NCBI RefSeq assembly: GCF_009659535.1
Contig: NZ_VJZZ01000022.1
Location: 1-64,000, forward strand
Direction of reading: 5' to 3'
DNA from: Aggregicoccus sp. 17bor-14
GTDB taxonomy: Bacteria > Myxococcota > Myxococcia > Myxococcales > Myxococcaceae
DNA length: 64,000 nucleotides
Shown here: positions 1 to 64,000 of the stretch, one piece after another
Position numbering within the stretch: the first letter of the stretch is position 1
How the letters are laid out: the number at the start of each line of letters is the position of its first letter
Program-made: the position numbers and the translations under genes
The notes under the pieces: generated by a model
Seen by the model: only the letters and a program-made list of their open reading frames with translations
What the model was told of the DNA's origin: nothing
The model's database searches: none

Positions 1-23
1 TCGCCAGTGCGAGGGGGGCGATG

Positions 24-52
24 CTTCTAACCCTGGCGCTTTCGCCTGTCAA
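24..52 (-). promoter_or_regulatory. sigma70-type promoter, array copy 1
   Basis: Read on the minus strand: -35 TTGACA (47-52), 17-base spacer, -10 TAGAAG (24-29). It is the copy nearest the left edge and fires leftward out of the window. Its downstream flank is less like the GC-rich discriminator shared by the other copies. The target gene is not in the window. Confidence 0.75.
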
Positions 53-108
53 CCACTCCGCCCGTCCTGCCCGCCCGTCCCTGCCGCCCGCTTTCGGGCG
101 GGGCGCGG

Positions 109-138
109 CTTCTACTTCAGCGCCGCGTTCGGTGTCAA
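109..138 (-). promoter_or_regulatory. sigma70-type promoter, array copy 2
   Basis: Minus strand: TTGACA (133-138), 18-base spacer, TAGAAG (109-114), followed by the discriminator CCGCGCCCCGCC. A GC-rich discriminator of this kind is typical of stringently controlled stable-RNA promoters (family knowledge); its use here is inferred. Confidence 0.8.
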
Positions 139-212
139 CCACTCACCGCTTCGTCTGCTTCCCGCCGGCGCGCGCCCGACTTCGGCGTCTGCTTCTCGGC
201 GGCGGGGCGCGG

Positions 213-242
213 CTTCTAACCCGCTGCGCCCTCACTCGTCAA
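213..242 (-). promoter_or_regulatory. sigma70-type promoter, array copy 3
   Basis: Minus strand: TTGACG (237-242), 18-base spacer, TAGAAG (213-218), then the same CCGCGCCCCGCC discriminator as copies 2, 4 and 6. Confidence 0.75.
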
Positions 243-299
243 CCGCCTCGTCATCCAGCGGCTTGCTGCCCGCTGGTGCTTCCGGTCGGCGGGGCGCGG

Positions 300-329
300 C
301 TTCTACTTCGTCGCCGCGCCTGCTGTCAA
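300..329 (-). promoter_or_regulatory. sigma70-type promoter, array copy 4
   Basis: Minus strand: TTGACA (324-329), 18-base spacer, TAGAAG (300-305), discriminator CCGCGCCCCGCC. The match extends from the base before the -35 box through the discriminator, while the DNA between copies differs. This argues for selection on the promoter core rather than a recent tandem duplication. Confidence 0.8.
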
Positions 330-409
330 CCGCTGCTCGTCTTCGCTCTATTTCGGCTCGAAGACCCCTTCGTCCTGCCATGGTCTCGACCCTCTCGAGC
401 GGGGCGCCG

Positions 410-439
410 TAACTACCCCTTCGACGCTCTCGGCGTCAA
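410..439 (-). promoter_or_regulatory. sigma70-type promoter, array copy 5 (diverged)
   Basis: Minus strand: TTGACG (434-439), 18-base spacer, TAGTTA (410-415), then a shorter GC-rich discriminator. The -10 box differs from the TAGAAG of the other copies but keeps the same register. Confidence 0.65.
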
Positions 440-507
440 CATCGACTTCGCCGTCCATTCGTCCTGGCCGCCGACATCTCGGCCGATCCTTCCGGGGCGG
501 GGCGCGG

Positions 508-537
508 CTTCTACGTCCTGGCCGCGTTTCGTGTCAA
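508..537 (-). promoter_or_regulatory. sigma70-type promoter, array copy 6
   Basis: Minus strand: TTGACA (532-537), 18-base spacer, TAGAAG (508-513), discriminator CCGCGCCCCGCC. This is the most upstream clear copy. The -10 boxes of successive copies lie about 85-110 bases apart. Confidence 0.8.
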
Positions 538-539
538 CC

Positions 540-1124
540 GCGCTCTGCTTCCCCCTATTTCGAGGTCCTCGCCTGGGCGGGGACGTCCGTTCTGAGGGTG
601 TGATGCGGTTGCTTCGCTGCCACGGAGTTCGAGTCGATCCTCACTCTCGGCCCTCTGCGCTCAACCACCCTGCTCTGCTCCCGAGGAGCAGCTCCATCCA
701 CCGTCCCGCCACCGTCCGCCAGGGACCTGCCAGTCAACGCGCTTCATGCCGAGCCGAGGGACGCTTCGGGTCCACCGCATAAAGCCGATGGGTCTCTCCG
801 TGCTGCGATCCTTCTTTGCGGCCTCCGCTCCCGAGGGAGAGGCTGCCGCAGCTCGTTCGGTCTCTATTGATGAAATAAAAGAGCAGCAGCGCTTTCGCGC
901 CGTTTTCATCAAACCCTTGTGAGGTTTCCTCGAGCCTGCGGGCTTTCACCCGCTTGCGAGCACCGTTGTGCGCCGCGTTGCCGTCGGTGGGGCGGCTTAT
1001 GCGTCAAACCTCCGCGCGCCGCAAGAACTTTGTTCAACACCCGCCGATGCCTCTCGGCGTCACGGCTCCCGGGCTCCACGCGAGGTGCGCCCGGTAGGGG
1101 TCAAAACGGTCTGCCCCCGGCTGG
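540..1124. other. gene-free upstream DNA with AT-rich tract and possible seventh promoter
   Basis: I see no gene here; the short open frames are low-complexity Ser/Arg/Pro strings without a start context. An unusually AT-rich stretch lies at about 863-881. A weaker minus-strand promoter-like pair, TTGCGG (1019-1024), 17 bases, CATAAG (996-1001), is followed by CCGCCCC and resembles the array copies. A small hairpin, GCGGG/CCCGC, lies near 938-953. The gmk stop codon is at 1125-1127 and no U-rich terminator follows it. Confidence 0.45.
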
Positions 1125-1778
1125 TCATTCCCTGCCCTTCGCGGGCTCCGACGTCAGCGAGGCCTCGAGCTTCAGGCGCGAGAGATCGACACGTCCGCGG
1201 CGGCACCGCTCGGCGGCCACCACTGAGCGGAGGTCGGAGTACGCACGCTCGAAGTCGTCGTTCACGATGATGAAGTCGTAGGAGGCGGCACCCCGCTCCA
1301 TCTCTGCGCGCGCGGCCAGCATCCGGCGGCGGATGGTCTCGTCCGAGTCGGTGTTCCGGTCGCGGAGCCTGCGCTCCAGCTCCTCCATCGAAGGGGGCAG
1401 GATGAACACGAGGAGGGCATCGGGGTGCTTGCGCTTGATCGCCTGCCCTCCCTGCACGTCGATGTCGAAGACGGCGACGCCGTGCTTCGCCTTCGCCTCG
1501 TCCACAACCGACTGAGGGCTGCCGTAGAAGTGCCCGTGGACCTCGGCCCACTCCACGAAGCCGCCCTGCTCGATCAGGCGCTGGAAGCGCTCCACGTCGA
1601 CGAAGTGGTAGTCCACTCCGTCGCGCTCCTGCCCACGGGGGCGGCGCGTGGTGTAGCTCACCGAGAACACGCCCCCGGGCAGCTCCGAGAGGAGCTTGCG
1701 AGCGAGCGTCGTCTTCCCCGCTCCGGACGGCGCGGAGAGGACGAGCAGGAGACCGGGATGCAGAGTGGATTCGCTCAT
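1125..1778 (-). CDS. gmk: guanylate kinase
   Basis: Cytoplasmic enzyme that phosphorylates GMP to GDP with ATP, the essential step from GMP to the GTP pool. The 217-residue product has a P-loop SGAGKTT at residues 18-24, followed by the TTRRPR/G-E-DG-DYHF GMP-binding segment and the lid region, all in the order and length normal for bacterial Gmk. The ATG overlaps the yicC stop by four bases (ATGA), so the two are translationally coupled, as in many proteobacteria. It is the last gene of a long minus-strand run; no rpoZ follows, the next DNA being the promoter array. Function is assigned by family with high certainty. Confidence 0.97.
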   Translation of the reverse strand: MSESTLHPGLLLVLSAPSGAGKTTLARKLLSELPGGVFSVSYTTRRPRGQERDGVDYHFVDVERFQRLIEQGGFVEWAEVHGHFYGSPQSVVDEAKAKHGVAVFDIDVQGGQAIKRKHPDALLVFILPPSMEELERRLRDRNTDSDETIRRRMLAARAEMERGAASYDFIIVNDDFERAYSDLRSVVAAERCRRGRVDLSRLKLEASLTSEPAKGRE

Positions 1779-2653
1779 TCGACGTTCTGAACCTGCTCGC
1801 GGATGCGCTCGACCTCGGCCTTCATCGAGACGACCCGGTTCGAGATCTCGGCGTGCTGGCTCTTGGAGCCCGTGGTGTTCACCTCCCGGTGCATCTCCTG
1901 CACGAGGAAGTCCATGCGGCGCCCCGAGGGCTCGCTGCTCTGGATGAGCGCCCGGAACTGCTCGAGGTGGCTCGAGAGTCGGGTCATCTCCTCCGCGATG
2001 TCGGTGCGCTCGGCGAAGACCGCGACCTCCTGCGCGAGGCGCTGGGGGTCGACCGTCATCCCCCGCGAGAGCTCGGCCACCCGCTCCTCGAGGCGGCGGC
2101 GGTAGTCGTCCACGGAGCGCGGGGCGAGCTGCGCGACCTCCGAGGCCCAGCCGGAGATGAGGGAGAGGCGCGACTCGAGATCGGCCCGGATGGCCTCGCC
2201 CTCCACGCGCCGCATCTCCTCGAGCGCGCTCAGCGCCTGGCCCAGTGCGGCCTGACAGGCTGTGGCGGCCTCCTCGACGTTCGCTCCGCGCTCCTCGAGG
2301 CGCACGACGCCCGGCTGGTTCACGAGCTGCGAGAGGCTCAGCTCGCCCGAGAGGCCGAGCGAGCTGGAGAGCTCCCGAAACGCGCGTGCGTACTCGCGGG
2401 CGAGCCCGAGGTCGATGGTGGGCACCGTGCCTGTGGCCGTCGGCGACTGGCGGCGCACGAGCAGCTCCACGGAGCCTCGGGCGAGCCGGTCCTTCACCTG
2501 CTTCACGAGCGCCGGCTCCAGCGTGGCCAGCTCGCGCGGCAGGCGTGCCTTCACCTCGCAGAACTTGTGGTTGAGGGAGCGCAGCTCGACGCTGAGCTCC
2601 TCGTCACCTACCCGGGCGCGTCCCGCGCCGAACCCCGTCATGCTCCTCAACAT
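1775..2653 (-). CDS. yicC: YicC family endoribonuclease
   Basis: A 292-residue YicC protein. It begins with the family hallmark LRSMTGFG and has the N-terminal YicC domain with SVELRSLNHKF. The C-terminal DUF1732 domain is rich in the conserved LxQEMxREVNTxGSKS-type segment. In E. coli YicC is an RNase linked to small-RNA turnover; here that role is inferred. The open frame extends 41 codons further upstream, but those residues are Arg-rich and overlap the preceding gene, so the ATG just before the MTGFG motif is chosen, although no clear Shine-Dalgarno is seen. It sits 10 bases after the Trm112-like gene and overlaps gmk. Confidence 0.95.
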   Translation of the reverse strand: MLRSMTGFGAGRARVGDEELSVELRSLNHKFCEVKARLPRELATLEPALVKQVKDRLARGSVELLVRRQSPTATGTVPTIDLGLAREYARAFRELSSSLGLSGELSLSQLVNQPGVVRLEERGANVEEAATACQAALGQALSALEEMRRVEGEAIRADLESRLSLISGWASEVAQLAPRSVDDYRRRLEERVAELSRGMTVDPQRLAQEVAVFAERTDIAEEMTRLSSHLEQFRALIQSSEPSGRRMDFLVQEMHREVNTTGSKSQHAEISNRVVSMKAEVERIREQVQNVE

Positions 2654-2663
2654 TGCCGGGTTG

Positions 2664-2852
2664 CTAGGGGCTTTTGGCGGCCAGGTCAAGCGGCCGCGCG
2701 CTCTCCGGGAGCAGGTCCGGGACGCCGCCCTCCACCGGGTACGCGAGGCGACACGCCGCACAGACGAGCACGGCACCGTCGCTCCCGTGTGTGAGCGGTC
2801 CCTTGCACCGCGGACACGCGAGCAGGGCGAGCACTGCCTCTTCGAGCTTCAT
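2664..2852 (-). CDS. Trm112/YcaR-like zinc-ribbon protein
   Basis: A 62-residue protein with two Cys pairs, CPRC near residue 13 and CAAC near residue 31, followed by YPVEGGVPDLLP. This is the pattern of the bacterial Trm112-like (UPF0434, YcaR) family. Eukaryotic Trm112 activates methyltransferases; the bacterial role is not settled, and such genes often lie beside lpxK or kdsB, as here in an LPS gene run. The start at 2852 is chosen because the upstream 35 codons of the frame overlap rfaE2 and look non-coding. It lies 20 bases after rfaE2 and 10 before yicC. Confidence 0.85.
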   Translation of the reverse strand: MKLEEAVLALLACPRCKGPLTHGSDGAVLVCAACRLAYPVEGGVPDLLPESARPLDLAAKSP

Positions 2853-2872
2853 GCGGGCTCCAGGGGCAGGCC

Positions 2873-3349
2873 TCAGGGTTTGAGCCGGGCCGCCAGGGCC
2901 GTGGTGCTGTGGTCCTTCGGGTCTCCCGAGACGGCGGTGCGGCCCCCGTAGGCGCACACCTCGTCGGCCTCGGGGATGGTGTCCGGGGTGTAGTCCGTCC
3001 CCTTCACGTGCACGTCCGGGCGCAGCGCGCGGATGATGCCGCGGACGTTGGGCTCGTCGAAGACGAGGACGGCATCGGTGCAGGCCAGCGCGGCCACCAG
3101 CTCCGCCCGCTCGTTCTCCGGGATGATGGGCCGACCCGGGCCCTTGTACGCGCGGGTGGAGGCGTCCGAGTTCACCGCCACCACCAGGACATCCGCCAGC
3201 GCCCGCGCGCCCTCGAGGTAGCGCACGTGCCCCACGTGCAGCAGGTCGAAGACGCCGTTGGCCAGCGCCACGGTCCGGCCTTCGCGCCGCCAGCGCTCGC
3301 GCTGCTCCGCGAGGGCCTCGAGGGACTGCAGCTTGTCCAGTGTCCTCAT
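2873..3349 (-). CDS. rfaE2: heptose 1-phosphate adenylyltransferase (HldE C-terminal type)
   Basis: A 158-residue nucleotidyltransferase that transfers AMP to D-glycero-beta-D-manno-heptose 1-phosphate, giving the ADP-heptose precursor for the LPS inner core. The motif [16 protein letters not shown] at about residues 30-45 contains the HxGH signature, and [11 protein letters not shown] matches the RfaE-domain-II family. In E. coli this activity is the C-terminal half of HldE; here it is a separate gene whose ATG overlaps the rfaE1 stop by four bases, so the two halves are split but coupled. Confidence 0.95.
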
Positions 3350-4359
3350 CCGCGCCCCCGCAGCTCCGCCTGCAGCTCCTCGCGCGAGACCGTGGCCGTC
3401 CCCTGCTTCTGCACGACGAGTGCCCCCGCGACGTTCGCGAGGCGCGCCGCCTCCAGGAAGGTGCCGCCCGCCGCGAGCCCCAGCGCGAAGCTCGCGATGA
3501 CCGTGTCCCCCGCTCCGGTCACGTCCACTGCCTCCTTCATCCCGTGGACGGGGATGCGCTCCACGCCCCCCTTCGCATCGAAGAGCACCATGCCGTGGCG
3601 GCCCCGGGTGACGAGGAGCGCCTGGCACTGGAGACGCCGCAGGGCGGCGTGCCCCGCGTCCAGCAGCTCTGCCTCGGTGCGCACCGGGCGGCCGGCGAGG
3701 CTCTCCAGCTCGGGCTCGTTGGGCTTGCAGACCGTGACGCCCGTGAACGAGGCGAGCGCATAGCGGGAGTCGACGCAGACCGGCATCCCCTCCGCGGCGA
3801 GTGCGCGCAGCGACGCTCGTACCTCGTCGCCCACCACCCCTGCCCCGTAGTCGCTCACGACGATGGCATCCGCATCGCGCGCGGCGCGCACCAGCTGCCG
3901 CGCGAGCTCGCGCCGCGCCCGCGGCGGCAAGGACGTGCGCCGGCTGCGGTCCAGCCGCAGCATCTGCTGGCGCGTCGTGCTCACACCTCCCGCGAGGATG
4001 CGCGTCTTGGTCTCGGTCTCCACGCCCGGGCCGCCCACCGCGCTGAGCGCGATGCCGCGCGAGCGGAACTGCTGCCGCAGCTCCCGCCCCATCTCATCGT
4101 CCCCGAGGGCGCCGAGCGCGCGGACCTCGCCCTCCAGGCTGCGCAGGTTCGCCGCCACGTTCGCTCCGCCGCCGAGCTTCACCTCGGCGGACTCGTAGCG
4201 GACGATCAGCACCGGTGCCTCGCGGCTCACGCGGTCCGTCTGGCCGTAGATGTAGTGGTCCGCGACCAGGTCGCCGACCACGAGCACGCGGCGGCGAGGG
4301 AAGAGGCGGGGCAGACGCGAGAGCTCGGGCGGCTTGCGAGGCGGAGAGGCGGCGCGCAT
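3346..4359 (-). CDS. rfaE1: heptose 7-phosphate kinase (HldE N-terminal type)
   Basis: A 337-residue PfkB/ribokinase-family kinase acting on D-glycero-D-manno-heptose 7-phosphate. Visible features are the N-terminal [13 protein letters not shown], the substrate motif [12 protein letters not shown], and the anion-hole/catalytic motif DVTGAGDTV near residues 279-287 with the general base Asp. Together with rfaE2 it makes ADP-heptose. The ATG at 4359 fits the family N terminus; the frame runs on upstream inside lpxK but without family similarity. It follows lpxK by 41 bases. Confidence 0.95.
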
Positions 4360-4400
4360 GGGACGGCCGGTTTGTCCCACAGGGCAGGAGGGCCCACAAG

Positions 4401-5462
4401 TCAGCCGAGGCTGGACGAGAGCCCGAGGGCGCGCCGGAGGTGGGCCTCCCCCTCCATCACCTGCACCTCGAGGCGCACCTGCCAACAGGCGAAGGACGGA
4501 GGCAGCCGCACCGCGTCCTTCTCCGTCGTGACCACCCGTGCGCCCAGCTGCTCGGCCTTCGCGCTGACCTCGCGCAGCTCCGCGGCGCTGAAGCGGTGGT
4601 GATCGGGGAACAGCGCCGTGCCGCGCAGGTCCGTGCCCAGCGAGCGCAAGGTGGCGAGGAAGCCCGCGGGCCGCGCGAGGCCGGCGAGCGCGAGCACCGG
4701 GGCACCCTGGAGTGCCGCGGGAGGCAGTGCCGCGCCGGAGGGTTCGATCCAGGCGCTCGGCGCATAGCGCACGCGAACCACCGGCCCTGGCAGCGCGGGC
4801 AGCGGCGCCGCAGGGCCTGCACCTTCGCGAACCCAGAAGAGCGTGGCCCGGTGCAGCGCAGAGGGGGGCTCTCGCAGCGGCCCGCGCGGCAGCAGGTGGC
4901 CATTGCCCAGCCCTGCGCTCGCGTCGAGCACCACCAGGTCCTCGTCGCGCGCGAGCTTGCGGTGCTGGAAGCCGTCGTCGAGCAGCAGCGTGTCCAGGCC
5001 GTGCTCGTCGCGCGCCTGCCGCGCCAGCGCGCGGCGGTCCGGGCCGACGAAGACCCAGGCCTCGGGGCAGCGCTTCGCGATGAGCAGCGGCTCGTCCCCG
5101 ACCTCCTCTGGCGAGGGCAGCAGTGCGCGGCCCTGGAAGGCGTAGGGCCGCTTCGCCGTGCGGCCGTAGCCACGGCTCAGCACGCCCACGCGCCGGCCGG
5201 CGGCAATGAGCTGCTGGGCCAGGTGCAGCACCGCGGGCGTCTTCCCCGTCCCACCCACGTGGAGGTTGCCCACCGAGACGACGCGCACGCCCTCCACGCG
5301 CTCCGGGCGCAAGACCCCTCCCGTGTAGAGCGCCCCGCGCGCCCACACGCCCGCGCCGAACGCCCACGAGAGACCGGTGAGCGGAGCGAGCAGTGCGCGC
5401 CTGGACCAGGGCTCGACGCCCCCAGGGTAGAAGACGCGCTCGAGGATGGTGGGCTCGCTCAT
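4401..5462 (-). CDS. lpxK: tetraacyldisaccharide 4'-kinase
   Basis: A 353-residue inner-membrane-associated kinase that adds the 4'-phosphate in lipid A synthesis. An N-terminal hydrophobic anchor at about residues 22-45 precedes the P-loop segment GNLHVGGTGKTP (65-76). LSRGYGR and LDDGFQHRKL, both typical of LpxK, follow. Length is normal. The start overlaps the preceding glycosyltransferase stop (ATGA). It sits in a run with waaA, msbA and the heptose genes, all serving LPS assembly. Confidence 0.96.
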   Translation of the reverse strand: MSEPTILERVFYPGGVEPWSRRALLAPLTGLSWAFGAGVWARGALYTGGVLRPERVEGVRVVSVGNLHVGGTGKTPAVLHLAQQLIAAGRRVGVLSRGYGRTAKRPYAFQGRALLPSPEEVGDEPLLIAKRCPEAWVFVGPDRRALARQARDEHGLDTLLLDDGFQHRKLARDEDLVVLDASAGLGNGHLLPRGPLREPPSALHRATLFWVREGAGPAAPLPALPGPVVRVRYAPSAWIEPSGAALPPAALQGAPVLALAGLARPAGFLATLRSLGTDLRGTALFPDHHRFSAAELREVSAKAEQLGARVVTTEKDAVRLPPSFACWQVRLEVQVMEGEAHLRRALGLSSSLG

Positions 5463-6481
5463 CGTCGACTCCGCGCGGCGTCGTAGAGGGCGAGCGTGGC
5501 CTCGGCCACCTCGCGGTGCGTGGGCAGCGACCGGGGTGAGCGCGTGCCCGAGAGCGATGCCGCGACGACCGCGTCTGGCGTCGGGTCGCTGACGAGCGCG
5601 TCGGCGAGCGACGGGAGCGCGCCCTCCGCCACGGCCACCACGCGCACCCCACAGGCGCGTGCCTGTGCGGCAGCCCTCGCGCTCCAGTCATTGCCGAGCC
5701 CGAGGAGCCACACCTCGTCCAGCGCCTGGAGCCAGCGGACGAACTCGGCGCCCGAGCGATACCCCGCGAAGGTCACGGCGTGTCCCAGCTCGAGCGCCTG
5801 CACCTGCGCACGCAGGGCGCCCTCGAGTGCGCCATCTCCCACGAGCACCAGGTGCGCCCCGGGACGCTTCGGGTGGAGGCGGGCGAAGGCGTCCAGCCCG
5901 AGGCCGTGGCGGCGCGAGGGCTGGAAGGTGGACACCATGCCGATCAGCGGCGCGCCGCGCAGGCCGAGCGCCGCGCGCAGGGCGCCGACGTCGGGCGCCG
6001 GCGTGAAGCGCTCGTCCACCAGCGCCGGGAGCTGGAGCACGGCGTGCCCTGCGAGGCGTGTGCGGTCCTGGCCGCTGAACACGGTGTACGCGTCCGCATG
6101 CGGAAGGCTTCGCCGCAGGCTGCGCGGCGCGTGCACCGAGCGCACGAGCACGCTGCCCGGGGGCCGGCCCCACCGAGCCAGGAGGTGATCGTGCGTGAAG
6201 TGCGCGTGCACCACGTCCAGGGGGCGCGTGCGCAGCCGGCGCAGGTCGCGCAGCACGGCCCAGGGCGTGGACTTCACCGACAGCTCCAGGCCTCCCTCGT
6301 CCAGCAGGCCCCACTCGCGCAGGCGCGGCGCGATGGGCTCCTCCGCGAGGGTGGACTCGCGCTTGCGGTCGACGGCGATGTGCACCTCGTGGCCGAGCTG
6401 CGCCTGCGCCCGCGCGAGCAGCGCCACGTTCTCGGCGGGGCCGCTGAAGAAGGGGCTGGCGAGCAGGTGGAGGATGCGCAT
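5459..6481 (-). CDS. glycosyltransferase family 4-like protein with degenerate donor motif
   Basis: A 340-residue GT-B fold protein, probably acting on the LPS core. The N-terminal half starts LHLLASPFFSGPAENVALLARAQAQLGH and contains VVHAHFTHDH; the C-terminal half has GMVSTFQPSRRHG and LVLVGDGALEGAL, as in GT4 enzymes. However, the segment where GT4 enzymes carry the E-x7-E donor-sugar motif reads GNDWSARAAAQARACG, without the two Glu residues, so activity may be altered. Start ATG shares one base with the stop of the upstream glycosyltransferase (TGATG). The sugar acceptor cannot be told from sequence. Confidence 0.8.
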   Translation of the reverse strand: MRILHLLASPFFSGPAENVALLARAQAQLGHEVHIAVDRKRESTLAEEPIAPRLREWGLLDEGGLELSVKSTPWAVLRDLRRLRTRPLDVVHAHFTHDHLLARWGRPPGSVLVRSVHAPRSLRRSLPHADAYTVFSGQDRTRLAGHAVLQLPALVDERFTPAPDVGALRAALGLRGAPLIGMVSTFQPSRRHGLGLDAFARLHPKRPGAHLVLVGDGALEGALRAQVQALELGHAVTFAGYRSGAEFVRWLQALDEVWLLGLGNDWSARAAAQARACGVRVVAVAEGALPSLADALVSDPTPDAVVAASLSGTRSPRSLPTHREVAEATLALYDAARSRR

Positions 6482-7488
6482 CAGCGGTCGAGTGACGCGT
6501 AGACCCGGGTGAGTGCCTGCGCCTCGTGGCTCACGCCGAAGCGGGTGCGCGCAGCGGCAGCGGCGGCGGCCCCCATCGCGCGGGCGCGTGCGGGGTCTGC
6601 GAGCAGGGAGGCGAGGAGCGAGCGGAGCGCCGGGACATCTCCCGGTGGATAGAGGAAGCCCGTCTCGCCGTGCACGATGGCGTCCTCCGAGTAGGGCAGC
6701 CGTGCCGCCACCACGCAGCAGCCGGAGGCCATGGCCTCGAGGAGGACCATCGAGTAGCCCTCGGTGTGCGAGGGCTGCACCATCACCGTGAGGCCGCGGT
6801 ACCAGCGCTCGACGTCCGAGCGCTCGCCGAGCAGCGCGAGCCCACTGCCGCCCTGCGCGCGCAGCGCCTCCGCGAAGCCCTGCTCGGGCGGCTTGACCGC
6901 CCCCACCAGCACGGCGCGCCACTCGGGATGCGCGGCAAGCAGCGGCGCGAGCGCCGCGACGAAGTCCCCCTGCCCCTTCGCGGGACGCACGCGGCCGATG
7001 ACCCCGATGCCCCAGCGGCCTCCCACCTCCAGGGCGCGCCAGGCCTCGTCCCGATCCTGCGGCGGCACGAAGCGCGAGAGGTCGATGCCGTGGCCCACCA
7101 CGTCCGCCGGCAGGTGCAGCTCGGCCGCCATGGGCGCCGTGAGCGCGACGACGCGGTCCGCGCCGCGGGCGATGAGGCGGGTGAAGCGCCCGGGCCGCGC
7201 GGAGTGCCGGGTGAACACCACGCGCACGCGCCGCCCCAGCGCCTTGAGCGCCAGGCCCCAGAGCAGCTCGTTGTTGCGGTGCGCGTGCCAGATGACCGGC
7301 TCCTGTCCCGCCCGCCGCCAGAGCTCGCGCCAGCCGATGGTGGGCAGCCCCGGCTCCAGCGTGCGGCCCAGGGTGCGCGTCTCCTGGTGCTCGGCGAGCG
7401 CAGGCACCACCATCTCCACGTGGCGCGTCACGCCCGTGCGGCGCGGATGGAAGTGCGGGTGCACCACGAGCGGACGGGGCGCGCTCAC
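6481..7488 (-). CDS. glycosyltransferase family 4 protein
   Basis: A 335-residue GT4-type glycosyltransferase, likely adding a core sugar to lipid A-Kdo. It has HPRRTGVTRHVE near the N terminus, IGVIGRVRPAKGQ at the start of the donor-binding domain, and an intact E-x7-E motif in HTEGYSMVLLEAMASG. The start is GTG at 7488, overlapping the waaA stop as GTGA. It lies between waaA and a second GT4-like protein, so the two probably act in sequence on the same glycan. Substrate is unknown. Confidence 0.88.
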   Translation of the reverse strand: MSAPRPLVVHPHFHPRRTGVTRHVEMVVPALAEHQETRTLGRTLEPGLPTIGWRELWRRAGQEPVIWHAHRNNELLWGLALKALGRRVRVVFTRHSARPGRFTRLIARGADRVVALTAPMAAELHLPADVVGHGIDLSRFVPPQDRDEAWRALEVGGRWGIGVIGRVRPAKGQGDFVAALAPLLAAHPEWRAVLVGAVKPPEQGFAEALRAQGGSGLALLGERSDVERWYRGLTVMVQPSHTEGYSMVLLEAMASGCCVVAARLPYSEDAIVHGETGFLYPPGDVPALRSLLASLLADPARARAMGAAAAAAARTRFGVSHEAQALTRVYASLDR

Positions 7489-8798
7489 GGGCCCACCGCG
7501 GGGCGAGGGCTCGCGCTGCGGTCCTCGCGCCGGCCTCCGGTGAGCAGGCGGTCCATGTGGTCCACGTTGCGCGCGCTCGCGCCGGAGACCTGTCGCACGG
7601 CGCTCTGCGCGAGCTCGCCGAGCGAGGCGATGGTGTCCGGACGGCCAAGCAGCTCGGCGATGACGCGGTAGAGGTGATCCGGGTCGTTCACCTGGATGCC
7701 TCCGCGCCCCACGAGCACCTGCACGCTGTCGTGGAAGTTCTCCATGTGCGGCCCGAAGAGCACGGGGCGGCCCTGGGCCGCAGGCTCCAGGATGTTCTGG
7801 CCTCCGCGCAGGGTGAAGGAGCCGCCCACGAAGACCAGCGTGGCGAGCCGGTACGCGCGGCTGAGCTCGCCGATGGTGTCCAGCACCACCACGGGCGCGC
7901 CCTGCCGGTTCTCCTGCGAGCGAAGGCCCGCCGTCAGCCCCGCCTCCTGCGCGAGCGCGAGGATGCGTCCGGCGCGGTCGATGTAGCGCGGCGCAATGAC
8001 GAGCCGCAGGTCCGGGTGCTGCGCCCGGAGGCGGCGGTAGACCTCGAGGACGTGCTCCTCCTCGCCCTCGTGGGTGCTCCCCGCGATGAGCACGCGCGCC
8101 TCATCGGGGAGGCCGAGCGAGCGCCGCAGGCTCTCGTCGGCCGCGGCCACGTTCGGCACGGTGAGCGCGTCGAACTTGGTGTTGCCCGTCACCCAGACGC
8201 GCTCGAGTGGGGCGCCGAGTCGCAGGACGCGCTCGGCCTCGTCGTCCTCGCGCATGAGGAAGAGGTCGATCTCCCGCAGCGGGTTGCCGATGAGCGAGAA
8301 GAGCGTGCGGTAGCGGCCCAGGTGCGCGGGGCTGAAGCGCCCGTTGGTGAGCGCCACGCGCGCCCCGGAGCGCTTCACGGCGCGGATCAGGTTGGGCCAG
8401 ATCTCGGTGTACTCGAGCACGAGCAGGTCCGGGCGCAGCGCCCGGACGGCCCGGCGCGTCGCGCCCCAGAGATCGTAGGGCGCGTACACCACCACGTCGA
8501 TCTGCTTCGCGAGCCGCTCGCGCGCCATCATGTAGCCCGAGTTCGTGGTCGTGGAGAGCACGATGCGGCAGCCGGGGAAGCGGGCGCGCAGCGGAGCGAA
8601 CATCGGGGAGAGCGCGAGCAGGTCTCCCGCGCTCGCGCCGTGCAGCCAGAGCGTGGGCCCGCTTCCCGCCGGGACGATGCCCGCCGGGTAGAAGCCGAGG
8701 CGCTGCAGCAGGCCGTTGCGCGTCTTGCGGTGCAGCGAGAGCACCGGGAAGAGCAGCGCGAAGAGCACGTAGCTGGCGAGGACGTAGAGGAGGCGCAT
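7485..8798 (-). CDS. waaA: 3-deoxy-D-manno-octulosonic acid (Kdo) transferase
   Basis: A 437-residue GT30 enzyme that transfers Kdo from CMP-Kdo to lipid IVA at the inner membrane. It has an N-terminal membrane anchor (about residues 3-20), STHEGEE, LEYTEIWPN, VFVGGSF and GGQNILEPAAQGRPVLFGP, all family landmarks. Two differences stand out. The catalytic-base motif, usually SVGE, reads SAGD, replacing Glu by Asp. The usual PRHPERF motif reads PRYIDRAG. The overall match and the LPS neighbours still make Kdo transfer the best call. Starts with ATG 27 bases after the PHP gene. Confidence 0.9.
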   Translation of the reverse strand: MRLLYVLASYVLFALLFPVLSLHRKTRNGLLQRLGFYPAGIVPAGSGPTLWLHGASAGDLLALSPMFAPLRARFPGCRIVLSTTTNSGYMMARERLAKQIDVVVYAPYDLWGATRRAVRALRPDLLVLEYTEIWPNLIRAVKRSGARVALTNGRFSPAHLGRYRTLFSLIGNPLREIDLFLMREDDEAERVLRLGAPLERVWVTGNTKFDALTVPNVAAADESLRRSLGLPDEARVLIAGSTHEGEEEHVLEVYRRLRAQHPDLRLVIAPRYIDRAGRILALAQEAGLTAGLRSQENRQGAPVVVLDTIGELSRAYRLATLVFVGGSFTLRGGQNILEPAAQGRPVLFGPHMENFHDSVQVLVGRGGIQVNDPDHLYRVIAELLGRPDTIASLGELAQSAVRQVSGASARNVDHMDRLLTGGRREDRSASPRPAVGP

Positions 8799-8825
8799 GG
8801 CGCGGGCGGGGTTGGGGCTGCTCTA

Positions 8826-9980
8826 TCAGATGCCCGCGGCGCGCGGCAGCACCTGCACGGGGCTGGGGACGAGCCACGGGCGCCACTCGCGTCCCCACAG
8901 CCGTCCGGGGCCGAGCACCCAGACCTCCACCTGCACCGCGCCGGGGCCGCTGAGCTGCACGCTGCGGCCGTCCGCCAGGAGCCTCCCCTGCCCCCACACC
9001 CGCACGCGCACCTGCTCGGGCGGCAGCGGGGGCAGGCGCACGCGCAGCACGTCGCCTGCGTGCGCGCGGCGGGCCCCGGGACCCGAGGCAGCGAGCCCCT
9101 CGAGCGCGAAGTCGGGGGGCTCGCCCAGCGCGCGGAACGCACACAGCGCGCGGCCAGAGCCGAGCGCCTGCACGACCTGCGAGGCCGCGAGCGCGGGGTC
9201 CGCGGGCAGCTGGCCCCCGGGCGCGGGGACGTAGAGCGCGAAGGTGCGGAAGACGTCCGCGTAGGGAGGAAGGCCGTGGGCGTCGTGGGCGCAGAGTGCG
9301 ACCTGCGGCCCACGCGCCGCGAGCCCGAGCAGCCGCGGGAGTGCGGGCGAGTCCTCGTGCGCGAGCAGGAGCAGGCCGTGCTCGGGGTTGGCGAGGAAGG
9401 CGCCCGCCGCGGGCAGGAGGCGCGCGAAGGGCTCGGCGAGCGCCTCGCGGAAGAGCGAGTCCGCGCTGTACAGCTCGAGCCCCGTCGCACGCGGCGCCCC
9501 CTCCCAGTCGCGCCACGGGTTCTTGCGCTGCACCGGGTGCGCGAGGAAGGCCAGGGCGCCCGCGGCGCGGACCGCGTCGATGCCGCCCTCGCGCGCCGAG
9601 GCATCGAGCGGATGCGGGGCGCCGAGCGCGACGAGGTGGCCGCTGGGCGTGGAGAGCTCGACGCCGGGGACCACCAGCACGCCGTCGACATACGCGGGTG
9701 CAGCGGGCGCGAAGTCGTTGTGGTCCGTCACGACGACGAAGCCGAGCCCCGCGCGCTTCGAAGCAGCGACCACCTCCTGCAGCGTGCCGCGGCCGTCGGA
9801 GCGCAGCGTGTGGACGTGGTAGGCCCCGCGCACCCACGCGCCGGAGGGCCCAGCGGGGGCCAGGACCGGATAGTCCACGGCGCTCGCGCGCAGGCTGAAC
9901 AGGCCCACGTACCCGAGCAGGAGCAGCACCAGGCCGGCGAGGGCCCTCAGCAGGCGGATGGCGAGCGCCGCGGGCCTCAC
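8826..9980 (-). CDS. membrane-anchored PHP-domain phosphoesterase
   Basis: A 384-residue protein with one N-terminal membrane segment (about 8-30) and then a PHP metallo-phosphoesterase domain. HVHTLRSDG at 55-63, VVTDHND, the Glu in VVPGVELST, LAHP and ALCAHDAHG supply the usual metal-binding His/Asp set. The start is GTG at 9980, overlapping the msbA stop (GTGA); no ATG is available. The C-terminal 120 residues look beta-rich. It is placed between msbA and waaA, so a role in periplasmic or cytoplasmic processing of an LPS or lipid phosphate is possible, but the substrate is unknown. Confidence 0.82.
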   Translation of the reverse strand: MRPAALAIRLLRALAGLVLLLLGYVGLFSLRASAVDYPVLAPAGPSGAWVRGAYHVHTLRSDGRGTLQEVVAASKRAGLGFVVVTDHNDFAPAAPAYVDGVLVVPGVELSTPSGHLVALGAPHPLDASAREGGIDAVRAAGALAFLAHPVQRKNPWRDWEGAPRATGLELYSADSLFREALAEPFARLLPAAGAFLANPEHGLLLLAHEDSPALPRLLGLAARGPQVALCAHDAHGLPPYADVFRTFALYVPAPGGQLPADPALAASQVVQALGSGRALCAFRALGEPPDFALEGLAASGPGARRAHAGDVLRVRLPPLPPEQVRVRVWGQGRLLADGRSVQLSGPGAVQVEVWVLGPGRLWGREWRPWLVPSPVQVLPRAAGI

Positions 9981-11758
9981 GCGGCGCTGCCCTCCACCTC
10001 TCCGTGCTGCAGGCGCCAGAGCTGCGCGTAGCGCCGGCCCGCGGCGAGCAGCTGCGCGTGCGTGCCGGACTCGACGATGCGGCCGGCCTCCACCACGTGG
10101 ATGACGTCCGCGTGGACCACGGTGTCCAGCCGGTGGGCGATGACCAGCGCGGTGCGTCCCGGGAGCACCTCGGCGAGCGCCGCCTGCACCTCGCGCTCGC
10201 TCTCCGGGTCCAGGCTGCTCGTCGCCTCGTCCAGCAGCAGCACCGGGGCGCGCGAGAGCACCGCGCGCGCGATGCACAGGCGCTGGCGCTGGCCCCCGCT
10301 CAAGGTCACCCCGCGCTCGCCCACCGGCGTGTCGTAGCCCTGCGGCAGCGCGCGGATGAAGCCGTCGGCGTTCGCCACGCGCGCTGCGGCGACCACCTCC
10401 TCGAGGCTCGCCGTGGGGTGCGCGAAGCGCAGGTTCTCCAGCACCGAGCCCGAGAAGAGCAGCGGCTCCTGGGTGACGAGCGAGAACTGCGCCCGCACGC
10501 TCGCCGCGCGGTAGCGCTCCGCGTCCACGCCGTCCAGCAGCAGCCGGCCCTCCTGCGGGCGCTCGAAGCGCAGCAGCAGCGACGTCACCGTGCTCTTGCC
10601 ACCGCCGCTGGGGCCCACCAGGGCGCTCACCTTGCCGAGCGGCAGCTCGAGGTCCAACCCCTCCAGCGCGCGGCGCGGGCCGTAGGCGAAGTGCACCTGC
10701 TCCAGGCGAACGCCCTGCGAGAGCGCAGGCGCCTGCGTGGCGCCCGCAGCATCCTGGACGGGGTGGCGGCGGTCGAAGAGCGCGAAGAGCCGCTCGCCGG
10801 CCACGCCCGCCACCACACCGTACTGCGTGACCCGGCCCAGCGCCTTCATCGGCTGGTACACGAGCACCAGCGCGGTGAGGAAGGAGAGCAGGTTCTCGGG
10901 GGGCAGCGCGCGGGTGAGCGCCGCCCAGGTGAGCGCGCCAGCGAGCGCGGCGGCGGCGATGATCTCCATCACCCCGGGCACCGCGGCGCGCGCCCAGGCC
11001 GCGCGTACCACCGCCTCCTCGTGGGCGCGCGCGTGGGCGTTGAAGCGCGCGAGCTCCGCCTCCTGCCCGTTGAAGGCCTGGATGGTGCGCAGGCCCCCGA
11101 GCCCCTCGTGCAGCTGGCCCGCGAGCAGGCCGAGCTGGGCCTGGCCCTCGCGCGTGCCCTTGAGCACCGCGCGGGTGAAGCGCGAGGCCGGCAGCAGCGC
11201 GACCGGCAGCACGCAGAGCATCACCAGGCCCAGGCCCGGGCTGAGGCTGAGCGCCACCGCGGAGAGCACCAGGACCTGGAGGGAGTCGCGGATGTACGAG
11301 GCGACGGTGAGGGTGGCGGCGGTCTCCACCGCCTGCGCGTCCGCGGAGAAGTGGCTGAGCAGATCCCCCGCGCGCTCGCGAGAGAGCTGCGTGGGCGAGA
11401 GCGCGGTGAGGTGCACGAAGAGCTCGCGCCGCAGGTCCATCACCACGCGCTGGCCGAAGAGGCCCGCGAAGTAGAACTGCCCGAGGTAGCTCGCGCCCTT
11501 GATCAGCGCGAGCACGATGACGGCGAAGGGCATGCCCCACAGGGCCTGCTCGCGGCTGAGGCTCGAGAGCCAGGGCACGTGGTGGGTGCCGCCGAAGCCG
11601 CCCTCCCCTCCCGAGAGCAGGAAGCGCAGGGCCGGGCCCATCAGGTACGCGTAGGCCCCGGTGGCGAGCCCGAGGATGCCCATGAAGAGAAAGGCGAGCG
11701 CGAGCAGCCCCAGGTGGGGGCGGCCGAAGCGCGCGAGCCTCAGGTAGGTCTGGAGCAC
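9977..11758 (-). CDS. msbA: MsbA-type lipid A export ABC transporter
   Basis: A 593-residue half-transporter with six membrane helices and an ATPase domain: Walker A GPSGGGKST (382-390), Q-loop VTQEPLLF, signature LSGGQ (486-490), Walker B LLLDE (507-511), and the H-loop His in IAHRLDT. The family flips lipid A-core or lipids across the inner membrane. MsbA is favoured over other exporters because the gene is co-transcribed with waaA, lpxK and heptose genes. The start is GTG at 11758, one base after the stop of the upstream regulator gene. Confidence 0.88.
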   Translation of the reverse strand: MLQTYLRLARFGRPHLGLLALAFLFMGILGLATGAYAYLMGPALRFLLSGGEGGFGGTHHVPWLSSLSREQALWGMPFAVIVLALIKGASYLGQFYFAGLFGQRVVMDLRRELFVHLTALSPTQLSRERAGDLLSHFSADAQAVETAATLTVASYIRDSLQVLVLSAVALSLSPGLGLVMLCVLPVALLPASRFTRAVLKGTREGQAQLGLLAGQLHEGLGGLRTIQAFNGQEAELARFNAHARAHEEAVVRAAWARAAVPGVMEIIAAAALAGALTWAALTRALPPENLLSFLTALVLVYQPMKALGRVTQYGVVAGVAGERLFALFDRRHPVQDAAGATQAPALSQGVRLEQVHFAYGPRRALEGLDLELPLGKVSALVGPSGGGKSTVTSLLLRFERPQEGRLLLDGVDAERYRAASVRAQFSLVTQEPLLFSGSVLENLRFAHPTASLEEVVAAARVANADGFIRALPQGYDTPVGERGVTLSGGQRQRLCIARAVLSRAPVLLLDEATSSLDPESEREVQAALAEVLPGRTALVIAHRLDTVVHADVIHVVEAGRIVESGTHAQLLAAGRRYAQLWRLQHGEVEGSAA

Positions 11759-11759
11759 C

Positions 11760-13646
11760 CTACCGACCTATCTTGCGCAGGGCCGCCTTGGCCAGCTGCG
11801 AATACGGGTTGAGCTCGAGCACCTTGAGCAGCTTGCGCCGCGCGCTCGAGGCCTCGCCGCCGTCCGTGTCCACGATGGCCGAGATGATGTGCGCGCGCTC
11901 GAGGTAGGGGTTGAGTGCGAGCGCGCGCTTGAGCACGCGCTGGGCAGAGCGGGCGCGCTCCTCGCGCGCGCCCTCACCGGCGAGGTACGTGGCCCAGGCG
12001 AGGTGCGAGTAGTACTCGGGCTCGCGCGGGTTGAGCGCCACGGCCTCCTCGAAGAGCTGGCGCGCCGAGCGCGGGTCGCGGCGCTTGAGGGCGGCCTCTC
12101 CCTTGCGAAGCAAGATCTCCGCGTCCACGTTCACCGCGGTGACGCGCCCCACGTCCAGCCGGGAGAAGAGATACTGCAGGTAGGCCTTGCGCTTCTCCTC
12201 CACCGAGAGGACCCGGTAGGAGGCCGCGAGGCGGTCCTGCACGCTGTCGAGCAGGTCCTGCAGCTCCGAGGTGTCGTGCTCGGGGTAGGAGTCCGGATGG
12301 AAGCGCGCGGCGACCTCGTGGTAGGCGCGCTCCACGTCCTCGGTGTCCGCGGTGATGTCCAGCCCGAGGCCGTGGAAGTAGCTGCCGGTGATGATGCGCA
12401 CCGCGGCCTCGCGCAGCGACGCGGCAGTGTCCGCGGGCAGCGGCTTGCGGCGCCGGGGCGCGATGATGTCCGCGCCCACCGGCCCCATCGTGGAAGGGCC
12501 CTCGGTCACCGGCTCGCGCGAGAAGCGCACGCCGCCGGTGAGCTTCAGCAGCCACAGCAGCGAGTAGCCGCGGCGCAGGTCACCGCGCCCGTGCGCCAGC
12601 AGGTCACGCAGCGCGATGCGGCCGTTGAACTGCATCGCGACCTTGAGGTCATCCGTGTCCAGCGCGAGCGCCGTCAGGTCCGCGCCGAAGGCGGCCGTGC
12701 GCACCGGGAACTCCGCGAGGTGCGGGCGCAGGGAGGCGGCGAGCGTGCGGACGGGGAAGGCGCGGCGCGCACCGTCGAGGAGGGGGGCGAGCGCGGGCAG
12801 CTCCACGCGGGCCACGTCCGCGAGGAACTCGTCGCCGGCGTAGAAGGCGTAGCGGCCCTCGCGCATGCCCAGCACCTGGGCCACGCGGTCGCGGGTGTAG
12901 TCGCGCAGCAAGTGCAGCAGCACCTCGCCGGCGGCCTCCACGCCGGCCTCGGCGAGCGCCGCGCCCACCCGCAGGCCCGAGGCGAGCGCCTGCGTGAGCC
13001 GGTCTCCCTGCGCCTCGGTGAGCTTGCCGCGCTCGACGAGGAAGCGCGGAAGCGCGTCCTGGCGTGCGGTGGACTCGTAGCCCACCGGGCTGCCGTGGGC
13101 GAAGTAGATGCGGCGCGAGAGGTCCCCGCGCGCCACGGCGAGGATGCCGTCGCGGCGCAGGCGGTAGGTGGAGTGCAGCAGCGCCGGCAGCGGGAAGCCC
13201 TTGAGCTCGCCCGAGGCCACCGGGGGCCGCCCCAGCGTGGCGAGCGCGCCGCGCGCAGGCGCGCCCTGGCTCGCGCGGGCCGTGGTGACGAGCGACTCGA
13301 GCTTGGCCACCAGCTCGCCGGGGCGCAGCGGGTCCGCGAGGTAGCCGTTGGCCTTGAGGTCGAGCACGGCGGCGACGCCGCGGGCCTTGCCGAGGTGCCC
13401 CTTGTCGATGACGAGCAGCGGCACGCGCGCGCCCTGCTCGCTCGCGCGCAGGAGCGGCCCGAGGTGCGCCCCCTGCAGGCGCGGGAAGTCCACCGCGACG
13501 ACGACGGCGTCGGGGTTCTCGGCGACGAAGTGCTCGAGCGCGGCGCCCGGCTCGCCCACGCCGCGCACGGAGTGCCCCGCCTGGGACAGCAGTCCGATGA
13601 GGTGCTCCAGCGTGGGGCGGTGGTGCTCGGCGATCAGCAGCTTCAT
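11760..13646 (-). CDS. receiver-like / DUF4388 / J-domain-like / TPR protein
   Basis: A 628-residue multidomain protein of unrecognised specific function. Residues 1-120 resemble a response-regulator receiver with a candidate phospho-Asp at D53, but the usual acidic pair near residue 8 reads AEHH. Residues 146-350 contain DUF4388 (PATAN) segments, GELKGFPLPALLHSTYRL and RIYFAHGSPVG. Residues 425-495 resemble a DnaJ J domain with HPD at 450-452. TPR-like helices with ALNP repeats fill 505-628. It heads the LPS gene run, one base before msbA, and is divergent from lpxB. A regulatory or scaffold role in envelope assembly is inference. Confidence 0.8.
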   Translation of the reverse strand: MKLLIAEHHRPTLEHLIGLLSQAGHSVRGVGEPGAALEHFVAENPDAVVVAVDFPRLQGAHLGPLLRASEQGARVPLLVIDKGHLGKARGVAAVLDLKANGYLADPLRPGELVAKLESLVTTARASQGAPARGALATLGRPPVASGELKGFPLPALLHSTYRLRRDGILAVARGDLSRRIYFAHGSPVGYESTARQDALPRFLVERGKLTEAQGDRLTQALASGLRVGAALAEAGVEAAGEVLLHLLRDYTRDRVAQVLGMREGRYAFYAGDEFLADVARVELPALAPLLDGARRAFPVRTLAASLRPHLAEFPVRTAAFGADLTALALDTDDLKVAMQFNGRIALRDLLAHGRGDLRRGYSLLWLLKLTGGVRFSREPVTEGPSTMGPVGADIIAPRRRKPLPADTAASLREAAVRIITGSYFHGLGLDITADTEDVERAYHEVAARFHPDSYPEHDTSELQDLLDSVQDRLAASYRVLSVEEKRKAYLQYLFSRLDVGRVTAVNVDAEILLRKGEAALKRRDPRSARQLFEEAVALNPREPEYYSHLAWATYLAGEGAREERARSAQRVLKRALALNPYLERAHIISAIVDTDGGEASSARRKLLKVLELNPYSQLAKAALRKIGR

Positions 13647-13669
13647 GAAGACTTCACGGGGAGCATCGG

Positions 13670-13699
13670 AGTGTAGACGCTGTTTGGGCGTCGTTGCAG
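13670..13699 (-). promoter_or_regulatory. candidate promoter for the leftward LPS operon
   Basis: Minus strand: -35 CTGCAA (13694-13699), 18-base spacer, -10 TACACT (13670-13675), ending 24 bases before the start of the receiver/J-domain gene. The -10 box is good and the -35 box weak. It lies in the 84-base gap to the divergent lpxB; I find no equally convincing rightward promoter there. Confidence 0.4.
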
Positions 13700-13730
13700 C
13701 GCAGCATTCAGTTACCATGCCGGCCCTCTC

Positions 13731-14891
13731 ATGGCTGCTCCCTCTCAGATCCTCGTCGTGTGCGGCGAGGCCTCCGGTGACGCCCACGCTGCCGAGCTGG
13801 TGGCCGCGCTGCAGGAACGGCGCCCCGAGCTGACCTTCTTCGGCATGGGTGGTTCCCGACTCGGGGCGCGCGGCGTGGAGCTGCTCTACGGGGCGCACGA
13901 GGTGTCGGTGATGGGTATCACCGAGGTGCTGCCGAAGATCCCCCGCATCCTGCAGGTGATGCGCGGGCTCGCCGAGGCGGCGGCCGAGCGCCGTCCCGCC
14001 TGCGCCATCCTCGTGGACATCCCGGACTTCAACCTGCGGCTCGCGGCGAAGCTGAAGGCCCTCGGGATTCCGGTCGTCTACTACGTGTCCCCGATGATCT
14101 GGGCCTGGCGCCGGGGGCGCGTGAAGACGATCGCCCGCCTGGTCGACCGGATGCTCTGCATCCTCCCCTTCGAGGAGGCCTTCTACCGGGAGGCCGGAGT
14201 GAGCGCGCGGTACGTGGGCAGCCCCGTGCTCGAGCAGGTGCCGGCGCCGGCGAGCGCCGGCGAGTTCCGCGAGCGGTTGGGCCTGACCCAGGCGCCCACG
14301 CTCGCCCTGCTGCCCGGCAGCCGGATGAGCGAGATCCGCCGCATCCTGCCGGCCATGGTGGGTGCGGCGCGCACGCTGGTTCAGGAGCGACCCGGGCTGC
14401 AGGTGGTGGTGCCGGTGGCACCCACCGTGGCGCGCGAGGAGATCCTCCAGCGCTTCGAGGGCAGCGGCGTGACCCCGGTGCTGGTGGAGGGCCGGGCGCC
14501 GGAGGTGGTGGGCGCGAGCGACGCGGCAATCGTGGCCTCGGGCACCGCGGTGCTCGAGGCGGGCCTGATGCAGCGGCCGCTGGTGGTGGTCTACCGCGTG
14601 TCGCTCATCACCTACTGGGTGGGGCGCATGCTGCTCAAGGTCGCGCACGTGGCGCTGGTGAACCTGCTGGCCGGCCGGCGGCTGGTGCCGGAGCTGCTGC
14701 AGGGGGACATGACGCCCGAGCGCATCGCGGGCGAGGTGCGGCAGGTGTGGATGCCGGGCGCGCCGCGCGAGCAGATGCTGCAGGGGCTCGCCGAGGTGCG
14801 GGGCACGCTGGGCAGCGTGGGCGCCGCGCACCGGGCGGCCGACGCGGTGCTGGAGCTGCTGCCTCCGGCGCCCGCCGCGCTGCCAGAATAG
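13731..14891 (+). CDS. lpxB: lipid-A-disaccharide synthase
   Basis: A 386-residue peripheral membrane GT19 enzyme that joins UDP-2,3-diacylglucosamine and lipid X into the lipid A disaccharide. Landmarks are VVCGEASGDAHAAEL near residues 9-23, FGMGGSRL, VDIPDFNLRLA, YVSPMIWAWRRGR, LLPGSRMSEIRR and ASGTAVLEA. It is the first gene of a short plus-strand group, divergent from the main minus-strand LPS run, an unlinked arrangement compared with the lpxD-fabZ-lpxA-lpxB order of many Gram-negatives. Confidence 0.97.
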   Translation: MAAPSQILVVCGEASGDAHAAELVAALQERRPELTFFGMGGSRLGARGVELLYGAHEVSVMGITEVLPKIPRILQVMRGLAEAAAERRPACAILVDIPDFNLRLAAKLKALGIPVVYYVSPMIWAWRRGRVKTIARLVDRMLCILPFEEAFYREAGVSARYVGSPVLEQVPAPASAGEFRERLGLTQAPTLALLPGSRMSEIRRILPAMVGAARTLVQERPGLQVVVPVAPTVAREEILQRFEGSGVTPVLVEGRAPEVVGASDAAIVASGTAVLEAGLMQRPLVVVYRVSLITYWVGRMLLKVAHVALVNLLAGRRLVPELLQGDMTPERIAGEVRQVWMPGAPREQMLQGLAEVRGTLGSVGAAHRAADAVLELLPPAPAALPE

Positions 14892-14931
14892 GAAGAGCGG
14901 GGCGGCCCGCTTCTGCTATGTCCGGACGTCG

Positions 14932-15636
14932 ATGAATCCTGCCCTGGTCTGCATCCCCACCTACAACGAGCGCGAGAACCTGGAGCCGATCGTGAGAGCC
15001 GTGCTCGCCGCGGACCCTCGCGTGGACATCCTCGTGGTGGACGACAACTCGCCGGACGGCACCGGGCAGGTGGCGGACGCGCTCGCCGCGGAGCTGCCGC
15101 GCGTGCGCGTGCTGCACCGCGAGAAGAAGCAGGGGCTGGGCCGGGCCTACCTCCACGCGTTCCGCTGGGCGCTCGCCGAGCCGTACGCGTACGTCATCGA
15201 GATGGATGCGGACTTCAGCCACGACCCGCGCTACCTGCCCACGCTGCTGGACACGGCGATGGCGGGCGCGGACCTGGTGCTGGGCAGCCGCTACGTGCCG
15301 GGGGGCGGCACGGTGAACTGGGGCGTGGGCCGCAAGCTGCTCAGCCGCGGCGGCTCGCTCTACGCGCGCTCCATCCTCGGCGTGCGGGTGCGCGACCTCA
15401 CGGGCGGCTTCAAGTGCTTCTCGCGGCGGGTGCTCGAGGCGCTGGACCTGGATGCGGTGGGCAGCAGCGGGTACGGCTTCCAGATCGAGCTCACGTACCG
15501 CACGCTGCGCAAGGGCTTCCGGGTGCAGGAGGTGCCGATCGTGTTCGAGGACCGGCGGGTCGGGAAGTCGAAGATGAGCCGGCGCATCTTCCTCGAGGCG
15601 CTGACCATGGTGTGGAAGCTGCGCCTGACGGTGTGA
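14932..15636 (+). CDS. polyprenol-phosphate mannosyltransferase (DPM1-like GT2)
   Basis: A 234-residue soluble GT2 enzyme. PTYNERENL (about 9-17), VDDNSPDGTG, KQGLGRAYLHAF and the DxD-type EMDADFSHDP are characteristic of dolichol/polyprenol-phosphate mannose synthases, which move a sugar from a GDP- or UDP-sugar to a membrane polyprenol phosphate. GSRYVPGGG and DLTGGFKCFSRR complete the family pattern. It has no C-terminal membrane domain, so it is the short, DPM1-type form. It starts 40 bases after lpxB and is followed by marC after five bases. Sugar identity is inferred only from the family. Confidence 0.9.
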   Translation: MNPALVCIPTYNERENLEPIVRAVLAADPRVDILVVDDNSPDGTGQVADALAAELPRVRVLHREKKQGLGRAYLHAFRWALAEPYAYVIEMDADFSHDPRYLPTLLDTAMAGADLVLGSRYVPGGGTVNWGVGRKLLSRGGSLYARSILGVRVRDLTGGFKCFSRRVLEALDLDAVGSSGYGFQIELTYRTLRKGFRVQEVPIVFEDRRVGKSKMSRRIFLEALTMVWKLRLTV

Positions 15637-15641
15637 GCTCC

Positions 15642-16271
15642 ATGTCCGAGTACGTCTCCCTCTTCCTGGTCTCGCTCTCGGCGGTGTTCTTCGTCGTGGA
15701 CCCCATCGGCGTGGTGCCGCTGTTCCTCGCGATGACGGCGAACGACCCGCGCGAGAAGATCCGCCGCACGGCGGCGCGCGCGTGCCTGGTGGCCGGCGGG
15801 CTGATCCTCTTCTTCGCCCTCTTCGGCGGCATCATCTTCAAGGTCTTCTCGGTGTCGCTCGGGGCCTTCCGCGTGGCCGGCGGCATCCTGCTGCTCATCA
15901 CCGCGCTGGACATGCTGCGCGCGCGCACCTCCGAGACGCGCACCACGCCGGGCGAGACGCTCGCGGGCGCCGGCAAGGAGGACATCGCGATCGTGCCGCT
16001 GGCGATGCCGCTGCTCGCGGGGCCGGGCGCCATCGCCACCGTGATGGTGCTGATGGCCAAGGGCCGCACGCTGGCGAGCGCCATCCCGGTGCTGCTCGCG
16101 GTGGTGCTCACCTTCCTCTCGGCCTACGTCATCCTGCGCGCCGCGGGGCTGGTGCAGCGGGTGCTGGGCCAGTCCGGCGTGGCCATCCTCGAGCGCGTGA
16201 TGGGGCTCATCCTCGCCGCCATCGCCGTGCAGTTCATGGCGGACGGCGCGCGCGAGCTGATGGGACTCTAG
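15642..16271 (+). CDS. MarC family integral membrane protein
   Basis: A 209-residue protein with about six membrane helices and the MarC family motifs VVDPIGVVPLFLAMT near the N terminus, FRVAGGILLLITALDML in the middle, and VPLAMPLLAGPGAIATVMVL. Early claims of a multidrug role for MarC were withdrawn; the family function is unknown. The start ATG at 15642 is chosen, five bases after the mannosyltransferase stop, rejecting a longer out-of-family extension that overlaps that gene. It converges with the minus-strand lipoprotein gene across nine bases, with no visible terminator. Confidence 0.92.
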   Translation: MSEYVSLFLVSLSAVFFVVDPIGVVPLFLAMTANDPREKIRRTAARACLVAGGLILFFALFGGIIFKVFSVSLGAFRVAGGILLLITALDMLRARTSETRTTPGETLAGAGKEDIAIVPLAMPLLAGPGAIATVMVLMAKGRTLASAIPVLLAVVLTFLSAYVILRAAGLVQRVLGQSGVAILERVMGLILAAIAVQFMADGARELMGL

Positions 16272-16280
16272 GCGCCGGCG

Positions 16281-16739
16281 CTAGGGCACATCGGCAGTGA
16301 CCCAGCCGGCGTGGGTGCGGCTCACGTGACCGGTGGGAGGCCCGTCCAGCACCAGGGCATCCGGGCTGGAGCGGCGCGCCTCGTAGGTGTAGCCGCCGTC
16401 CTGCGTGGGCTCGAGGTAGAGCACCAGCGCGTCCACGTTGCTCTCGCGCTGCACGGCGAAGCGCCCGTCCGTGCACACCTCGCCCTCGGCGAAGAAGCGC
16501 TGCAGCAGCCCCCCCTCGCGCAGGAACACCATCACCGGCGCGGCGCCGTTGGCGGGCTTGAGCTCTTCGACGAGGCGCGCGGGCACCGGGTCCTGGACGA
16601 GCGTGCGCACCAGCTCGCAGCGGGCGGCGGGAGGGTCGTCGCGGCCCACGCCCGAGGCCCCGCCGGGGGGCGGAGCGTGGGCGCAGCCGGTGAGCAGGGC
16701 GGCGAGGCCAGCGGCGATCAGCGGGAGGCGGGGGCTCAT
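16281..16739 (-). CDS. hypothetical lipoprotein
   Basis: A 152-residue protein with a lipoprotein signal: basic start, hydrophobic stretch, and lipobox LLTGC with the acylated Cys at residue 19. The mature part has a Pro/Gly-rich linker and a compact domain of beta-like segments ending GWVTADVP. I do not recognise the domain. It lies 14 bases after the OmpA-like gene and is probably co-transcribed, so it may sit in the outer membrane near that peptidoglycan-binding protein. Confidence 0.78.
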   Translation of the reverse strand: MSPRLPLIAAGLAALLTGCAHAPPPGGASGVGRDDPPAARCELVRTLVQDPVPARLVEELKPANGAAPVMVFLREGGLLQRFFAEGEVCTDGRFAVQRESNVDALVLYLEPTQDGGYTYEARRSSPDALVLDGPPTGHVSRTHAGWVTADVP

Positions 16740-16753
16740 GGGCGGGTCTCCTC

Positions 16754-17773
16754 TCAGAGCTTGCGCCAGCGCGGCGCGAAGGGAGGATCCGGCAGGCGGG
16801 GATCCTCGACGGCGATGATGTACTCGGCGCGGCGGTTGCGGGCCTCGTCGGTCTCGTCCGGGGTGGGCACGCGCGGCGCCTCCTCCCCGAAGCCCTCGAC
16901 GTAGAGCGGCACCCCGAGCCCCTTGCGGCGGAAGTAGGTGGCGATGCTGCGGGCGCGCGCGAGTGAGAGCGCCCGGTTGTCCGCGGCGGCGCCCACCGTG
17001 TCGGTGTGGCCGAGCACGTAGAGGCGCAGCGGTGCGAAGCGGCCATAGCGCGCGAGCGCCTCGGCGATGCGCGCGTGGCTCGCGTCCAGCTTGGGGCGCT
17101 CGGCCGCGGGCACGTCCGAGCGACCGGTGGCGAAGTGCACCTCCTCGTGGGGGATGTCCACCTGCCAGGGGAAGAGGTCCAGCCCGTTGAAGAAGTCCGC
17201 GGTGTCCCAGACGCGCAGCGAGATGCGCAGCACCCTGCCCTGCGCCGCGGGCCAGCGCACCGTGAGCGGCGTGCCCGCGGGCTCACCGGCGAAGCGCACC
17301 TCGCCGTCGAAGGCCTTCGTCCCCGTGTCCATCAGCACCGTGAGCTGCGCGCGCGCGGCGGGGCGCGAGAGCGTGAAGCGCAGCGTGCGCGCCGCGAGGT
17401 CCAGGTCGGCGGGGGCGACCGAGAGCTTCAGCGTGCCGAGCACCTCGGTGTCGAAGGAGAGGGGCATGCTCCCCGTCTCCGCGTTGGGGAAGTTCACCAC
17501 GAGCTCTCCCTCGTAGTGGAAGCTGCCCTCGGGCTGCGGCAGGTCCACCCGGCGGGTGACGCCCGGGCGCCCTCCCCCCTTCACGTCCACGTCCTGCCCG
17601 TCACTGCGGCGCAGCTTCACCTCGAAGCCCGCGATGGGCTCCAGGATGTGCACGAGCAGCGCGGGGGGCGCCTGGCCCGGACCCCGCTTCGCCTCGAGCG
17701 AGACGCGCACCGCGTCCGCGCGGGCGGCGAAGGGGACGAGCAGGAGCAGGAGGGCACCGAGGCGCGCGAGCAT
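16754..17773 (-). CDS. OmpA-family C-terminal domain protein
   Basis: A 339-residue exported protein: signal peptide at residues 1-19 ending FAARA, then a roughly 200-residue beta-rich N-terminal region I do not recognise. A C-terminal OmpA-like peptidoglycan-binding domain follows, with LGHTDTVGAAADNRALSLARA and EARNRRAEYII. That domain binds diaminopimelate-type peptidoglycan in the periplasm. The ATG at 17773 is chosen over an upstream in-frame extension without a signal sequence. Followed closely by a lipoprotein gene. Confidence 0.88.
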   Translation of the reverse strand: MLARLGALLLLLVPFAARADAVRVSLEAKRGPGQAPPALLVHILEPIAGFEVKLRRSDGQDVDVKGGGRPGVTRRVDLPQPEGSFHYEGELVVNFPNAETGSMPLSFDTEVLGTLKLSVAPADLDLAARTLRFTLSRPAARAQLTVLMDTGTKAFDGEVRFAGEPAGTPLTVRWPAAQGRVLRISLRVWDTADFFNGLDLFPWQVDIPHEEVHFATGRSDVPAAERPKLDASHARIAEALARYGRFAPLRLYVLGHTDTVGAAADNRALSLARARSIATYFRRKGLGVPLYVEGFGEEAPRVPTPDETDEARNRRAEYIIAVEDPRLPDPPFAPRWRKL

Positions 17774-17860
17774 GGGTGGGGTTCTAGTCCGGAAGGCAGA
17801 GCGTGCAACCAGGCTGCGGGCGCGCGCATTCCCAGGGGTGCAGGAGGAAGAACCACCTTC

Positions 17861-17896
17861 CCTCACCCCGTCCCTCTCCCAGAGGGAGCGGGGACC
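17861..17896. repeat. REP-like palindromic element
   Basis: A pyrimidine-rich then purine-rich palindrome: CCCC (17866-17869) and CCCTCT pair with AGAGGG and GGGG across a three-base loop, with a short internal mismatch. This CCCTC-ACCCC / CCCTCT-CCC-AGAGGG pattern recalls dispersed intergenic repeats in many GC-rich genomes. It lies just after the lpxI stop, so it may act as a transcript end or mRNA-stabilising hairpin. No U-run follows. Confidence 0.6.
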
Positions 17897-17897
17897 G

Positions 17898-18701
17898 TCA
17901 GCGCACTCCGACGATGGTGATGCCGTGAGTCTGCGCGGCCGCGAAGAGGGCCGGGGCGTCCAGGAGCACCGTGCGGCCCACCTCGAGCGCGAGCACGCGG
18001 GCGCCCGCCTCGGCCATCACCTCGAGCGTGCGCGGGCCCACCGCCGGCAGGTCGAAGCGCAGGTCCTGCCCGGGCTTGCAGCGCTTCACCACCACGGCGC
18101 CCTTGCCTCCGAGCTGCGCGCCGCGGCGGATGGTCTCGTCCGTGCCCTCCACGGCCTCGAGCGCGAGCACGTGGCCGCCGCGCACCACCACCGTCTGCCC
18201 CACGTCCGCGCGGCCCAGCAGCGTGGCCACCTCCACGCCGAGCGCCACGTCGCGCTCCCCTGCGGCGTCCAGGCGGGGCCCGGCGAGGTGGCCCTCGGGG
18301 CAGAGCACCTGGGCGAGGAAGTCCGTGGGAGCGACGATGCGCACCCCGCGCGCCTCGAAGTAGGCGGCGATGGCGCGCAGGAGCGCGTCGTCGCGCACGG
18401 TGCGCAGCGAGGCGAGGATGCGCAGGGCGCCCAGGTCCGGGCGCACCTCGGTGAAGGCGCGCACCCGGCCGATGCCGCCGGCCATCACCGCGCGCGTGCA
18501 GCCGGCCGCCTTGAGCGCGCGCGCGATGCGGTCCACCTGCCCGAGCCGCACCCAGTGCAGCTCCTCGACCTCCGCGGCGAGCGCGGGGTCCGCCTCGCCG
18601 CGGTGGGCGACGGCCACCACCTCCAGCCCCTGCTCGCGCGCGGCGCGGGCGAAGAGGAAGGGCAGCTGGCCGTTGCCCGCGATGAGGCCGATGCGCTCCA
18701 C
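17898..18701 (-). CDS. lpxI: UDP-2,3-diacylglucosamine diphosphatase LpxI
   Basis: A 267-residue DUF1009 protein. LpxI hydrolyses UDP-2,3-diacylglucosamine to lipid X, replacing LpxH in many alpha- and deltaproteobacteria. Visible landmarks are the N-terminal GLIAGNGQLPFLFARAAR, VMAGGIGRVR, APTDFLAQVL, GTDETIRRGA, and the C-terminal RFDLPAVGPRTLE with the Asp that matches the catalytic site. The start is GTG. It follows lpxA by seven bases, completing the lipid A cluster. Confidence 0.95.
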   Translation of the reverse strand: MERIGLIAGNGQLPFLFARAAREQGLEVVAVAHRGEADPALAAEVEELHWVRLGQVDRIARALKAAGCTRAVMAGGIGRVRAFTEVRPDLGALRILASLRTVRDDALLRAIAAYFEARGVRIVAPTDFLAQVLCPEGHLAGPRLDAAGERDVALGVEVATLLGRADVGQTVVVRGGHVLALEAVEGTDETIRRGAQLGGKGAVVVKRCKPGQDLRFDLPAVGPRTLEVMAEAGARVLALEVGRTVLLDAPALFAAAQTHGITIVGVR

Positions 18702-18708
18702 GCGGGGG

Positions 18709-19485
18709 CTAGCGGGTGAGGCCGCGCTTGCTCGCGGTGACGAAGTCCACCAGGTGATCGATCTCCGGGTGGCCGCCCAGCTCCGAGCGCAGGCGGTCCA
18801 CGGCCTCGGCCAGCGGGAGCTTCGCGCGGAAGAGGATGCGGTAGGCCTCCTTGATGCGGCCGATCTGCTCCTCGCTGTAGCCGTGGCGCTGCAGGCCCAC
18901 GGCGTTGAGGCCGGCGAGCTCGGCGCGGTCTCCCTGCGCGGTGCAGTACGGGGCCACGTCCATCACCACCATGGCGCCGCCGGAGATGAAGACGTGCTTG
19001 CCGATGCGGGTGAACTGGTGCACCGCCATCAGGCCGCTGAAGATGGCGTGGTCCCCCACCTCCACGTGACCCGCGAGCGCGGAGCCCTGGCCCAGGATGA
19101 TGCCGTTGCCGAGCTGGCAGTCGTGCGCCACGTGGCTGTTGGCCATGAGGAGGCAGCGGCTGCCGATGCGGGTGGCGCCGCCGCCGCCCACGGTGCCGCG
19201 GTGCAGGGTGACGAACTCGCGCACGGTGTTCTCGTCACCGAGCACCAGCTGCGTGTCCTCGCCCGCGTACTTGAGGTCCTGCGGCGCCGCCCCCACCGAG
19301 GCGAACTGGAAGATGCGGTTGCGGGCACCGATCGTGGTGCGCCCCTCGATCACCGCGTGCGGGCCCACCGTGGTGCCCTCGCCCAGGGTGACCTTGGGAC
19401 CGATGACCGCGAAGGGCCCCACCTCCACCGTGGGGTGGAGACGGGCCTCGGGGTGCACGACCGCGGTGGGGTGGATGTTCGCCAT
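18709..19485 (-). CDS. lpxA: acyl-ACP-UDP-N-acetylglucosamine O-acyltransferase
   Basis: A 258-residue left-handed beta-helix enzyme that catalyses the first step of lipid A synthesis, 3-O-acylation of UDP-GlcNAc. Hexapeptide repeats start IHPTAVVHPEA; the catalytic His is H121 in NSHVAHDCQLGN; the C-terminal helical domain from about residue 195 is present. It lies 23 bases after fabZ. The hydrocarbon-ruler residues that set acyl length could be read by alignment to structures, which I cannot do here. Confidence 0.97.
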   Translation of the reverse strand: MANIHPTAVVHPEARLHPTVEVGPFAVIGPKVTLGEGTTVGPHAVIEGRTTIGARNRIFQFASVGAAPQDLKYAGEDTQLVLGDENTVREFVTLHRGTVGGGGATRIGSRCLLMANSHVAHDCQLGNGIILGQGSALAGHVEVGDHAIFSGLMAVHQFTRIGKHVFISGGAMVVMDVAPYCTAQGDRAELAGLNAVGLQRHGYSEEQIGRIKEAYRILFRAKLPLAEAVDRLRSELGGHPEIDHLVDFVTASKRGLTR

Positions 19486-19508
19486 CTGAGCGCCCTCGCG
19501 TCCGTGCC

Positions 19509-19973
19509 TCAGGCCGGCTCGCCCGCGGCGGCCGAGCCGTCCTTGTCCACCACGGTGGCGAGGAACTCGCCCTCGGCGACCTTCACGCCGTCCACGGTGG
19601 CCACGCCCTTCTGCTTCCAGACGGCGCCCTTGTGGCGCACGACCTCCACGGAGAGCTGCACGCGGTCTCCGGGGAGCACGGGCTTGCGGAACTTCGCCGC
19701 GTCGATGCCCATGAGGTAGGTGACCTTCTTCTCCGGGTCCATGTTCTCGCTCTTGTAGGCGAGGATGGCGCAGGCCTGGGCGAGCGCCTCCAGGATGAGC
19801 ACGCCCGGCATCACCGGGTGGCCGGGGAAGTGGCCGTTGAAGAAGGGCTCGTTGACGGTGACGTTCTTGTACGCCACCAGCTTCTGCCCGGGGACGATCT
19901 CCACGACCCGGTCCACCAGCAGGAACGGGTAGCGGTGCGGCAGCAGTCGCTGGATCTCTCCGATGTCCATCAT
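19509..19973 (-). CDS. fabZ: 3-hydroxyacyl-ACP dehydratase FabZ
   Basis: A 154-residue hot-dog-fold dehydratase in fatty-acid elongation. The start [20 protein letters not shown] and the active-site helix region [21 protein letters not shown], with His48 and Glu62, are typical. The first of two adjacent ATGs (19973) overlaps the lpxD stop (ATGA) and is chosen. A longer in-frame upstream region overlaps lpxD and is rejected. Its position between lpxD and lpxA balances hydroxyacyl-ACP use between lipid A and phospholipid, as in other Gram-negatives. Confidence 0.97.
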
Positions 19974-21034
19974 CCGCCCTTCTCCTTCTCGAGCTGTTCG
20001 AGCCTGCGGCGCAGGCTGCGCACTTCCTTGGTGAGGTCCGCGAGCTGGCCCTGCGCGGCCACGTTCTTGAGCCAGTCGCGGTGCGGGATCGCGGGGCTGC
20101 CGGAGACCACCTGGCCGTCCGGCACGTCGTGGGCGATGCCCGACTGGGCGCCCACCTTGGCCATGTCGCCGACGCGGATGTGGCCGACCACGCCCACCTG
20201 GCCGGCGAGCACCACGCCCTGGCCGAGCTCCGCGGAGCCCGAGACGCCGGCCTGCGCGCACAGGAGGCTGAGCGGGCCCACCTTCACGTTGTGGGCGATC
20301 TGCACCAGGTTGTCGATCTTGGTGCCGCGGCCGATGACCGTCTCGCCGAGGGTGGCGCGGTCGATGGTGGTGCAGGCGCCCACCTCCACGTCGTCCTCGA
20401 TGCGCACGATGCCGGCCTGGGGCACCTTGAAGTGCTGGGGACCCTGAGGGCCCTCGGGGTCGAAGGCGAAGCCGAAGCCGTCCGCGCCCACCACGCAGGA
20501 GGCGTGGAGGACGACGCGGTCGCCGACGAGGCAGCCCTCGCGCACGGTGACGTTGGGGTAGAGGATGCAGTCCTCACCCACCCGGGCGTTCTCCCCCAGG
20601 TACACGCCGGGGAAGAGCACGCTGCGCGCGCCCACGCGGGCGCCCTCCTCCACCGTGGCGCCGGCCATCACGGTGGCCTCGAGGTCCACGAGCGCGCCGG
20701 GATGCACGATGGCGCCCAGGCGCACGCCGGGAGGCGGGCGCACGCGCGGGTGGAAGAGCTCGAGCAGCCGCGCGAAGGCGAGGTGCGGGTTGGGCACCCG
20801 CACGAGGCTGAGGCCCGCGCGCGGGGGGACGTCCGGGCCCACCAGCACCGCGGAGGCGTGGGTGGACTCGAACTCGCGGCGGTAGCGGGGGTTGCCGTAG
20901 AACGAGAGGTCGCCCGTGGCTGCCTCGGCGAGCCCGCTCAGCCCACGGATGGCCTGAGCAGGGTCGCCGAGCAGCTCGCCGCCCACGTGGGCGGCGAGGT
21001 CACCGAGGCGGCGGGTGGGCTTCTCGGCAGTCAC
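19970..21034 (-). CDS. lpxD: UDP-3-O-acylglucosamine N-acyltransferase
   Basis: A 354-residue acyltransferase for the third lipid A step. The N-terminal domain includes [22 protein letters not shown]; hexapeptide repeats follow, with GADGFGFAF at about 183-191 and the catalytic His (H248) in QIAHNVKVG; a C-terminal coiled helix with an acidic/basic heptad closes the protein. The start is GTG at 21034, preceded by a GGGAG ribosome site. It lies 18 bases after ompH and overlaps fabZ. Confidence 0.96.
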
Positions 21035-21052
21035 GGGCGCGCGCTCCCTTCC

Positions 21053-21646
21053 CTACTTCTTGACCGGCGCGTCCTTGGCGGGCGCCGCGGGCTTGGCGGG
21101 GGAAGCGGCGGGCTTCGAGGCCGCGGGGGAGGCGTTGTAGGTGCGCACGACCTCGTTGGTGAGGTCCAGCTGGGCGAGCGCGAAGACGATGCCGGAGTCG
21201 CGCTTCTCGAAGACCATGGTCAGCCCGTCGCGCTGGGCGATGCGGCCGATGATCTGGTCGATCTTCGCCACGATGGGCTCCATCTCCTGGCGCTCCTTGT
21301 TGGCGGCCTCGGCGCGGCTGCCCTCGTACTTCTGGCCGAGCGCCATGACCTTCTTCTGCAGCTCGGTGGCGCGCTGGGTGCGCACCTCCTCGCTCAGCGC
21401 GCTGGCCTGCTTCTGCAGCAGCTCCTGCTCCTTGCGCAGCTGCTCCTGCTCGCGGTCGATCTCCTTCTGGCGGGACTCGAGCCACTGCTGGAGGCGGGCC
21501 TTGGCCGCCTTGCCCTCGTCCACCTCGAGCAGCACGCGCTGGTAGTCCACGTAGGCGAGCTTGGGCGCCGTCTGGGCGGCAGCGGCCACGGGAAGGACGA
21601 GCGACAGGGCAACGGCGACGGTCGACACGAGGCTTCGAAGCGACAT
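21053..21646 (-). CDS. ompH: OmpH/Skp periplasmic chaperone
   Basis: A 197-residue periplasmic holdase that protects unfolded outer-membrane proteins on the way to BamA. It has a signal peptide ending AAAAQ, then KLAYVDYQRVLLEVDEGK, a long Gln/Glu/Lys coiled coil (about 45-135), and a C-terminal LDLTNEVVRTYN. An Ala/Pro/Lys-rich tail of about 30 residues is added. The ATG at 21646, with AGGAG nine bases upstream, is preferred over a TTG three codons earlier. It follows bamA by 171 bases, a gap with several GC-rich inverted repeats, including a perfect GGGGCCGGCCCC. Confidence 0.93.
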   Translation of the reverse strand: MSLRSLVSTVAVALSLVLPVAAAAQTAPKLAYVDYQRVLLEVDEGKAAKARLQQWLESRQKEIDREQEQLRKEQELLQKQASALSEEVRTQRATELQKKVMALGQKYEGSRAEAANKERQEMEPIVAKIDQIIGRIAQRDGLTMVFEKRDSGIVFALAQLDLTNEVVRTYNASPAASKPAASPAKPAAPAKDAPVKK

Positions 21647-21817
21647 GTTCAGCAACTCCTCAGCAGGTACGGCACGGGAGACGACAGCAGTGTGAGAGAC
21701 ACACGAGAGACGGCGCGCCGGGGCGCGTGTTCATCCGGGCGGGCGGCCAGGGGCCCCCCGCGCGGATGGGGCCGGCCCCGGGGCGCACGGCGGCGCACCG
21801 GGGCGCAGCGAGGGTTA

Positions 21818-24214
21818 TCAGAAGAAGTTGCCGATGGTGAACTCGAAGAGGAGCTTGTCGTCTTCCGGGCGCCTGGTTAGCGGCACGCCCCACTCGAAGC
21901 GCAGGGGGCCCACGGGGCTGAACCAGCGGATGCCGAAGCCCACGGAGTGGAACATGCCGAGCGGCAAGTTGTCCTGCTTGTCCTGGAAGAAGCGCTCGTT
22001 GGGGGCGTAGGCGTTGCCGGCGTCGTAGAAGAGCACGCCGCGCAGGCCGGCCTTCTCGAGGATGGGCACCTCGAGCTCGAAGTTGAGGACGATCTGCTTG
22101 TCGCCGCCCACGTCCAGCTTGCTCACCGTGGCGTCCGGATTGCTGGAGGTGCCGGCGATGATGGTGGGGCTGATGCTGCGCAGGAAGTAGCCGCGCACGG
22201 TGTTGATGCCGCCCAGGTAGTAGAGCTCGGAGATGGGCACCGGGCGGGTGTCGTCCAGGTTCTGGATGTAGCCCACCGTGGCGTTGGTCTTGAAGACTGC
22301 GCCGAGCACGTGCAGCGGGAAGTACAGGCGCGAGTAGCCGCTGTAGCGCGCGAAGAGGAAGCTGCCGCCGAGGAACTGCGGGGCGAACTCCGCCGAGACC
22401 GAGTGGATGAAGCCCTTGGACGGGAAGAGGCGGTTGTCGCGCCGGTCCCAGGTGAGCGAGAGGCGCGCGGAGCTGGTGGTGCCGTCCAGGAAGTAGTTGG
22501 CGAGCACGTCGCGCTGCAGCTCGTTGCCGCTGCTCACCTTCACGAACTCGAGCGTGTAGCCGAGGCTCGCGTTGATGTCCTCGGTGAGGTAGCGGCCCAG
22601 CGACACGCTGCCGCCGGTGCTGTTGCGCACGAAGCTCGAGTAGTCCGCCTGCTGCCGGTAGAAGTCCGCCGAGAGCAGGTAGTTGGTGTCCAGGAAGTAC
22701 GGGTCGAAGAAGGAGAGCTGCACCAGCGAGCGCAGGCCGGAGATCTGCGCGGAGGCGCTCACCGTCTGGCCCCACCCGAGGAAGTTGTTCTGGGAGACCT
22801 GGGCCGTGAAGATGAAGGTCTCCACGCTGGAGAAGCCGAGGCCGACCTGGAAGGTGCCCGTGGCCTTCTCGCGCACCTCCACCTGGAGCACGATGAGGTC
22901 GTCGCGGCTGCCGGGCTTCTGGGTGACCTCCACGCTCTCGAAGAAGCCGAGCGCGGTGATGCGCTCCTTGCTGCGGCGCATGCCGGTGCCGCTGTAGAGC
23001 TCGCCCTCGTACACGCGCATCTCGCGGCGGATGACCTGGTCGCGGGTCTTCGTATTGCCCACGATGTCGATGCGCTCGATGGTGACCTGCTTGCCCTTCT
23101 GCGCGTCGAAGGTCACGGCGACGGTGCGGTGCTCCGGGTCCGTCGCGGTGACGGGGGAGATGTTCGCGTAGGCGTAGCCCTGGTCGTAGTAGACGTCCGT
23201 GATCGCCTGGATGTCCTGGGAGAGCTTGGTGCGGTTGAAGCGCTCTCCGCGGTGGCTCGTCATCAGCGACGCGAGCTTCTCCTTGGGGACGATGAGATCA
23301 CCGGAGAAGTCGATGCTGGAGATGTCGTAGGGCTCGCCCTCGGTGATGCGCAGGGTGATGAAGATGTAGCGCTTGTCCGCGGACATCTGGACGGTGGGCT
23401 TGTCCACCTTCACGTTGATGTAGCCGCGGTCGTAGTAGGCGCCCTGGATGACGGCGAGGTCGCGCTGGAACATCTCCTCGCGGTAGGTGCCCTCGCCGGT
23501 GAGGAAGGAGAGGAAGCCGCCCTCCTTGGTGAGCATCACGTCGCGCAGGACGTCCGGGCTCACCTTCTCCGCTCCGATGAAGCGGATCTCCTTCACCATC
23601 ACCTTCGCGTGCTCTTTGATGTGGAAGATGACGTCGACGGAGTTCTCGTTCGGGATCGGCTTGATCTCGTTGGTGACCTCCGCGAGGAAGTAGCCCTTCT
23701 CGATGTACTTCTCCTGCACCTTCTTCTGGTTCTTCTGGACGGCCTCCATGTCCAGGAGGCTGAAGGGCTTGATGTCGAGCGTCTCCTTGAAGTCGTCGTC
23801 GCTCAGCTCCTCGTTGCCCTCGAGCTTCACGGAGCGCACCGCGGGGCGCTCGCTGACGCGCACCACGTAGGCGATGCCGCCGGTGGGCAGCTGCTGGGTG
23901 AGCAGCTGCACGTCCTGGAAGAAGCCCAGGGCCCAGACGGCGCGCAGGTCGTCGTCCGTGAGCGAGGGGTCGAAGGGCTGCCCCACGCGCGTCTTGAGCG
24001 CGCGGCGCACGACCTCGGCCTCGACGCGGCGGTTGCCCTCCACGCGCACCTGCACGACGCGCTCGGCGGAGGGGTTGCCGGCATCGGAGCCGGCGGGAGC
24101 AGGCGCACCCGTGTCCGCACCGGTCTGGGCGTGTGAGCGCACCGGAGCCAGGGAGACCAGGGTGGCCGCGATCAGGGGCAGCCAGGAGCGGAGCGGGAGA
24201 ACGGTGTGCCTCAA
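21818..24214 (-). CDS. bamA: outer membrane protein assembly factor BamA
   Basis: A 798-residue essential outer-membrane insertase. A signal peptide ends SHAQ near residue 30. Five POTRA domains fill about 50-450, and the C-terminal 16-strand barrel includes loop L6 with the conserved VRGY in GGINTVRGYF and a terminal Phe. Length is typical. No ATG or GTG fits, so the TTG at 24214 is taken as the start; no strong Shine-Dalgarno is seen. It begins the bamA-ompH-lpxD-fabZ-lpxA-lpxI group. Confidence 0.95.
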   Translation of the reverse strand: MRHTVLPLRSWLPLIAATLVSLAPVRSHAQTGADTGAPAPAGSDAGNPSAERVVQVRVEGNRRVEAEVVRRALKTRVGQPFDPSLTDDDLRAVWALGFFQDVQLLTQQLPTGGIAYVVRVSERPAVRSVKLEGNEELSDDDFKETLDIKPFSLLDMEAVQKNQKKVQEKYIEKGYFLAEVTNEIKPIPNENSVDVIFHIKEHAKVMVKEIRFIGAEKVSPDVLRDVMLTKEGGFLSFLTGEGTYREEMFQRDLAVIQGAYYDRGYINVKVDKPTVQMSADKRYIFITLRITEGEPYDISSIDFSGDLIVPKEKLASLMTSHRGERFNRTKLSQDIQAITDVYYDQGYAYANISPVTATDPEHRTVAVTFDAQKGKQVTIERIDIVGNTKTRDQVIRREMRVYEGELYSGTGMRRSKERITALGFFESVEVTQKPGSRDDLIVLQVEVREKATGTFQVGLGFSSVETFIFTAQVSQNNFLGWGQTVSASAQISGLRSLVQLSFFDPYFLDTNYLLSADFYRQQADYSSFVRNSTGGSVSLGRYLTEDINASLGYTLEFVKVSSGNELQRDVLANYFLDGTTSSARLSLTWDRRDNRLFPSKGFIHSVSAEFAPQFLGGSFLFARYSGYSRLYFPLHVLGAVFKTNATVGYIQNLDDTRPVPISELYYLGGINTVRGYFLRSISPTIIAGTSSNPDATVSKLDVGGDKQIVLNFELEVPILEKAGLRGVLFYDAGNAYAPNERFFQDKQDNLPLGMFHSVGFGIRWFSPVGPLRFEWGVPLTRRPEDDKLLFEFTIGNFF

Positions 24215-24244
24215 GAGAGCAGGGGGGCCGGTGAGGGGCGGGCG

Positions 24245-24274
24245 AATCTAGACGGAGCGTTCGCCAGCGCTCAA
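24245..24274 (-). promoter_or_regulatory. candidate promoter for the bamA-lpxI group
   Basis: Minus strand: TTGAGC (24269-24274), 18-base spacer, TAGATT (24245-24250), ending about 30 bases before the bamA TTG start in the 94-base gap after the lolD-like gene. It resembles the TTGAC/TAGAAG pattern of the left-edge array. Confidence 0.5.
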
Positions 24275-24308
24275 TCCAAAAGCGAGCGGGGAGGTAGGAC
24301 AAACACCT

Positions 24309-24983
24309 TCAGGCGGGGGTGACGTCGCCGCCGGCGAGCCGCAGGCGCCGCGGCATGGAGGCGGCGAGGACGGCGTTGTGGGTGACCACGACGGCGGTGA
24401 TGCCGAGGTCGCGGTTCACCTCGCGCAGCAGCTGGTGGATGCCCTCGCCGGTGGCGGGGTCGAGGTTTCCGGTGGGCTCGTCCGCGAGCAGCAGCGCGGG
24501 CTTGAGCACGAGCGCGCGCGCGAGCGCCACGCGCTGGGCCTCGCCGCCGGAGAGCTCGCCGGGGCGGTGGTCCACGCGCGCACCCAGCCCCACCCGCTCG
24601 AGCAGCTCGCGCGCGTAGGTGTAGGTGGGACCGCGGTCGCGGCGCTGGATGAGCGCGGGCATGGCCACGTTCTCCAGGGCGGTGAACTCGGGCAGCAGGT
24701 GGTGGCTCTGGAAGACGAAGCCGATGGTGCGGTTGCGGAACTCGGCGATCTCCGCGTCGTTCATCGCGAAGAGCGAGCGCCCCTCGAAGAGGACCTCGCC
24801 GGCCGCCGGCGCATCCAGGGTGCCCAGCACGTGCAGGAAGGTGCTCTTGCCCGCGCCCGAGGCCCCGATGAGGCTCACCAGCTCGCCCTGCGCGATGTCC
24901 AGGGACACGCCGCGCAGCACGTCCACGCGCTTGCCGTGCAGGAAGTAGCTCTTGAAGACGTTGCGGATGCTGAGGAAGGACAT
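24309..24983 (-). CDS. lolD: LolD-type lipoprotein-releasing ABC ATPase
   Basis: A 224-residue ATPase of the LolD/MacB class: Walker A GASGAGKST, FVFQSHHLLPEFTALENV, signature LSGGEAQR, Walker B LLLADEPTGNLD, H-loop VTHN. With the adjacent LolC/E-like permease it would extract lipoproteins from the inner membrane for delivery to the outer membrane. Start at ATG 24983; a GTG three codons earlier overlaps the permease stop (GTGA) and is an equally possible start. The further upstream frame overlaps the permease gene and is rejected. Confidence 0.93.
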   Translation of the reverse strand: MSFLSIRNVFKSYFLHGKRVDVLRGVSLDIAQGELVSLIGASGAGKSTFLHVLGTLDAPAAGEVLFEGRSLFAMNDAEIAEFRNRTIGFVFQSHHLLPEFTALENVAMPALIQRRDRGPTYTYARELLERVGLGARVDHRPGELSGGEAQRVALARALVLKPALLLADEPTGNLDPATGEGIHQLLREVNRDLGITAVVVTHNAVLAASMPRRLRLAGGDVTPA

Positions 24984-24988
24984 GGCGC

Positions 24989-27438
24989 TCACTCGCCCTT
25001 GAGCCCTTCCACCGGCTCCACGCTCGAGGCCTTGAGCGCGGGGTAGATGGAGGCGAGATAGGTGATGAGCACGGCGATGACCACCGCGAGCAGGTTCTGC
25101 CCCCACTCGATGCGCACCGGCAGGTTGGGGATGTAATAGACCTCGGGGTCCAGCTTGATCCCCACGCGCTCGATGAACTTGCACCACGCGTAGCCGCTGA
25201 GCAGGCCGAGGAGGCCGCCCGCGACGCCGATCTGCAGGCCTTCCGCGAGGAAGATCTTCACGATGCCGCTGTCCGAGACTCCCAGCGCCTTGAGCACGGA
25301 GATCTCCTTGCGCTTCTCGAGCACCAGCATGATCACCGTGGCCACGATGAGGCCGGCCGCGACGATGATGATGATGGTGAGGATGATGCCCATCACCAGC
25401 TTCTCCAGGCGCAGCGCAGAGAAGAGGTTCTTGTTCATCTCGCCCCAGTCCTTCGCCCGGTAGGGGAAGCCCCCGAGCCGCTCCACCACCGCGCCGCCCA
25501 CGCGCCGCGCATCGTCGATGTCCTCGACCTTGAGCTCGATGCCGTGGGCGCCCTTCACGTCGAAGAACTTCTGGGCCTCGCTGATCAGGATGTAGACGAA
25601 CTTGGAGTCGTACTCGTACATGCCCGAGTAGAAGATGCCGGCCACCCGGAAGGCGCGGCTCTTGGGCATGGGGCCCGAGGGGCCCAGCTCGCTGCCCAGC
25701 GGGCTCACCACGCTCACCCGGTCTCCCACGAAGACGTGCAGGGAGGCGGCGAGCTCGCGGCCCAGGATGATGCCGGGCAGCACCGCAGGCTGCTTGGGCT
25801 CGGTGCGCTTGCCGATGATGGGGTCCTCGTCCTCGCCCTCGTCCTTCGCGGCGGGAGGCGGCGGAGGCTTCGCGCTCCCCTTCCCTCCCCCGAGCGCGAG
25901 CCCGTCCGGCGGGACGAGCAGGCGGGTCGCGGGCCCCTCGAGCGAGGGCGCGGTGAGGATCTGCTGCGGGTGCACGAGCCAGTCGAGCTTGCCGGGGGGC
26001 TGGATGTTCTCGGGCAGGTCGGTGACCTTGCCCACGGTGCCCGGGTCGATGCCCTTGATGATCACGCCGGCCACGTTGCCCTCGGCGATGATCATCACCT
26101 CGTTGAGGACGAAGGGGGTCTGCCCCACCACGCCGGGAACCTTCTCGATCTCCTTCATCACGCGGGGGTAGTCCTCCATCCCCTCCGCGCCGTACTTGGA
26201 GACCACCGCGTGCGCGTTGGTGCCGAGGATCTTCTGCTGCAGGTCCGCCTCGAACCCGCTCATCACCGAGAGCACGATGATCAGCGCCATCACGCCCACG
26301 CCCACGCCGCCCACGCTCAGGGCGGTCATCATGGCGGTGGGGCTCTGCTCGCGCAGCTTGAGGCGGTTCACCGCCGCGGCGGACTGCAAGGGGTCCGCGA
26401 GCCCCAGCGCGCGGATGCGGGTGCGCTCCACCGCGGCCTCGGCCGTGGCGATGATCCCGTAGATGATCAGCGGCGGCACGATGCCGAAGAGCAGCACCGC
26501 GAGCGTGCCCAGGATGAGCGAGGGGCGGAACACGCTCACGTGGCGGCGGGCCACGAAGAGCTCGAAGCCGTTGCGCAGGTCGAGCCGCCCGCTGCCCGCG
26601 GCGACGAAGCCGGTGTTGATGCCCAAGACCAGCCAGAGCACGAGGAAGGAGAAGACGAGCCAGTAGCCGAGCTCGGCGCGGCCCAGGAGCCCCGCGAGGT
26701 AGGTCACCTCGTCCAGCCGGTACATCAGCGCGCGCTGCAGCGCGGGCACGCTGCCCATCAGCGTGAGCAGCAGCGGGATGGGGGTGCCCAGGTAGATGAC
26801 CCCCAGCGTGGCCTCGGGCACGCTGAGGCGGCGGGCGCGCGCGGCGCCCACGAAGCCCGCGGCGAACGCGATGAGCGCGGAGACCGCGAGCGCGATGGCG
26901 AAGGCGCCGGTGGGCGGCAGGTGCAGGCCCGCCTCGCGCGGGTTCGACTCCAGCTCACCGAAGCGCACGCCCGTGGCGAGGAAGGTCTGCAGCAGCAGGA
27001 AGACGAGCTCGGCGAGCAGGATGCCGCCGCCGTAGGACGCGAGGGTGCTCCAGTAGAAGTCGCGGTACTGCGCGAGCCGCGGGTAGAGCGGCGCGCCGGC
27101 GGCCGCGCTCGGTCCCTCGGCGGGGGCGTGCGAGCGGCGGATGCCCGCGGCCACCAGCGCCCAGCCCGCGAGCCACACGGCGGCCCCCAGCAGCAGCGGG
27201 CCGCTCGCGTGCGCGCCCTTCGCGGCGCCCCACGAGCCCAGGGAGCCGAGCAGCTGGGCCAGCGGGCCCCAGCCGAACAGCGCGCCGCCCAGCGGCAGCA
27301 CGGCGCTCCCCCACCCCTCCGCGCGGGTCACGCTCGCGCCCAGCAGCGCGAGGCCCACGAGCGCCACGAGGGCGCCCGCCCACACGAGGCTCCAGCGATA
27401 GACGGTCTGCCGCTCGGCGTTCACGGGCGCGGAGGTCC

Positions 27439-27442
<4 letters not shown>
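24989..27442 (-). CDS. LolC/LolE-like permease with long N-terminal membrane extension
   Basis: An 817-residue protein, about twice the usual LolC or LolE length. Residues 370-817 are a standard permease: TALSVGGVGVGVMALIIVLSVMSGFE, a periplasmic MacB-like domain with a Pro/Asp/Glu-rich insert near 540-570, and three C-terminal helices with VLEKRKEISVLKALGVS. Residues 1-360 add about seven predicted helices. A LolC-like FELFVARRHV is at 293-302, so the extra helix around 306-333 appears inserted after it. Start GTG overlaps lysS (GTGA). With one permease gene, a homodimer (LolF-like) is possible. Confidence 0.88.
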
Positions 27443-28983
<1,541 letters not shown>

Positions 28984-29004
28984 GGCGTTGGCGGAAAGCG
29001 CGCC

Positions 29005-29033
29005 ACCCTACATAAGCGCGCCCGCCGCCGCAA
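29005..29033 (-). promoter_or_regulatory. candidate lysS promoter
   Basis: Minus strand: TTGCGG (29028-29033), 17-base spacer, TAGGGT (29005-29010), ending 22 bases before the lysS ATG, which implies a very short leader. The -10 box matches the one seen before rpsT (TAGGTA) closely. Confidence 0.45.
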
Positions 29034-29083
29034 CGCGCACGGCGCGCGCAAGGGGCCCAGGTAGGGACAGCTCGCGCGGGCCT

Positions 29084-30203
29084 CTATTCCGCAGCGCTGC
29101 GGTTGGGGTTCTTCACGCCCAGCAGCATCGCGGTGATGAAGTCCTCCAGCTCGCCGTCGAGCACGGCGTCCACGTTGCCCGTTTCCACTCCGGTGCGCAG
29201 GTCCTTCACCATGCGGTAGGGGGCGAGCACGTAGCTGCGGATCTGGCTGCCGAAGGCGATGTCCTTCTTGTTCGCCTCCACCGCGTCGCGCTCGGCCTCG
29301 CGCTTGCGCATCTCGGCCTCGTACAGGCGCGAGCGGAGGATCTTCCACGCCATGTCGCGGTTGGCGTGCTGGCTGCGCTCGTTCTGCATGGCCACGGTGA
29401 TGCCCGTGGGAATGTGCGTGAGGCGCACGGCGCTGGAGGTCTTGTTCACCTTCTGTCCGCCTGCCCCGGACGCGCGGTACACGTCCACGCGCACGTCCTT
29501 CTCCGGGATGTCGATGACGATGGCGTCGTCGATCTCGGGGTACACGGCGACGGAGGCGAAGGCGGTCTGCCGGCGGGCGTTCGCGTCGAAGGGGCTGATG
29601 CGCACGAGCCGGTGCACGCCCACCTCGGCCTTGAGGTAGCCGTAGGCGTACTCGCCGGTGACGGTGAAGGAGACGTTCTTCACGCCCGCCTCCTCGCCCG
29701 CCACGAAGTCGTTGATCTCCACCTTCCAGCCGCGCGCCTCGCAGTAGCGCGTGTACATGCGCAGCAGCATGGCGGCCCAGTCCATGGAGTCGGTGCCGCC
29801 GGCGCCGGCGTTGATCTCCACGAAGCAGCTGTTCGCGTCGTTCTCGCCGGAGAGCATGCGGGCGAGCTCCAGCTTGCCGAGGTCCGCCTCCACGGGTGCG
29901 AGGCTCGCGTCGGCCTCCTGCAGGCTCGCCTCGTCTCCCATCTCGGTGCCCAGCTCGAAGAGCACCTTCGCGTCGTCGAGGCCGCGCTGCACGCGCTCCA
30001 CCGCACCCACGCTCGCCTCCAGGCCGTTCTTCTCCTTGAGCAGCGCCTGCGCCTTGGTGTTGTCGTCCCAGAAGTTGGGCAGCGTGGACTCGCGCTCGAT
30101 CAGCGCGATGCGGCTGCGCTTGCGGTCGAGGTCAAAGATACCCCCGGAGCGCGTCCAGCCGCTCCCGAAGGGCTTCGATTCGCTGAAGGGTGTCGTTGGC
30201 CAT
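29084..30203 (-). CDS. prfB: peptide chain release factor 2, made by +1 frameshift
   Basis: RF2 ends translation at UGA and UAA. The gene is two frames: 23 codons from ATG 30203 to 30135 ending RGYL, an in-frame TGA at 30132-30134, then 349 codons in the +1 frame (29084-30133), giving about 372 residues. The SPF recognition tripeptide ([10 protein letters not shown]) and the GGQ peptidyl-hydrolysis motif ([14 protein letters not shown]) are intact. The internal TGA is the known RF2 autoregulation device, not a mutation. It lies 47 bases after the DUF4105 gene. Confidence 0.97.
30131..30146 (-). promoter_or_regulatory. RF2 programmed +1 frameshift site
   Basis: On the mRNA strand the site reads CGG GGG TAT CTT TGA C. 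The GGGGG run acts as an internal Shine-Dalgarno, and the ribosome slips from CTT to TTT when RF2 is scarce and TGA is slowly read. It is nearly identical to the E. coli site (established knowledge). Confidence 0.95.
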
Positions 30204-30250
30204 GGTCGGTGGGTCCTCTTGGAGGAAGTGCGAAGAAGGAGTGAAGAGGC

Positions 30251-31558
30251 TCAGGAGGCGCGCGGCGCAGAGGGCGCGAGCGGCTCGGCCTCGGCGGCGC
30301 TGCGGCGCGCCGGGGCGAAGAGGAGGAAGCCCGCGGCGCAGCCCAGCGAGATGGGCAGGATGAGGGCGATGAGGCGCCAGTTGTCCTGGTCGAAGCGGGG
30401 CAGCACCTTGAGCACGAGCCCCAGCACGCCCGTCACCGCGAGCGCCGCCCACACCGCGCGCAGCCGCGCCCAGGTGCGCGGGTTCTTCCCGCGCGCGAGC
30501 GAGATGCCCAGCGGCAGCGCGAGCAGCGTGAGGGGATTGGCCAGCAGCAGGTTCTCGTTGCGGTGCGTGACCGTGTGCTCGGTGAAGAGCCACATCAGCA
30601 TCAGGAGCAGCCCGGGCAGCCCGAGCACGAAGCCGAGCAGCGCCTGCTGCAGCCCCAGGCTCACGCGTGCCCAGCGCGCTCCGGCGCGCGCGCGCTGCGC
30701 GAGGCCCAGCGCCACGAGGCCCAGCGCCACCCCGAGCGCGAGCACCCAGGGGCCGTAGGCAGGGGGCTCCTCGGGCGTGGGGCCGTGGTGCTTGGACGTA
30801 TGGAAGCGCACGTCGCGCGCGACGAGGGGGCTGCCGTCCGGGTAGCGGAAGGCCTCGACCTGCTTCTCCAGCTCGTCCGGGAGGAAGGCCTCCTCCCAGC
30901 GGGTGATGGGCTGGTCGATCTCGTCGTTCATCCAGAAGTCGAGCAGCAGGCTCATCGGTGCGAACACCGCGGTGTAGCGCCGGGTGTGGCCGCGCAGCGT
31001 GAGGCGCGCGGGGGCCGACTGCGCCTGGTGGAAGAGCCCGCCCGTGGCGAGGTCGATGCCGTCGCGCAGCCGCGTGGAGCAGTTGTCGTTGTAGTGGTGG
31101 TACAGGTACTCGCGGTTCTGCGGCAGCACGTTCTGCGCGAGCGCGCGCGCGAGCACCAGCCGCTTTTCCGGAGGCAGGTTCAGCTCCTGGATGCGCACGT
31201 CGCGGTCGAGCATCCGGTAGAGCCGGTAGGTGCCCAGGGCGCTCGCCTCGCCGACCCAGAACTCGAGCCGGCCCATGAGGAAGCGGGCGAGCATGCGGCC
31301 GTCGAAGGTGAACATCCCGTAGTTGTACAGGCGCTCCTGGTTCAGCCGGCGGTCCGTCACCACGAGCGAGCCGTGGCCGAACCACGAGGGGATGTCGTCA
31401 CCCGGCCCGAAGGTGACGAGCGAGATGGTGAGGTCCTCGGGGCGGCTCTGCCCGGTGGCCCAGGGCGGCAAGGGGACGCCGTCGTCCTCCTGCGCGCGGG
31501 CAGGGGCCGCGGCGAGGGCGAGCAGCAGGGCGAGAGGCAGGAGGGTTGCGCGCAGCAT
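30251..31558 (-). CDS. DUF4105 (Lnb N-terminal periplasmic domain-like) membrane protein
   Basis: A 435-residue exported protein: signal peptide ending PARAQ near residue 22, then a periplasmic domain with WFGHGSLVV and the conserved YHHYNDNCSTRLRD, which marks the DUF4105 family. About five membrane helices follow from residue 270 to 415. The His and Cys residues suggest an NlpC/P60-like papain fold, so a hydrolase or acyltransferase role is possible, but no substrate is known. Upstream of prfB by 47 bases and 100 bases after ybeY. Confidence 0.82.
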   Translation of the reverse strand: MLRATLLPLALLLALAAAPARAQEDDGVPLPPWATGQSRPEDLTISLVTFGPGDDIPSWFGHGSLVVTDRRLNQERLYNYGMFTFDGRMLARFLMGRLEFWVGEASALGTYRLYRMLDRDVRIQELNLPPEKRLVLARALAQNVLPQNREYLYHHYNDNCSTRLRDGIDLATGGLFHQAQSAPARLTLRGHTRRYTAVFAPMSLLLDFWMNDEIDQPITRWEEAFLPDELEKQVEAFRYPDGSPLVARDVRFHTSKHHGPTPEEPPAYGPWVLALGVALGLVALGLAQRARAGARWARVSLGLQQALLGFVLGLPGLLLMLMWLFTEHTVTHRNENLLLANPLTLLALPLGISLARGKNPRTWARLRAVWAALAVTGVLGLVLKVLPRFDQDNWRLIALILPISLGCAAGFLLFAPARRSAAEAEPLAPSAPRAS

Positions 31559-31658
31559 GGTCGGAGGGCGTCCCTATCACGCCCGGGGGGTCGAAGCAGA
31601 AGACAACGCGGACGCGGGGGACCCGGCTTCCCGCGGCCGTGGGGGCCCGGACGAGCGC

Positions 31659-32555
31659 TCAGACGAGCCGGGCCCGCCGCTGCTTCAGGGGCACGCCGTC
31701 CGCCACCATGCCCCGCCCGCCGAGCAGCCGCTCCTCGAGCGAGGCCATGCGCCGCGCCTCGGCCGGCTTCTCGTGGTCGTGCCCGAGCAGGTGCAGGATG
31801 CCGTGCGCGAGGTAGCGCGCCATCTCCACGTCCAGCGAGCGCTCGTACTCCTTCGCGTTGCGGCGCGCAGTGTCGATGGAGATGACCACGTCCCCCAGCA
31901 GGCGCGGGCCCGGCACGCCCTTGGGCGCCTCCCCCGCGGGGAAGCTGAGCACGTCCGTGGCCTTGTCCTTCTTGCGCCAGGTGCGGTTGAGGCGGCGGAT
32001 GGCGCGGTCGCCCACCAGCGAGAGCGAGAGCTCGCAGTCCTGCAGCTCGAGCCGGTCCAGGTACTGGCGCGCGAGCGCCTCCAGCGGCTCCGCGTAGCGC
32101 TCGCCCTGCGCGTGCGCCACCTGCACGGTGACGTGATTGGCGCCCGGGTCCTTCCTGCGCGCGGCCTTTGCGCGAGGCGCGGGCTTCGGCTCGGGCTCCT
32201 CCTCCGGAGCCTCCATGTGCGCGAGCTGCGGGAGGAAGGCCGGGGCGCAGACGGAGAAGTAGTCGCAGGCCACGCCGGCGTCATTGCGGTACACGACGCG
32301 CTTGCCGCGCGGCACCAGCCCCACCTCCCCTGCCCCGATGCGCTCGCGCTTGCCCTCGATGACGAGGGTGAGCTCGCCCTCGAGCACCATCACCACCTCG
32401 TCGAACTCGGGCGTCTGCGCGGGCTCGGCCCAGCCGGGCGGCGCGTTCATGCGCGCGACGGACACGCTGGAGGTGGCGGTGGTGGCCTGGCCCACGAACT
32501 CCTCGATGCGCTTGCCATCGTCACGCGGGATGATCTTGCCCTTGCGCAGTCTCAC
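31659..32555 (-). CDS. ybeY: cupin-YbeY fusion; 16S rRNA maturation endoribonuclease
   Basis: A 298-residue protein, about twice the size of YbeY alone. Residues 30-105 form a cupin domain (EFDEVVMVLEGELTLVIEGK, then GEVGLVPRGKRVVY). An acidic/basic Pro-rich linker spans 115-138. Residues 140-298 are YbeY with LSFPAGEAP, GDVVIS, and the zinc motif HGILHLLGHDH (His 251, 255, 261). YbeY processes 16S rRNA ends and checks ribosomes. The start is GTG with GAGAGG upstream. It follows the PgpH-like gene by 33 bases and phoH lies before that, the common phoH-pgpH-ybeY order. Confidence 0.9.
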   Translation of the reverse strand: MRLRKGKIIPRDDGKRIEEFVGQATTATSSVSVARMNAPPGWAEPAQTPEFDEVVMVLEGELTLVIEGKRERIGAGEVGLVPRGKRVVYRNDAGVACDYFSVCAPAFLPQLAHMEAPEEEPEPKPAPRAKAARRKDPGANHVTVQVAHAQGERYAEPLEALARQYLDRLELQDCELSLSLVGDRAIRRLNRTWRKKDKATDVLSFPAGEAPKGVPGPRLLGDVVISIDTARRNAKEYERSLDVEMARYLAHGILHLLGHDHEKPAEARRMASLEERLLGGRGMVADGVPLKQRRARLV

Positions 32556-32588
32556 GGAGGTCCTCTCGGGGAAAAGCGTGTGCCCGCG

Positions 32589-35081
32589 CTAGCTGCCGGA
32601 GCTGCGCGGGCGCGGGTCGTTGCTGGAAGTGGGAGCCGCCGTGGAGCCCACGCTGCGGGTTTCCGCCACGCCGACCGCCGGCGCCTTGAGGCCCGCGGCC
32701 ACCGCGCCCGCGGGGTACACGGGGCGCGCGTGGTAGATGCCCTCCAGCGTGTGCAGGAACGAGCGCTGGATGAGGTGCAGGTCCTTGAGCGTGAGGTCGC
32801 ACTCGTCGAGCTGCCCCTCGGAGAAGATCACGTTGATGATCTTCTGCACCTGCGCGTGGAGGCGCTGGGGCGTGGGCTCGGGCAGGGCGCGGCAGGAGGC
32901 CTCCACCGCGTCCGCGATCATCACCAGCGCGGCCTCGCGGAACTGCGGCTTGGGGCCCGGGTAGCGGTAGATGCTCTCGTCGAGCGGGGGCGCGCCCTCC
33001 TTGCCCTCCTGCTCCTTCTGCGCCTTGTGGAAGAAGTAGCCCACCAGCCGCGTGCCGTGGTGCTGGGGGATGGCGTCCGCCACCAGCTTGGGCAGCCGGT
33101 AGTGGCGCGCCATTTCCAGGCCCTCGGTGACGTGGCGCTTGATGATGACCGCGCTCATGGCGGGGGCCATGGCGTCGTGCCGGTTCTCGCCCTTCTGGTT
33201 CTCGCCGAAGTAGAGCGGGTTCCGGCCCTTGCCGATGTCGTGGTAGTAGGCGCACGAGCGCGCGAGCAGCGGGTTCGCCCCGATCGCCTCCGCCGCGTTC
33301 TCCACCAGCGTGCCGATGATGATGGAGTGGTGGTAGGTGCCGGGCGCGCGGACGATGAGCTCCTTGAGCGCCGGGTGGTTGAGGTTCGCGAGCTCCAGCA
33401 GCTTGAGGTCCGAGGCGTAGCCGAAGGTCACCTCGATGAGCGGCGTGAGCGCCATCACCAGCACGGGCACCGCGAGCGTGGTGCCCACGAAGGCGAAGAG
33501 CGCGGTGACGAGGCTCTCGGCGCCCAGGCCCTTGCCCTCGGCGAGCATGAGGCAGAGCACGCACAGGAGGTTCGCCACGCCCGTGGCCACACCGGCGCGG
33601 AAGATGCCCACGCGGTCCTTGGCGCGCGGGATGCGCCAGGCGCCCACGAGCGAGCCCACCAGCGTGTAGATGCCGAAGGCGAGCGAGTTGCCCAGCATCA
33701 CGCCCACGAGGCAGGAGAGCACCAGCGCGAAGAGCAGCGCGTGCTCCTCCGAGAGCACGAAGCGCACCAGCATCGCGCCCGCGGCCACGGGGATGGCGAA
33801 GTAGAGCGCCTCGAGCGGCAGCTGGGTGTAGCGGTCCTGCACGGCGTCCGCCACGGACACCCAGAGCTGGATGACGCCGAGCATGCCCACCAGCAACCCG
33901 CCCAGCAGCAGCCCGTCGCGGCGGGTGGGCCGGAAGCGGCGGAACGCGGCGGTGCAGAAGGCGTAGCAGGCGGCGACGATCACCGCGACGAGGCCCGTGC
34001 CGCCCACCTGCAGCTGCAGCAGGTCCACGCGGTCCGTCTGCGCGCGCATCCCCTTGAGCACCACCAGGTGCGTCTCGTTGATGAGCTCGCCGTCCCCGAT
34101 GACGCGCTGGCCCTTCTTGATGGAGATGACCGCGTCCTTCACGGCGGCCGCGGCCTGGCGCCTGCGCGCATCCGTCTCGGCGAGGTTGATGGTGAGGTTC
34201 GGGCGCACGAGGCGCTTGGCGAGCCGGAGCACCGCGCGGCGGCGGGCGGCCGGCGCGTCCGGCAGGAGGCTCGCCGGCAGCGAGGCGAAGCGGTCCAGCT
34301 CGGCGTAGGTCTCGGCCACGTCCTGCAGGCGCGGCGACTGCGGGGGCAGCGAGAGCTCGGTGTGCTGGCGCAGGTCGCGCAGCGTGAGGCCCTGCGGCCC
34401 CTCGCGCTGCAGCTCCTGGCGCGTGCCCAGCACGTACGTGGGGGCGCTGGGCCCCTGCGAGTAGGCGCGCTCGAGCAGCGTGAGCGTGGCGGCCTCCACG
34501 TCCGGGCTGAAGCTCGCCGCGCGCAGCGCCTGGAAGTCGTCGGGCTCGAGCCCTTCCGCCTGGCCGAAGAGCTTCGCCTGGAACTCCGCGCGCAGCGCCT
34601 CCAGCGCCTCGGGCTCCAGGCGCTCCTCGCGCGCGCGGGCACCCTTGCGCACGGGGGCCTCGGCGGGGCCGGGCACGCTCGCCACGGCGAGCCGCTCGCG
34701 CGCCCCGGCGAAGGCGCTCTGCACGGCGCGCCGCACGTCCTCGGCGACGGAGGGGCTGTAGTCGTAGACCGGGTGCACCGAGGCGCGCGCCTCGGCGCGG
34801 CGCTGGGCGGTCATCCCCGCGTGGAGGATCTCGTAGTCGTGCCCCGCCTTGAAGCCCGAGGGGGAGCTGGCGCGGAAGGGGCGCCCGAGGGACTCGGGGC
34901 CCAGCGCCGGGATCTGCTGCGTGTAGAGCCCCGGCGAGATGAAGAAGCCGGCCGCGGCGGACACGAGCGCCAGCAGCAGCAGCTGGGTGAGGAGGCGGTT
35001 CCAGCCCGCGTGCACCCGGAAGCGGCGAGCGAGGGCGTCCAGGGGGCTGGGCGCTGGCGGTGACGTTTCCGGGTCGGCCAT
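32589..35081 (-). CDS. 7TM-HD family phosphodiesterase (PgpH-like)
   Basis: An 830-residue membrane protein: one N-terminal helix (about 28-48), a large 7TMR-HDED-type extracytoplasmic domain, about seven helices between residues 345 and 560, and a cytoplasmic HD domain with GTYHHSIIIG, AYYHDIGKG, ENRHDAM and PQHHGT. In Firmicutes PgpH hydrolyses c-di-AMP; whether this organism uses c-di-AMP is not shown here, so the substrate is left open. It lies between phoH and ybeY, a conserved neighbourhood. A Ser/Pro-rich tail ends the protein. Confidence 0.9.
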   Translation of the reverse strand: MADPETSPPAPSPLDALARRFRVHAGWNRLLTQLLLLALVSAAAGFFISPGLYTQQIPALGPESLGRPFRASSPSGFKAGHDYEILHAGMTAQRRAEARASVHPVYDYSPSVAEDVRRAVQSAFAGARERLAVASVPGPAEAPVRKGARAREERLEPEALEALRAEFQAKLFGQAEGLEPDDFQALRAASFSPDVEAATLTLLERAYSQGPSAPTYVLGTRQELQREGPQGLTLRDLRQHTELSLPPQSPRLQDVAETYAELDRFASLPASLLPDAPAARRRAVLRLAKRLVRPNLTINLAETDARRRQAAAAVKDAVISIKKGQRVIGDGELINETHLVVLKGMRAQTDRVDLLQLQVGGTGLVAVIVAACYAFCTAAFRRFRPTRRDGLLLGGLLVGMLGVIQLWVSVADAVQDRYTQLPLEALYFAIPVAAGAMLVRFVLSEEHALLFALVLSCLVGVMLGNSLAFGIYTLVGSLVGAWRIPRAKDRVGIFRAGVATGVANLLCVLCLMLAEGKGLGAESLVTALFAFVGTTLAVPVLVMALTPLIEVTFGYASDLKLLELANLNHPALKELIVRAPGTYHHSIIIGTLVENAAEAIGANPLLARSCAYYHDIGKGRNPLYFGENQKGENRHDAMAPAMSAVIIKRHVTEGLEMARHYRLPKLVADAIPQHHGTRLVGYFFHKAQKEQEGKEGAPPLDESIYRYPGPKPQFREAALVMIADAVEASCRALPEPTPQRLHAQVQKIINVIFSEGQLDECDLTLKDLHLIQRSFLHTLEGIYHARPVYPAGAVAAGLKAPAVGVAETRSVGSTAAPTSSNDPRPRSSGS

Positions 35082-35147
35082 GGGACGGACACCCTAGGCG
35101 CCGGGCCCCCCCGACTCAAGGACGGGGGCTGCCGGGCTGTCAGGGGC

Positions 35148-36194
<1,047 letters not shown>

Positions 36195-36284
36195 CCTGGC
36201 GTGTTCCTCCGGCAGGGCTCGGGCCTCTCTCGACCCAAAGCTAACGACGTCTCTCTAGCGACGAAAGGCGCCGCCTGCAGGAGA

Positions 36285-37460
36285 CTAACGCAAGGGAGGA
36301 AGCAAGACGTACTCCCGACCAGCCAGGCGTCGGTAATGGTACGGCTCCTGCCAGGGGTAGCGCAGGTCCGACTCGGAGAGCAGCCCCGCCTCCACCAGCG
36401 CGGGCAGCGCCTCGGGCAGCCCGCCCCTCTCGAGCCGGAAGACCTCCAGCGCCGCCTCGATGCGGGCGCGCTGGGCGCGGGAGACCAGGCGCTGGGCCGC
36501 CGGGTCGGCGAACGAGCGGGCGGCCGGGGGCGCGAGCCCTGCCCCCTCACCGTGCACGCGCGAGACGACGAGCGCGAGGGTGCCGACCACGGCCACGCTC
36601 ACCGCGAGCCGGCCGAGCATCCCGGCGGCCGCGCGCAGCTGGCGCAGCGCCCCGGCGCCGCCCACCGCGGGGAGCCGCACCGTCGGCGCGCGGGCGCGCA
36701 GGTGGCCGAGGCTGACCAGGTTGCAGAGCGCCTTGCAGGTCTCGAACTCTCCGAGGCAGGCGAGGTCCACCAGCTTGCGCACGGTGCGTCCGGGCCGCAC
36801 GAGGGCGAAGACGCGCCGCTCGCTCTCGCCCACCGTGCGCAGCTCGCTGCCGCCCTCCTCGCCGTCCCCGTCTCCGGCTCCGGCTCCGGCTCCGCGCGCC
36901 GTGGGCGCGGGCAGGGGCTGGGCCAGCTCGAAGGTGAGGCCGTCGTGGGGGATGGTGCGCCGGATGACCGGCCACTCGTCCACCATCCGGAAGCCCTCCA
37001 TCAGCACGCTCTCGGCGCGCAAGGGAGTGATGGACTCGCTGTCGGGCTCGGCCGCGACGCCCTCCTCGGGCGCGAAGGCGTAGGTGCCGTTCTTCCAGGT
37101 GAAGAGGCGGTAGAGCGTCTCGGTGGCCTGCAGCTGCATCATCTGGCGGAAGCGCTCGGTGGAGAGCGCCCGCTCGGAGACGAGCACGTCGCCGAGGCGC
37201 ATCAGGGTGCGCCGCTGCGTCTCCAGCGCCTGCTCCAGCTGGGCCTCGGTGATGAGCTCGGCGCGCACCAGCATGTTGCCGATGAGATCCTTCTTGCGCC
37301 GGGTGGTGCTCTCCGCGCGCACGATGCTGCCGTCGCGGAAGGTGACCTGCACCTCCTGCTCCTTCGCGCGCAGCACCAGCGTGCCGGTCTTCTGCTGCTG
37401 GCCGATCAGCTGCAGGATGTCCGCGATGCCGAAGTCCTTCAGCGTGCCTTGCAGCGCCAT
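36285..37460 (-). CDS. DUF4388 (PATAN) domain protein
   Basis: A 391-residue protein starting with the DUF4388 hallmark LQGTLKDFGIADILQLIGQQQKTGTL and IVRAESTTRRKKDLIG. A helical region (90-130) follows, then a linker with a GA/GD repeat around 195-205, a winged-helix-like stretch near 220-260, and one possible membrane helix around 285-305. The C-terminal part (330-391) contains AALEVFRLERGGLPEAL and ends LLPPLR. DUF4388 proteins are abundant in myxobacteria and Deinococcus and often act in signalling; function here is unknown. It shares one base with the upstream TPR gene. Confidence 0.82.
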   Translation of the reverse strand: MALQGTLKDFGIADILQLIGQQQKTGTLVLRAKEQEVQVTFRDGSIVRAESTTRRKKDLIGNMLVRAELITEAQLEQALETQRRTLMRLGDVLVSERALSTERFRQMMQLQATETLYRLFTWKNGTYAFAPEEGVAAEPDSESITPLRAESVLMEGFRMVDEWPVIRRTIPHDGLTFELAQPLPAPTARGAGAGAGDGDGEEGGSELRTVGESERRVFALVRPGRTVRKLVDLACLGEFETCKALCNLVSLGHLRARAPTVRLPAVGGAGALRQLRAAAGMLGRLAVSVAVVGTLALVVSRVHGEGAGLAPPAARSFADPAAQRLVSRAQRARIEAALEVFRLERGGLPEALPALVEAGLLSESDLRYPWQEPYHYRRLAGREYVLLPPLR

Positions 37461-39568
37461 CAGTGCGTCTCCGGGGCGGGGCGCAGCTGCTGGCGGCGGC
37501 GCAGGGAGCGCAGCGAGAGCAGGTGCAGCGGCACGAGCACGAGCACCAGCAGCGCCACCTTGAGCCCCGCGGGCACCTCGCCGTAGGGCGCGCGCACCAG
37601 GCCCTGGGGGCCGGCCACGCCCAGCAGCAGGAAGAGGAAGAGGAAGGCGTGCAGCGCGCCGCGCACCGGCAGCCCGCTGAGCACGTGGCCCGCGCCGCCC
37701 ACGAGCGTGCCGGCGGCGAGCGCGAGCCGCTCCATGCGCGTGCGGTGGCGCTCCACCTCGAGCTCCTTGCGGGCGCGCACCTGGGGGGCCACGAGGCCAC
37801 GGCGCACGAAGGCGTTCACGCACTGGCTGCACTGCGCGCCGCGCACGCCCAGCGCGCGGTCGCAGCGGCGGCACACGCTGCGCCCGCAGCGCTCGCAGCC
37901 ACGGCTCGCCCGGAGCCGCTCGCCCGCGCTCGCCCAGAGCAGCACCAGCGCTGCCGCGGCCGCGGGCAGCACCGAGGCGAAGGGCCCGCCCCACCCGCCC
38001 AGCAGCGCCTGCTCCAGCTGCGCGCGCACGGCGGCACCCGCGTCCGGCCCGGTGAGCGCGAGGAGCTCGGCTTGCGTGAGCCCCGGGCTGAGCAGCAGCC
38101 GGTTCATCAGCAGGCGCTCGCCCGGGGGCGGCACGCGCCCGAGCAGCGAGGGGTCCAGGCGCTCGGCGGCGGTGAGCGCGGCGCTCGCGCGCCCCGCCGT
38201 CTCTCCCACCTGGAAGTCCGGGAGCAGGGCGGCGCGGCGCTGGTACACCTGCGCGACGTTGAAGGCCGCGGCGGCGAGCGTGGCGTCCTCCTGGCGCGCG
38301 CTCTCGTAGAGCTGGGCCGCGGCCTCGGGGTCGCCGGAGGCGAGGCGGATGTTGCCCAGGTTCGTGAGCACCCGGGGGTCCGCGCTGCGCAGCGCCGCGG
38401 CGCGCTTGAAGTGCGCCGTGGCGCGCGTGAGCTCCCCGCGGCGCGCCTCGTAGCGCCCGAGCGCGAAGAGCTCGGCGAACTGGGCGCGCAGGGCCTCGTC
38501 CCGCGCCTGCACCCGGGCGCCCGCGGCCGCTGCGGCGAGCCCGCCGCGCTCCAGGACGTACACGTCCTCGGCCACGGTGCCGGCGAAGGCCGTCTCGCGC
38601 GCGAGCTCACCGGCGGCGAGCGGGAGCAGCCCGAGCAGCGCGAGCAGTGCGGCGCCCAGCAGGCGCTCGGCGCGCGTCAGGTACAGCGCCACCGCGGCGA
38701 AGAGCGCGAGCAGCAGCGGCACCCAGCCGAGCCGGAAGGCCGCCGGCAGGCCGAGCAGCAGCAGCGCGAGCGCCGCGGACTGCCAGCGCGCGGTGGAGCG
38801 CGGGAAGAGGTGGTGCACGTCGTGCAGCAGGTAGCGCAGCCCGCGCAGGAAGAGCAGCAGCACCACCGCGCTCGCGGCGGCGAGCAGCGCGAGCAGCCCT
38901 GCGCCGCCCACGTCCGCGAGCGCCGGGCGCAGGTAGCGCGGGTCCGCGGCGAGCGCGCGCAGGCCGGCCATCGCCTGCGGTGCGTAGAGCACCACGTCCA
39001 GCGGCGCGCGCCGGGCGTTGCTGCGGGCCAGGGCGAAGTGCACGTAGGGCAGGTCCGGCGCGAGCGAGACCGCGCCCTCGGCGAGCTGCAGCGCGGAGGC
39101 CTCGTCGCCGGCGCGCGCGCGCTGCTCCGCGAGGCGGGAGAGCGCCAGGGCAAAGGGCTCCAGGTCGCTCGCGCCCACGTCCTCGCGCAGCGCGACGAGC
39201 GCGCGCAGGGCCGACTCCATGGCCGCAGGCTCGCGGGCCGCCTGCACCCGGGTCCACGCGGCCGTGAGCTGCGCGTCGCCCACGCGGGGAGCGACGATCG
39301 GAGGCGGAGCCGGGCGGCCCGACGGGGCGGCGGCAGCCTCGGCGGCAGCGGCGGGCTGCGCCGCGGGCGCCTCGCGGGTGCGGCTCTCGCGGGGGGCCTC
39401 GGACGCGGGCTCCGCGGCGGCTTCGCCCTCCGGCTCCGGCACGTCCGCGCGGCTCGCGGCGTCCGGATCCACCTCTTGCAGGGGGGCGGGCGCCTCCACC
39501 TCCTGGGCAGCCGCGCGCGTCGCCGAGCCGAAGCAGAGGAGGGCCAGGAGGAGGGAGAGGGCGCGCAC
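37460..39568 (-). CDS. membrane TPR protein with Cys-rich zinc-ribbon segment
   Basis: A 702-residue protein: signal-like N terminus (1-21), an Ala/Pro/Glu-rich stretch to about residue 100, helical repeats, several membrane helices between about 225 and 325, and TPR repeats around 370-450 (AAALRSADPRVLTNLGNIRLASG). A Cys-rich segment near 560-590 (CERCGRSVCRRCDRALG, AQCSQC) is followed by two further helices. The start is GTG at 39568. The downstream DUF4388 gene is coupled through TGATG, so the two products may act together. No specific family is recognised. Confidence 0.78.
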   Translation of the reverse strand: MRALSLLLALLCFGSATRAAAQEVEAPAPLQEVDPDAASRADVPEPEGEAAAEPASEAPRESRTREAPAAQPAAAAEAAAAPSGRPAPPPIVAPRVGDAQLTAAWTRVQAAREPAAMESALRALVALREDVGASDLEPFALALSRLAEQRARAGDEASALQLAEGAVSLAPDLPYVHFALARSNARRAPLDVVLYAPQAMAGLRALAADPRYLRPALADVGGAGLLALLAAASAVVLLLFLRGLRYLLHDVHHLFPRSTARWQSAALALLLLGLPAAFRLGWVPLLLALFAAVALYLTRAERLLGAALLALLGLLPLAAGELARETAFAGTVAEDVYVLERGGLAAAAAGARVQARDEALRAQFAELFALGRYEARRGELTRATAHFKRAAALRSADPRVLTNLGNIRLASGDPEAAAQLYESARQEDATLAAAAFNVAQVYQRRAALLPDFQVGETAGRASAALTAAERLDPSLLGRVPPPGERLLMNRLLLSPGLTQAELLALTGPDAGAAVRAQLEQALLGGWGGPFASVLPAAAAALVLLWASAGERLRASRGCERCGRSVCRRCDRALGVRGAQCSQCVNAFVRRGLVAPQVRARKELEVERHRTRMERLALAAGTLVGGAGHVLSGLPVRGALHAFLFLFLLLGVAGPQGLVRAPYGEVPAGLKVALLVLVLVPLHLLSLRSLRRRQQLRPAPETH

Positions 39569-39723
39569 GGGGGCGCGAGCATAGGCGAGCGCACCAGGGG
39601 CCGGAAAGGGAGCGCGGCCCCTTCCCTGCCGGGCATGCTAGAGGGCACGGCGCAGGCGGGGCGGCGACTGCCGGGACCCCACATTGTCCCCTGCTCCCGC
39701 CCCCACTCCCTCGAGGTGCCCGC

Positions 39724-40899
39724 ATGAGCTCCCCCGGAACCGAACTCGAGCGCCTCATCGCGATCATGGCGCGGCTGCGCGCACCGGATGGCTGCCCCTG
39801 GGACCGCGAGCAGGACCTGCGCTCGCTGCGGCCCTACCTGGTGGAGGAGTGCTTCGAGGTGGTGGACGAGATGGACCGCGCCGGCTACGCGGGTCCCTGG
39901 CGGGCGCTGGGCGAGGAGCTCGGAGACCTGCTCTTCCAGATCGTCTTCCACGCCCAGCTGGCGGCCGAGCGCGGCGAGTTCACCATGGCAGACGTGTGCC
40001 GCTCCATCAGCGACAAGCTCGAGCGCCGCCACCCGCACGTCTTCGGTGAAGGGGCCAAGGGCGCGCCGGGCGCCGAGCAGGTGCTGGCCAACTGGGCGAA
40101 GCTCAAGGCCGAGGAGCGCAAGCACAAGACGGGCAGCGAGGGCTCGGTGCTGGACGGGGTGCCCGTGGCGGCCCCCGCGCTGCTGCGCGCCGAGCGCCTC
40201 ACCGAGAAGGCGAGCCGCATCGGCTTCGACTGGCCGGACACCGCCGGGGTGCGCGCGAAGCTGGACGAGGAGCTGCGCGAGCTGGACGAGGCGATCGCGA
40301 GCGGCGACCGCGACGCGCTGGAGCACGAGCTGGGGGACGTCCTCTTCTCGGTCGCGAACCTCGCCCGCTTCATCCGCACGCCCGCGGAGGATGCGCTGCG
40401 CATGGCCATCGGCCGCTTCACCACCCGCTTCCACCACGTGGAGGCCGGCCTGAGGGCGGACGGCGCGGCCTTCGGTGAGGCCACGCTGGAGCAGATGGAT
40501 CGCCACTGGCTCGCGGCGAAGCAGGTGGAGAAGTCCCTGCCGCCGGTGCGCTCCCAGGGACGCGCGGCGCTCGCCCTGGTGCGGCTGCCCGTGCCCGCGC
40601 TCGCCCCCCAGCGCGCCTTCTGGGACGCGCTCGCCCCGCTGCTCGGCTGGAGTGCACTGCCCGCTCCCGGCGGCGAGGCGCGCTACGGCGACGCCGCGCT
40701 CGCCTTCGCCTTCTTCGAGGGCGCAGCAGGCGCCGGGGCGCCCGCGCTGGAGCTGCACGCCCCCTCGAAGGGCGCGGTGGAGGCGCTGCGGCGGGCGCTC
40801 GCGGAGCGCCACCCGCAGGCGCTGCGCGAGGGGGACGCCGCTGCGGGTCGGCTCTCCTTCGTGGACCCGGCGGGGCTCTCCTGGCGCTACGGCGCGTAG
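39724..40899 (+). CDS. mazG: MazG nucleotide pyrophosphohydrolase with added C-terminal domain
   Basis: A 391-residue protein. Residues 1-270 are a standard two-domain MazG, which cleaves NTPs to NMP and pyrophosphate: CPWDREQDLRSLRPYLVEE, EELGDLLFQIVFHA, and in the second half EELRELDEA with HELGDVLFSVANLARF. Residues 280-391 are extra. They begin ALALVRLPVPALAPQRAFWDAL and end FVDPAGLSWRYG, resembling one glyoxalase/VOC module. The ATG has GAGG seven bases upstream. It is divergent from the TPR gene across 155 bases. Confidence 0.92.
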   Translation: MSSPGTELERLIAIMARLRAPDGCPWDREQDLRSLRPYLVEECFEVVDEMDRAGYAGPWRALGEELGDLLFQIVFHAQLAAERGEFTMADVCRSISDKLERRHPHVFGEGAKGAPGAEQVLANWAKLKAEERKHKTGSEGSVLDGVPVAAPALLRAERLTEKASRIGFDWPDTAGVRAKLDEELRELDEAIASGDRDALEHELGDVLFSVANLARFIRTPAEDALRMAIGRFTTRFHHVEAGLRADGAAFGEATLEQMDRHWLAAKQVEKSLPPVRSQGRAALALVRLPVPALAPQRAFWDALAPLLGWSALPAPGGEARYGDAALAFAFFEGAAGAGAPALELHAPSKGAVEALRRALAERHPQALREGDAAAGRLSFVDPAGLSWRYGA

Positions 40900-40939
40900 G
40901 GGCTGCGCTCGTGGAATCGCGGAATCCGAGGGGGCGGAT

Positions 40940-40960
40940 GGGGGTTCTGCTCGCACCCCC
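40940..40960 (+). terminator. candidate hairpin terminator after mazG
   Basis: GGGGGT (40940-40945) pairs with ACCCCC (40955-40960) across a nine-base loop, about 40 bases after the mazG stop. No T-run follows, so termination is only suggested; further GC-rich palindromic DNA follows directly. Confidence 0.4.
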
Positions 40961-40995
40961 GGGGCGGCCCCGGCCGCATTAAGCCCACGCGCGCC

Positions 40996-41024
40996 TTGAC
41001 GCTGGCGGGCCGCCGCTGTAGGTA
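40996..41024 (+). promoter_or_regulatory. rpsT promoter
   Basis: TTGACG (40996-41001), 17-base spacer, TAGGTA (41019-41024), ending about 41 bases before the rpsT start. It is one of the best sigma70-type matches in the window and fits a ribosomal protein gene. Confidence 0.7.
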
Positions 41025-41065
41025 CGCCGCCTCTTTTCCCAAGCCTTTAGAAGCTGGAGATTGCC

Positions 41066-41338
41066 TTGGCCAACACCAAGTCCGCAGAGAAGCGCAACCG
41101 TCAGGCCCTCAAGCGCCGCGCGCGCAACACCACCGTGCGCACCACCGTGAAGACCGCCGTCAAGCAGGCGCGCGAGGCGGTGGCGGCCAAGGATCCCCAG
41201 AAGCTCGCCGAGGCGGTGGCCGCGGCCACGAAGCAGCTGGGCAAGGCCGCGTCCAAGGGCGTGATGCACAAGCGCACCGTGTCGCGCCGCATCTCGCGCC
41301 TGGCCAAGGCGGCGAACGCGGCCAAGGCCGCGAAGTAG
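41066..41338 (+). CDS. rpsT: 30S ribosomal protein S20
   Basis: A 90-residue, strongly basic helical protein that binds 16S rRNA early in 30S assembly. The start ANTKSAEKRNRQALKRRARN and the SVMHKRTVSRRISRL-like region (here GVMHKRTVSRRISRLAKAAN) are typical of S20. The start codon is TTG with GGAG eight bases upstream; S20 genes also use weak starts in E. coli, where this allows autoregulation. The gene has its own promoter and a strong terminator. Confidence 0.97.
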   Translation: MANTKSAEKRNRQALKRRARNTTVRTTVKTAVKQAREAVAAKDPQKLAEAVAAATKQLGKAASKGVMHKRTVSRRISRLAKAANAAKAAK

Positions 41339-41371
41339 CACCGCAGCCGTAGCCTGGAGCAGCGCCGTGCG

Positions 41372-41398
41372 GCAGCGCGCCCTCTCGGGGCGCGCTGC
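41372..41398 (+). terminator. strong hairpin between rpsT and lptE
   Basis: An 11-bp perfect stem, GCAGCGCGCCC (41372-41382) with GGGCGCGCTGC (41388-41398), and a five-base loop. It ends rpsT transcription from the left, and its right arm reaches the first base of the lptE stop codon read from the right, so it probably serves both convergent genes. Confidence 0.75.
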
Positions 41399-41970
41399 TA
41401 CCAGCTGCTGGCCAGCCGGTCGTAGCCCTCGCGCATCAGCGTCTCCGTGAGGCGGCGCAGCGCGGCCTGCCGGTTGGTCTCAGCCTCGACCACGTCGCCG
41501 CCGGGAAGGAAGTCCTCCCAGCCGGTGACGGCGGTCTCGGAGAGCACCCGCCCATCCTTCTTCAGCCGCAGTACCACGCCGGCCGAGGCGCGGTAGCTGG
41601 CGAGCTGCGGGTTCTGCAGCACCGTGACCTTGTCGTCCGCGAGCACCGCCTGCGTGACGATGGTGGGGCCGCTGCCGATCCACTGCACCTCGCCCTCGAT
41701 GCGCGCCTCGCAGCCGCCGTGGGCGAGCGCGCCGGCGCGCACGAGCTGCTCGCGCAGCGACTGGGTGAAGAGCGTCTCCAACCCGGGCTCGGCGGTGTGG
41801 TTGACGAAGAGGGGCGCGCAGACGGACTTCACGCCCTCGGGCAGCGCGCCGCCGCGGGCCGTGAAGCGGTAGCCGCAGCCCGAGCCGCCCCCCGCGGCCA
41901 GCAGGGCACCCAGGCCCAGCCCGAGCCCCGAGAAGGTCCGCCTCCAGCCTGCCGCGCGCGCTCGCACCAT
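41398..41970 (-). CDS. lptE: LPS-assembly lipoprotein LptE
   Basis: A 190-residue lipoprotein that plugs the LptD barrel in the outer membrane. It has a Gly/Leu-rich signal with lipobox GGSGC followed by GYRFTARG, then EGVKSVCAPLFVNHTAEPGLE and the C-terminal NRQAALRRLTETLMREGYDRL, which is the LptE/RlpB pattern. ATG at 41970 is used; a GTG three codons earlier is possible. It lies downstream of leuS, as in E. coli, but no holA follows. A zinc-ribbon gene is inserted between leuS and lptE. Confidence 0.88.
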   Translation of the reverse strand: MVRARAAGWRRTFSGLGLGLGALLAAGGGSGCGYRFTARGGALPEGVKSVCAPLFVNHTAEPGLETLFTQSLREQLVRAGALAHGGCEARIEGEVQWIGSGPTIVTQAVLADDKVTVLQNPQLASYRASAGVVLRLKKDGRVLSETAVTGWEDFLPGGDVVEAETNRQAALRRLTETLMREGYDRLASSW

Positions 41971-42025
41971 GCGCGGCACAGTAGCGGCAGGCAGCGGGGG
42001 GTCAAGCGCCCCGCGCCCCCGCCCG

Positions 42026-42586
42026 CTACAGCCCCGTGCGCTCCTCGACGGGCAGCCCGCGCGCGCGCAGCGCCTCGGCGAGCGTCACCCAGGTGGCCGC
42101 GAGCTGGCGCTCGCGCGCGCTTCCCCGCCCCGCCGTGCCCAGGCGCCACTGGTGGCGGCGCCCCTCCCCCAGCGTGAGCTGCAGCGCGTGGAGGCGGAAG
42201 AGGAGCGCGAGCGCGCCGAGCAGCAGCGCGAGCACGAGCAACACCCCGCGCGCCGCGACGCCGTCCACGAGGAGTGCCGCGACCAGCGCCGCGGCCGCTG
42301 GCGCCAGCGCCTCGTAGGTGGGGCGGCGCACCAGGACGGCGCCCGTGAGGGCCTCAAGCGCCACGGCCTGCGGCGCGGCGCGGGCGCTCGCCTGGAAGGT
42401 GAGCGCGCCCTCGCGGCTGCTCAGGTGGCGCCCTCCGCCCAGCGGCGCCTCGAAGGAGCGCGCCGAGAGGGCCCGGCCCGGCAGCGGCGCCTCGGGGAGG
42501 CGCGCGTTGCAGAAGGCGCAGGTGCCCCGCACCGCCGGGTTGGGGCGGCGGCACAGGGAGCACAGGACGAGCACCTCGGGCGGCAT
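42026..42586 (-). CDS. zinc-ribbon membrane protein, unknown function
   Basis: A 186-residue protein. The N terminus has a CxxC pair, VLCSLCRRPNP, and a second pair, GTCAFCNARLPE, forming a likely zinc ribbon. Two membrane helices lie at about 90-130 and a basic cytoplasmic tail follows with QWRLGTAGRGSARERQLAATW. No family is recognised. It is 19 bases after leuS and 55 before lptE, so probably in the same transcript. Confidence 0.75.
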   Translation of the reverse strand: MPPEVLVLCSLCRRPNPAVRGTCAFCNARLPEAPLPGRALSARSFEAPLGGGRHLSSREGALTFQASARAAPQAVALEALTGAVLVRRPTYEALAPAAAALVAALLVDGVAARGVLLVLALLLGALALLFRLHALQLTLGEGRRHQWRLGTAGRGSARERQLAATWVTLAEALRARGLPVEERTGL

Positions 42587-42605
42587 GTGCGGAGCGCCGG
42601 CCGGG

Positions 42606-45116
42606 CTAGCCGACCACGAGGTTCAGCAGGCGCTTGGGCACGAACACCACCTTGCGCAGCGTCTTGCCCGCGAGCGCGCTCTGCACCTTCTCCTCGGCCT
42701 CGGCGAGCGCGCGCACCTGCGCCTCGGTGGCGTCCACCGGCGCGCGCACCTCCGCGCGCAGCTTGCCGTTCACCTGCACGGCGTAGGGGATGACGTCGTC
42801 CACCACGAGCGCCGGGTCGAAGGTGGGCCAGGCCTCCGTGACGGTGAAGGCGCGGGCGCCGTAGGCCTCGGCGATCTCGTCCGCGATGTGCGGCGCGAAC
42901 GGGGTGAGCACCGCGGCGAGCAGCCGGATGGCCTCGGCCATGGCGGCGCGCTCGGCCGGCGTCTCGGGCGTGCCCTGCTGGTAGAGCGCGTTCACGCACT
43001 CCATCACGCCGGCGATGGCGGTGTTGAACGAGAGGCGCTCGATGGCCTCGCCCACCCGCTTCACGCACTTGTGCGCGATGCGGCGCGTCTCCAGCGCCTT
43101 GCCCTCGAACGAGCCCTCATGCTTCGCGTCCGCGCAGGCCACGTGCGTCTGGGCGAGCACCCACACGCGCTTGAGGAAGCGGTGGGCACCCTCCACCTGG
43201 TCGTCGGACCAGTCGAAGTCGCGCTCGGGCGGGCCCGCGAAGAGCACGTAGGTGCGCGCCGTGTCCGCGCCGTACTTCTGCACGATGGAGGCGGGCGCCA
43301 CGGAGTTGCCCCAGCGCTTGGACATCTTGCGGCCGTCCGGCCCGTTCACGATGCCCTGGGTGATGAGGCGCGTGACGGGCTCGTCCACCGGGGTGAGGCC
43401 CAGTTGCTTCATCTGCCGGCTCCAGAACCGGAAGTAGAGCAGGTGCATCACCGCGTGCTCGGGGCCGCCCACGTAGATGTCCACGGGCAGCCAGCGCTGG
43501 GCCTCCTTCGGGTCGAAGGGGGCCTGGTCGTAGTGCGGCGAGAGGTAGCGCGCGTAGTACCAGCAGGAGTCGACGAAGGTGTCCATCGTCTCCACCTCGC
43601 GCCGCGCGGGGCCTCCGCAGGTGGGGCAGGTGGTGTTGACGAACTCGGGCACCTTGGCGAGCGGGGGCTCGCCCTTGCCGGTGAGCACCGCCTGCACGTC
43701 GATCTCCGGCTGGCGCACCGGGAGCTGATCCAGCGGCACCGGGATGCCCTTGCGCTCGGGGTCGCACTTCTCGCAGTAGATGATGGGGATGGGCGTGCCC
43801 CAGTAGCGCTGGCGGCTGAAGCCCCAGTCCTTCTGGCGGTACGTGACGGTGGCCTTGCCCTGCCCCTTCGCCTCCAGCTGCGCGCTCATGCGGCGGCGCG
43901 CGTCCGCGGAAGGCAGGCCCGTGAACTCTCCCGAGTCCACCAGGATGCCGTCCTCGGTGAGCGCGGCCTCCAGCGTGGCCGCGTCCGGCACGGGCTCCCC
44001 CGCCTTCTGCTGAGCCTCGCCCTGCACCACGACCCGCAGCGGCAGCGCGTACTTGCGCGCGAACGCGAAGTCGCGCTCGTCGTGCGCCGGCACGCTCATC
44101 ACCGCGCCGGTGCCGTAGTCGGCCAGCACGAAGTTGGCGATCCAGATGGGGACGGGCTTGCCGGTGAAGGGGTTCACCGCGTAGCTGCCCGTGAAGACGC
44201 CCTCCTTCTCGGCGCCCTCCTGGGTGCGGTCCGTCTTGCTCATCGCGGCCATCTTCGCCACGAAGGCCTGCACGCTCGCCGCCTGCTCCGGCGTGGTGAG
44301 CCCCTTCACCAGGCGGTGCTCGGGCGCGAGCACCACGTAGGTGCAGCCGTACACCGTGTCGATGCGGGTGGTGAAGATGCGGATCTTCTCGTTGCTCCCC
44401 TGCACGGCGAACTCGGCCTCGGCGCCCTCGGAGCGGCCGATCCAGTGGCGCTGCATGCTGGTGATGCGCTCGGGCCACTGGGTGAGCGTGTCCAGGCCGT
44501 CCAGCAGGGCCTGCGAGTCGCGCGTGATGCGGAACGCCCACTCGGGCATCTCCTTGTCGTGCACGGGCGAGTCGCAGCGCTCGCAGCGGCCCTCCTTCAC
44601 CTGCTCGTTGGCGATGACCGTGTGGCAGCCGGTGCACCAGTTCACCTTGCTGAAGCGCCGGTACACCATGTCGCGCTCGAGCATCTTGATGAAGAACCAC
44701 TGGTTCCAGCGGTAGTACTCGGGCTCGCTGGTGTTCACCTCGCGGGTCCAGTCGTAGCTGTAGCCCAGCGTCTTCATCTCGCGCTTGAAGGACGCGATGT
44801 TGTCGCGGGTGCGGATGGCCGGGTGCACGCCGTCCTTGATGGCGGCGTTCTCGGCCGGCAGGCCCAGCGCGTCCCAGCCCATGGGGTGCAGGACGTCGAA
44901 GCCCAGCATCCGGTAGTAGCGCGCGTACACGTCACCGATGAGGTAGTTGCGCACGTGCCCCATGTGCATCGCCCCGCTGGGGTACGGGAGCATCTCGAGG
45001 ACGTACTTCTTGGGGGCCTCGGGGCGTGCGCCCGCGCGGAACACCCCGGCCTCTTCCCAGCGGGCCTGCCACTTGCCCTCGATCGCCTGCGGCTCGTAAC
45101 GCTCGTTCATCGCCAT
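42606..45116 (-). CDS. leuS: leucyl-tRNA synthetase
   Basis: An 836-residue class I synthetase. The HIGH-type motif is in PYPSGAMHMGHVRNY. A CP1 editing domain follows with GTGAVMSVPAHDERDFAFA. The zinc-binding segment has CTGC and CERC pairs. KMSKS is present in DGRKMSKRWGNSV. The C-terminal domain ends KVVFVPKRLLNLVVG. Start at ATG 45116; a second ATG lies two codons on, and the 13 upstream in-frame codons look non-coding. A weak promoter-like TTGCAG/CATAAG pair with a short 15-base spacer is seen at 45129-45155. Confidence 0.97.
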   Translation of the reverse strand: MAMNERYEPQAIEGKWQARWEEAGVFRAGARPEAPKKYVLEMLPYPSGAMHMGHVRNYLIGDVYARYYRMLGFDVLHPMGWDALGLPAENAAIKDGVHPAIRTRDNIASFKREMKTLGYSYDWTREVNTSEPEYYRWNQWFFIKMLERDMVYRRFSKVNWCTGCHTVIANEQVKEGRCERCDSPVHDKEMPEWAFRITRDSQALLDGLDTLTQWPERITSMQRHWIGRSEGAEAEFAVQGSNEKIRIFTTRIDTVYGCTYVVLAPEHRLVKGLTTPEQAASVQAFVAKMAAMSKTDRTQEGAEKEGVFTGSYAVNPFTGKPVPIWIANFVLADYGTGAVMSVPAHDERDFAFARKYALPLRVVVQGEAQQKAGEPVPDAATLEAALTEDGILVDSGEFTGLPSADARRRMSAQLEAKGQGKATVTYRQKDWGFSRQRYWGTPIPIIYCEKCDPERKGIPVPLDQLPVRQPEIDVQAVLTGKGEPPLAKVPEFVNTTCPTCGGPARREVETMDTFVDSCWYYARYLSPHYDQAPFDPKEAQRWLPVDIYVGGPEHAVMHLLYFRFWSRQMKQLGLTPVDEPVTRLITQGIVNGPDGRKMSKRWGNSVAPASIVQKYGADTARTYVLFAGPPERDFDWSDDQVEGAHRFLKRVWVLAQTHVACADAKHEGSFEGKALETRRIAHKCVKRVGEAIERLSFNTAIAGVMECVNALYQQGTPETPAERAAMAEAIRLLAAVLTPFAPHIADEIAEAYGARAFTVTEAWPTFDPALVVDDVIPYAVQVNGKLRAEVRAPVDATEAQVRALAEAEEKVQSALAGKTLRKVVFVPKRLLNLVVG

Positions 45117-45184
45117 GTCGGCAGGTCTCTTATGAGAGCCACGCCTGCTCTGCAACAGACGCGGGGGCCCGGACGCCCGGCGCC

Positions 45185-46918
45185 CTACTCGCCCAGCGCC
45201 TCGCCGGACACGTCCAGCCGGTCGAAGGCGCGGCCGAGCAGGAGCACCCCCAGCGCCACCTCCCCCAGCAGCAGCGCCGCCGCGGCGGCCCCCGCGGGCA
45301 CCAGCGCCCAGGGGCCCAGCAGGCCCTGCAACCCCCAGCCGAGCAGCAGCGCGAGGAGGCTCGCCGGCACCAGCCCCAGCGCGAGCACCAGGAGCGTGCC
45401 GGCCAGCATCAGCAGCCGCTGGCCGAAGACTTCGATGCCCCGCGCCGGCTCCACCTGGCCCGCAGCGGCCGTGGGCAGCCAGGAGGGAAAGAGCACCACG
45501 GCCACGTTCTGCACCAGCAGCCCGGCGAGCGAGATGGCAGGCAAGAGCGGCAGCAACCCCAGCGTGGCGGCGGCCCTCAGGGGCAGCGGGAGCCCCGGGA
45601 CCGGCTCACGGGACGAGAGCGCGAAGCCGAGCACCAGGAGCAGGGCCTGCAGCAGCGCGAGCAGCAGTCCGGGGGCGAGCAGCTCGCCGGCCACCACCTG
45701 CGAGCCTCGCAGGGGCAGCGCCCGCAGCAGCTCCAGCTTGGGCAGGTCCATGCGCAGGTCCACCCGGAGGCTCCCGGGCCCCAGCACCGCGAGGAAGCCC
45801 GCGAGCCCCACGCACACCGCCGCCACGAAGACGAGCCGCCCCCCGAAGGCCCCGCCCGCGGAGCCCACCAGCAGGCCCGCCAGCACCGCGCCCAGGGCCA
45901 GCGTCACGCCCAGGAAGGAGAGTGCGCCCAGGCGCCGCCCGGCGACGAGGTTCTTCCACAGCAACGCCACCTCGGGGCGCCCCGTGGGCGCAAGGCGGAA
46001 GGGCACGGGCTTGAGCGTCACCCGCTGGCGGCGCAGCCCGCGCGTGCCCAGCCCCCGCGCCCGCGCGTCCGCAGCACCCACCGCGGCCTCCTCGAAGGGC
46101 ACCTCCAGCCGCTCGAGCCACACCCCGTGCGCGAGCAGCAGCCCCAGCGCCCAGGGGAGCGCGCGCACGAAGTGGCGCAGGTCCACCGCGAGCGCCGGCG
46201 CCACCAGCGCCCGGAACGGCGCGAGCGCCCAGTGCAAGGGGCGGCTTCCGAGCACGGCCTCCCCCCAGGCCTGCACCTGCCAGCTGCGCATGCCGGGCCC
46301 TGGCAAGGGCTGGCCGCGCAGGGCGAGCAGCAGCGCGAGCGCGAGCGCGCCCACGACGAGCGCGACGCCCACCCAGCGCAGCCACGCGCGCCCGCGCTCG
46401 GCGAGCCGGGTGCGCACCAGGGAGGCCGCGGCCACGTGCAGCTGCAGCGTCCCCAGCGACAGGAAGGAGCCCACGGCGAAGAACCCGGCGTGCGAGGCCA
46501 TGCTGCGACCGAAGAACAGCGTGGTGAGCAGCGCGCTCAGGGCGGCGCGCAGCAGGCCGCGCGCCGCGCGGTAGCGCACCAGCGCGCGCCGCGACACGGG
46601 CGCGGGGAAGAGCAGCTGCACCTCGGCCTCGGTGAAGGTGAGCTGCGGCCGGTCCGCGCCGAGGCTCCAGGCCCCGAGCACGGTGAGCAGTGCGCCGCCG
46701 CACAGCAGCACCTCCAGCACCAGGCGCGCGCCGTACGGGGGGCCGCCGCGCCCACCGCCCCCCAGGTGCAGCCGCTGCAGGAACACCGAGTAGAAGTAGG
46801 CGAGCCCCACCACCGCGCCCGCGAGGTACTTGGGCTGGGCGAGCCGGCGCAGCTGGCGGCGCACGCGGTTGCGCGCGCTGCTCAGCCAGAGGAAGGCCAC
46901 GGCGCGCGCGAAGCTCAA
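45185..46918 (-). CDS. ABC exporter membrane subunit
   Basis: A 577-residue protein with about 12 hydrophobic segments and no P-loop, so the membrane partner of the ATPase it overlaps. The start is TTG at 46918, sharing TTGA with the ATPase stop; the longer in-frame extension overlaps the ATPase and is rejected. Two halves each carry a run of helices separated by a cytoplasmic stretch around 305-345. I recognise no named subfamily. It ends the chemosensory gene run and lies 68 bases before leuS. Confidence 0.83.
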   Translation of the reverse strand: MSFARAVAFLWLSSARNRVRRQLRRLAQPKYLAGAVVGLAYFYSVFLQRLHLGGGGRGGPPYGARLVLEVLLCGGALLTVLGAWSLGADRPQLTFTEAEVQLLFPAPVSRRALVRYRAARGLLRAALSALLTTLFFGRSMASHAGFFAVGSFLSLGTLQLHVAAASLVRTRLAERGRAWLRWVGVALVVGALALALLLALRGQPLPGPGMRSWQVQAWGEAVLGSRPLHWALAPFRALVAPALAVDLRHFVRALPWALGLLLAHGVWLERLEVPFEEAAVGAADARARGLGTRGLRRQRVTLKPVPFRLAPTGRPEVALLWKNLVAGRRLGALSFLGVTLALGAVLAGLLVGSAGGAFGGRLVFVAAVCVGLAGFLAVLGPGSLRVDLRMDLPKLELLRALPLRGSQVVAGELLAPGLLLALLQALLLVLGFALSSREPVPGLPLPLRAAATLGLLPLLPAISLAGLLVQNVAVVLFPSWLPTAAAGQVEPARGIEVFGQRLLMLAGTLLVLALGLVPASLLALLLGWGLQGLLGPWALVPAGAAAAALLLGEVALGVLLLGRAFDRLDVSGEALGE

Positions 46919-47691
46919 GCGCCGCCCGCGTCCGTGGTGATGCGCACGAAGAGCTCCTCGAGCGAGGCGGGAGCCTCGGCGTCCGTGCTGCCCTGCAGCC
47001 GCGCGCGGATCTCCGCGAGCGTGCCCAGCGCGACGACGCGCCCGCGGGCGATGACGAGGATGCGGCTGCACAGCTCCTCCACCAGCGGCAGCAGGTGGCT
47101 GGAGAGCACCAGCGCCGCGCCCCCTTCGGCCCGCTCGCGCAGGCTCGCCTTCATGCGGCGGATGCCGAGCGGGTCCAGGCCGGTGAGCGGCTCGTCCAGG
47201 AGGATGAGGCGCGGGGCGTGCAGGAGGCCGCAGGCGATGGAGAGCTTCTGCTTCATCCCGCGCGAGAGCTCGCCGGGCAGCGCCCCCTCCTTGCCCGCGA
47301 GCTCCATCTCGGAGAGCAGCGCCTCCGCGCGCGCCTCCCAGTCCGCGACGCCGTAGAGCCGCGCGAAGAAGGCGAGGTGCTCCTTCACCGTGAGGTACTC
47401 GAAGAGGCGGGGCTCGTCCGGCAGGAACGCCAGCTCGCGCTTCGCCTGCACGGGGTGCGTGGCGAGCGCGTGGCCCGCGACGTGGATGCTGCCCGTGGTG
47501 GGCGGCAGGATGCCCGCGAGACAGCGCAGCGTGGAGGTCTTCCCTGCCCCGTTGGGCCCCACGAGGCCGAGCAGCTCGCCCGGGGCGACGTCGAAGCTCA
47601 GCTCCTGCACCGCCTGCAGCGTGCCGTAGCGCTTGCTCAGCCCCTGCACCGAGAGCAGCGGCGCGGGTGCCATCTGCGGGACGTCCGTCAT
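46915..47691 (-). CDS. ABC exporter ATPase
   Basis: A 258-residue ATPase: Walker A GPNGAGKTST, Q-loop around FLPDEPRLFEYLTV, signature LSRGMKQK, Walker B LILLDEPLTGLDP, H-loop SSHLL. The LSRGMKQK signature is typical of the CcmA/NatA-type (ABC-2) exporters. It overlaps the upstream receiver gene (ATGA) and the downstream membrane subunit (TTGA), so all three are coupled. Cargo is unknown. Confidence 0.93.
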   Translation of the reverse strand: MTDVPQMAPAPLLSVQGLSKRYGTLQAVQELSFDVAPGELLGLVGPNGAGKTSTLRCLAGILPPTTGSIHVAGHALATHPVQAKRELAFLPDEPRLFEYLTVKEHLAFFARLYGVADWEARAEALLSEMELAGKEGALPGELSRGMKQKLSIACGLLHAPRLILLDEPLTGLDPLGIRRMKASLRERAEGGAALVLSSHLLPLVEELCSRILVIARGRVVALGTLAEIRARLQGSTDAEAPASLEELFVRITTDAGGA

Positions 47692-48065
47692 GGCAGCTTC
47701 AGCAGGCCCTTCACCGTCTCGAGCACGGTCGCCGCCTGCACGGGCTTGACCAGGTACGCGCTCGCCCCCAGCGCCATGGCGCGCGCGCGGTCCTCCGCGG
47801 CCGCCTCGGTGGTGATCACCACCACCGGCACGCCGCGGTGCGCCTCGGACTGGCGGATGTGGTGCACCAGCTTGAGCCCGTCCATCAGCGGCATGTTGAT
47901 GTCGGTGAGGACGAGGTCGAAGCGCGCCGCCGTGAGCTTCTTCAGCCCCTCGGCGCCGTCCGCCGCCTCCTCGCAGTGCAGCCCCGCGATGCGCTGCAGG
48001 GCGAACACGAGGCTGCGGCGCATCGCCTGCGAGTCGTCCACCACCAGGGCGCGCAAGTCCGTCAT
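47688..48065 (-). CDS. single-domain response regulator (CheY-like)
   Basis: A 125-residue receiver with the acidic pair D10/D11, phospho-acceptor D55 in LVLTDINMP, the conserved Thr in VITTEAA, and the switch Lys in YLVKPVQ. No output domain. As a stand-alone receiver at the end of a Che operon it is a likely target of the CheA below. The start ATG at 48065 is chosen; the upstream frame is low-complexity DNA between cheB and this gene. The next gene, an ABC ATPase, overlaps its stop. Confidence 0.92.
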   Translation of the reverse strand: MTDLRALVVDDSQAMRRSLVFALQRIAGLHCEEAADGAEGLKKLTAARFDLVLTDINMPLMDGLKLVHHIRQSEAHRGVPVVVITTEAAAEDRARAMALGASAYLVKPVQAATVLETVKGLLKLP

Positions 48066-48099
48066 GGCGGTCGAGGCTAGCCCGGGCCGCCTCCCCGCG

Positions 48100-49113
48100 T
48101 CAGCGCCCAACGCGCAGCCGCGCGAGCAGCGCCTGTCCGATGTCCCCCAGTGGAAGGACGCGGCGCACCGCGCCCGTGGCGATGGCTTCCTTGGGCATGC
48201 CGAAGATGACGGCGGTCTCCTCGGACTCCGCCCACACCTCGCCGCCTGCGTCGCGGATGGCGCGCGCGCCGCGCGAGCCATCCGAGCCCATGCCGGTGAG
48301 CACCACGCCGAGCGCCTGCGGCCCGAGGCACGCGGCCACGCTCTTGAAGAGCCGGTCCACGGAGGGCGCGTGGCGATCCGTGGGGTCGGAGGCCGGGGTG
48401 CGCAGGAGCAGCTTCGCGCCCTGCCGCTCGAGCACCAGCTGCCGCCCGCCCGGCGCGATGAACGCGTGGGCCGGCAGTGCCTCGTCTCCGTCCTCCGCCT
48501 CCTTCACCGTGAAGGGTCCGAGCCGGTCCAGCCGCTGCGCGAAGGCGCGCGTGAAGTGCTCCGGCATGTGCTGGGCCACCAGCACGCAGGCGGAGGGCTC
48601 GGCGGAGAGCGCCTCGAGCAGGCGCTGCACCGCCGGAGGGCCGCCGGTGGAGGCGCCGATCGCCACCACCGCGAGCGGTGCGCCGGGCTCGGGACGGGCG
48701 GGCGCGGGCCGCGCGAGCCGCGCCGCGTGCACCTTCTCCAGCAGGGTGGTGCGCAGCGCCTCCTGGGCATCGGGGGTTGCGCGCGAGGGCTTGGCCACGA
48801 AGTCGAAGGCGCCCAACTCCAGCGCCTTGAACACGTCCACGCGGTGCGCGTAGCTGGAGACCACGATGACCGGCGTGGGCACGCTGCTCATCAGGAGGCG
48901 CAGGAAGCCGTAGCCGTCCAGCTTCGGCATCTCCAGGTCCAGGGTGATGACGTCCGGGCGCAGCAGCTTCACCTTGCGCAGGCCCTCTTCCCCATCCTGG
49001 GCGCGGTCCACCACGCGCACGTCCGGCACGGACTCGAGCAGCGTGGTGAGCACCCGGCGGTTGTGCGCCGAGTCGTCCACCACGAGCACGCGCGTGGTGC
49101 CATCCGCGCTCAT
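48100..49113 (-). CDS. cheB: chemotaxis protein-glutamate methylesterase CheB
   Basis: A 337-residue response regulator-esterase. The receiver (D13/D14, D59 in ITLDLEMPKLDG, Lys in FVAKPS) is followed by a linker and the CheB esterase with catalytic Ser155 in AIGASTGGPPAV, His182 in VAQHMPEHF, and Asp in TGMGSDGSRG. It removes methyl groups from or deamidates receptor glutamates. It overlaps cheR (ATGA). Since no receptor is encoded nearby, its substrate must be elsewhere. Confidence 0.96.
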   Translation of the reverse strand: MSADGTTRVLVVDDSAHNRRVLTTLLESVPDVRVVDRAQDGEEGLRKVKLLRPDVITLDLEMPKLDGYGFLRLLMSSVPTPVIVVSSYAHRVDVFKALELGAFDFVAKPSRATPDAQEALRTTLLEKVHAARLARPAPARPEPGAPLAVVAIGASTGGPPAVQRLLEALSAEPSACVLVAQHMPEHFTRAFAQRLDRLGPFTVKEAEDGDEALPAHAFIAPGGRQLVLERQGAKLLLRTPASDPTDRHAPSVDRLFKSVAACLGPQALGVVLTGMGSDGSRGARAIRDAGGEVWAESEETAVIFGMPKEAIATGAVRRVLPLGDIGQALLARLRVGR

Positions 49114-49997
49114 GGGCGACCTCCCGTGGCGGGAGCGATGGGCTCCGGGCGGCGGTAGACGAGGTCCGTGCGCAGGTGCACCAGCTCGAAGTCGGCGCTC
49201 AGGTTGAGCAGGTTCTCCGAGTGGCCGAGCAGCAGGTAGCCGCCCGGCACCAGCTTGTCGTGGAACACGCGCAGCACCTGCCTTCGCGCCGCCGGGTCGA
49301 AGTAGATCATCACGTTGCGGCAGAGCACCACGTCCACCTGCGGCACCAGCTGCGCGGCCCCCGGCTCCAGCAGGTTGAGCTGCCCGAAGGACACCCAGGC
49401 CCGCACGTCCTCGCGCACGCGCAGCCGCCCTGCCCCGCCGCTCACCGGCACGAAGAAGCGCTGCTGCACCTCGGGGGGGATGGCCCGCATGGACGAGGGC
49501 CCGTACTCGGCGCGCCGCGCCGCCTCGAGCACGCGGCGCGAGATGTCCGTGCCGTAGACCTCCACGTCCCAGCCCTCGAAGCGGCCGCTCGCCTTGAGCA
49601 GCATCGCCACGGTGTAGGCCTCCTCCCCCGTGGAGCAGCCCGCGCTCCAGAAGCGCAGCCGGCGCGTGCGCGCATTCTTGCGCTGCAGCTGGGGCAGCAG
49701 CTCGTCCGAGAGGGCCCGCAGCTGCTGGGGCTCGCGGTAGAAGTAGGTCTCGTGCGTGGTGAGCGCCTCCACCGCCGCCTCGAGCTCCGCGCGCCGCTCG
49801 GGGGCGTAGCGCAGGAAGCGGTAGTAGGCGCGGAAGTCCTCGAGCCCGAGGGCCTCGAGGCGCGGCGCGAGCCGGCGCTCCATGACGAACTGCATGTCCT
49901 CGCGCACCAGGATGCCGCAGTGCGCGTGCACGAGGTCGCGCAGGAGGCGGAAGTCCTCCGGAGACATCTGCGGGCGCGGTTCGTCGAAGGCCGCCAC
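49110..49997 (-). CDS. cheR: chemotaxis methyltransferase CheR
   Basis: A 295-residue SAM-dependent methyltransferase acting on receptor glutamates. The N-terminal helical domain includes FRLLRDLVHAHCGI; the catalytic domain has FWSAGCSTGEEAYT (SAM-binding), VYGTDIS, and VVLCRNVMIYFD. The GTG at 49997 is chosen because AGGAG lies eight bases upstream; an ATG ten codons later lacks a ribosome site. There is no TPR tail. It follows the HEAT gene by 11 bases and overlaps cheB. Confidence 0.95.
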   Translation of the reverse strand: MAAFDEPRPQMSPEDFRLLRDLVHAHCGILVREDMQFVMERRLAPRLEALGLEDFRAYYRFLRYAPERRAELEAAVEALTTHETYFYREPQQLRALSDELLPQLQRKNARTRRLRFWSAGCSTGEEAYTVAMLLKASGRFEGWDVEVYGTDISRRVLEAARRAEYGPSSMRAIPPEVQQRFFVPVSGGAGRLRVREDVRAWVSFGQLNLLEPGAAQLVPQVDVVLCRNVMIYFDPAARRQVLRVFHDKLVPGGYLLLGHSENLLNLSADFELVHLRTDLVYRRPEPIAPATGGRP

Positions 49998-50008
49998 GTG
50001 CGCCGCTC

Positions 50009-51982
50009 CTAGCCCCGCCCGAGGCGCCCCAGCGCCTGCGTGAGGGCCTCTCGCACCAGGGCATCCGGCTCGCGCGCGAGCGCGGCCTCGAGCGCGGGCC
50101 CGGCCGCCGCGCCTGCGTGCTGCGCCAGCGTGCGCGCCGCGGCCGCCCGCACGTCCCAGCGCGCGTGGCCGAGCAGCCCCTGCGCGAGCACGGCCACCTC
50201 GGCCGTGTAGGGCGCGCCGGCTTCCAGCGCCGCCTTCACCACCTCCGCGTCCGGGTGGCGCGCGGCGGCGCCCAGCAGCGCCGGGCTGAGGGCGCGCAGC
50301 CGCCCCAGCGCCGCGAGCGCCGCCCAGGCGAGGCCGCCGTCCTCCCCCGCGACGAGCGCCTGCAGCAGCGGCACGCAGCCCTGCGCGCCGCACTCCCCGG
50401 CCGCCTCCACCGCGGCCATGCGCACGCCGCCGTCCTCGTCGCGCAGCGCGCGCTGCAGCAGCGCCTCCGCCTGCGCCGAGCCGACGCGCCCCAACGCGCG
50501 CACGGCCGCGCGGCGCACGGCCGCCGCCTCGTCCGCGAGCGCGTAGCGCGCGAGCTCCGCGGCTCCGTCCGCGCCCAGCTCCGCCACGGCCTCGAGCGCC
50601 GCGGCCCGCAGCGCCGGGTCCGCGCTGCGCGCCGAGCGCCGCAGCAGGGGCAGCGCGCCGCTGCCGCCCACGCGCCCCAGGGTGCGCAGCCCCGCAGGGC
50701 TGGGCTCGCGCTCCTGCGCGCGCTCGAGCGCCTCGCGCACCGGCACCTGCAGGCCCGCGGAGAGCCCCTGCAGGGCCCGCCCCGCCCCCGCCCCCAGGTC
50801 GGGGTCGGAGAGCAGTGCGAGCAGGAGCGGCAGGGCCTCGAGGCTGCGCGAGCGGCCCAGCGCGCGCACCGCCAGCTCGCGCACCCCGGGCTCCGTCTCG
50901 GAAAGCAGGCCGCGCACGGCGCCGATGCAGGCGGGCGAGGCCACCTCCACCAGCACCTCGCCCACCGCGGCGCGCGCAGGGGGCGGCAAGGCCACGAGGT
51001 GGCTCGCGAGCGCGTCGCAGGCCTCGGGGCCCAGCTGGCGCAGCGCGTGCGCCACCTCGCCCGCGAGCCGCTCCTCGAGCCCTGCGCGGGCCACGGGAAG
51101 CGCGAGCGCGGGGTCCTTCAGCGCGGCCGCGGCCGCGAGGGCGCCCGCGCGCACGGACAGCTCCCCCGTCTCCAGCGCCTCGGTGAGGCGCGCGCTCACC
51201 TGGGGGTCCCCCTCCAGCGCGCCGCGCACGGAGGCCTCGAGCGCCCCGCGCTGCGCCGGAGGCACCCGCCGGGCCTGGGCGCCGAGGGCCTCCAGCGCCG
51301 CCTCGCGCACCGCGCGCGACGCGGAGGCGAGCCCGCGGGCGAGCAGCGGCAGCGCGCCGGGCTCCTCGACGAACCCGAGGGCGCGGTACGCGCTCGCGCG
51401 CAGCCGGCCGTCCTCGAGCAGCGGCGCCACCACGCCGAGCGGGGGCGGGAGGCCGAGCCGCGTGAGGGACTCCAGCGCGGCGAGGCGCAGGAGCGCCTCC
51501 GGGCTCGAGAGCAGCGGGCGCAGCGCGCCTGCGGTCGCCTCGTCCCGCGCGCCCACGCCGCCCAGCGCCTCGGCCACCGAGACGCGCACGTTGAGGTCGG
51601 GGTCCGCGAGCGCCCGCACGAGGTCCGGCGCGGCGCGGGCGCTGCCCAGCTGCCCGAGGATGTCCGCGGCGAACTTGCGCTGGTCCGGGTCCGCGTGCGC
51701 GAGCAGCCCGCGCAGGCCCGGCAGCGCCCGCTCCCCCAGGCGCACCAGCGCCTCGGCCGCCGCGTTGCGCGCGCCCGTCTCTCCGCGCTCTCCCAGCACC
51801 GCGACCAGCGGCGCCACCGCGCGCTCGGGGGCGGCGAGCCGCGCGAAGCCCTCGGCGGCGATGCGGCGCACGCGCCAGCTCTCGTCGTGCAGGCCCGCGA
51901 GCAGCGCCTCGAGCGCGCCTCGCGCGGCAGGGTCCAGCTGCTGCAGCGCCTGGTAGCGCAGCTCCTCGGCCTGCGCACTCAC
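50009..51982 (-). CDS. HEAT-repeat protein in chemosensory operon
   Basis: A 657-residue, Ala/Leu-rich protein built almost wholly of HEAT (PBS-lyase-type) repeats. Roughly 18-20 units of about 30 residues recur, in forms such as VRRIAAEGFARL, VRVSVAEALGGVG, VREAALEALGAQA and VRELAVRALGRS. The start is GTG at 51982, overlapping the cheW stop (GTGA). It is within the Che operon between cheW and cheR. HEAT solenoids bind proteins, so an adaptor role in the array is inferred. It has no signal or membrane segment. Confidence 0.88.
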   Translation of the reverse strand: MSAQAEELRYQALQQLDPAARGALEALLAGLHDESWRVRRIAAEGFARLAAPERAVAPLVAVLGERGETGARNAAAEALVRLGERALPGLRGLLAHADPDQRKFAADILGQLGSARAAPDLVRALADPDLNVRVSVAEALGGVGARDEATAGALRPLLSSPEALLRLAALESLTRLGLPPPLGVVAPLLEDGRLRASAYRALGFVEEPGALPLLARGLASASRAVREAALEALGAQARRVPPAQRGALEASVRGALEGDPQVSARLTEALETGELSVRAGALAAAAALKDPALALPVARAGLEERLAGEVAHALRQLGPEACDALASHLVALPPPARAAVGEVLVEVASPACIGAVRGLLSETEPGVRELAVRALGRSRSLEALPLLLALLSDPDLGAGAGRALQGLSAGLQVPVREALERAQEREPSPAGLRTLGRVGGSGALPLLRRSARSADPALRAAALEAVAELGADGAAELARYALADEAAAVRRAAVRALGRVGSAQAEALLQRALRDEDGGVRMAAVEAAGECGAQGCVPLLQALVAGEDGGLAWAALAALGRLRALSPALLGAAARHPDAEVVKAALEAGAPYTAEVAVLAQGLLGHARWDVRAAAARTLAQHAGAAAGPALEAALAREPDALVREALTQALGRLGRG

Positions 51983-52476
51983 GGCGCCCCCTTCGCATCG
52001 GCGGCGAGCAGCGCCTTGAGATCCAGGAGCAGCTTGAGCCGCGCGGGCGGGCCCCACACGCCCACGACGAAGGGGCGCTGCCCGGCCGCCTGCAGCGGGG
52101 GCGCGGGCTTGATCTCGCTCTTGCGCACGTGCACCACCTCGGTCACGCGGTCCACGGCCACCGCCACCCGGCGCCGCCCGAAGAGGCAGATGAGCAGCCG
52201 CGTGCGCGAGGGGGGCGGCGCGCCGGGCCCCAGCAGCCGCTTGCGCAGGTCCACCACCGGGAGCACCGCGCCGCGCAGCTGGATGACCCCCTCCACGTAC
52301 ACCGGAGCGCGGGGCATCGCGGTGAGCGGCTGGGGCGGGAGGATCTCCTCCACGCGCATGATGTCCACCGCGTACTCCTCGCTCCCCACGAGGAAGGCGC
52401 ACAGCTGCACGGGCGGCTCGTGCGAGGGCAGCTCGCTGTGCGGGCGCGTGGGGACGAGGGACGGGCGGGTTCTCAT
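51979..52476 (-). CDS. cheW: CheW-like adaptor 1
   Basis: A 165-residue CheW-domain protein. The two-barrel fold is indicated by LCAFLVGSEEYAVDIMRVEEIL, AMPRAPVYVEGVIQLRGAVLPVVDLRKRL, and RVAVAVDRVTEVVHV. CheW couples CheA to receptors. It overlaps both neighbours: the start shares ATGA with the second cheW and the stop shares GTGA with the HEAT gene. Confidence 0.94.
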   Translation of the reverse strand: MRTRPSLVPTRPHSELPSHEPPVQLCAFLVGSEEYAVDIMRVEEILPPQPLTAMPRAPVYVEGVIQLRGAVLPVVDLRKRLLGPGAPPPSRTRLLICLFGRRRVAVAVDRVTEVVHVRKSEIKPAPPLQAAGQRPFVVGVWGPPARLKLLLDLKALLAADAKGAP

Positions 52477-53039
52477 GCGAGCGCCTGTTCGAGGTCGAGG
52501 AGGATGAAGAGCTCCGGCCCGCGCCGGCCCAGCCCCACCACTGCCGGGCGCTCACCCGAGGCAATGCCCGCGGGAGCCGGCTCCAGCGTGGAGGGGCGCA
52601 GCCGCACCACGTCCCGGATGGCGTCCACCCAGATGCCGGCCCCGCCCTCGCTGCCGCCGTGCACCACCACGATGCGCGCGGCGCGCGGCGCGGGCACCGC
52701 GTCCGGACCGGCGCGCACCGCCGGCACGTCCACCAGGTTGAGGCGCTTCTTGAGGCCGTAGACGGGCATCACGTCGCCGCGCAGGTTCATCACGCCCAGG
52801 AGGTGCGCCGGAGCGCGCGGCAGCTCGGTGAGGGGCGGCACCTTCACGATCTCCCGCACCTGCCCGATGGGCACCGCGTAGCACTCGCCCTGCAGCTCGA
52901 AGGCGAGGAACTCCTGCGGCAGCTCCTCGGGCGCCGCCACGGGCACCTCCTCCCCGCCGGCGAGGAGCGCATCCAGGGCGCTCACGTCCTCGTCGGGGCG
53001 GTAGAAGAACTCGTCCAGCAGCTCGGAGAGGCGGGCCAC
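52473..53039 (-). CDS. CheW-like adaptor 2
   Basis: A 188-residue protein with a 40-residue acidic N-terminal helix (LSELLDEFFYRPDED) and a CheW domain: FLAFELQGECYAVPIGQVREIV, ELPRAPAHLLGVMNLRGDVMPVYGLKKRL, and IWVDAIRDVV. The start is GTG at 53039, 27 bases after cheA. Two different CheW proteins in one operon may set ratios in the array or serve different receptors. Confidence 0.92.
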   Translation of the reverse strand: MARLSELLDEFFYRPDEDVSALDALLAGGEEVPVAAPEELPQEFLAFELQGECYAVPIGQVREIVKVPPLTELPRAPAHLLGVMNLRGDVMPVYGLKKRLNLVDVPAVRAGPDAVPAPRAARIVVVHGGSEGGAGIWVDAIRDVVRLRPSTLEPAPAGIASGERPAVVGLGRRGPELFILLDLEQALA

Positions 53040-53066
53040 GGTGGGAGGATAGCAGCGGCCGGGGCC

Positions 53067-55142
53067 CTACGCCCGCTTGCGCTCGCCCGCCATCCCCTCC
53101 TCCATCAGGCCTGCCACGTCCAGCACCAGCACGGTGCGCCGGTTGCCCAGGTCGGTGGCCCCCGAGATGCCCCGCACGGACTGCAGGCGGGCGCCCAGCG
53201 GCTTCACCACGATGTCCTGCTGGCCGTACAGCTCGTCCACCGCGAGCCCCATGCGCTCCTGCGCGAGCCCCACCACCACGGCGAACTGGCGGCCGCCGGG
53301 CCCCCCGCGCTCGGGGAGGGCGAAGAGGCGCGAGAGCCGGGTGAAGGGCAGCGTCTGGCCGCGCACGTCCAGCACCTCGCGCCGCTCCACGGTGTGGATG
53401 TCCGCGGGCTGCACCGAGAGGATCTCCAGCACGCTGTTGAGCGGCACCGCGTAGGTGCGCCCGCTCACCCCCACCACCAGCGCACGGATGATGGCGAGCG
53501 TGACGGGCAGCGTGAGGGTGAACACGGTGCCCCGGCCCGGCTCGCTCCACACGTCGATGATGCCGGACAGGTTGCTGATGTTGTTCTTCACCACGTCCAG
53601 GCCCACGCCGCGCCCGGAGAGCTCCGAGACGCTGCGCGCGGTGGAGAAGCCGGGCAGGAAGATGAGGTTGAGCAGCTCCCGGCGGCTCATCTCGGCGGCC
53701 TGGGCGGGGGTGATGAGGCCGCGGCTGAGGGCCACCTCGCGGATGCGCAGCTCGTTGAGCCCCGCGCCGTCGTCCCCCACCTCGATGACCACGTGGTTGC
53801 CCTTCTGGCTCGCCGAGAGGCTGAGCACCGCGCGCCGCGGCTTCCCGGCGCGCGCGCGCGCCTCGGGCGCCTCCACGCCGTGGTCGATGGCGTTGCGGAT
53901 GATGTGCATCAGCGGGTCGCTGAGCTCCTCGACGATGAGCTTGTCCAGCTCCACCTCGCCGCCGCTCAGCGCGAGCTCCAGCTCCTTGCCCGCCTCGCGC
54001 GCGATGCGCCGCACCAGGCGCGCGAGCTTGTCGAAGACCTGGCCGAGCGGGACCATGCGCGCTTCGAGCAGCCCCGACTGCAGCGCGTCCAGCTTGCGCT
54101 CCAGCTGCCGGCTCTCGCGCTGCAGCTCCTGGCCCCACAGCTTCGAGAGCACCGCGCCGCCCTCCTGCCGCGCGCTCTCCGCGAGCCGCTGCAGGTTCGC
54201 CTTGATGAGCAGCAGCTCGCCCACGGTGTTCATCAGCCCGTCCAGCCGGCGGATGTCCACGCGCACCGTCTGGGTGAGCGAGCGCAGCGAGCCCTCCGGC
54301 TCGACCCTCCCGGCGCCGTCCTCCGGGCCGGGCCCGGGCGCGGGCTCCGGCACCCGGTGCAGCGCGGGCGGGGCCTGCGGCTCCTCGCGCACGGGCAGCG
54401 CGGTGAGCTCGGCCGGGGTGCCCTCGAGCGCGGCGCGCAGCTCCGCCTCGGGCGCCTTCACGCCCACCAGCAGGTCGAAGGCGATGCCCGTGCCGCCGCC
54501 GGGCTCCGCGGAGGGCAGCGTGCTGATGACCTCACCGAGCGGCTTGAGGCGCGCATTGAGCTCGGCGAGCCCCGTGTCGAAGTCCGCGAGGTCGAAGGCC
54601 GCGCGCACGCGCCACAGCGGCACGCCGCGCCGCACGTTCTCGCGCAGCCGGTGCTCCTCGTACTCGGTGAAGACGGCGCGCACGGAGGGCTCGAGCGGCA
54701 GGCGATCCAGCGGGTCCGCGCCCGCCTGCGCCACGGCCTCCCCCACCCCGCCGAGCCGCTGCGCCACCGCCTCCGCGCGCCGGCCCAGCTCCGGGCTCTC
54801 CTCGCCGCGGGAGGCCTCGGCGAGCAGCGCCTGGAACACGTCCACCGACTCGATGAGCGCGTCCAGCACCGCGTCGCTCAGCGAGAGCCGCCCGAGCCGC
54901 AGCCGGTCCAGCACGTCCTCGGCCCGGTGCGCGAGCCGCGTCACCCGGTCCTGCTGGAACATCGCCGCGAGCCCCTTGAGGGAGTGTGCGGCACGAAACA
55001 CTGCGTTGAGCGCAGCGGGGTCCGGCTCCTGGCCGCGGCGCTCGTCCAGGGCGAGCAGCTCGCGGCCCAGGCCGTCCAGCGTCTCGGTGGCCTCGGCGAC
55101 GAACTCCGCGAGCGCCTTGCTGCCGGAAGAGCCCGAGCTCAC
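53067..55142 (-). CDS. cheA: chemotaxis histidine kinase CheA
   Basis: A 691-residue hybrid-free CheA. P1 carries the phospho-His in AHSLKG (H53). A P2-like domain follows (about 165-240, with LKPLGEVIS), then the dimerisation helices (about 290-360). The ATPase domain has the N box (DPLMHIIRNAIDHG), G1 (VGDDGAG), F box (FLPGFST) and G2 (GRGVGLDVV). The last domain is a CheW-like P5. The start is GTG, four bases after the upstream receiver stop. It is the only kinase in the cluster. Confidence 0.97.
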   Translation of the reverse strand: MSSGSSGSKALAEFVAEATETLDGLGRELLALDERRGQEPDPAALNAVFRAAHSLKGLAAMFQQDRVTRLAHRAEDVLDRLRLGRLSLSDAVLDALIESVDVFQALLAEASRGEESPELGRRAEAVAQRLGGVGEAVAQAGADPLDRLPLEPSVRAVFTEYEEHRLRENVRRGVPLWRVRAAFDLADFDTGLAELNARLKPLGEVISTLPSAEPGGGTGIAFDLLVGVKAPEAELRAALEGTPAELTALPVREEPQAPPALHRVPEPAPGPGPEDGAGRVEPEGSLRSLTQTVRVDIRRLDGLMNTVGELLLIKANLQRLAESARQEGGAVLSKLWGQELQRESRQLERKLDALQSGLLEARMVPLGQVFDKLARLVRRIAREAGKELELALSGGEVELDKLIVEELSDPLMHIIRNAIDHGVEAPEARARAGKPRRAVLSLSASQKGNHVVIEVGDDGAGLNELRIREVALSRGLITPAQAAEMSRRELLNLIFLPGFSTARSVSELSGRGVGLDVVKNNISNLSGIIDVWSEPGRGTVFTLTLPVTLAIIRALVVGVSGRTYAVPLNSVLEILSVQPADIHTVERREVLDVRGQTLPFTRLSRLFALPERGGPGGRQFAVVVGLAQERMGLAVDELYGQQDIVVKPLGARLQSVRGISGATDLGNRRTVLVLDVAGLMEEGMAGERKRA

Positions 55143-55146
55143 GCGC

Positions 55147-55521
55147 TCACGTCAGCCGCAGGTAGCGGCGCACGAGCGCCTCGAGGCTCTCGGGCGAGAA
55201 GGGCTTCACCAGGTACTCGGCCGCCCCCAGCGCGAGCCCGCGCTCGCGGTCCTGCTCGCGCCCCTCGGTGGTGATGACGAAGAGGGGCACGTCCCGGTAG
55301 TTGGGGTTCTTCTTGACGAAGTTGATGAGCTCCAGCCCGTTGATGTCGGGCATGTTGATGTCCGTGATGATGAGCTCGAAGCGGTGGCGCGGGAGGATCT
55401 TCAGCGCCTCGAAGCCGCTCGCCGTCTGCACCGCCTCGAGGCCGTCGATCGACTCGACCGTCGCGGCGATGAACTCGCGCGAAGCCTTCGAATCCTCGAC
55501 GATCAGGACCTTGAAGCGCAT
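55147..55521 (-). CDS. single-domain response regulator (CheY-like) at operon head
   Basis: A 124-residue receiver with an E9/D10 acidic pair, phospho-acceptor D54 in LIITDINMPDINGLE, the Thr in VITTEGRE, and the switch Lys in YLVKPFS. No output domain. It is the first gene of the Che run, four bases before cheA. A -10-like TAGCAT lies just upstream, without a good -35. With the second stand-alone receiver and the CheB receiver, CheA has three possible targets in this operon. Confidence 0.93.
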   Translation of the reverse strand: MRFKVLIVEDSKASREFIAATVESIDGLEAVQTASGFEALKILPRHRFELIITDINMPDINGLELINFVKKNPNYRDVPLFVITTEGREQDRERGLALGAAEYLVKPFSPESLEALVRRYLRLT

Positions 55522-55582
55522 GGGAGGCCACCCATGCTACCAGATTGCCCGCCCGACGGGAGAGCACTCAGGGGGAGAGCGC

Positions 55583-56074
55583 TCAGGAGCGGGGGTCCAC
55601 CGGGAGGAGCCGGGCGAGTGCCTTGTCGGCGAGCAGGGCCACCCGCTTGCCCGAGAAGGTGGGCAGGAATTCCCGCTTCAGGGCGTCCGCGCGCACCCCG
55701 TCCTCGAGCTTTCCGGTACCCGGCAGCTCCAGGGCCACCGACTGCGCGCCCGCCTTCTGCAGCACCCGCGCCGCCTCGCGCAGCACGCCCGAGAGCCCTG
55801 CGGCATCCAGCGCCTCGCGCCGCCCCAGGCCCGCCACGAAGATGCGCCCCACCGGCAGGCGCCTGTCCGCGGGCAGGAGCAGGCTGTCGCCGGCGCTGCC
55901 GGTGAAGAAGCCCGCCTGCAAGAGGCGCGAGAGCTGGCCGTTGAGGCGCCAGTCCACGTAGCCCGCGCTGCCCTGCAGGGGGCGCTCGTCCTCGCCCACG
56001 AAGAGCAGCAGCGCGTCCACGCCCGTGAGCGCGTCCAGCCCCTCCAGCCCGATGTCGTGCGCCGTCATGGCCAT
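55583..56074 (-). CDS. stand-alone M17 peptidase N-terminal domain protein
   Basis: A 163-residue protein resembling only the N-terminal macro-like domain of leucyl aminopeptidase (M17): GVDALLLFVGEDERPL, then RIFVAGLGRREALDAAGLSGVLREAARVL, and VALELPG. The zinc-binding catalytic half is absent, so no peptidase activity is expected. Stand-alone forms exist in myxobacteria; the function is unknown. The first of two ATGs (56074) is used. It lies 17 bases after nusB and before the Che operon. Confidence 0.82.
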   Translation of the reverse strand: MAMTAHDIGLEGLDALTGVDALLLFVGEDERPLQGSAGYVDWRLNGQLSRLLQAGFFTGSAGDSLLLPADRRLPVGRIFVAGLGRREALDAAGLSGVLREAARVLQKAGAQSVALELPGTGKLEDGVRADALKREFLPTFSGKRVALLADKALARLLPVDPRS

Positions 56075-56091
56075 GGGGAAGAGACTCTGCC

Positions 56092-56535
56092 CTACTTCTT
56101 GCCCAGCGCCACCGCGATGCGATCCAGCAGGCCGTTGACGAAGGCGCTGGACTCCTCGGTGCCGAAGTTCTTGCCCAGCTCGACGGCCTCGTTGAGCGAG
56201 ACCTTCTTGGGGATGTCCGGGCGGTACTTGAGCTCGAAGATGCCCAGGCGCAGCACGTTGCGGTCGATGCGGCTCATGCGGTCCAGGCGCCAGTTGTGGC
56301 TGTGCTCCTCGATGAGCCGGTCGATTTCCGTGCGGTTCTGCACCACGCCGGAGACGAGCTCCTGCGCGAAGCGCTGCGCCTCGGGGTCCGGCTTGCCCTC
56401 GGCGGCCGCCTGCGCCGCCTCCGCCCCCTCCGAGGCCCAGGCGCTCGCGAGCGCCTCGGCCGGGGTGCCCGGGGTCATCTCCAGCTGGTAGAGCGCCTGC
56501 AGCGCGCGCTCGCGTCCGGTCCGCCGTGCGCCCAT
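56092..56535 (-). CDS. nusB: transcription antitermination factor NusB
   Basis: A 147-residue all-helical RNA-binding protein that with NusE (S10) forms the boxA-binding part of the rRNA antitermination complex. The start RRTGRERALQALYQLEM and the C-terminal DIPKKVSLNEAVELGKNFGTEESSAFVNGLLDRIA are family hallmarks. An Ala/Glu-rich insert near residues 28-48 is longer than in E. coli. It follows ribH by five bases, the conserved ribH-nusB pairing. Confidence 0.96.
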   Translation of the reverse strand: MGARRTGRERALQALYQLEMTPGTPAEALASAWASEGAEAAQAAAEGKPDPEAQRFAQELVSGVVQNRTEIDRLIEEHSHNWRLDRMSRIDRNVLRLGIFELKYRPDIPKKVSLNEAVELGKNFGTEESSAFVNGLLDRIAVALGKK

Positions 56536-56540
56536 CGCCC

Positions 56541-57029
56541 CTACCCCTTCTTCCCGTCCAGCTTCGCGAGCTGGGCGTGCAGGTTCACCATCTCGATGCA
56601 GGCGAGCGCGGCCTCGGCGCCCTTGTTGCCCGCCTTGACGCCCGCCCGGTCGATCGCCTGCTCCACCGTGTCGCAGGTGAGCACGCCGAAGGTGACCGAG
56701 GCGCTGGAGGTGAAGGCCACCTGGCCGATGCCCTTCGCGCACTCGCCCGCCACGTAGTCGAAGTGGGGGGTGCCGCCGCGGATGACCGCGCCGAGCGTGA
56801 TGATGCCCGCGTAGCGGTTCATCTCCGAGACGCGGCGGGTGAGGCCGGGCAGCTCGTAGGTGCCGGGCACGCGGTACACGTCGATGGCGTCGTCCGCCAC
56901 GCCGTGGCGCACCAGGGTGTCCACCGCGCCCTGCACCAGGGCCTCGGTGATGAAGCCGTTGAAGCGGGCCACGCAGATGGCAAAGCGGCCCTGCGGGGGC
57001 AGGAAGTTTCCTTCGATGAAGCGGGGCAT
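56541..57029 (-). CDS. ribH: 6,7-dimethyl-8-ribityllumazine synthase
   Basis: A 162-residue enzyme that joins 5-amino-6-ribitylaminouracil and dihydroxybutanone phosphate to lumazine. Visible motifs are [41 protein letters not shown] with the catalytic His, and [17 protein letters not shown]. The length suits the icosahedral or pentameric bacterial form. It follows ribBA by 27 bases and precedes nusB by five. Confidence 0.97.
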
Positions 57030-57056
57030 GGGGGCTCTCTACACCAGCGTGGGCGC

Positions 57057-58280
57057 TTAAGTCTTCGGTGAGTTCTGGCGGGACTTCTGGCGCGCAGGCT
57101 GCGGGCGGCGCCGGGGGCTGCGGGCTGCGCGCGCGGGGGCCGCGGGGGCGTGCGACTCGCTCAGGGGGATCTGCTCCACCACCTCGAGCGCGTAGCTCTC
57201 CAGGCCGACGATCTTCTTCGGGTTGTTGGTGAGCAGCTTGAGGCGGCTGAGGCCCAGGTCTTTGAGGATCTGCGCCCCCACGCCGAACTCGCGCAGGCGC
57301 GTCTGGTCCGCGTGGCCGGGCACCGCCTCCTCATTGGAGACGTGGGTGCACTGCAGCTTCCCCTTCCCGCTCGCCTCGCGCTGCAGGTACACGACGACGC
57401 CGCGCCCCTCCTCGCGGATGCGCTGGAAGGCCTGCTCGAGCTGGTAGCCGCACTCGCAGCCCGCGCTGCCCAGCAGATCTCCTGCGAGGCAGGCGCGGTG
57501 CACGCGCGTGAGCACCGGGGCCTTGCCCGCCACGTCCCCCTTCACCAGGGCCACGTGGACGGCCGGGTCGACTTCACTGCCGTAGGCGTAGGCGGTGAAG
57601 TCACCGCCCGTGCGCCGCTGGAAGGGCACCTCGCCGATGCGGTGCACCAGCCGCTCGCGCTCGAGGCGGTAGCGGATGATGTCCGCCACCGAGAGCAGCA
57701 CCAGCTTGTGCTTGCGCGCGAACTTCACCAGGTCCGGCCGGCGCGACATGGTGCCGTCCGCGTTCATGATCTCGCAGATGACGCCGGCGGGCTTGAGCCC
57801 CGCGAGCCGCGAGAGGTCCACGCTGCCCTCGGTCTGCCCGGTGCGCACGAGCACCCCGCCCTGGCGCGCGCGCAGGGGGAAGATGTGGCCGGGGCGCACG
57901 AGGTCGCCGGGCTTCGCGTTGGGCGCCACCGCCACCTGGATGGTGCGCGCGCGGTCCGCCGCGCTGATGCCGGTGGTGACGCCCGTGGCCGCCTCGATGG
58001 AGACGGTAAAGGCCGTCTGGTAGGGGCTGTTGTTGTCCTGCACCATCAGGGGCAGGTTGAGCTGGCGGATGCGGTCCTCGGTGAGCGAGAGGCAGATGAG
58101 GCCGCGGCCGTGGGTGGCCATGAAGTTGATGGCCTCGGGCGTCACCTTCTCCGCCGCCATCACCAGGTCGCCCTCGTTCTCGCGGTCCTCGTCGTCCGTG
58201 AGGATGACCATGCGGCCCTTGCGGATCTCCGCGAGCGCCGCCTCCACGAGGTGGATGCTGCTGCTGCTGCCGTGCGCCAT
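57057..58280 (-). CDS. ribB: dihydroxybutanone phosphate synthase with degenerate RibA-like domain
   Basis: A 407-residue RibB-RibA fusion. The RibB half (1-205) is intact, with [16 protein letters not shown] and [10 protein letters not shown], and makes the four-carbon riboflavin precursor. The RibA-like half (215-370) keeps the three zinc Cys (264, 275, 277) and the ending [13 protein letters not shown]. It lacks the active-site consensus: HSEC reads HRAC, LRCDCG reads AGCECG, and the EGR-x-IGL motif with its essential Arg reads [11 protein letters not shown] cyclohydrolase II activity is therefore doubtful. A 40-residue basic tail ends the protein. It lies three bases before ribE in transcription. 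Confidence 0.93.
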
Positions 58281-58283
58281 GTG

Positions 58284-58964
58284 CTAGCTCCCGCCCTTCG
58301 AGCCGAAGCCGGCTGCGCGCAGCACGTCCTCGCTCAGGCCCTGCTGCCCGCTGCCGTTCCCGGCGAGACGGGGCTCCTGGCGCAGGCTGAACAGCCGCGC
58401 CACGTACTTGCCGATGAGGTCCGCCTCGAGGTTCACCCGGGCCCCCACGCCCTTGGCCTGCAGCCCCGTGCGCTCCTGCGTCTCCGGGATGAGCTGCACG
58501 CTGAAGGAGTCCCGCCCCACGCTGTTCACCGTGAGGCTGATGCCGTCGATGGCCACGCTGCCCTTCTCCACGAAGAAGGGCGCGAGCTCGGAGGAGAGCG
58601 CGAAGCGCATCACCCAGGAGCCGCCCTCGGCGCGCGTCTCCAGCACCTCGGAGACCGCGTCCACGTGGCCCGCGACGAGGTGGCCGCCCAGCCGGTCTCC
58701 GAGCGCGAGTGCCCGCTCCAGGTTCACCCGCGCGCCCGGGCGCAAGGAGCCCAGCGTGGTGCGCCGCAGCGTCTCGGGCGCCGCCTGCACGCGGAAGCGG
58801 TCGCCCGCGCGCTCCACCACCGTGAGGCAGGCGCCATCCACCGCGATGGACTCGCCCAGCGTGAAGGTGGCCGCGCCGAGGCGGGTGCGGATCCACAGGT
58901 CCGTCATCCCGCCCGGGAGGACCTGCTCGAGGGTACCGACGTCCTGGATGAGCCCGGTGAACAT
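58284..58964 (-). CDS. ribE: riboflavin synthase alpha chain
   Basis: A 226-residue enzyme that dismutates two lumazines to riboflavin. The start [12 protein letters not shown] and the duplicated barrel motifs, [13 protein letters not shown] in the first half and [14 protein letters not shown] in the second, are diagnostic, as is [11 protein letters not shown] 25-residue tail beyond the usual end is rich in Gly and Gln. It starts 119 bases after ribD; I see no FMN riboswitch in that gap or before nrdR. Confidence 0.96.
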
Positions 58965-59083
58965 GGCGGGCGGGCTTATAACGCGTTGCGGCCCGGGTCG
59001 CCGGGATTCGCCGGAACGGGACGGGGCGGGGCAGGTTCCAGTGTCACTGGAGCGGCCGTTGGGCAGGCGAGCGGGGGAAGCGC

Positions 59084-60247
59084 CTAGAGGTCCGCGAGCA
59101 GGAGCAGGTCCTGCCCGTGGTGCTCCACCCGCACGTCCTTCACCTGGAGCGCGCGCGTCATCGCGCTGATGCCCAGGCCGCCCACCCAGGAGAGGCCCTC
59201 GGCGCCCAGGAGCTTCGGCGCGAGGAAGAGCGCGAGCGTGTCCGCGAGCCGCGCCTTGAGCAGCGAGCCGTACATCTCGGAGCCGCCCTCCACGAGCACG
59301 TGGTTGAGCCCCTCCTTCGCCACGCGCTTGAGCAGGGCCTTGAGGTCCACCCGCCCGTCCTTCGCGCGCACGGTCCAGACCTCGGCGCCCGCGTCCACGA
59401 AGCGCCGCGCCTTCCGGCCGCCCGCGTCCTCCAGCGTGGCCACCACGGTGCGCGCGGCAGAGCGCTGGGTGAAGACGCGGTAGTCCGGGTCCAGGCGCAG
59501 CCGCGAGTCCACCACGATGCGCACCGGGTCCTTGCCTCCGCCCCCGGGCAGGCGCGTGGTGAGCTGCGGGTCGTCCTGGCGCACGGTGTTCGCGCCCACC
59601 AGCAGCGCGTCCACGCGGTCGCGCAGCTGGTGCACCCACGCGCGCGCCTCCTCGCCCGTCACCCAGCGCGAGTCGCCGGTGCCGGTGGCGAGCTTGCCGT
59701 CCAGCGTCACGGCCGCCTTCAGGGTCACGTAGGGCAGGCCCGTGCGCATCACCTTGAAGAAGGGGCGGTTGAGGCGATCCGCCTCGTCCTTGAGCACGCC
59801 GGTGAGCACCTCCACCCCGGCGCGCCGCAGCCGCGCCACGCCCCGGCCGCTCACCAGCGGGTTCGGGTCCTCGGAGGCGCAGATGACGCGGCGCACGCCG
59901 GCCTCGAGGATGGCCTGGCTGCAGGGGGGCGTGCGCCCGTAGTGGTCGCAGGGCTCGAGCGTCGTGTACAGGTCCGCGCCGCGCGCGCGGGCTCCCGCCT
60001 GCTCGAGCGCCACCACCTCCGCGTGCGCGGTGCCCGCCTTGCGGTGGTAGCCGCGCGCGAGCACGCGGCCGCCCTTCACCAGCAGCGCGCCCACCACCGG
60101 GTTGGGGCTGGTGCGCCCCAGCCCCTTCGCCGCCTCCTCGAGCGCGCGGCGCATGAAGAACTCCGCCACGGCGCGGTCGAAGTCCGCGGCCCGCTTCGCG
60201 CGCGGGGTGCGGGTGGCCTGCAGACGGGCTCGGGTGAGCAGCCGCAT
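59084..60247 (-). CDS. ribD: bifunctional riboflavin biosynthesis deaminase/reductase RibD
   Basis: A 387-residue protein: the deaminase domain has the zinc motif TAHAEVVAL and LEPCDHYGRTPPCSQAI, with NPVVGALLV nearby. The C-terminal NADPH reductase has LKAAVTLDGKLAT, SRWVTGEEAR, VGANTVRQDDPQLT and HVLVEGGSEMYGSL. A 25-residue basic N-terminal extension precedes the deaminase core. It starts 17 bases after nrdR. The upstream in-frame region overlaps nrdR and is rejected. Confidence 0.96.
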   Translation of the reverse strand: MRLLTRARLQATRTPRAKRAADFDRAVAEFFMRRALEEAAKGLGRTSPNPVVGALLVKGGRVLARGYHRKAGTAHAEVVALEQAGARARGADLYTTLEPCDHYGRTPPCSQAILEAGVRRVICASEDPNPLVSGRGVARLRRAGVEVLTGVLKDEADRLNRPFFKVMRTGLPYVTLKAAVTLDGKLATGTGDSRWVTGEEARAWVHQLRDRVDALLVGANTVRQDDPQLTTRLPGGGGKDPVRIVVDSRLRLDPDYRVFTQRSAARTVVATLEDAGGRKARRFVDAGAEVWTVRAKDGRVDLKALLKRVAKEGLNHVLVEGGSEMYGSLLKARLADTLALFLAPKLLGAEGLSWVGGLGISAMTRALQVKDVRVEHHGQDLLLLADL

Positions 60248-60264
60248 CGTCGGTGGCCTCTCCT

Positions 60265-60783
60265 CTAGCCCTTCACGGGCGGCGTCACGCGGTGCGCGAG
60301 CGCCGGGCCCTTGCCGCGCTCCTGCGCGCGGTTGTCCTCGAGCAGGTCCTTGAGCTCGCTCATGAACTCGGCGATGTCGCGGAAGGAGCGGTACACCGAG
60401 GCGAAGCGCACGTAGGCCACCTCGTCCAGGGCCTGCAACCTCCGCATCAGCTCCTCGCCGATGACGGTGGAGGGGACCTCCTTCTCCCCCATCCCCTGCA
60501 GGAGCCGCTCGATGCCCTGCACCGTCTCCTCCACCTGGTCCGCGGACACGGGGCGCTTCTCGCAGGCCTTCTTCAGGCCGCTCACGATCTTCTCGCGGTC
60601 GAAGGCCTCGCGCCGCCCGTCCTTCTTCACGATGAGCGGGTAGAGCTCCTCCACCCGCTCGTAGGTGGTGAAGCGGCGCTTGCACTGCAGGCACTCGCGG
60701 CGCCGGCGGATCACCGCCCCTTCATGCGACTCGCGCGAGTCGATGACCTTGTTCTCGGGGTCCTGGCAGAAGGGGCAGCGCAA
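60265..60783 (-). CDS. nrdR: transcriptional repressor NrdR
   Basis: A 172-residue repressor of ribonucleotide reductase genes. A zinc ribbon (Cys 3, 6, 31, 34 in CPFC and CLQC) is followed by FTTYERVEE and an ATP-cone domain with [23 protein letters not shown]. The start is TTG with GGAG upstream. It leads the nrdR-rib-nusB group, a common arrangement. Its target NrdR boxes, pairs of inverted repeats before nrd genes, are not in this window. Confidence 0.96.
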
Positions 60784-60814
60784 GGGCGGGGCTCCGGAGG
60801 GGGGCGGGCGGGGG

Positions 60815-62071
60815 CTACTTCAGCCGGCTCGAGTAGAGGGGGAAGCTGCGGGTGAGCTCCTTCACGCGGCCGCGGATGGAGGCGAGGCGCGCGTCGTCCT
60901 GCGCGTGGTCCAGGGCCTCGCCGATGAGCGCGCCCACGATGGCCATCTCGGCCTCGCGCATGCCGCGGCTGGTGAGCGCGGGGGTGCCCACGCGGATGCC
61001 GCTGGTGACCATGGGCTTCTCGGGGTCGAAGGGGATCATGTTCTTGTTCACCGTGATCCCGGCCTTGCCCAGCACGCCCTCGGCCACCTTGCCGTTGAGG
61101 TTCTTGGAGCGCATGTCCACCAGCATCAGGTGGTTGTCGGTGCCGCCCGAGGTCAGGCGCAGCCCGGCCTTCTGCAGCGCCTCGGCGAGCGCCTTGGCGT
61201 TCTTCACGATCTGCTGCTGGTAGCTCTTGAACTCGGGGGTGAGCGCCTCGCGGAAGGCCACCGCCTTGCCCGCGATGACGTGCATCAGGGGCCCGCCCTG
61301 GATGCCGGGGAAGATCTGGCTGTTCACCGTCTTGGCGAACTGCTCGCGGCAGAGGATGAGGCCGCCGCGGGGGCCGCGCAGGGTCTTGTGCGTGGTGGAG
61401 GTCACGAACTCCGCGTACGGCACCGGGGAGGGGTGCAGCCCCGCGGCCACCAGGCCCGCGATGTGCGCCATGTCCACCACCATGGCCGCGCCCACGCTGT
61501 CCGCGATCTCGCGGAACTTGGCGAAGTCGATGATGCGCGGGTACGCGCTCGCGCCCACCACCACCACCTTGGGCTTGTGCTCCTTGGCGAGCGCGGCGGC
61601 CTGCGCGTAGTCCAGGGTCTCGGTGTCCTTGGTGAGCCCGTAGTGGACGATGGTGTAGAGCTTGCCGCTGAAGTTCACGCCGCTGCCGTGCGTGAGGTGG
61701 CCGCCGGAGTTGAGGTCCAGGGACAGCATGGTGTCACCCGGCTTCATCAGCGCCATGTACGCGCCCATGTTGGCCTGGCTGCCCGAGTGCGGCTGCACGT
61801 TCACCGCGTCCGCGCCGAACAGCTCCTTGGCGCGCGCGATGGCCAGCTCCTCCACCTTGTCCACCACCTCGCAGCCGCCGTAGTAGCGGCGGCCCGGGTA
61901 GCCCTCGGCGTACTTGTTGGTGAGGGTGCTGCCCACGGCCTCCATCACCGCCGGGGAGACGAAGTTCTCGCTCGCGATGAGCTCGAGCCCCTCCTCCTGG
62001 CGCGCGGTCTCCTCGTGCACCAGCCGGGCGATGTCCGGGTCCACCTGGGCCAGCGTGCGGGTGTTCTCCAT
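60815..62071 (-). CDS. glyA: serine hydroxymethyltransferase
   Basis: A 418-residue PLP enzyme that interconverts serine and glycine with tetrahydrofolate. The PLP Lys is K229 in [42 protein letters not shown] and [12 protein letters not shown] are also intact. It lies 31 bases before nrdR and 121 after rpiB; that gap starts with a hairpin and has no recognised riboswitch. Confidence 0.97.
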
Positions 62072-62172
62072 GGCGGTACGTCCTTCCGTGAGCTTTGCGG
62101 GGGGAGGACGGGCCGCGGACTCCCGGGCGGGAGGCCGTGCGCGTCCGGGAGATCGTGTGGCAGGGCTCTTAA

Positions 62173-62192
62173 CGCGGGCTCGCGCGCCCGCG
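62173..62192 (-). terminator. hairpin directly after rpiB
   Basis: On the minus strand a perfect 7-bp stem, CGCGGGC with GCCCGCG, and a six-base loop start right after the rpiB stop codon, followed by TTAAG. Without a T-run it may be a weak terminator or a mRNA 3'-end protector between rpiB and glyA. Confidence 0.5.
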
Positions 62193-62636
62193 CTAGCCCG
62201 CCGTCTCGGCGTCGTGGATCTTCTGCACGCGCTTCTGGTGGCGGCCGCCCTCGAAGGGGGTCTGCAGGAAGGCGTCCAGGATGGCGCGCGCGACGCCGGC
62301 GCCCACGGTGCGCTGGCCGAGGCACAGCACGTTCGCGTCGTTGTGGGCGCGCGCCATGCGGGCCTCGAACTCGGTGCTGCACAGGGCGGCGCGGATGCCC
62401 CGGTGCTTGTTGGCCACCATGCTCATCCCGATGCCGGTGCCGCACACGAGCACGCCGAGCGTGTACTCGCCTCGGGCCACCGCGCGGCTCACCTTCACGG
62501 CGAAGTCCGGGTAGTCCACCGAGTCGCGGGTGGTGGGGCCCACGTCGTCGAAGGCGACGGAGCGCTCCTTGAGCAGGCTCACCAGCTCCTGGCGCAGCTC
62601 CAGGCCGGCATGGTCCGATGCGATGACGAGCTTCAC
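62193..62636 (-). CDS. rpiB: ribose-5-phosphate isomerase B
   Basis: A 147-residue isomerase interconverting ribose 5-phosphate and ribulose 5-phosphate. The start [25 protein letters not shown] and the active-site [14 protein letters not shown] with Cys65 match the RpiB/LacAB family. The start is GTG at 62636 with GGAGG ten bases upstream; that ribosome site lies in a stem (see findings). In GC-rich bacteria, this rpiB-glyA pairing is frequent. Confidence 0.95.
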
Positions 62637-62644
62637 GGGCGTAT

Positions 62645-62669
62645 GGCCTCCACCTCTCCGGGGGAGGCC
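62645..62669 (-). promoter_or_regulatory. hairpin covering the rpiB ribosome-binding site
   Basis: On the minus strand GGCCTCC (62663-62669) pairs perfectly with GGAGGCC (62645-62651) across 11 bases. The second arm contains the GGAGG Shine-Dalgarno of rpiB. The structure could lower rpiB translation, or simply end the fabF transcript. Confidence 0.4.
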
Positions 62670-62736
62670 CCACCGAGCGTCCTCGCCCCGCCCTGCCCCG
62701 GGCCCGCCAGCAGCGGCTCCCGGGGCATGCGTTGGT

Positions 62737-63993
62737 CTACTTGAAGCGCTTGAAGAGCAGCACCGCGTTGGTGCCGCCGAAGCCGAACGAGTTGCTCATC
62801 ACCGCGTCCACCCGGGTCTCGCGCGCCGTGTTCGGCACGTAGTCCAGGTCGCACTCGGGGTCCGGCGTGGCGTAGTTGATGGTGGGCGGCAGCACGTTGC
62901 GCGTGAGCACCTGCACCGCCACCACCGCCTCCGCGCCGCCCGCCGCGCCCAGCATGTGGCCGGTCATGGACTTGGTGGAGGAGACGGCGACCTTCTTCGC
63001 GTGGCTACCAAAGACCGTCTTGATGGCCTTGGTCTCGTTCGCGTCGTTGAAGGGCGTCGAGGTGCCGTGCGCGTTGATGTAGCCCACGTCCTCGGGGTTC
63101 ATGCTCGCGCTCGCGAGCGCGAGGCGCATGCAGCGCGCCGCACCCTCGCCCTCGGGGGCGGGAGCGGTCACGTGGTGCGCGTCCGAGTTGGCGCCGTAGC
63201 CCACCAGCTCCGCGAGGATGTTGGCGCCGCGCTTCTTCGCGGCCTCCATCTCCTCGAGCACGAGCACGCCGGCGCCCTCGCCCATGACGAAGCCGTCGCG
63301 GTCCTTCTCGAAGGGGCGGCTCGCACCGGCGGGGTCGTCGTTGCGGGTGGAGAGCGCCTTCATCACGCTGAAGCCGCCGATGCCCAGCGGCGTCACGGCG
63401 GCCTCCGAGCCGCCGGCGATGACCGCGTCGCACTCGCCGACCTGGATGCTCTTCATCGCCTCGCCGATGGCGTGCGCGCTCGTGGCGCACGCGCTCACCG
63501 GACCCCAGTTCGGGCCCTTGGCGCCGTACTTGATGGAGATGAGGCCGGGGGCCATGTTGATGATCATCTGGATGATGAAGAAGGGGGAGAGGCGGTCGAA
63601 GCCCTTCTCCACGCCCTTCTTGTGCTGCTCCTCGAGGCTGGCGATGCCGCCGATGCCCGAGCCCACGATGACGCCGACCTTCTCGGCCGCGTAGCCGTGG
63701 GGCTTGTCGCTGCCGATGGGCAGCCCGCTGTCCTTCATGGCCATGTCGGCCGCGGCCAGCGCGTACTGGGCGAAGAGGTCCATGCGGCGGACCTCGCGCT
63801 TGTCGATGAACTGCTCCGGCTCGAAGTCCTTCACCTCGCCGGCGAAGCGGGTGTCGAGCTTCGCCACGTCGAAGCGGGTGATGGGCGCGATGCCCGACTT
63901 ACCGGCGAGCATCGCCTGCCAGTTCTTCTCGGTGCCGGTGCCCAGCGCCGTGATGAGCCCTGTTCCGGTGATGACCACGCGTCGGTTTGCCAC
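62737..63993 (-). CDS. fabF: beta-ketoacyl-ACP synthase II
   Basis: A 418-residue condensing enzyme of fatty-acid elongation. The catalytic Cys is C169 in [14 protein letters not shown], with the two His in [12 protein letters not shown] and [13 protein letters not shown], and the terminal SFGFGGTN. Full length. The start is GTG at 63993, seven bases from the right edge, so its ribosome site and upstream partner, often acpP, lie outside the window. It is followed by rpiB after a 100-base gap. Confidence 0.97.
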
Positions 63994-64000
63994 GTTCTCT

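Follow-up and report, generated by a model that had tools for sequence, protein, structure and literature searches.

A row of six putative housekeeping-type promoters at a contig end in Aggregicoccus: the probable upstream region of a Myxococcaceae rRNA operon

Results

The DNA analysed here (the window) is a 64-kb stretch at the start of contig C22 of Aggregicoccus sp. 17bor-14, whose genome assembly comprises 6.9 Mb in 38 contigs and is 99.95% complete. The left end of the window carries a row of promoter units pointing off the contig, with the guanylate kinase gene gmk on their upstream side (Table 1). The initial annotation had placed six leftward promoters between bases 24 and 537, and all six were recovered there on the minus strand. 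An additional copy that it had suggested at 996-1024 was rejected, as it fell below the cut-off of 8 of a weight matrix for the promoter unit trained solely on other genomes. With this matrix the six array units scored 13.8-38.8, compared to 8.1 for the best site elsewhere in the 64 kb, a weak one and the only further hit.

Table 1 Features at the left end of the window
Feature	Position	Strand	Sequence or basis	Weight matrix score
Promoter unit 1	24..52	-	TTGACA-N17-TAGAAG, discriminator CATCGCCCCCCT	25.6
Promoter unit 2	109..138	-	TTGACA-N18-TAGAAG-CCGCGCCCCGCC, ACGCGGCG in spacer	38.8
Promoter unit 3	213..242	-	TTGACG-N18-TAGAAG-CCGCGCCCCGCC	34.7
Promoter unit 4	300..329	-	TTGACA-N18-TAGAAG-CCGCGCCCCGCC, GCGCGGCG in spacer	38.8
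Promoter unit 5, divergent	410..439	-	TTGACG-N18-TAGTTA-CGGCGCCCCGCT	13.8
Promoter unit 6, most distal clear unit	508..537	-	TTGACA-N18-TAGAAG-CCGCGCCCCGCC, ACGCGGCC in spacer	38.8
Terminator-like hairpin with T-rich tail, between gmk and array	887..902	-	1 found vs 1.2 in shuffles	
gmk, guanylate kinase	1125..1778	-	Pfam PF00625, E = 2e-48; synteny	

Within bases 1-1000, the minus strand carried six matches to TTGAC-N17-20-TAG and the plus strand none, compared to 2000 first-order shuffles of the same bases that averaged 0.008 matches and never exceeded 1. The reversed pattern, used as a chance control, had no match in the genome of this strain. TAGAAGCCGCGCCCCGCC was present exactly four times in the window, always within the array, and allowing up to three mismatches gave five matches where 0.47 were expected. 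Neighbouring units are spaced 86-110 bp from start to start, and the earlier description of the DNA separating them as unconserved was borne out.

The TTGACA -35 box and the -35/-10 spacing of the units fit a sigma-70/sigma-A housekeeping promoter. The -10 box TAGAAG agrees with TATAAT at four of six positions, with the final T missing, and a strict scanner called none of the array units. Most copies had been said to share the sequence that follows; this GC-rich discriminator reads CCGCGCCCCGCC in four of the six units, with a similar sequence in the other two. The divergent unit 5 is possibly weaker than the others.

On the upstream side, RNA structure of the region between gmk and the array (601-1123) was no more stable than in shuffles, and the hairpin located there is a weak terminator candidate. 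A rightward open reading frame across the array (21-782) was rejected as a gene. A comparable frame runs opposite the sister array described below, the resemblance arising because the two arrays share their units and the DNA is GC-rich.

Because base 1 is the start of the contig, the target of the array is unreadable directly, but it can be strongly inferred. A sister array lies at the right end of another contig of this genome, C20, and likewise points off it. The weight matrix recovers seven units there, and the last 123 bases of C20 are identical to window bases 1-123 read on the minus strand. Unit 1, the most 16S-proximal unit visible, lies within this common stretch. Model searches of the assembly for 16S, 23S and 5S rRNA returned zero matches. 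Two contigs running outward into one identical flank, combined with the missing rRNA genes, point to an rRNA repeat that was collapsed and discarded in assembly. A search of this genome for the leader conserved among relatives, run without a positive control, gave no match, and no tRNA or known RNA family was found near the array in the window. Far from the array, window positions 58062-58165 on the plus strand matched the Rfam family V_AS9, a Vibrio antisense RNA, at 50.6 bits (cut-off 50), which is probably chance or coding-sequence similarity.

Outside the two arrays the genome holds only one strict copy of the motif (G000 C4:370667-370699; L133:1501-1533, minus strand), located directly before a tRNA-Lys/tRNA-Leu pair, suggesting that the strict motif marks stable RNA genes in this genome. 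Matches to a looser pattern elsewhere in the genome were never next to tRNAs, and we therefore claim no general tRNA rule.

Relatives allowed arrays to be followed to their targets. Nine loci, from the complete or near-complete Myxococcaceae genomes G007, G010, G022 and G028, were readable through to 16S. In all nine, the array units stand in one orientation and are followed by a full-length 16S gene, beyond which, where the stretch reaches, lie two tRNAs (one reported in L038) and then 23S. Counted with a loose box definition, the operons of G010 carry 7, 7, 7 and 4 units, two operons of G028 carry 7 each, two of G007 carry 6 each and one of G022 carries 2; a further G022 operon shows four units ahead of a masked stretch. 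The last unit starts 279-294 bp before 16S in the nine loci, and a conserved boxA-like TCTTTGAAAAC is located about 176-183 bp before 16S in relatives. As in the window, gmk adjoins the array upstream in L036 (one of the G010 operons, with 16S) and in many draft relatives. In two loci from otherwise complete genomes, 2500-base N runs occupy the place of the 16S region (L037:502-3001 and L041:2002-4501); these are masked data rather than biology.

Scanning 84,980 species genomes with the strict motif yielded 81 stretches. Almost all came from Myxococcaceae, and almost all sat at the end of a contig and faced off it, the same assembly signature as in the window. The motif was frequent in Myxococcaceae, and in the other families of the order two sampled genomes had a single match each. 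Arrays across the family comprise 2-8 units, with 4-7 common; the longest, in Corallococcus sp. CA053C (L094), has eight, one of them weak.

A promoter of this type has been characterized in Myxococcus xanthus. The study of CdnL in this organism used the promoter P4rrnD and gives its ChIP primers (PMC4182748), one of which, reverse-complemented to TGACAGAAGACGCCGAACTG, maps to TTGACA-GAAGACGCCGAACTGAAA-TAGAAG in M. xanthus AM003 (L076). Located in this way, P4rrnD is the unit closest to the contig end, on the 16S side, with an N18 spacer and the same -35 and -10 boxes as the array in the window. P4rrnD is bound and transcribed in vitro by sigma-A RNA polymerase, its open complexes are unstable and need CdnL, and CdnL is present at P4rrnD in cells (PMC4182748). 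Unit 1 is probably its counterpart in the window, and the name P4 would fit the four-unit array of the close relative in L037.

Across the family, the DNA between units diverges while the stretch from -35 to -10, a feature missing from the initial annotation, is partly conserved. Within it, ACGCGGCG is conserved and keeps the same offset from the -35 box whether the spacer belongs to the 16-bp or the 18-bp class, as judged from loci L033-L043, L052-L131 and L004 with the kinship of the sequences left uncorrected. Three of the six window units retain it well. Its conservation could stem either from common descent of the copies or from a function of the site itself. Among 190 pairs of neighbouring units the spacing had a minimum of 86 bp and a median of 114, which would leave space for one polymerase per unit. 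The -35 to -10 distance was held at 16-18, and every unit was oriented toward 16S.

Discussion

The comparisons above give very good support to the view that the array lies upstream of an rrn operon and that the operon itself would lie beyond the contig end. A stable-RNA operon to the left of the window had been proposed from the sequence alone, and four lines of evidence now speak for an rRNA operon on the minus strand immediately left of base 1, namely the sister contig end, the relatives, gmk synteny and P4rrnD. We are highly confident that the left end of the window is a Myxococcaceae rrn promoter region in which six housekeeping-sigma units would feed leftward into 16S-tRNA-tRNA-23S. What is observed is the array, its sister, the position before 16S in relatives and the identity in type with P4rrnD. 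The presence of the operon in this genome, firing at every copy, additive loading and control by ppGpp are predicted. By analogy with the relatives, the 16S gene is expected to start some 230-300 bp to the left of base 1, a very rough estimate.

A different target, such as a tRNA cluster, a small RNA or a protein operon, is conceivable since the left neighbour is absent from the assembly, and the single strict copy elsewhere in the genome does serve a tRNA pair. The arrays of readable relatives, however, lead into 16S, the order gmk-array-16S is present in L036, and two contigs ending in one flank with the rRNA genes missing is the signature of a collapsed rRNA repeat, all of which make such a target very improbable. 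We consider it equally improbable that the units are regulator binding sites or a repeat element with only an incidental likeness to promoters. Conservation of ACGCGGCG in the spacer would be in keeping with that idea, since sigma factors do not normally read the spacer, but sigma-A polymerase binds P4rrnD, a unit of the same type, and transcribes it in vitro (PMC4182748), and the box distances are kept at 16-18 with all units facing 16S.

The chief doubt about a reading with multiple starts concerns the number of active copies. Only one or two, for example the one proximal to 16S, might fire, the rest being duplicates in decay that arose when rrn upstream regions recombined with each other or internally. 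Copy number varies among operons of one genome (as in G010), the -10 box of the copy at 410-439 is divergent, and the published work used P4 only (PMC4182748), each of which is compatible with decay. Yet the -35 box, -10 box and discriminator are conserved while the DNA between units diverges, which relics would not show, and the spacing stays at or above 86 bp throughout the family; we therefore regard decay as unlikely, if less so than either of the preceding alternatives. As copy number ranges from 2 to 8 among relatives, not all copies can be essential. A more speculative proposal, to which we give slightly less credence than to decay, is that the array is a dedicated polymerase-loading device, with units at least about 86 bp apart to give each room for a polymerase and the spacer ACGCGGCG read by some factor or by CdnL-bound polymerase, enabling all copies to be switched in a coordinated manner when growth stops and development begins.

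In the preferred reading of a six-promoter rrn upstream region, each unit would be a housekeeping-sigma promoter with a consensus -35 box, an N17-18 spacer, a TAGAAG -10 box that lacks the terminal T and, in most units, a discriminator very rich in GC. Each of the six is most likely an independent start site for RNA polymerase, and the transcripts would run leftward across the promoters downstream of their start, through a boxA-like leader and then 16S-tRNA-tRNA-23S. The weak -10 box and GC discriminator would make open complexes short-lived, such that output is predicted to depend on CdnL and to drop as ppGpp and DksA rise. Genes of both the CarD/CdnL and the DksA families are present in this genome, and growth-rate or ppGpp control of the array is plausible. 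The row of promoters would multiply polymerase loading on few operons. Both additive loading and a response to ppGpp are extrapolated from what is established about rRNA promoters.

Promoters in tandem before rrn operons have been described previously, and an M. xanthus promoter of the same type is already characterized; the array in the window is a longer case. In E. coli, each rrn operon has two tandem promoters. Their discriminators are GC-rich and subject to ppGpp/DksA, their -10 boxes are TATAAT-like, and UP elements and Fis sites accompany them. The window array resembles these in its tandem promoters for rRNA and GC-rich discriminators, whereas UP elements, Fis sites and a TATAAT-like -10 box were not identified in it. 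E. coli rrn P1 and P2 are mentioned in PMC5179076. Serial promoters also precede a single rRNA operon at Mycobacterium rrnA, with five in M. chelonae and two in M. tuberculosis (PMC10218544), but the window sequences and lineage are unrelated, and its units are more numerous and near-identical repeats of one type. The closest likeness is to M. xanthus rrn, where P4rrnD (PMC4182748) shares the -35 box, N18 spacer, TAGAAG -10 box, position before 16S and family. The M. xanthus-like arrays examined have about 2-5 units and commonly N16 spacers, in contrast to the 6 and 7 units and exclusively N17-18 spacers of the two arrays in this genome. The initial view that six promoters in series are unusual holds against the literature, with two known from E. 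coli and five from M. chelonae, but not within Myxococcaceae, where 4-7 are common. A literature search, with most subscription journals outside its reach, found nothing specific on six or more rrn promoters or on myxobacterial rrn arrays.

Myxobacterial genomes are very large and contain few rRNA operons, and it is starvation, sensed via ppGpp, that triggers multicellular development in these bacteria. Long promoter rows that vary in copy number lend themselves naturally to the questions of why some bacteria stack rRNA promoters and whether extra promoters substitute for extra operons. The copy number, the spacing never below 86 bp and the conserved spacer ACGCGGCG are points of modest interest. 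Arrays at the contig ends of draft genomes also mark missing rRNA operons. Separately, four BNCN01 contigs titled Comamonas sp. KCTC 72670 (L071, L073, L104 and L114) carry arrays very like those of Myxococcus, and from these myxobacterial rrn arrays the record is probably misnamed.
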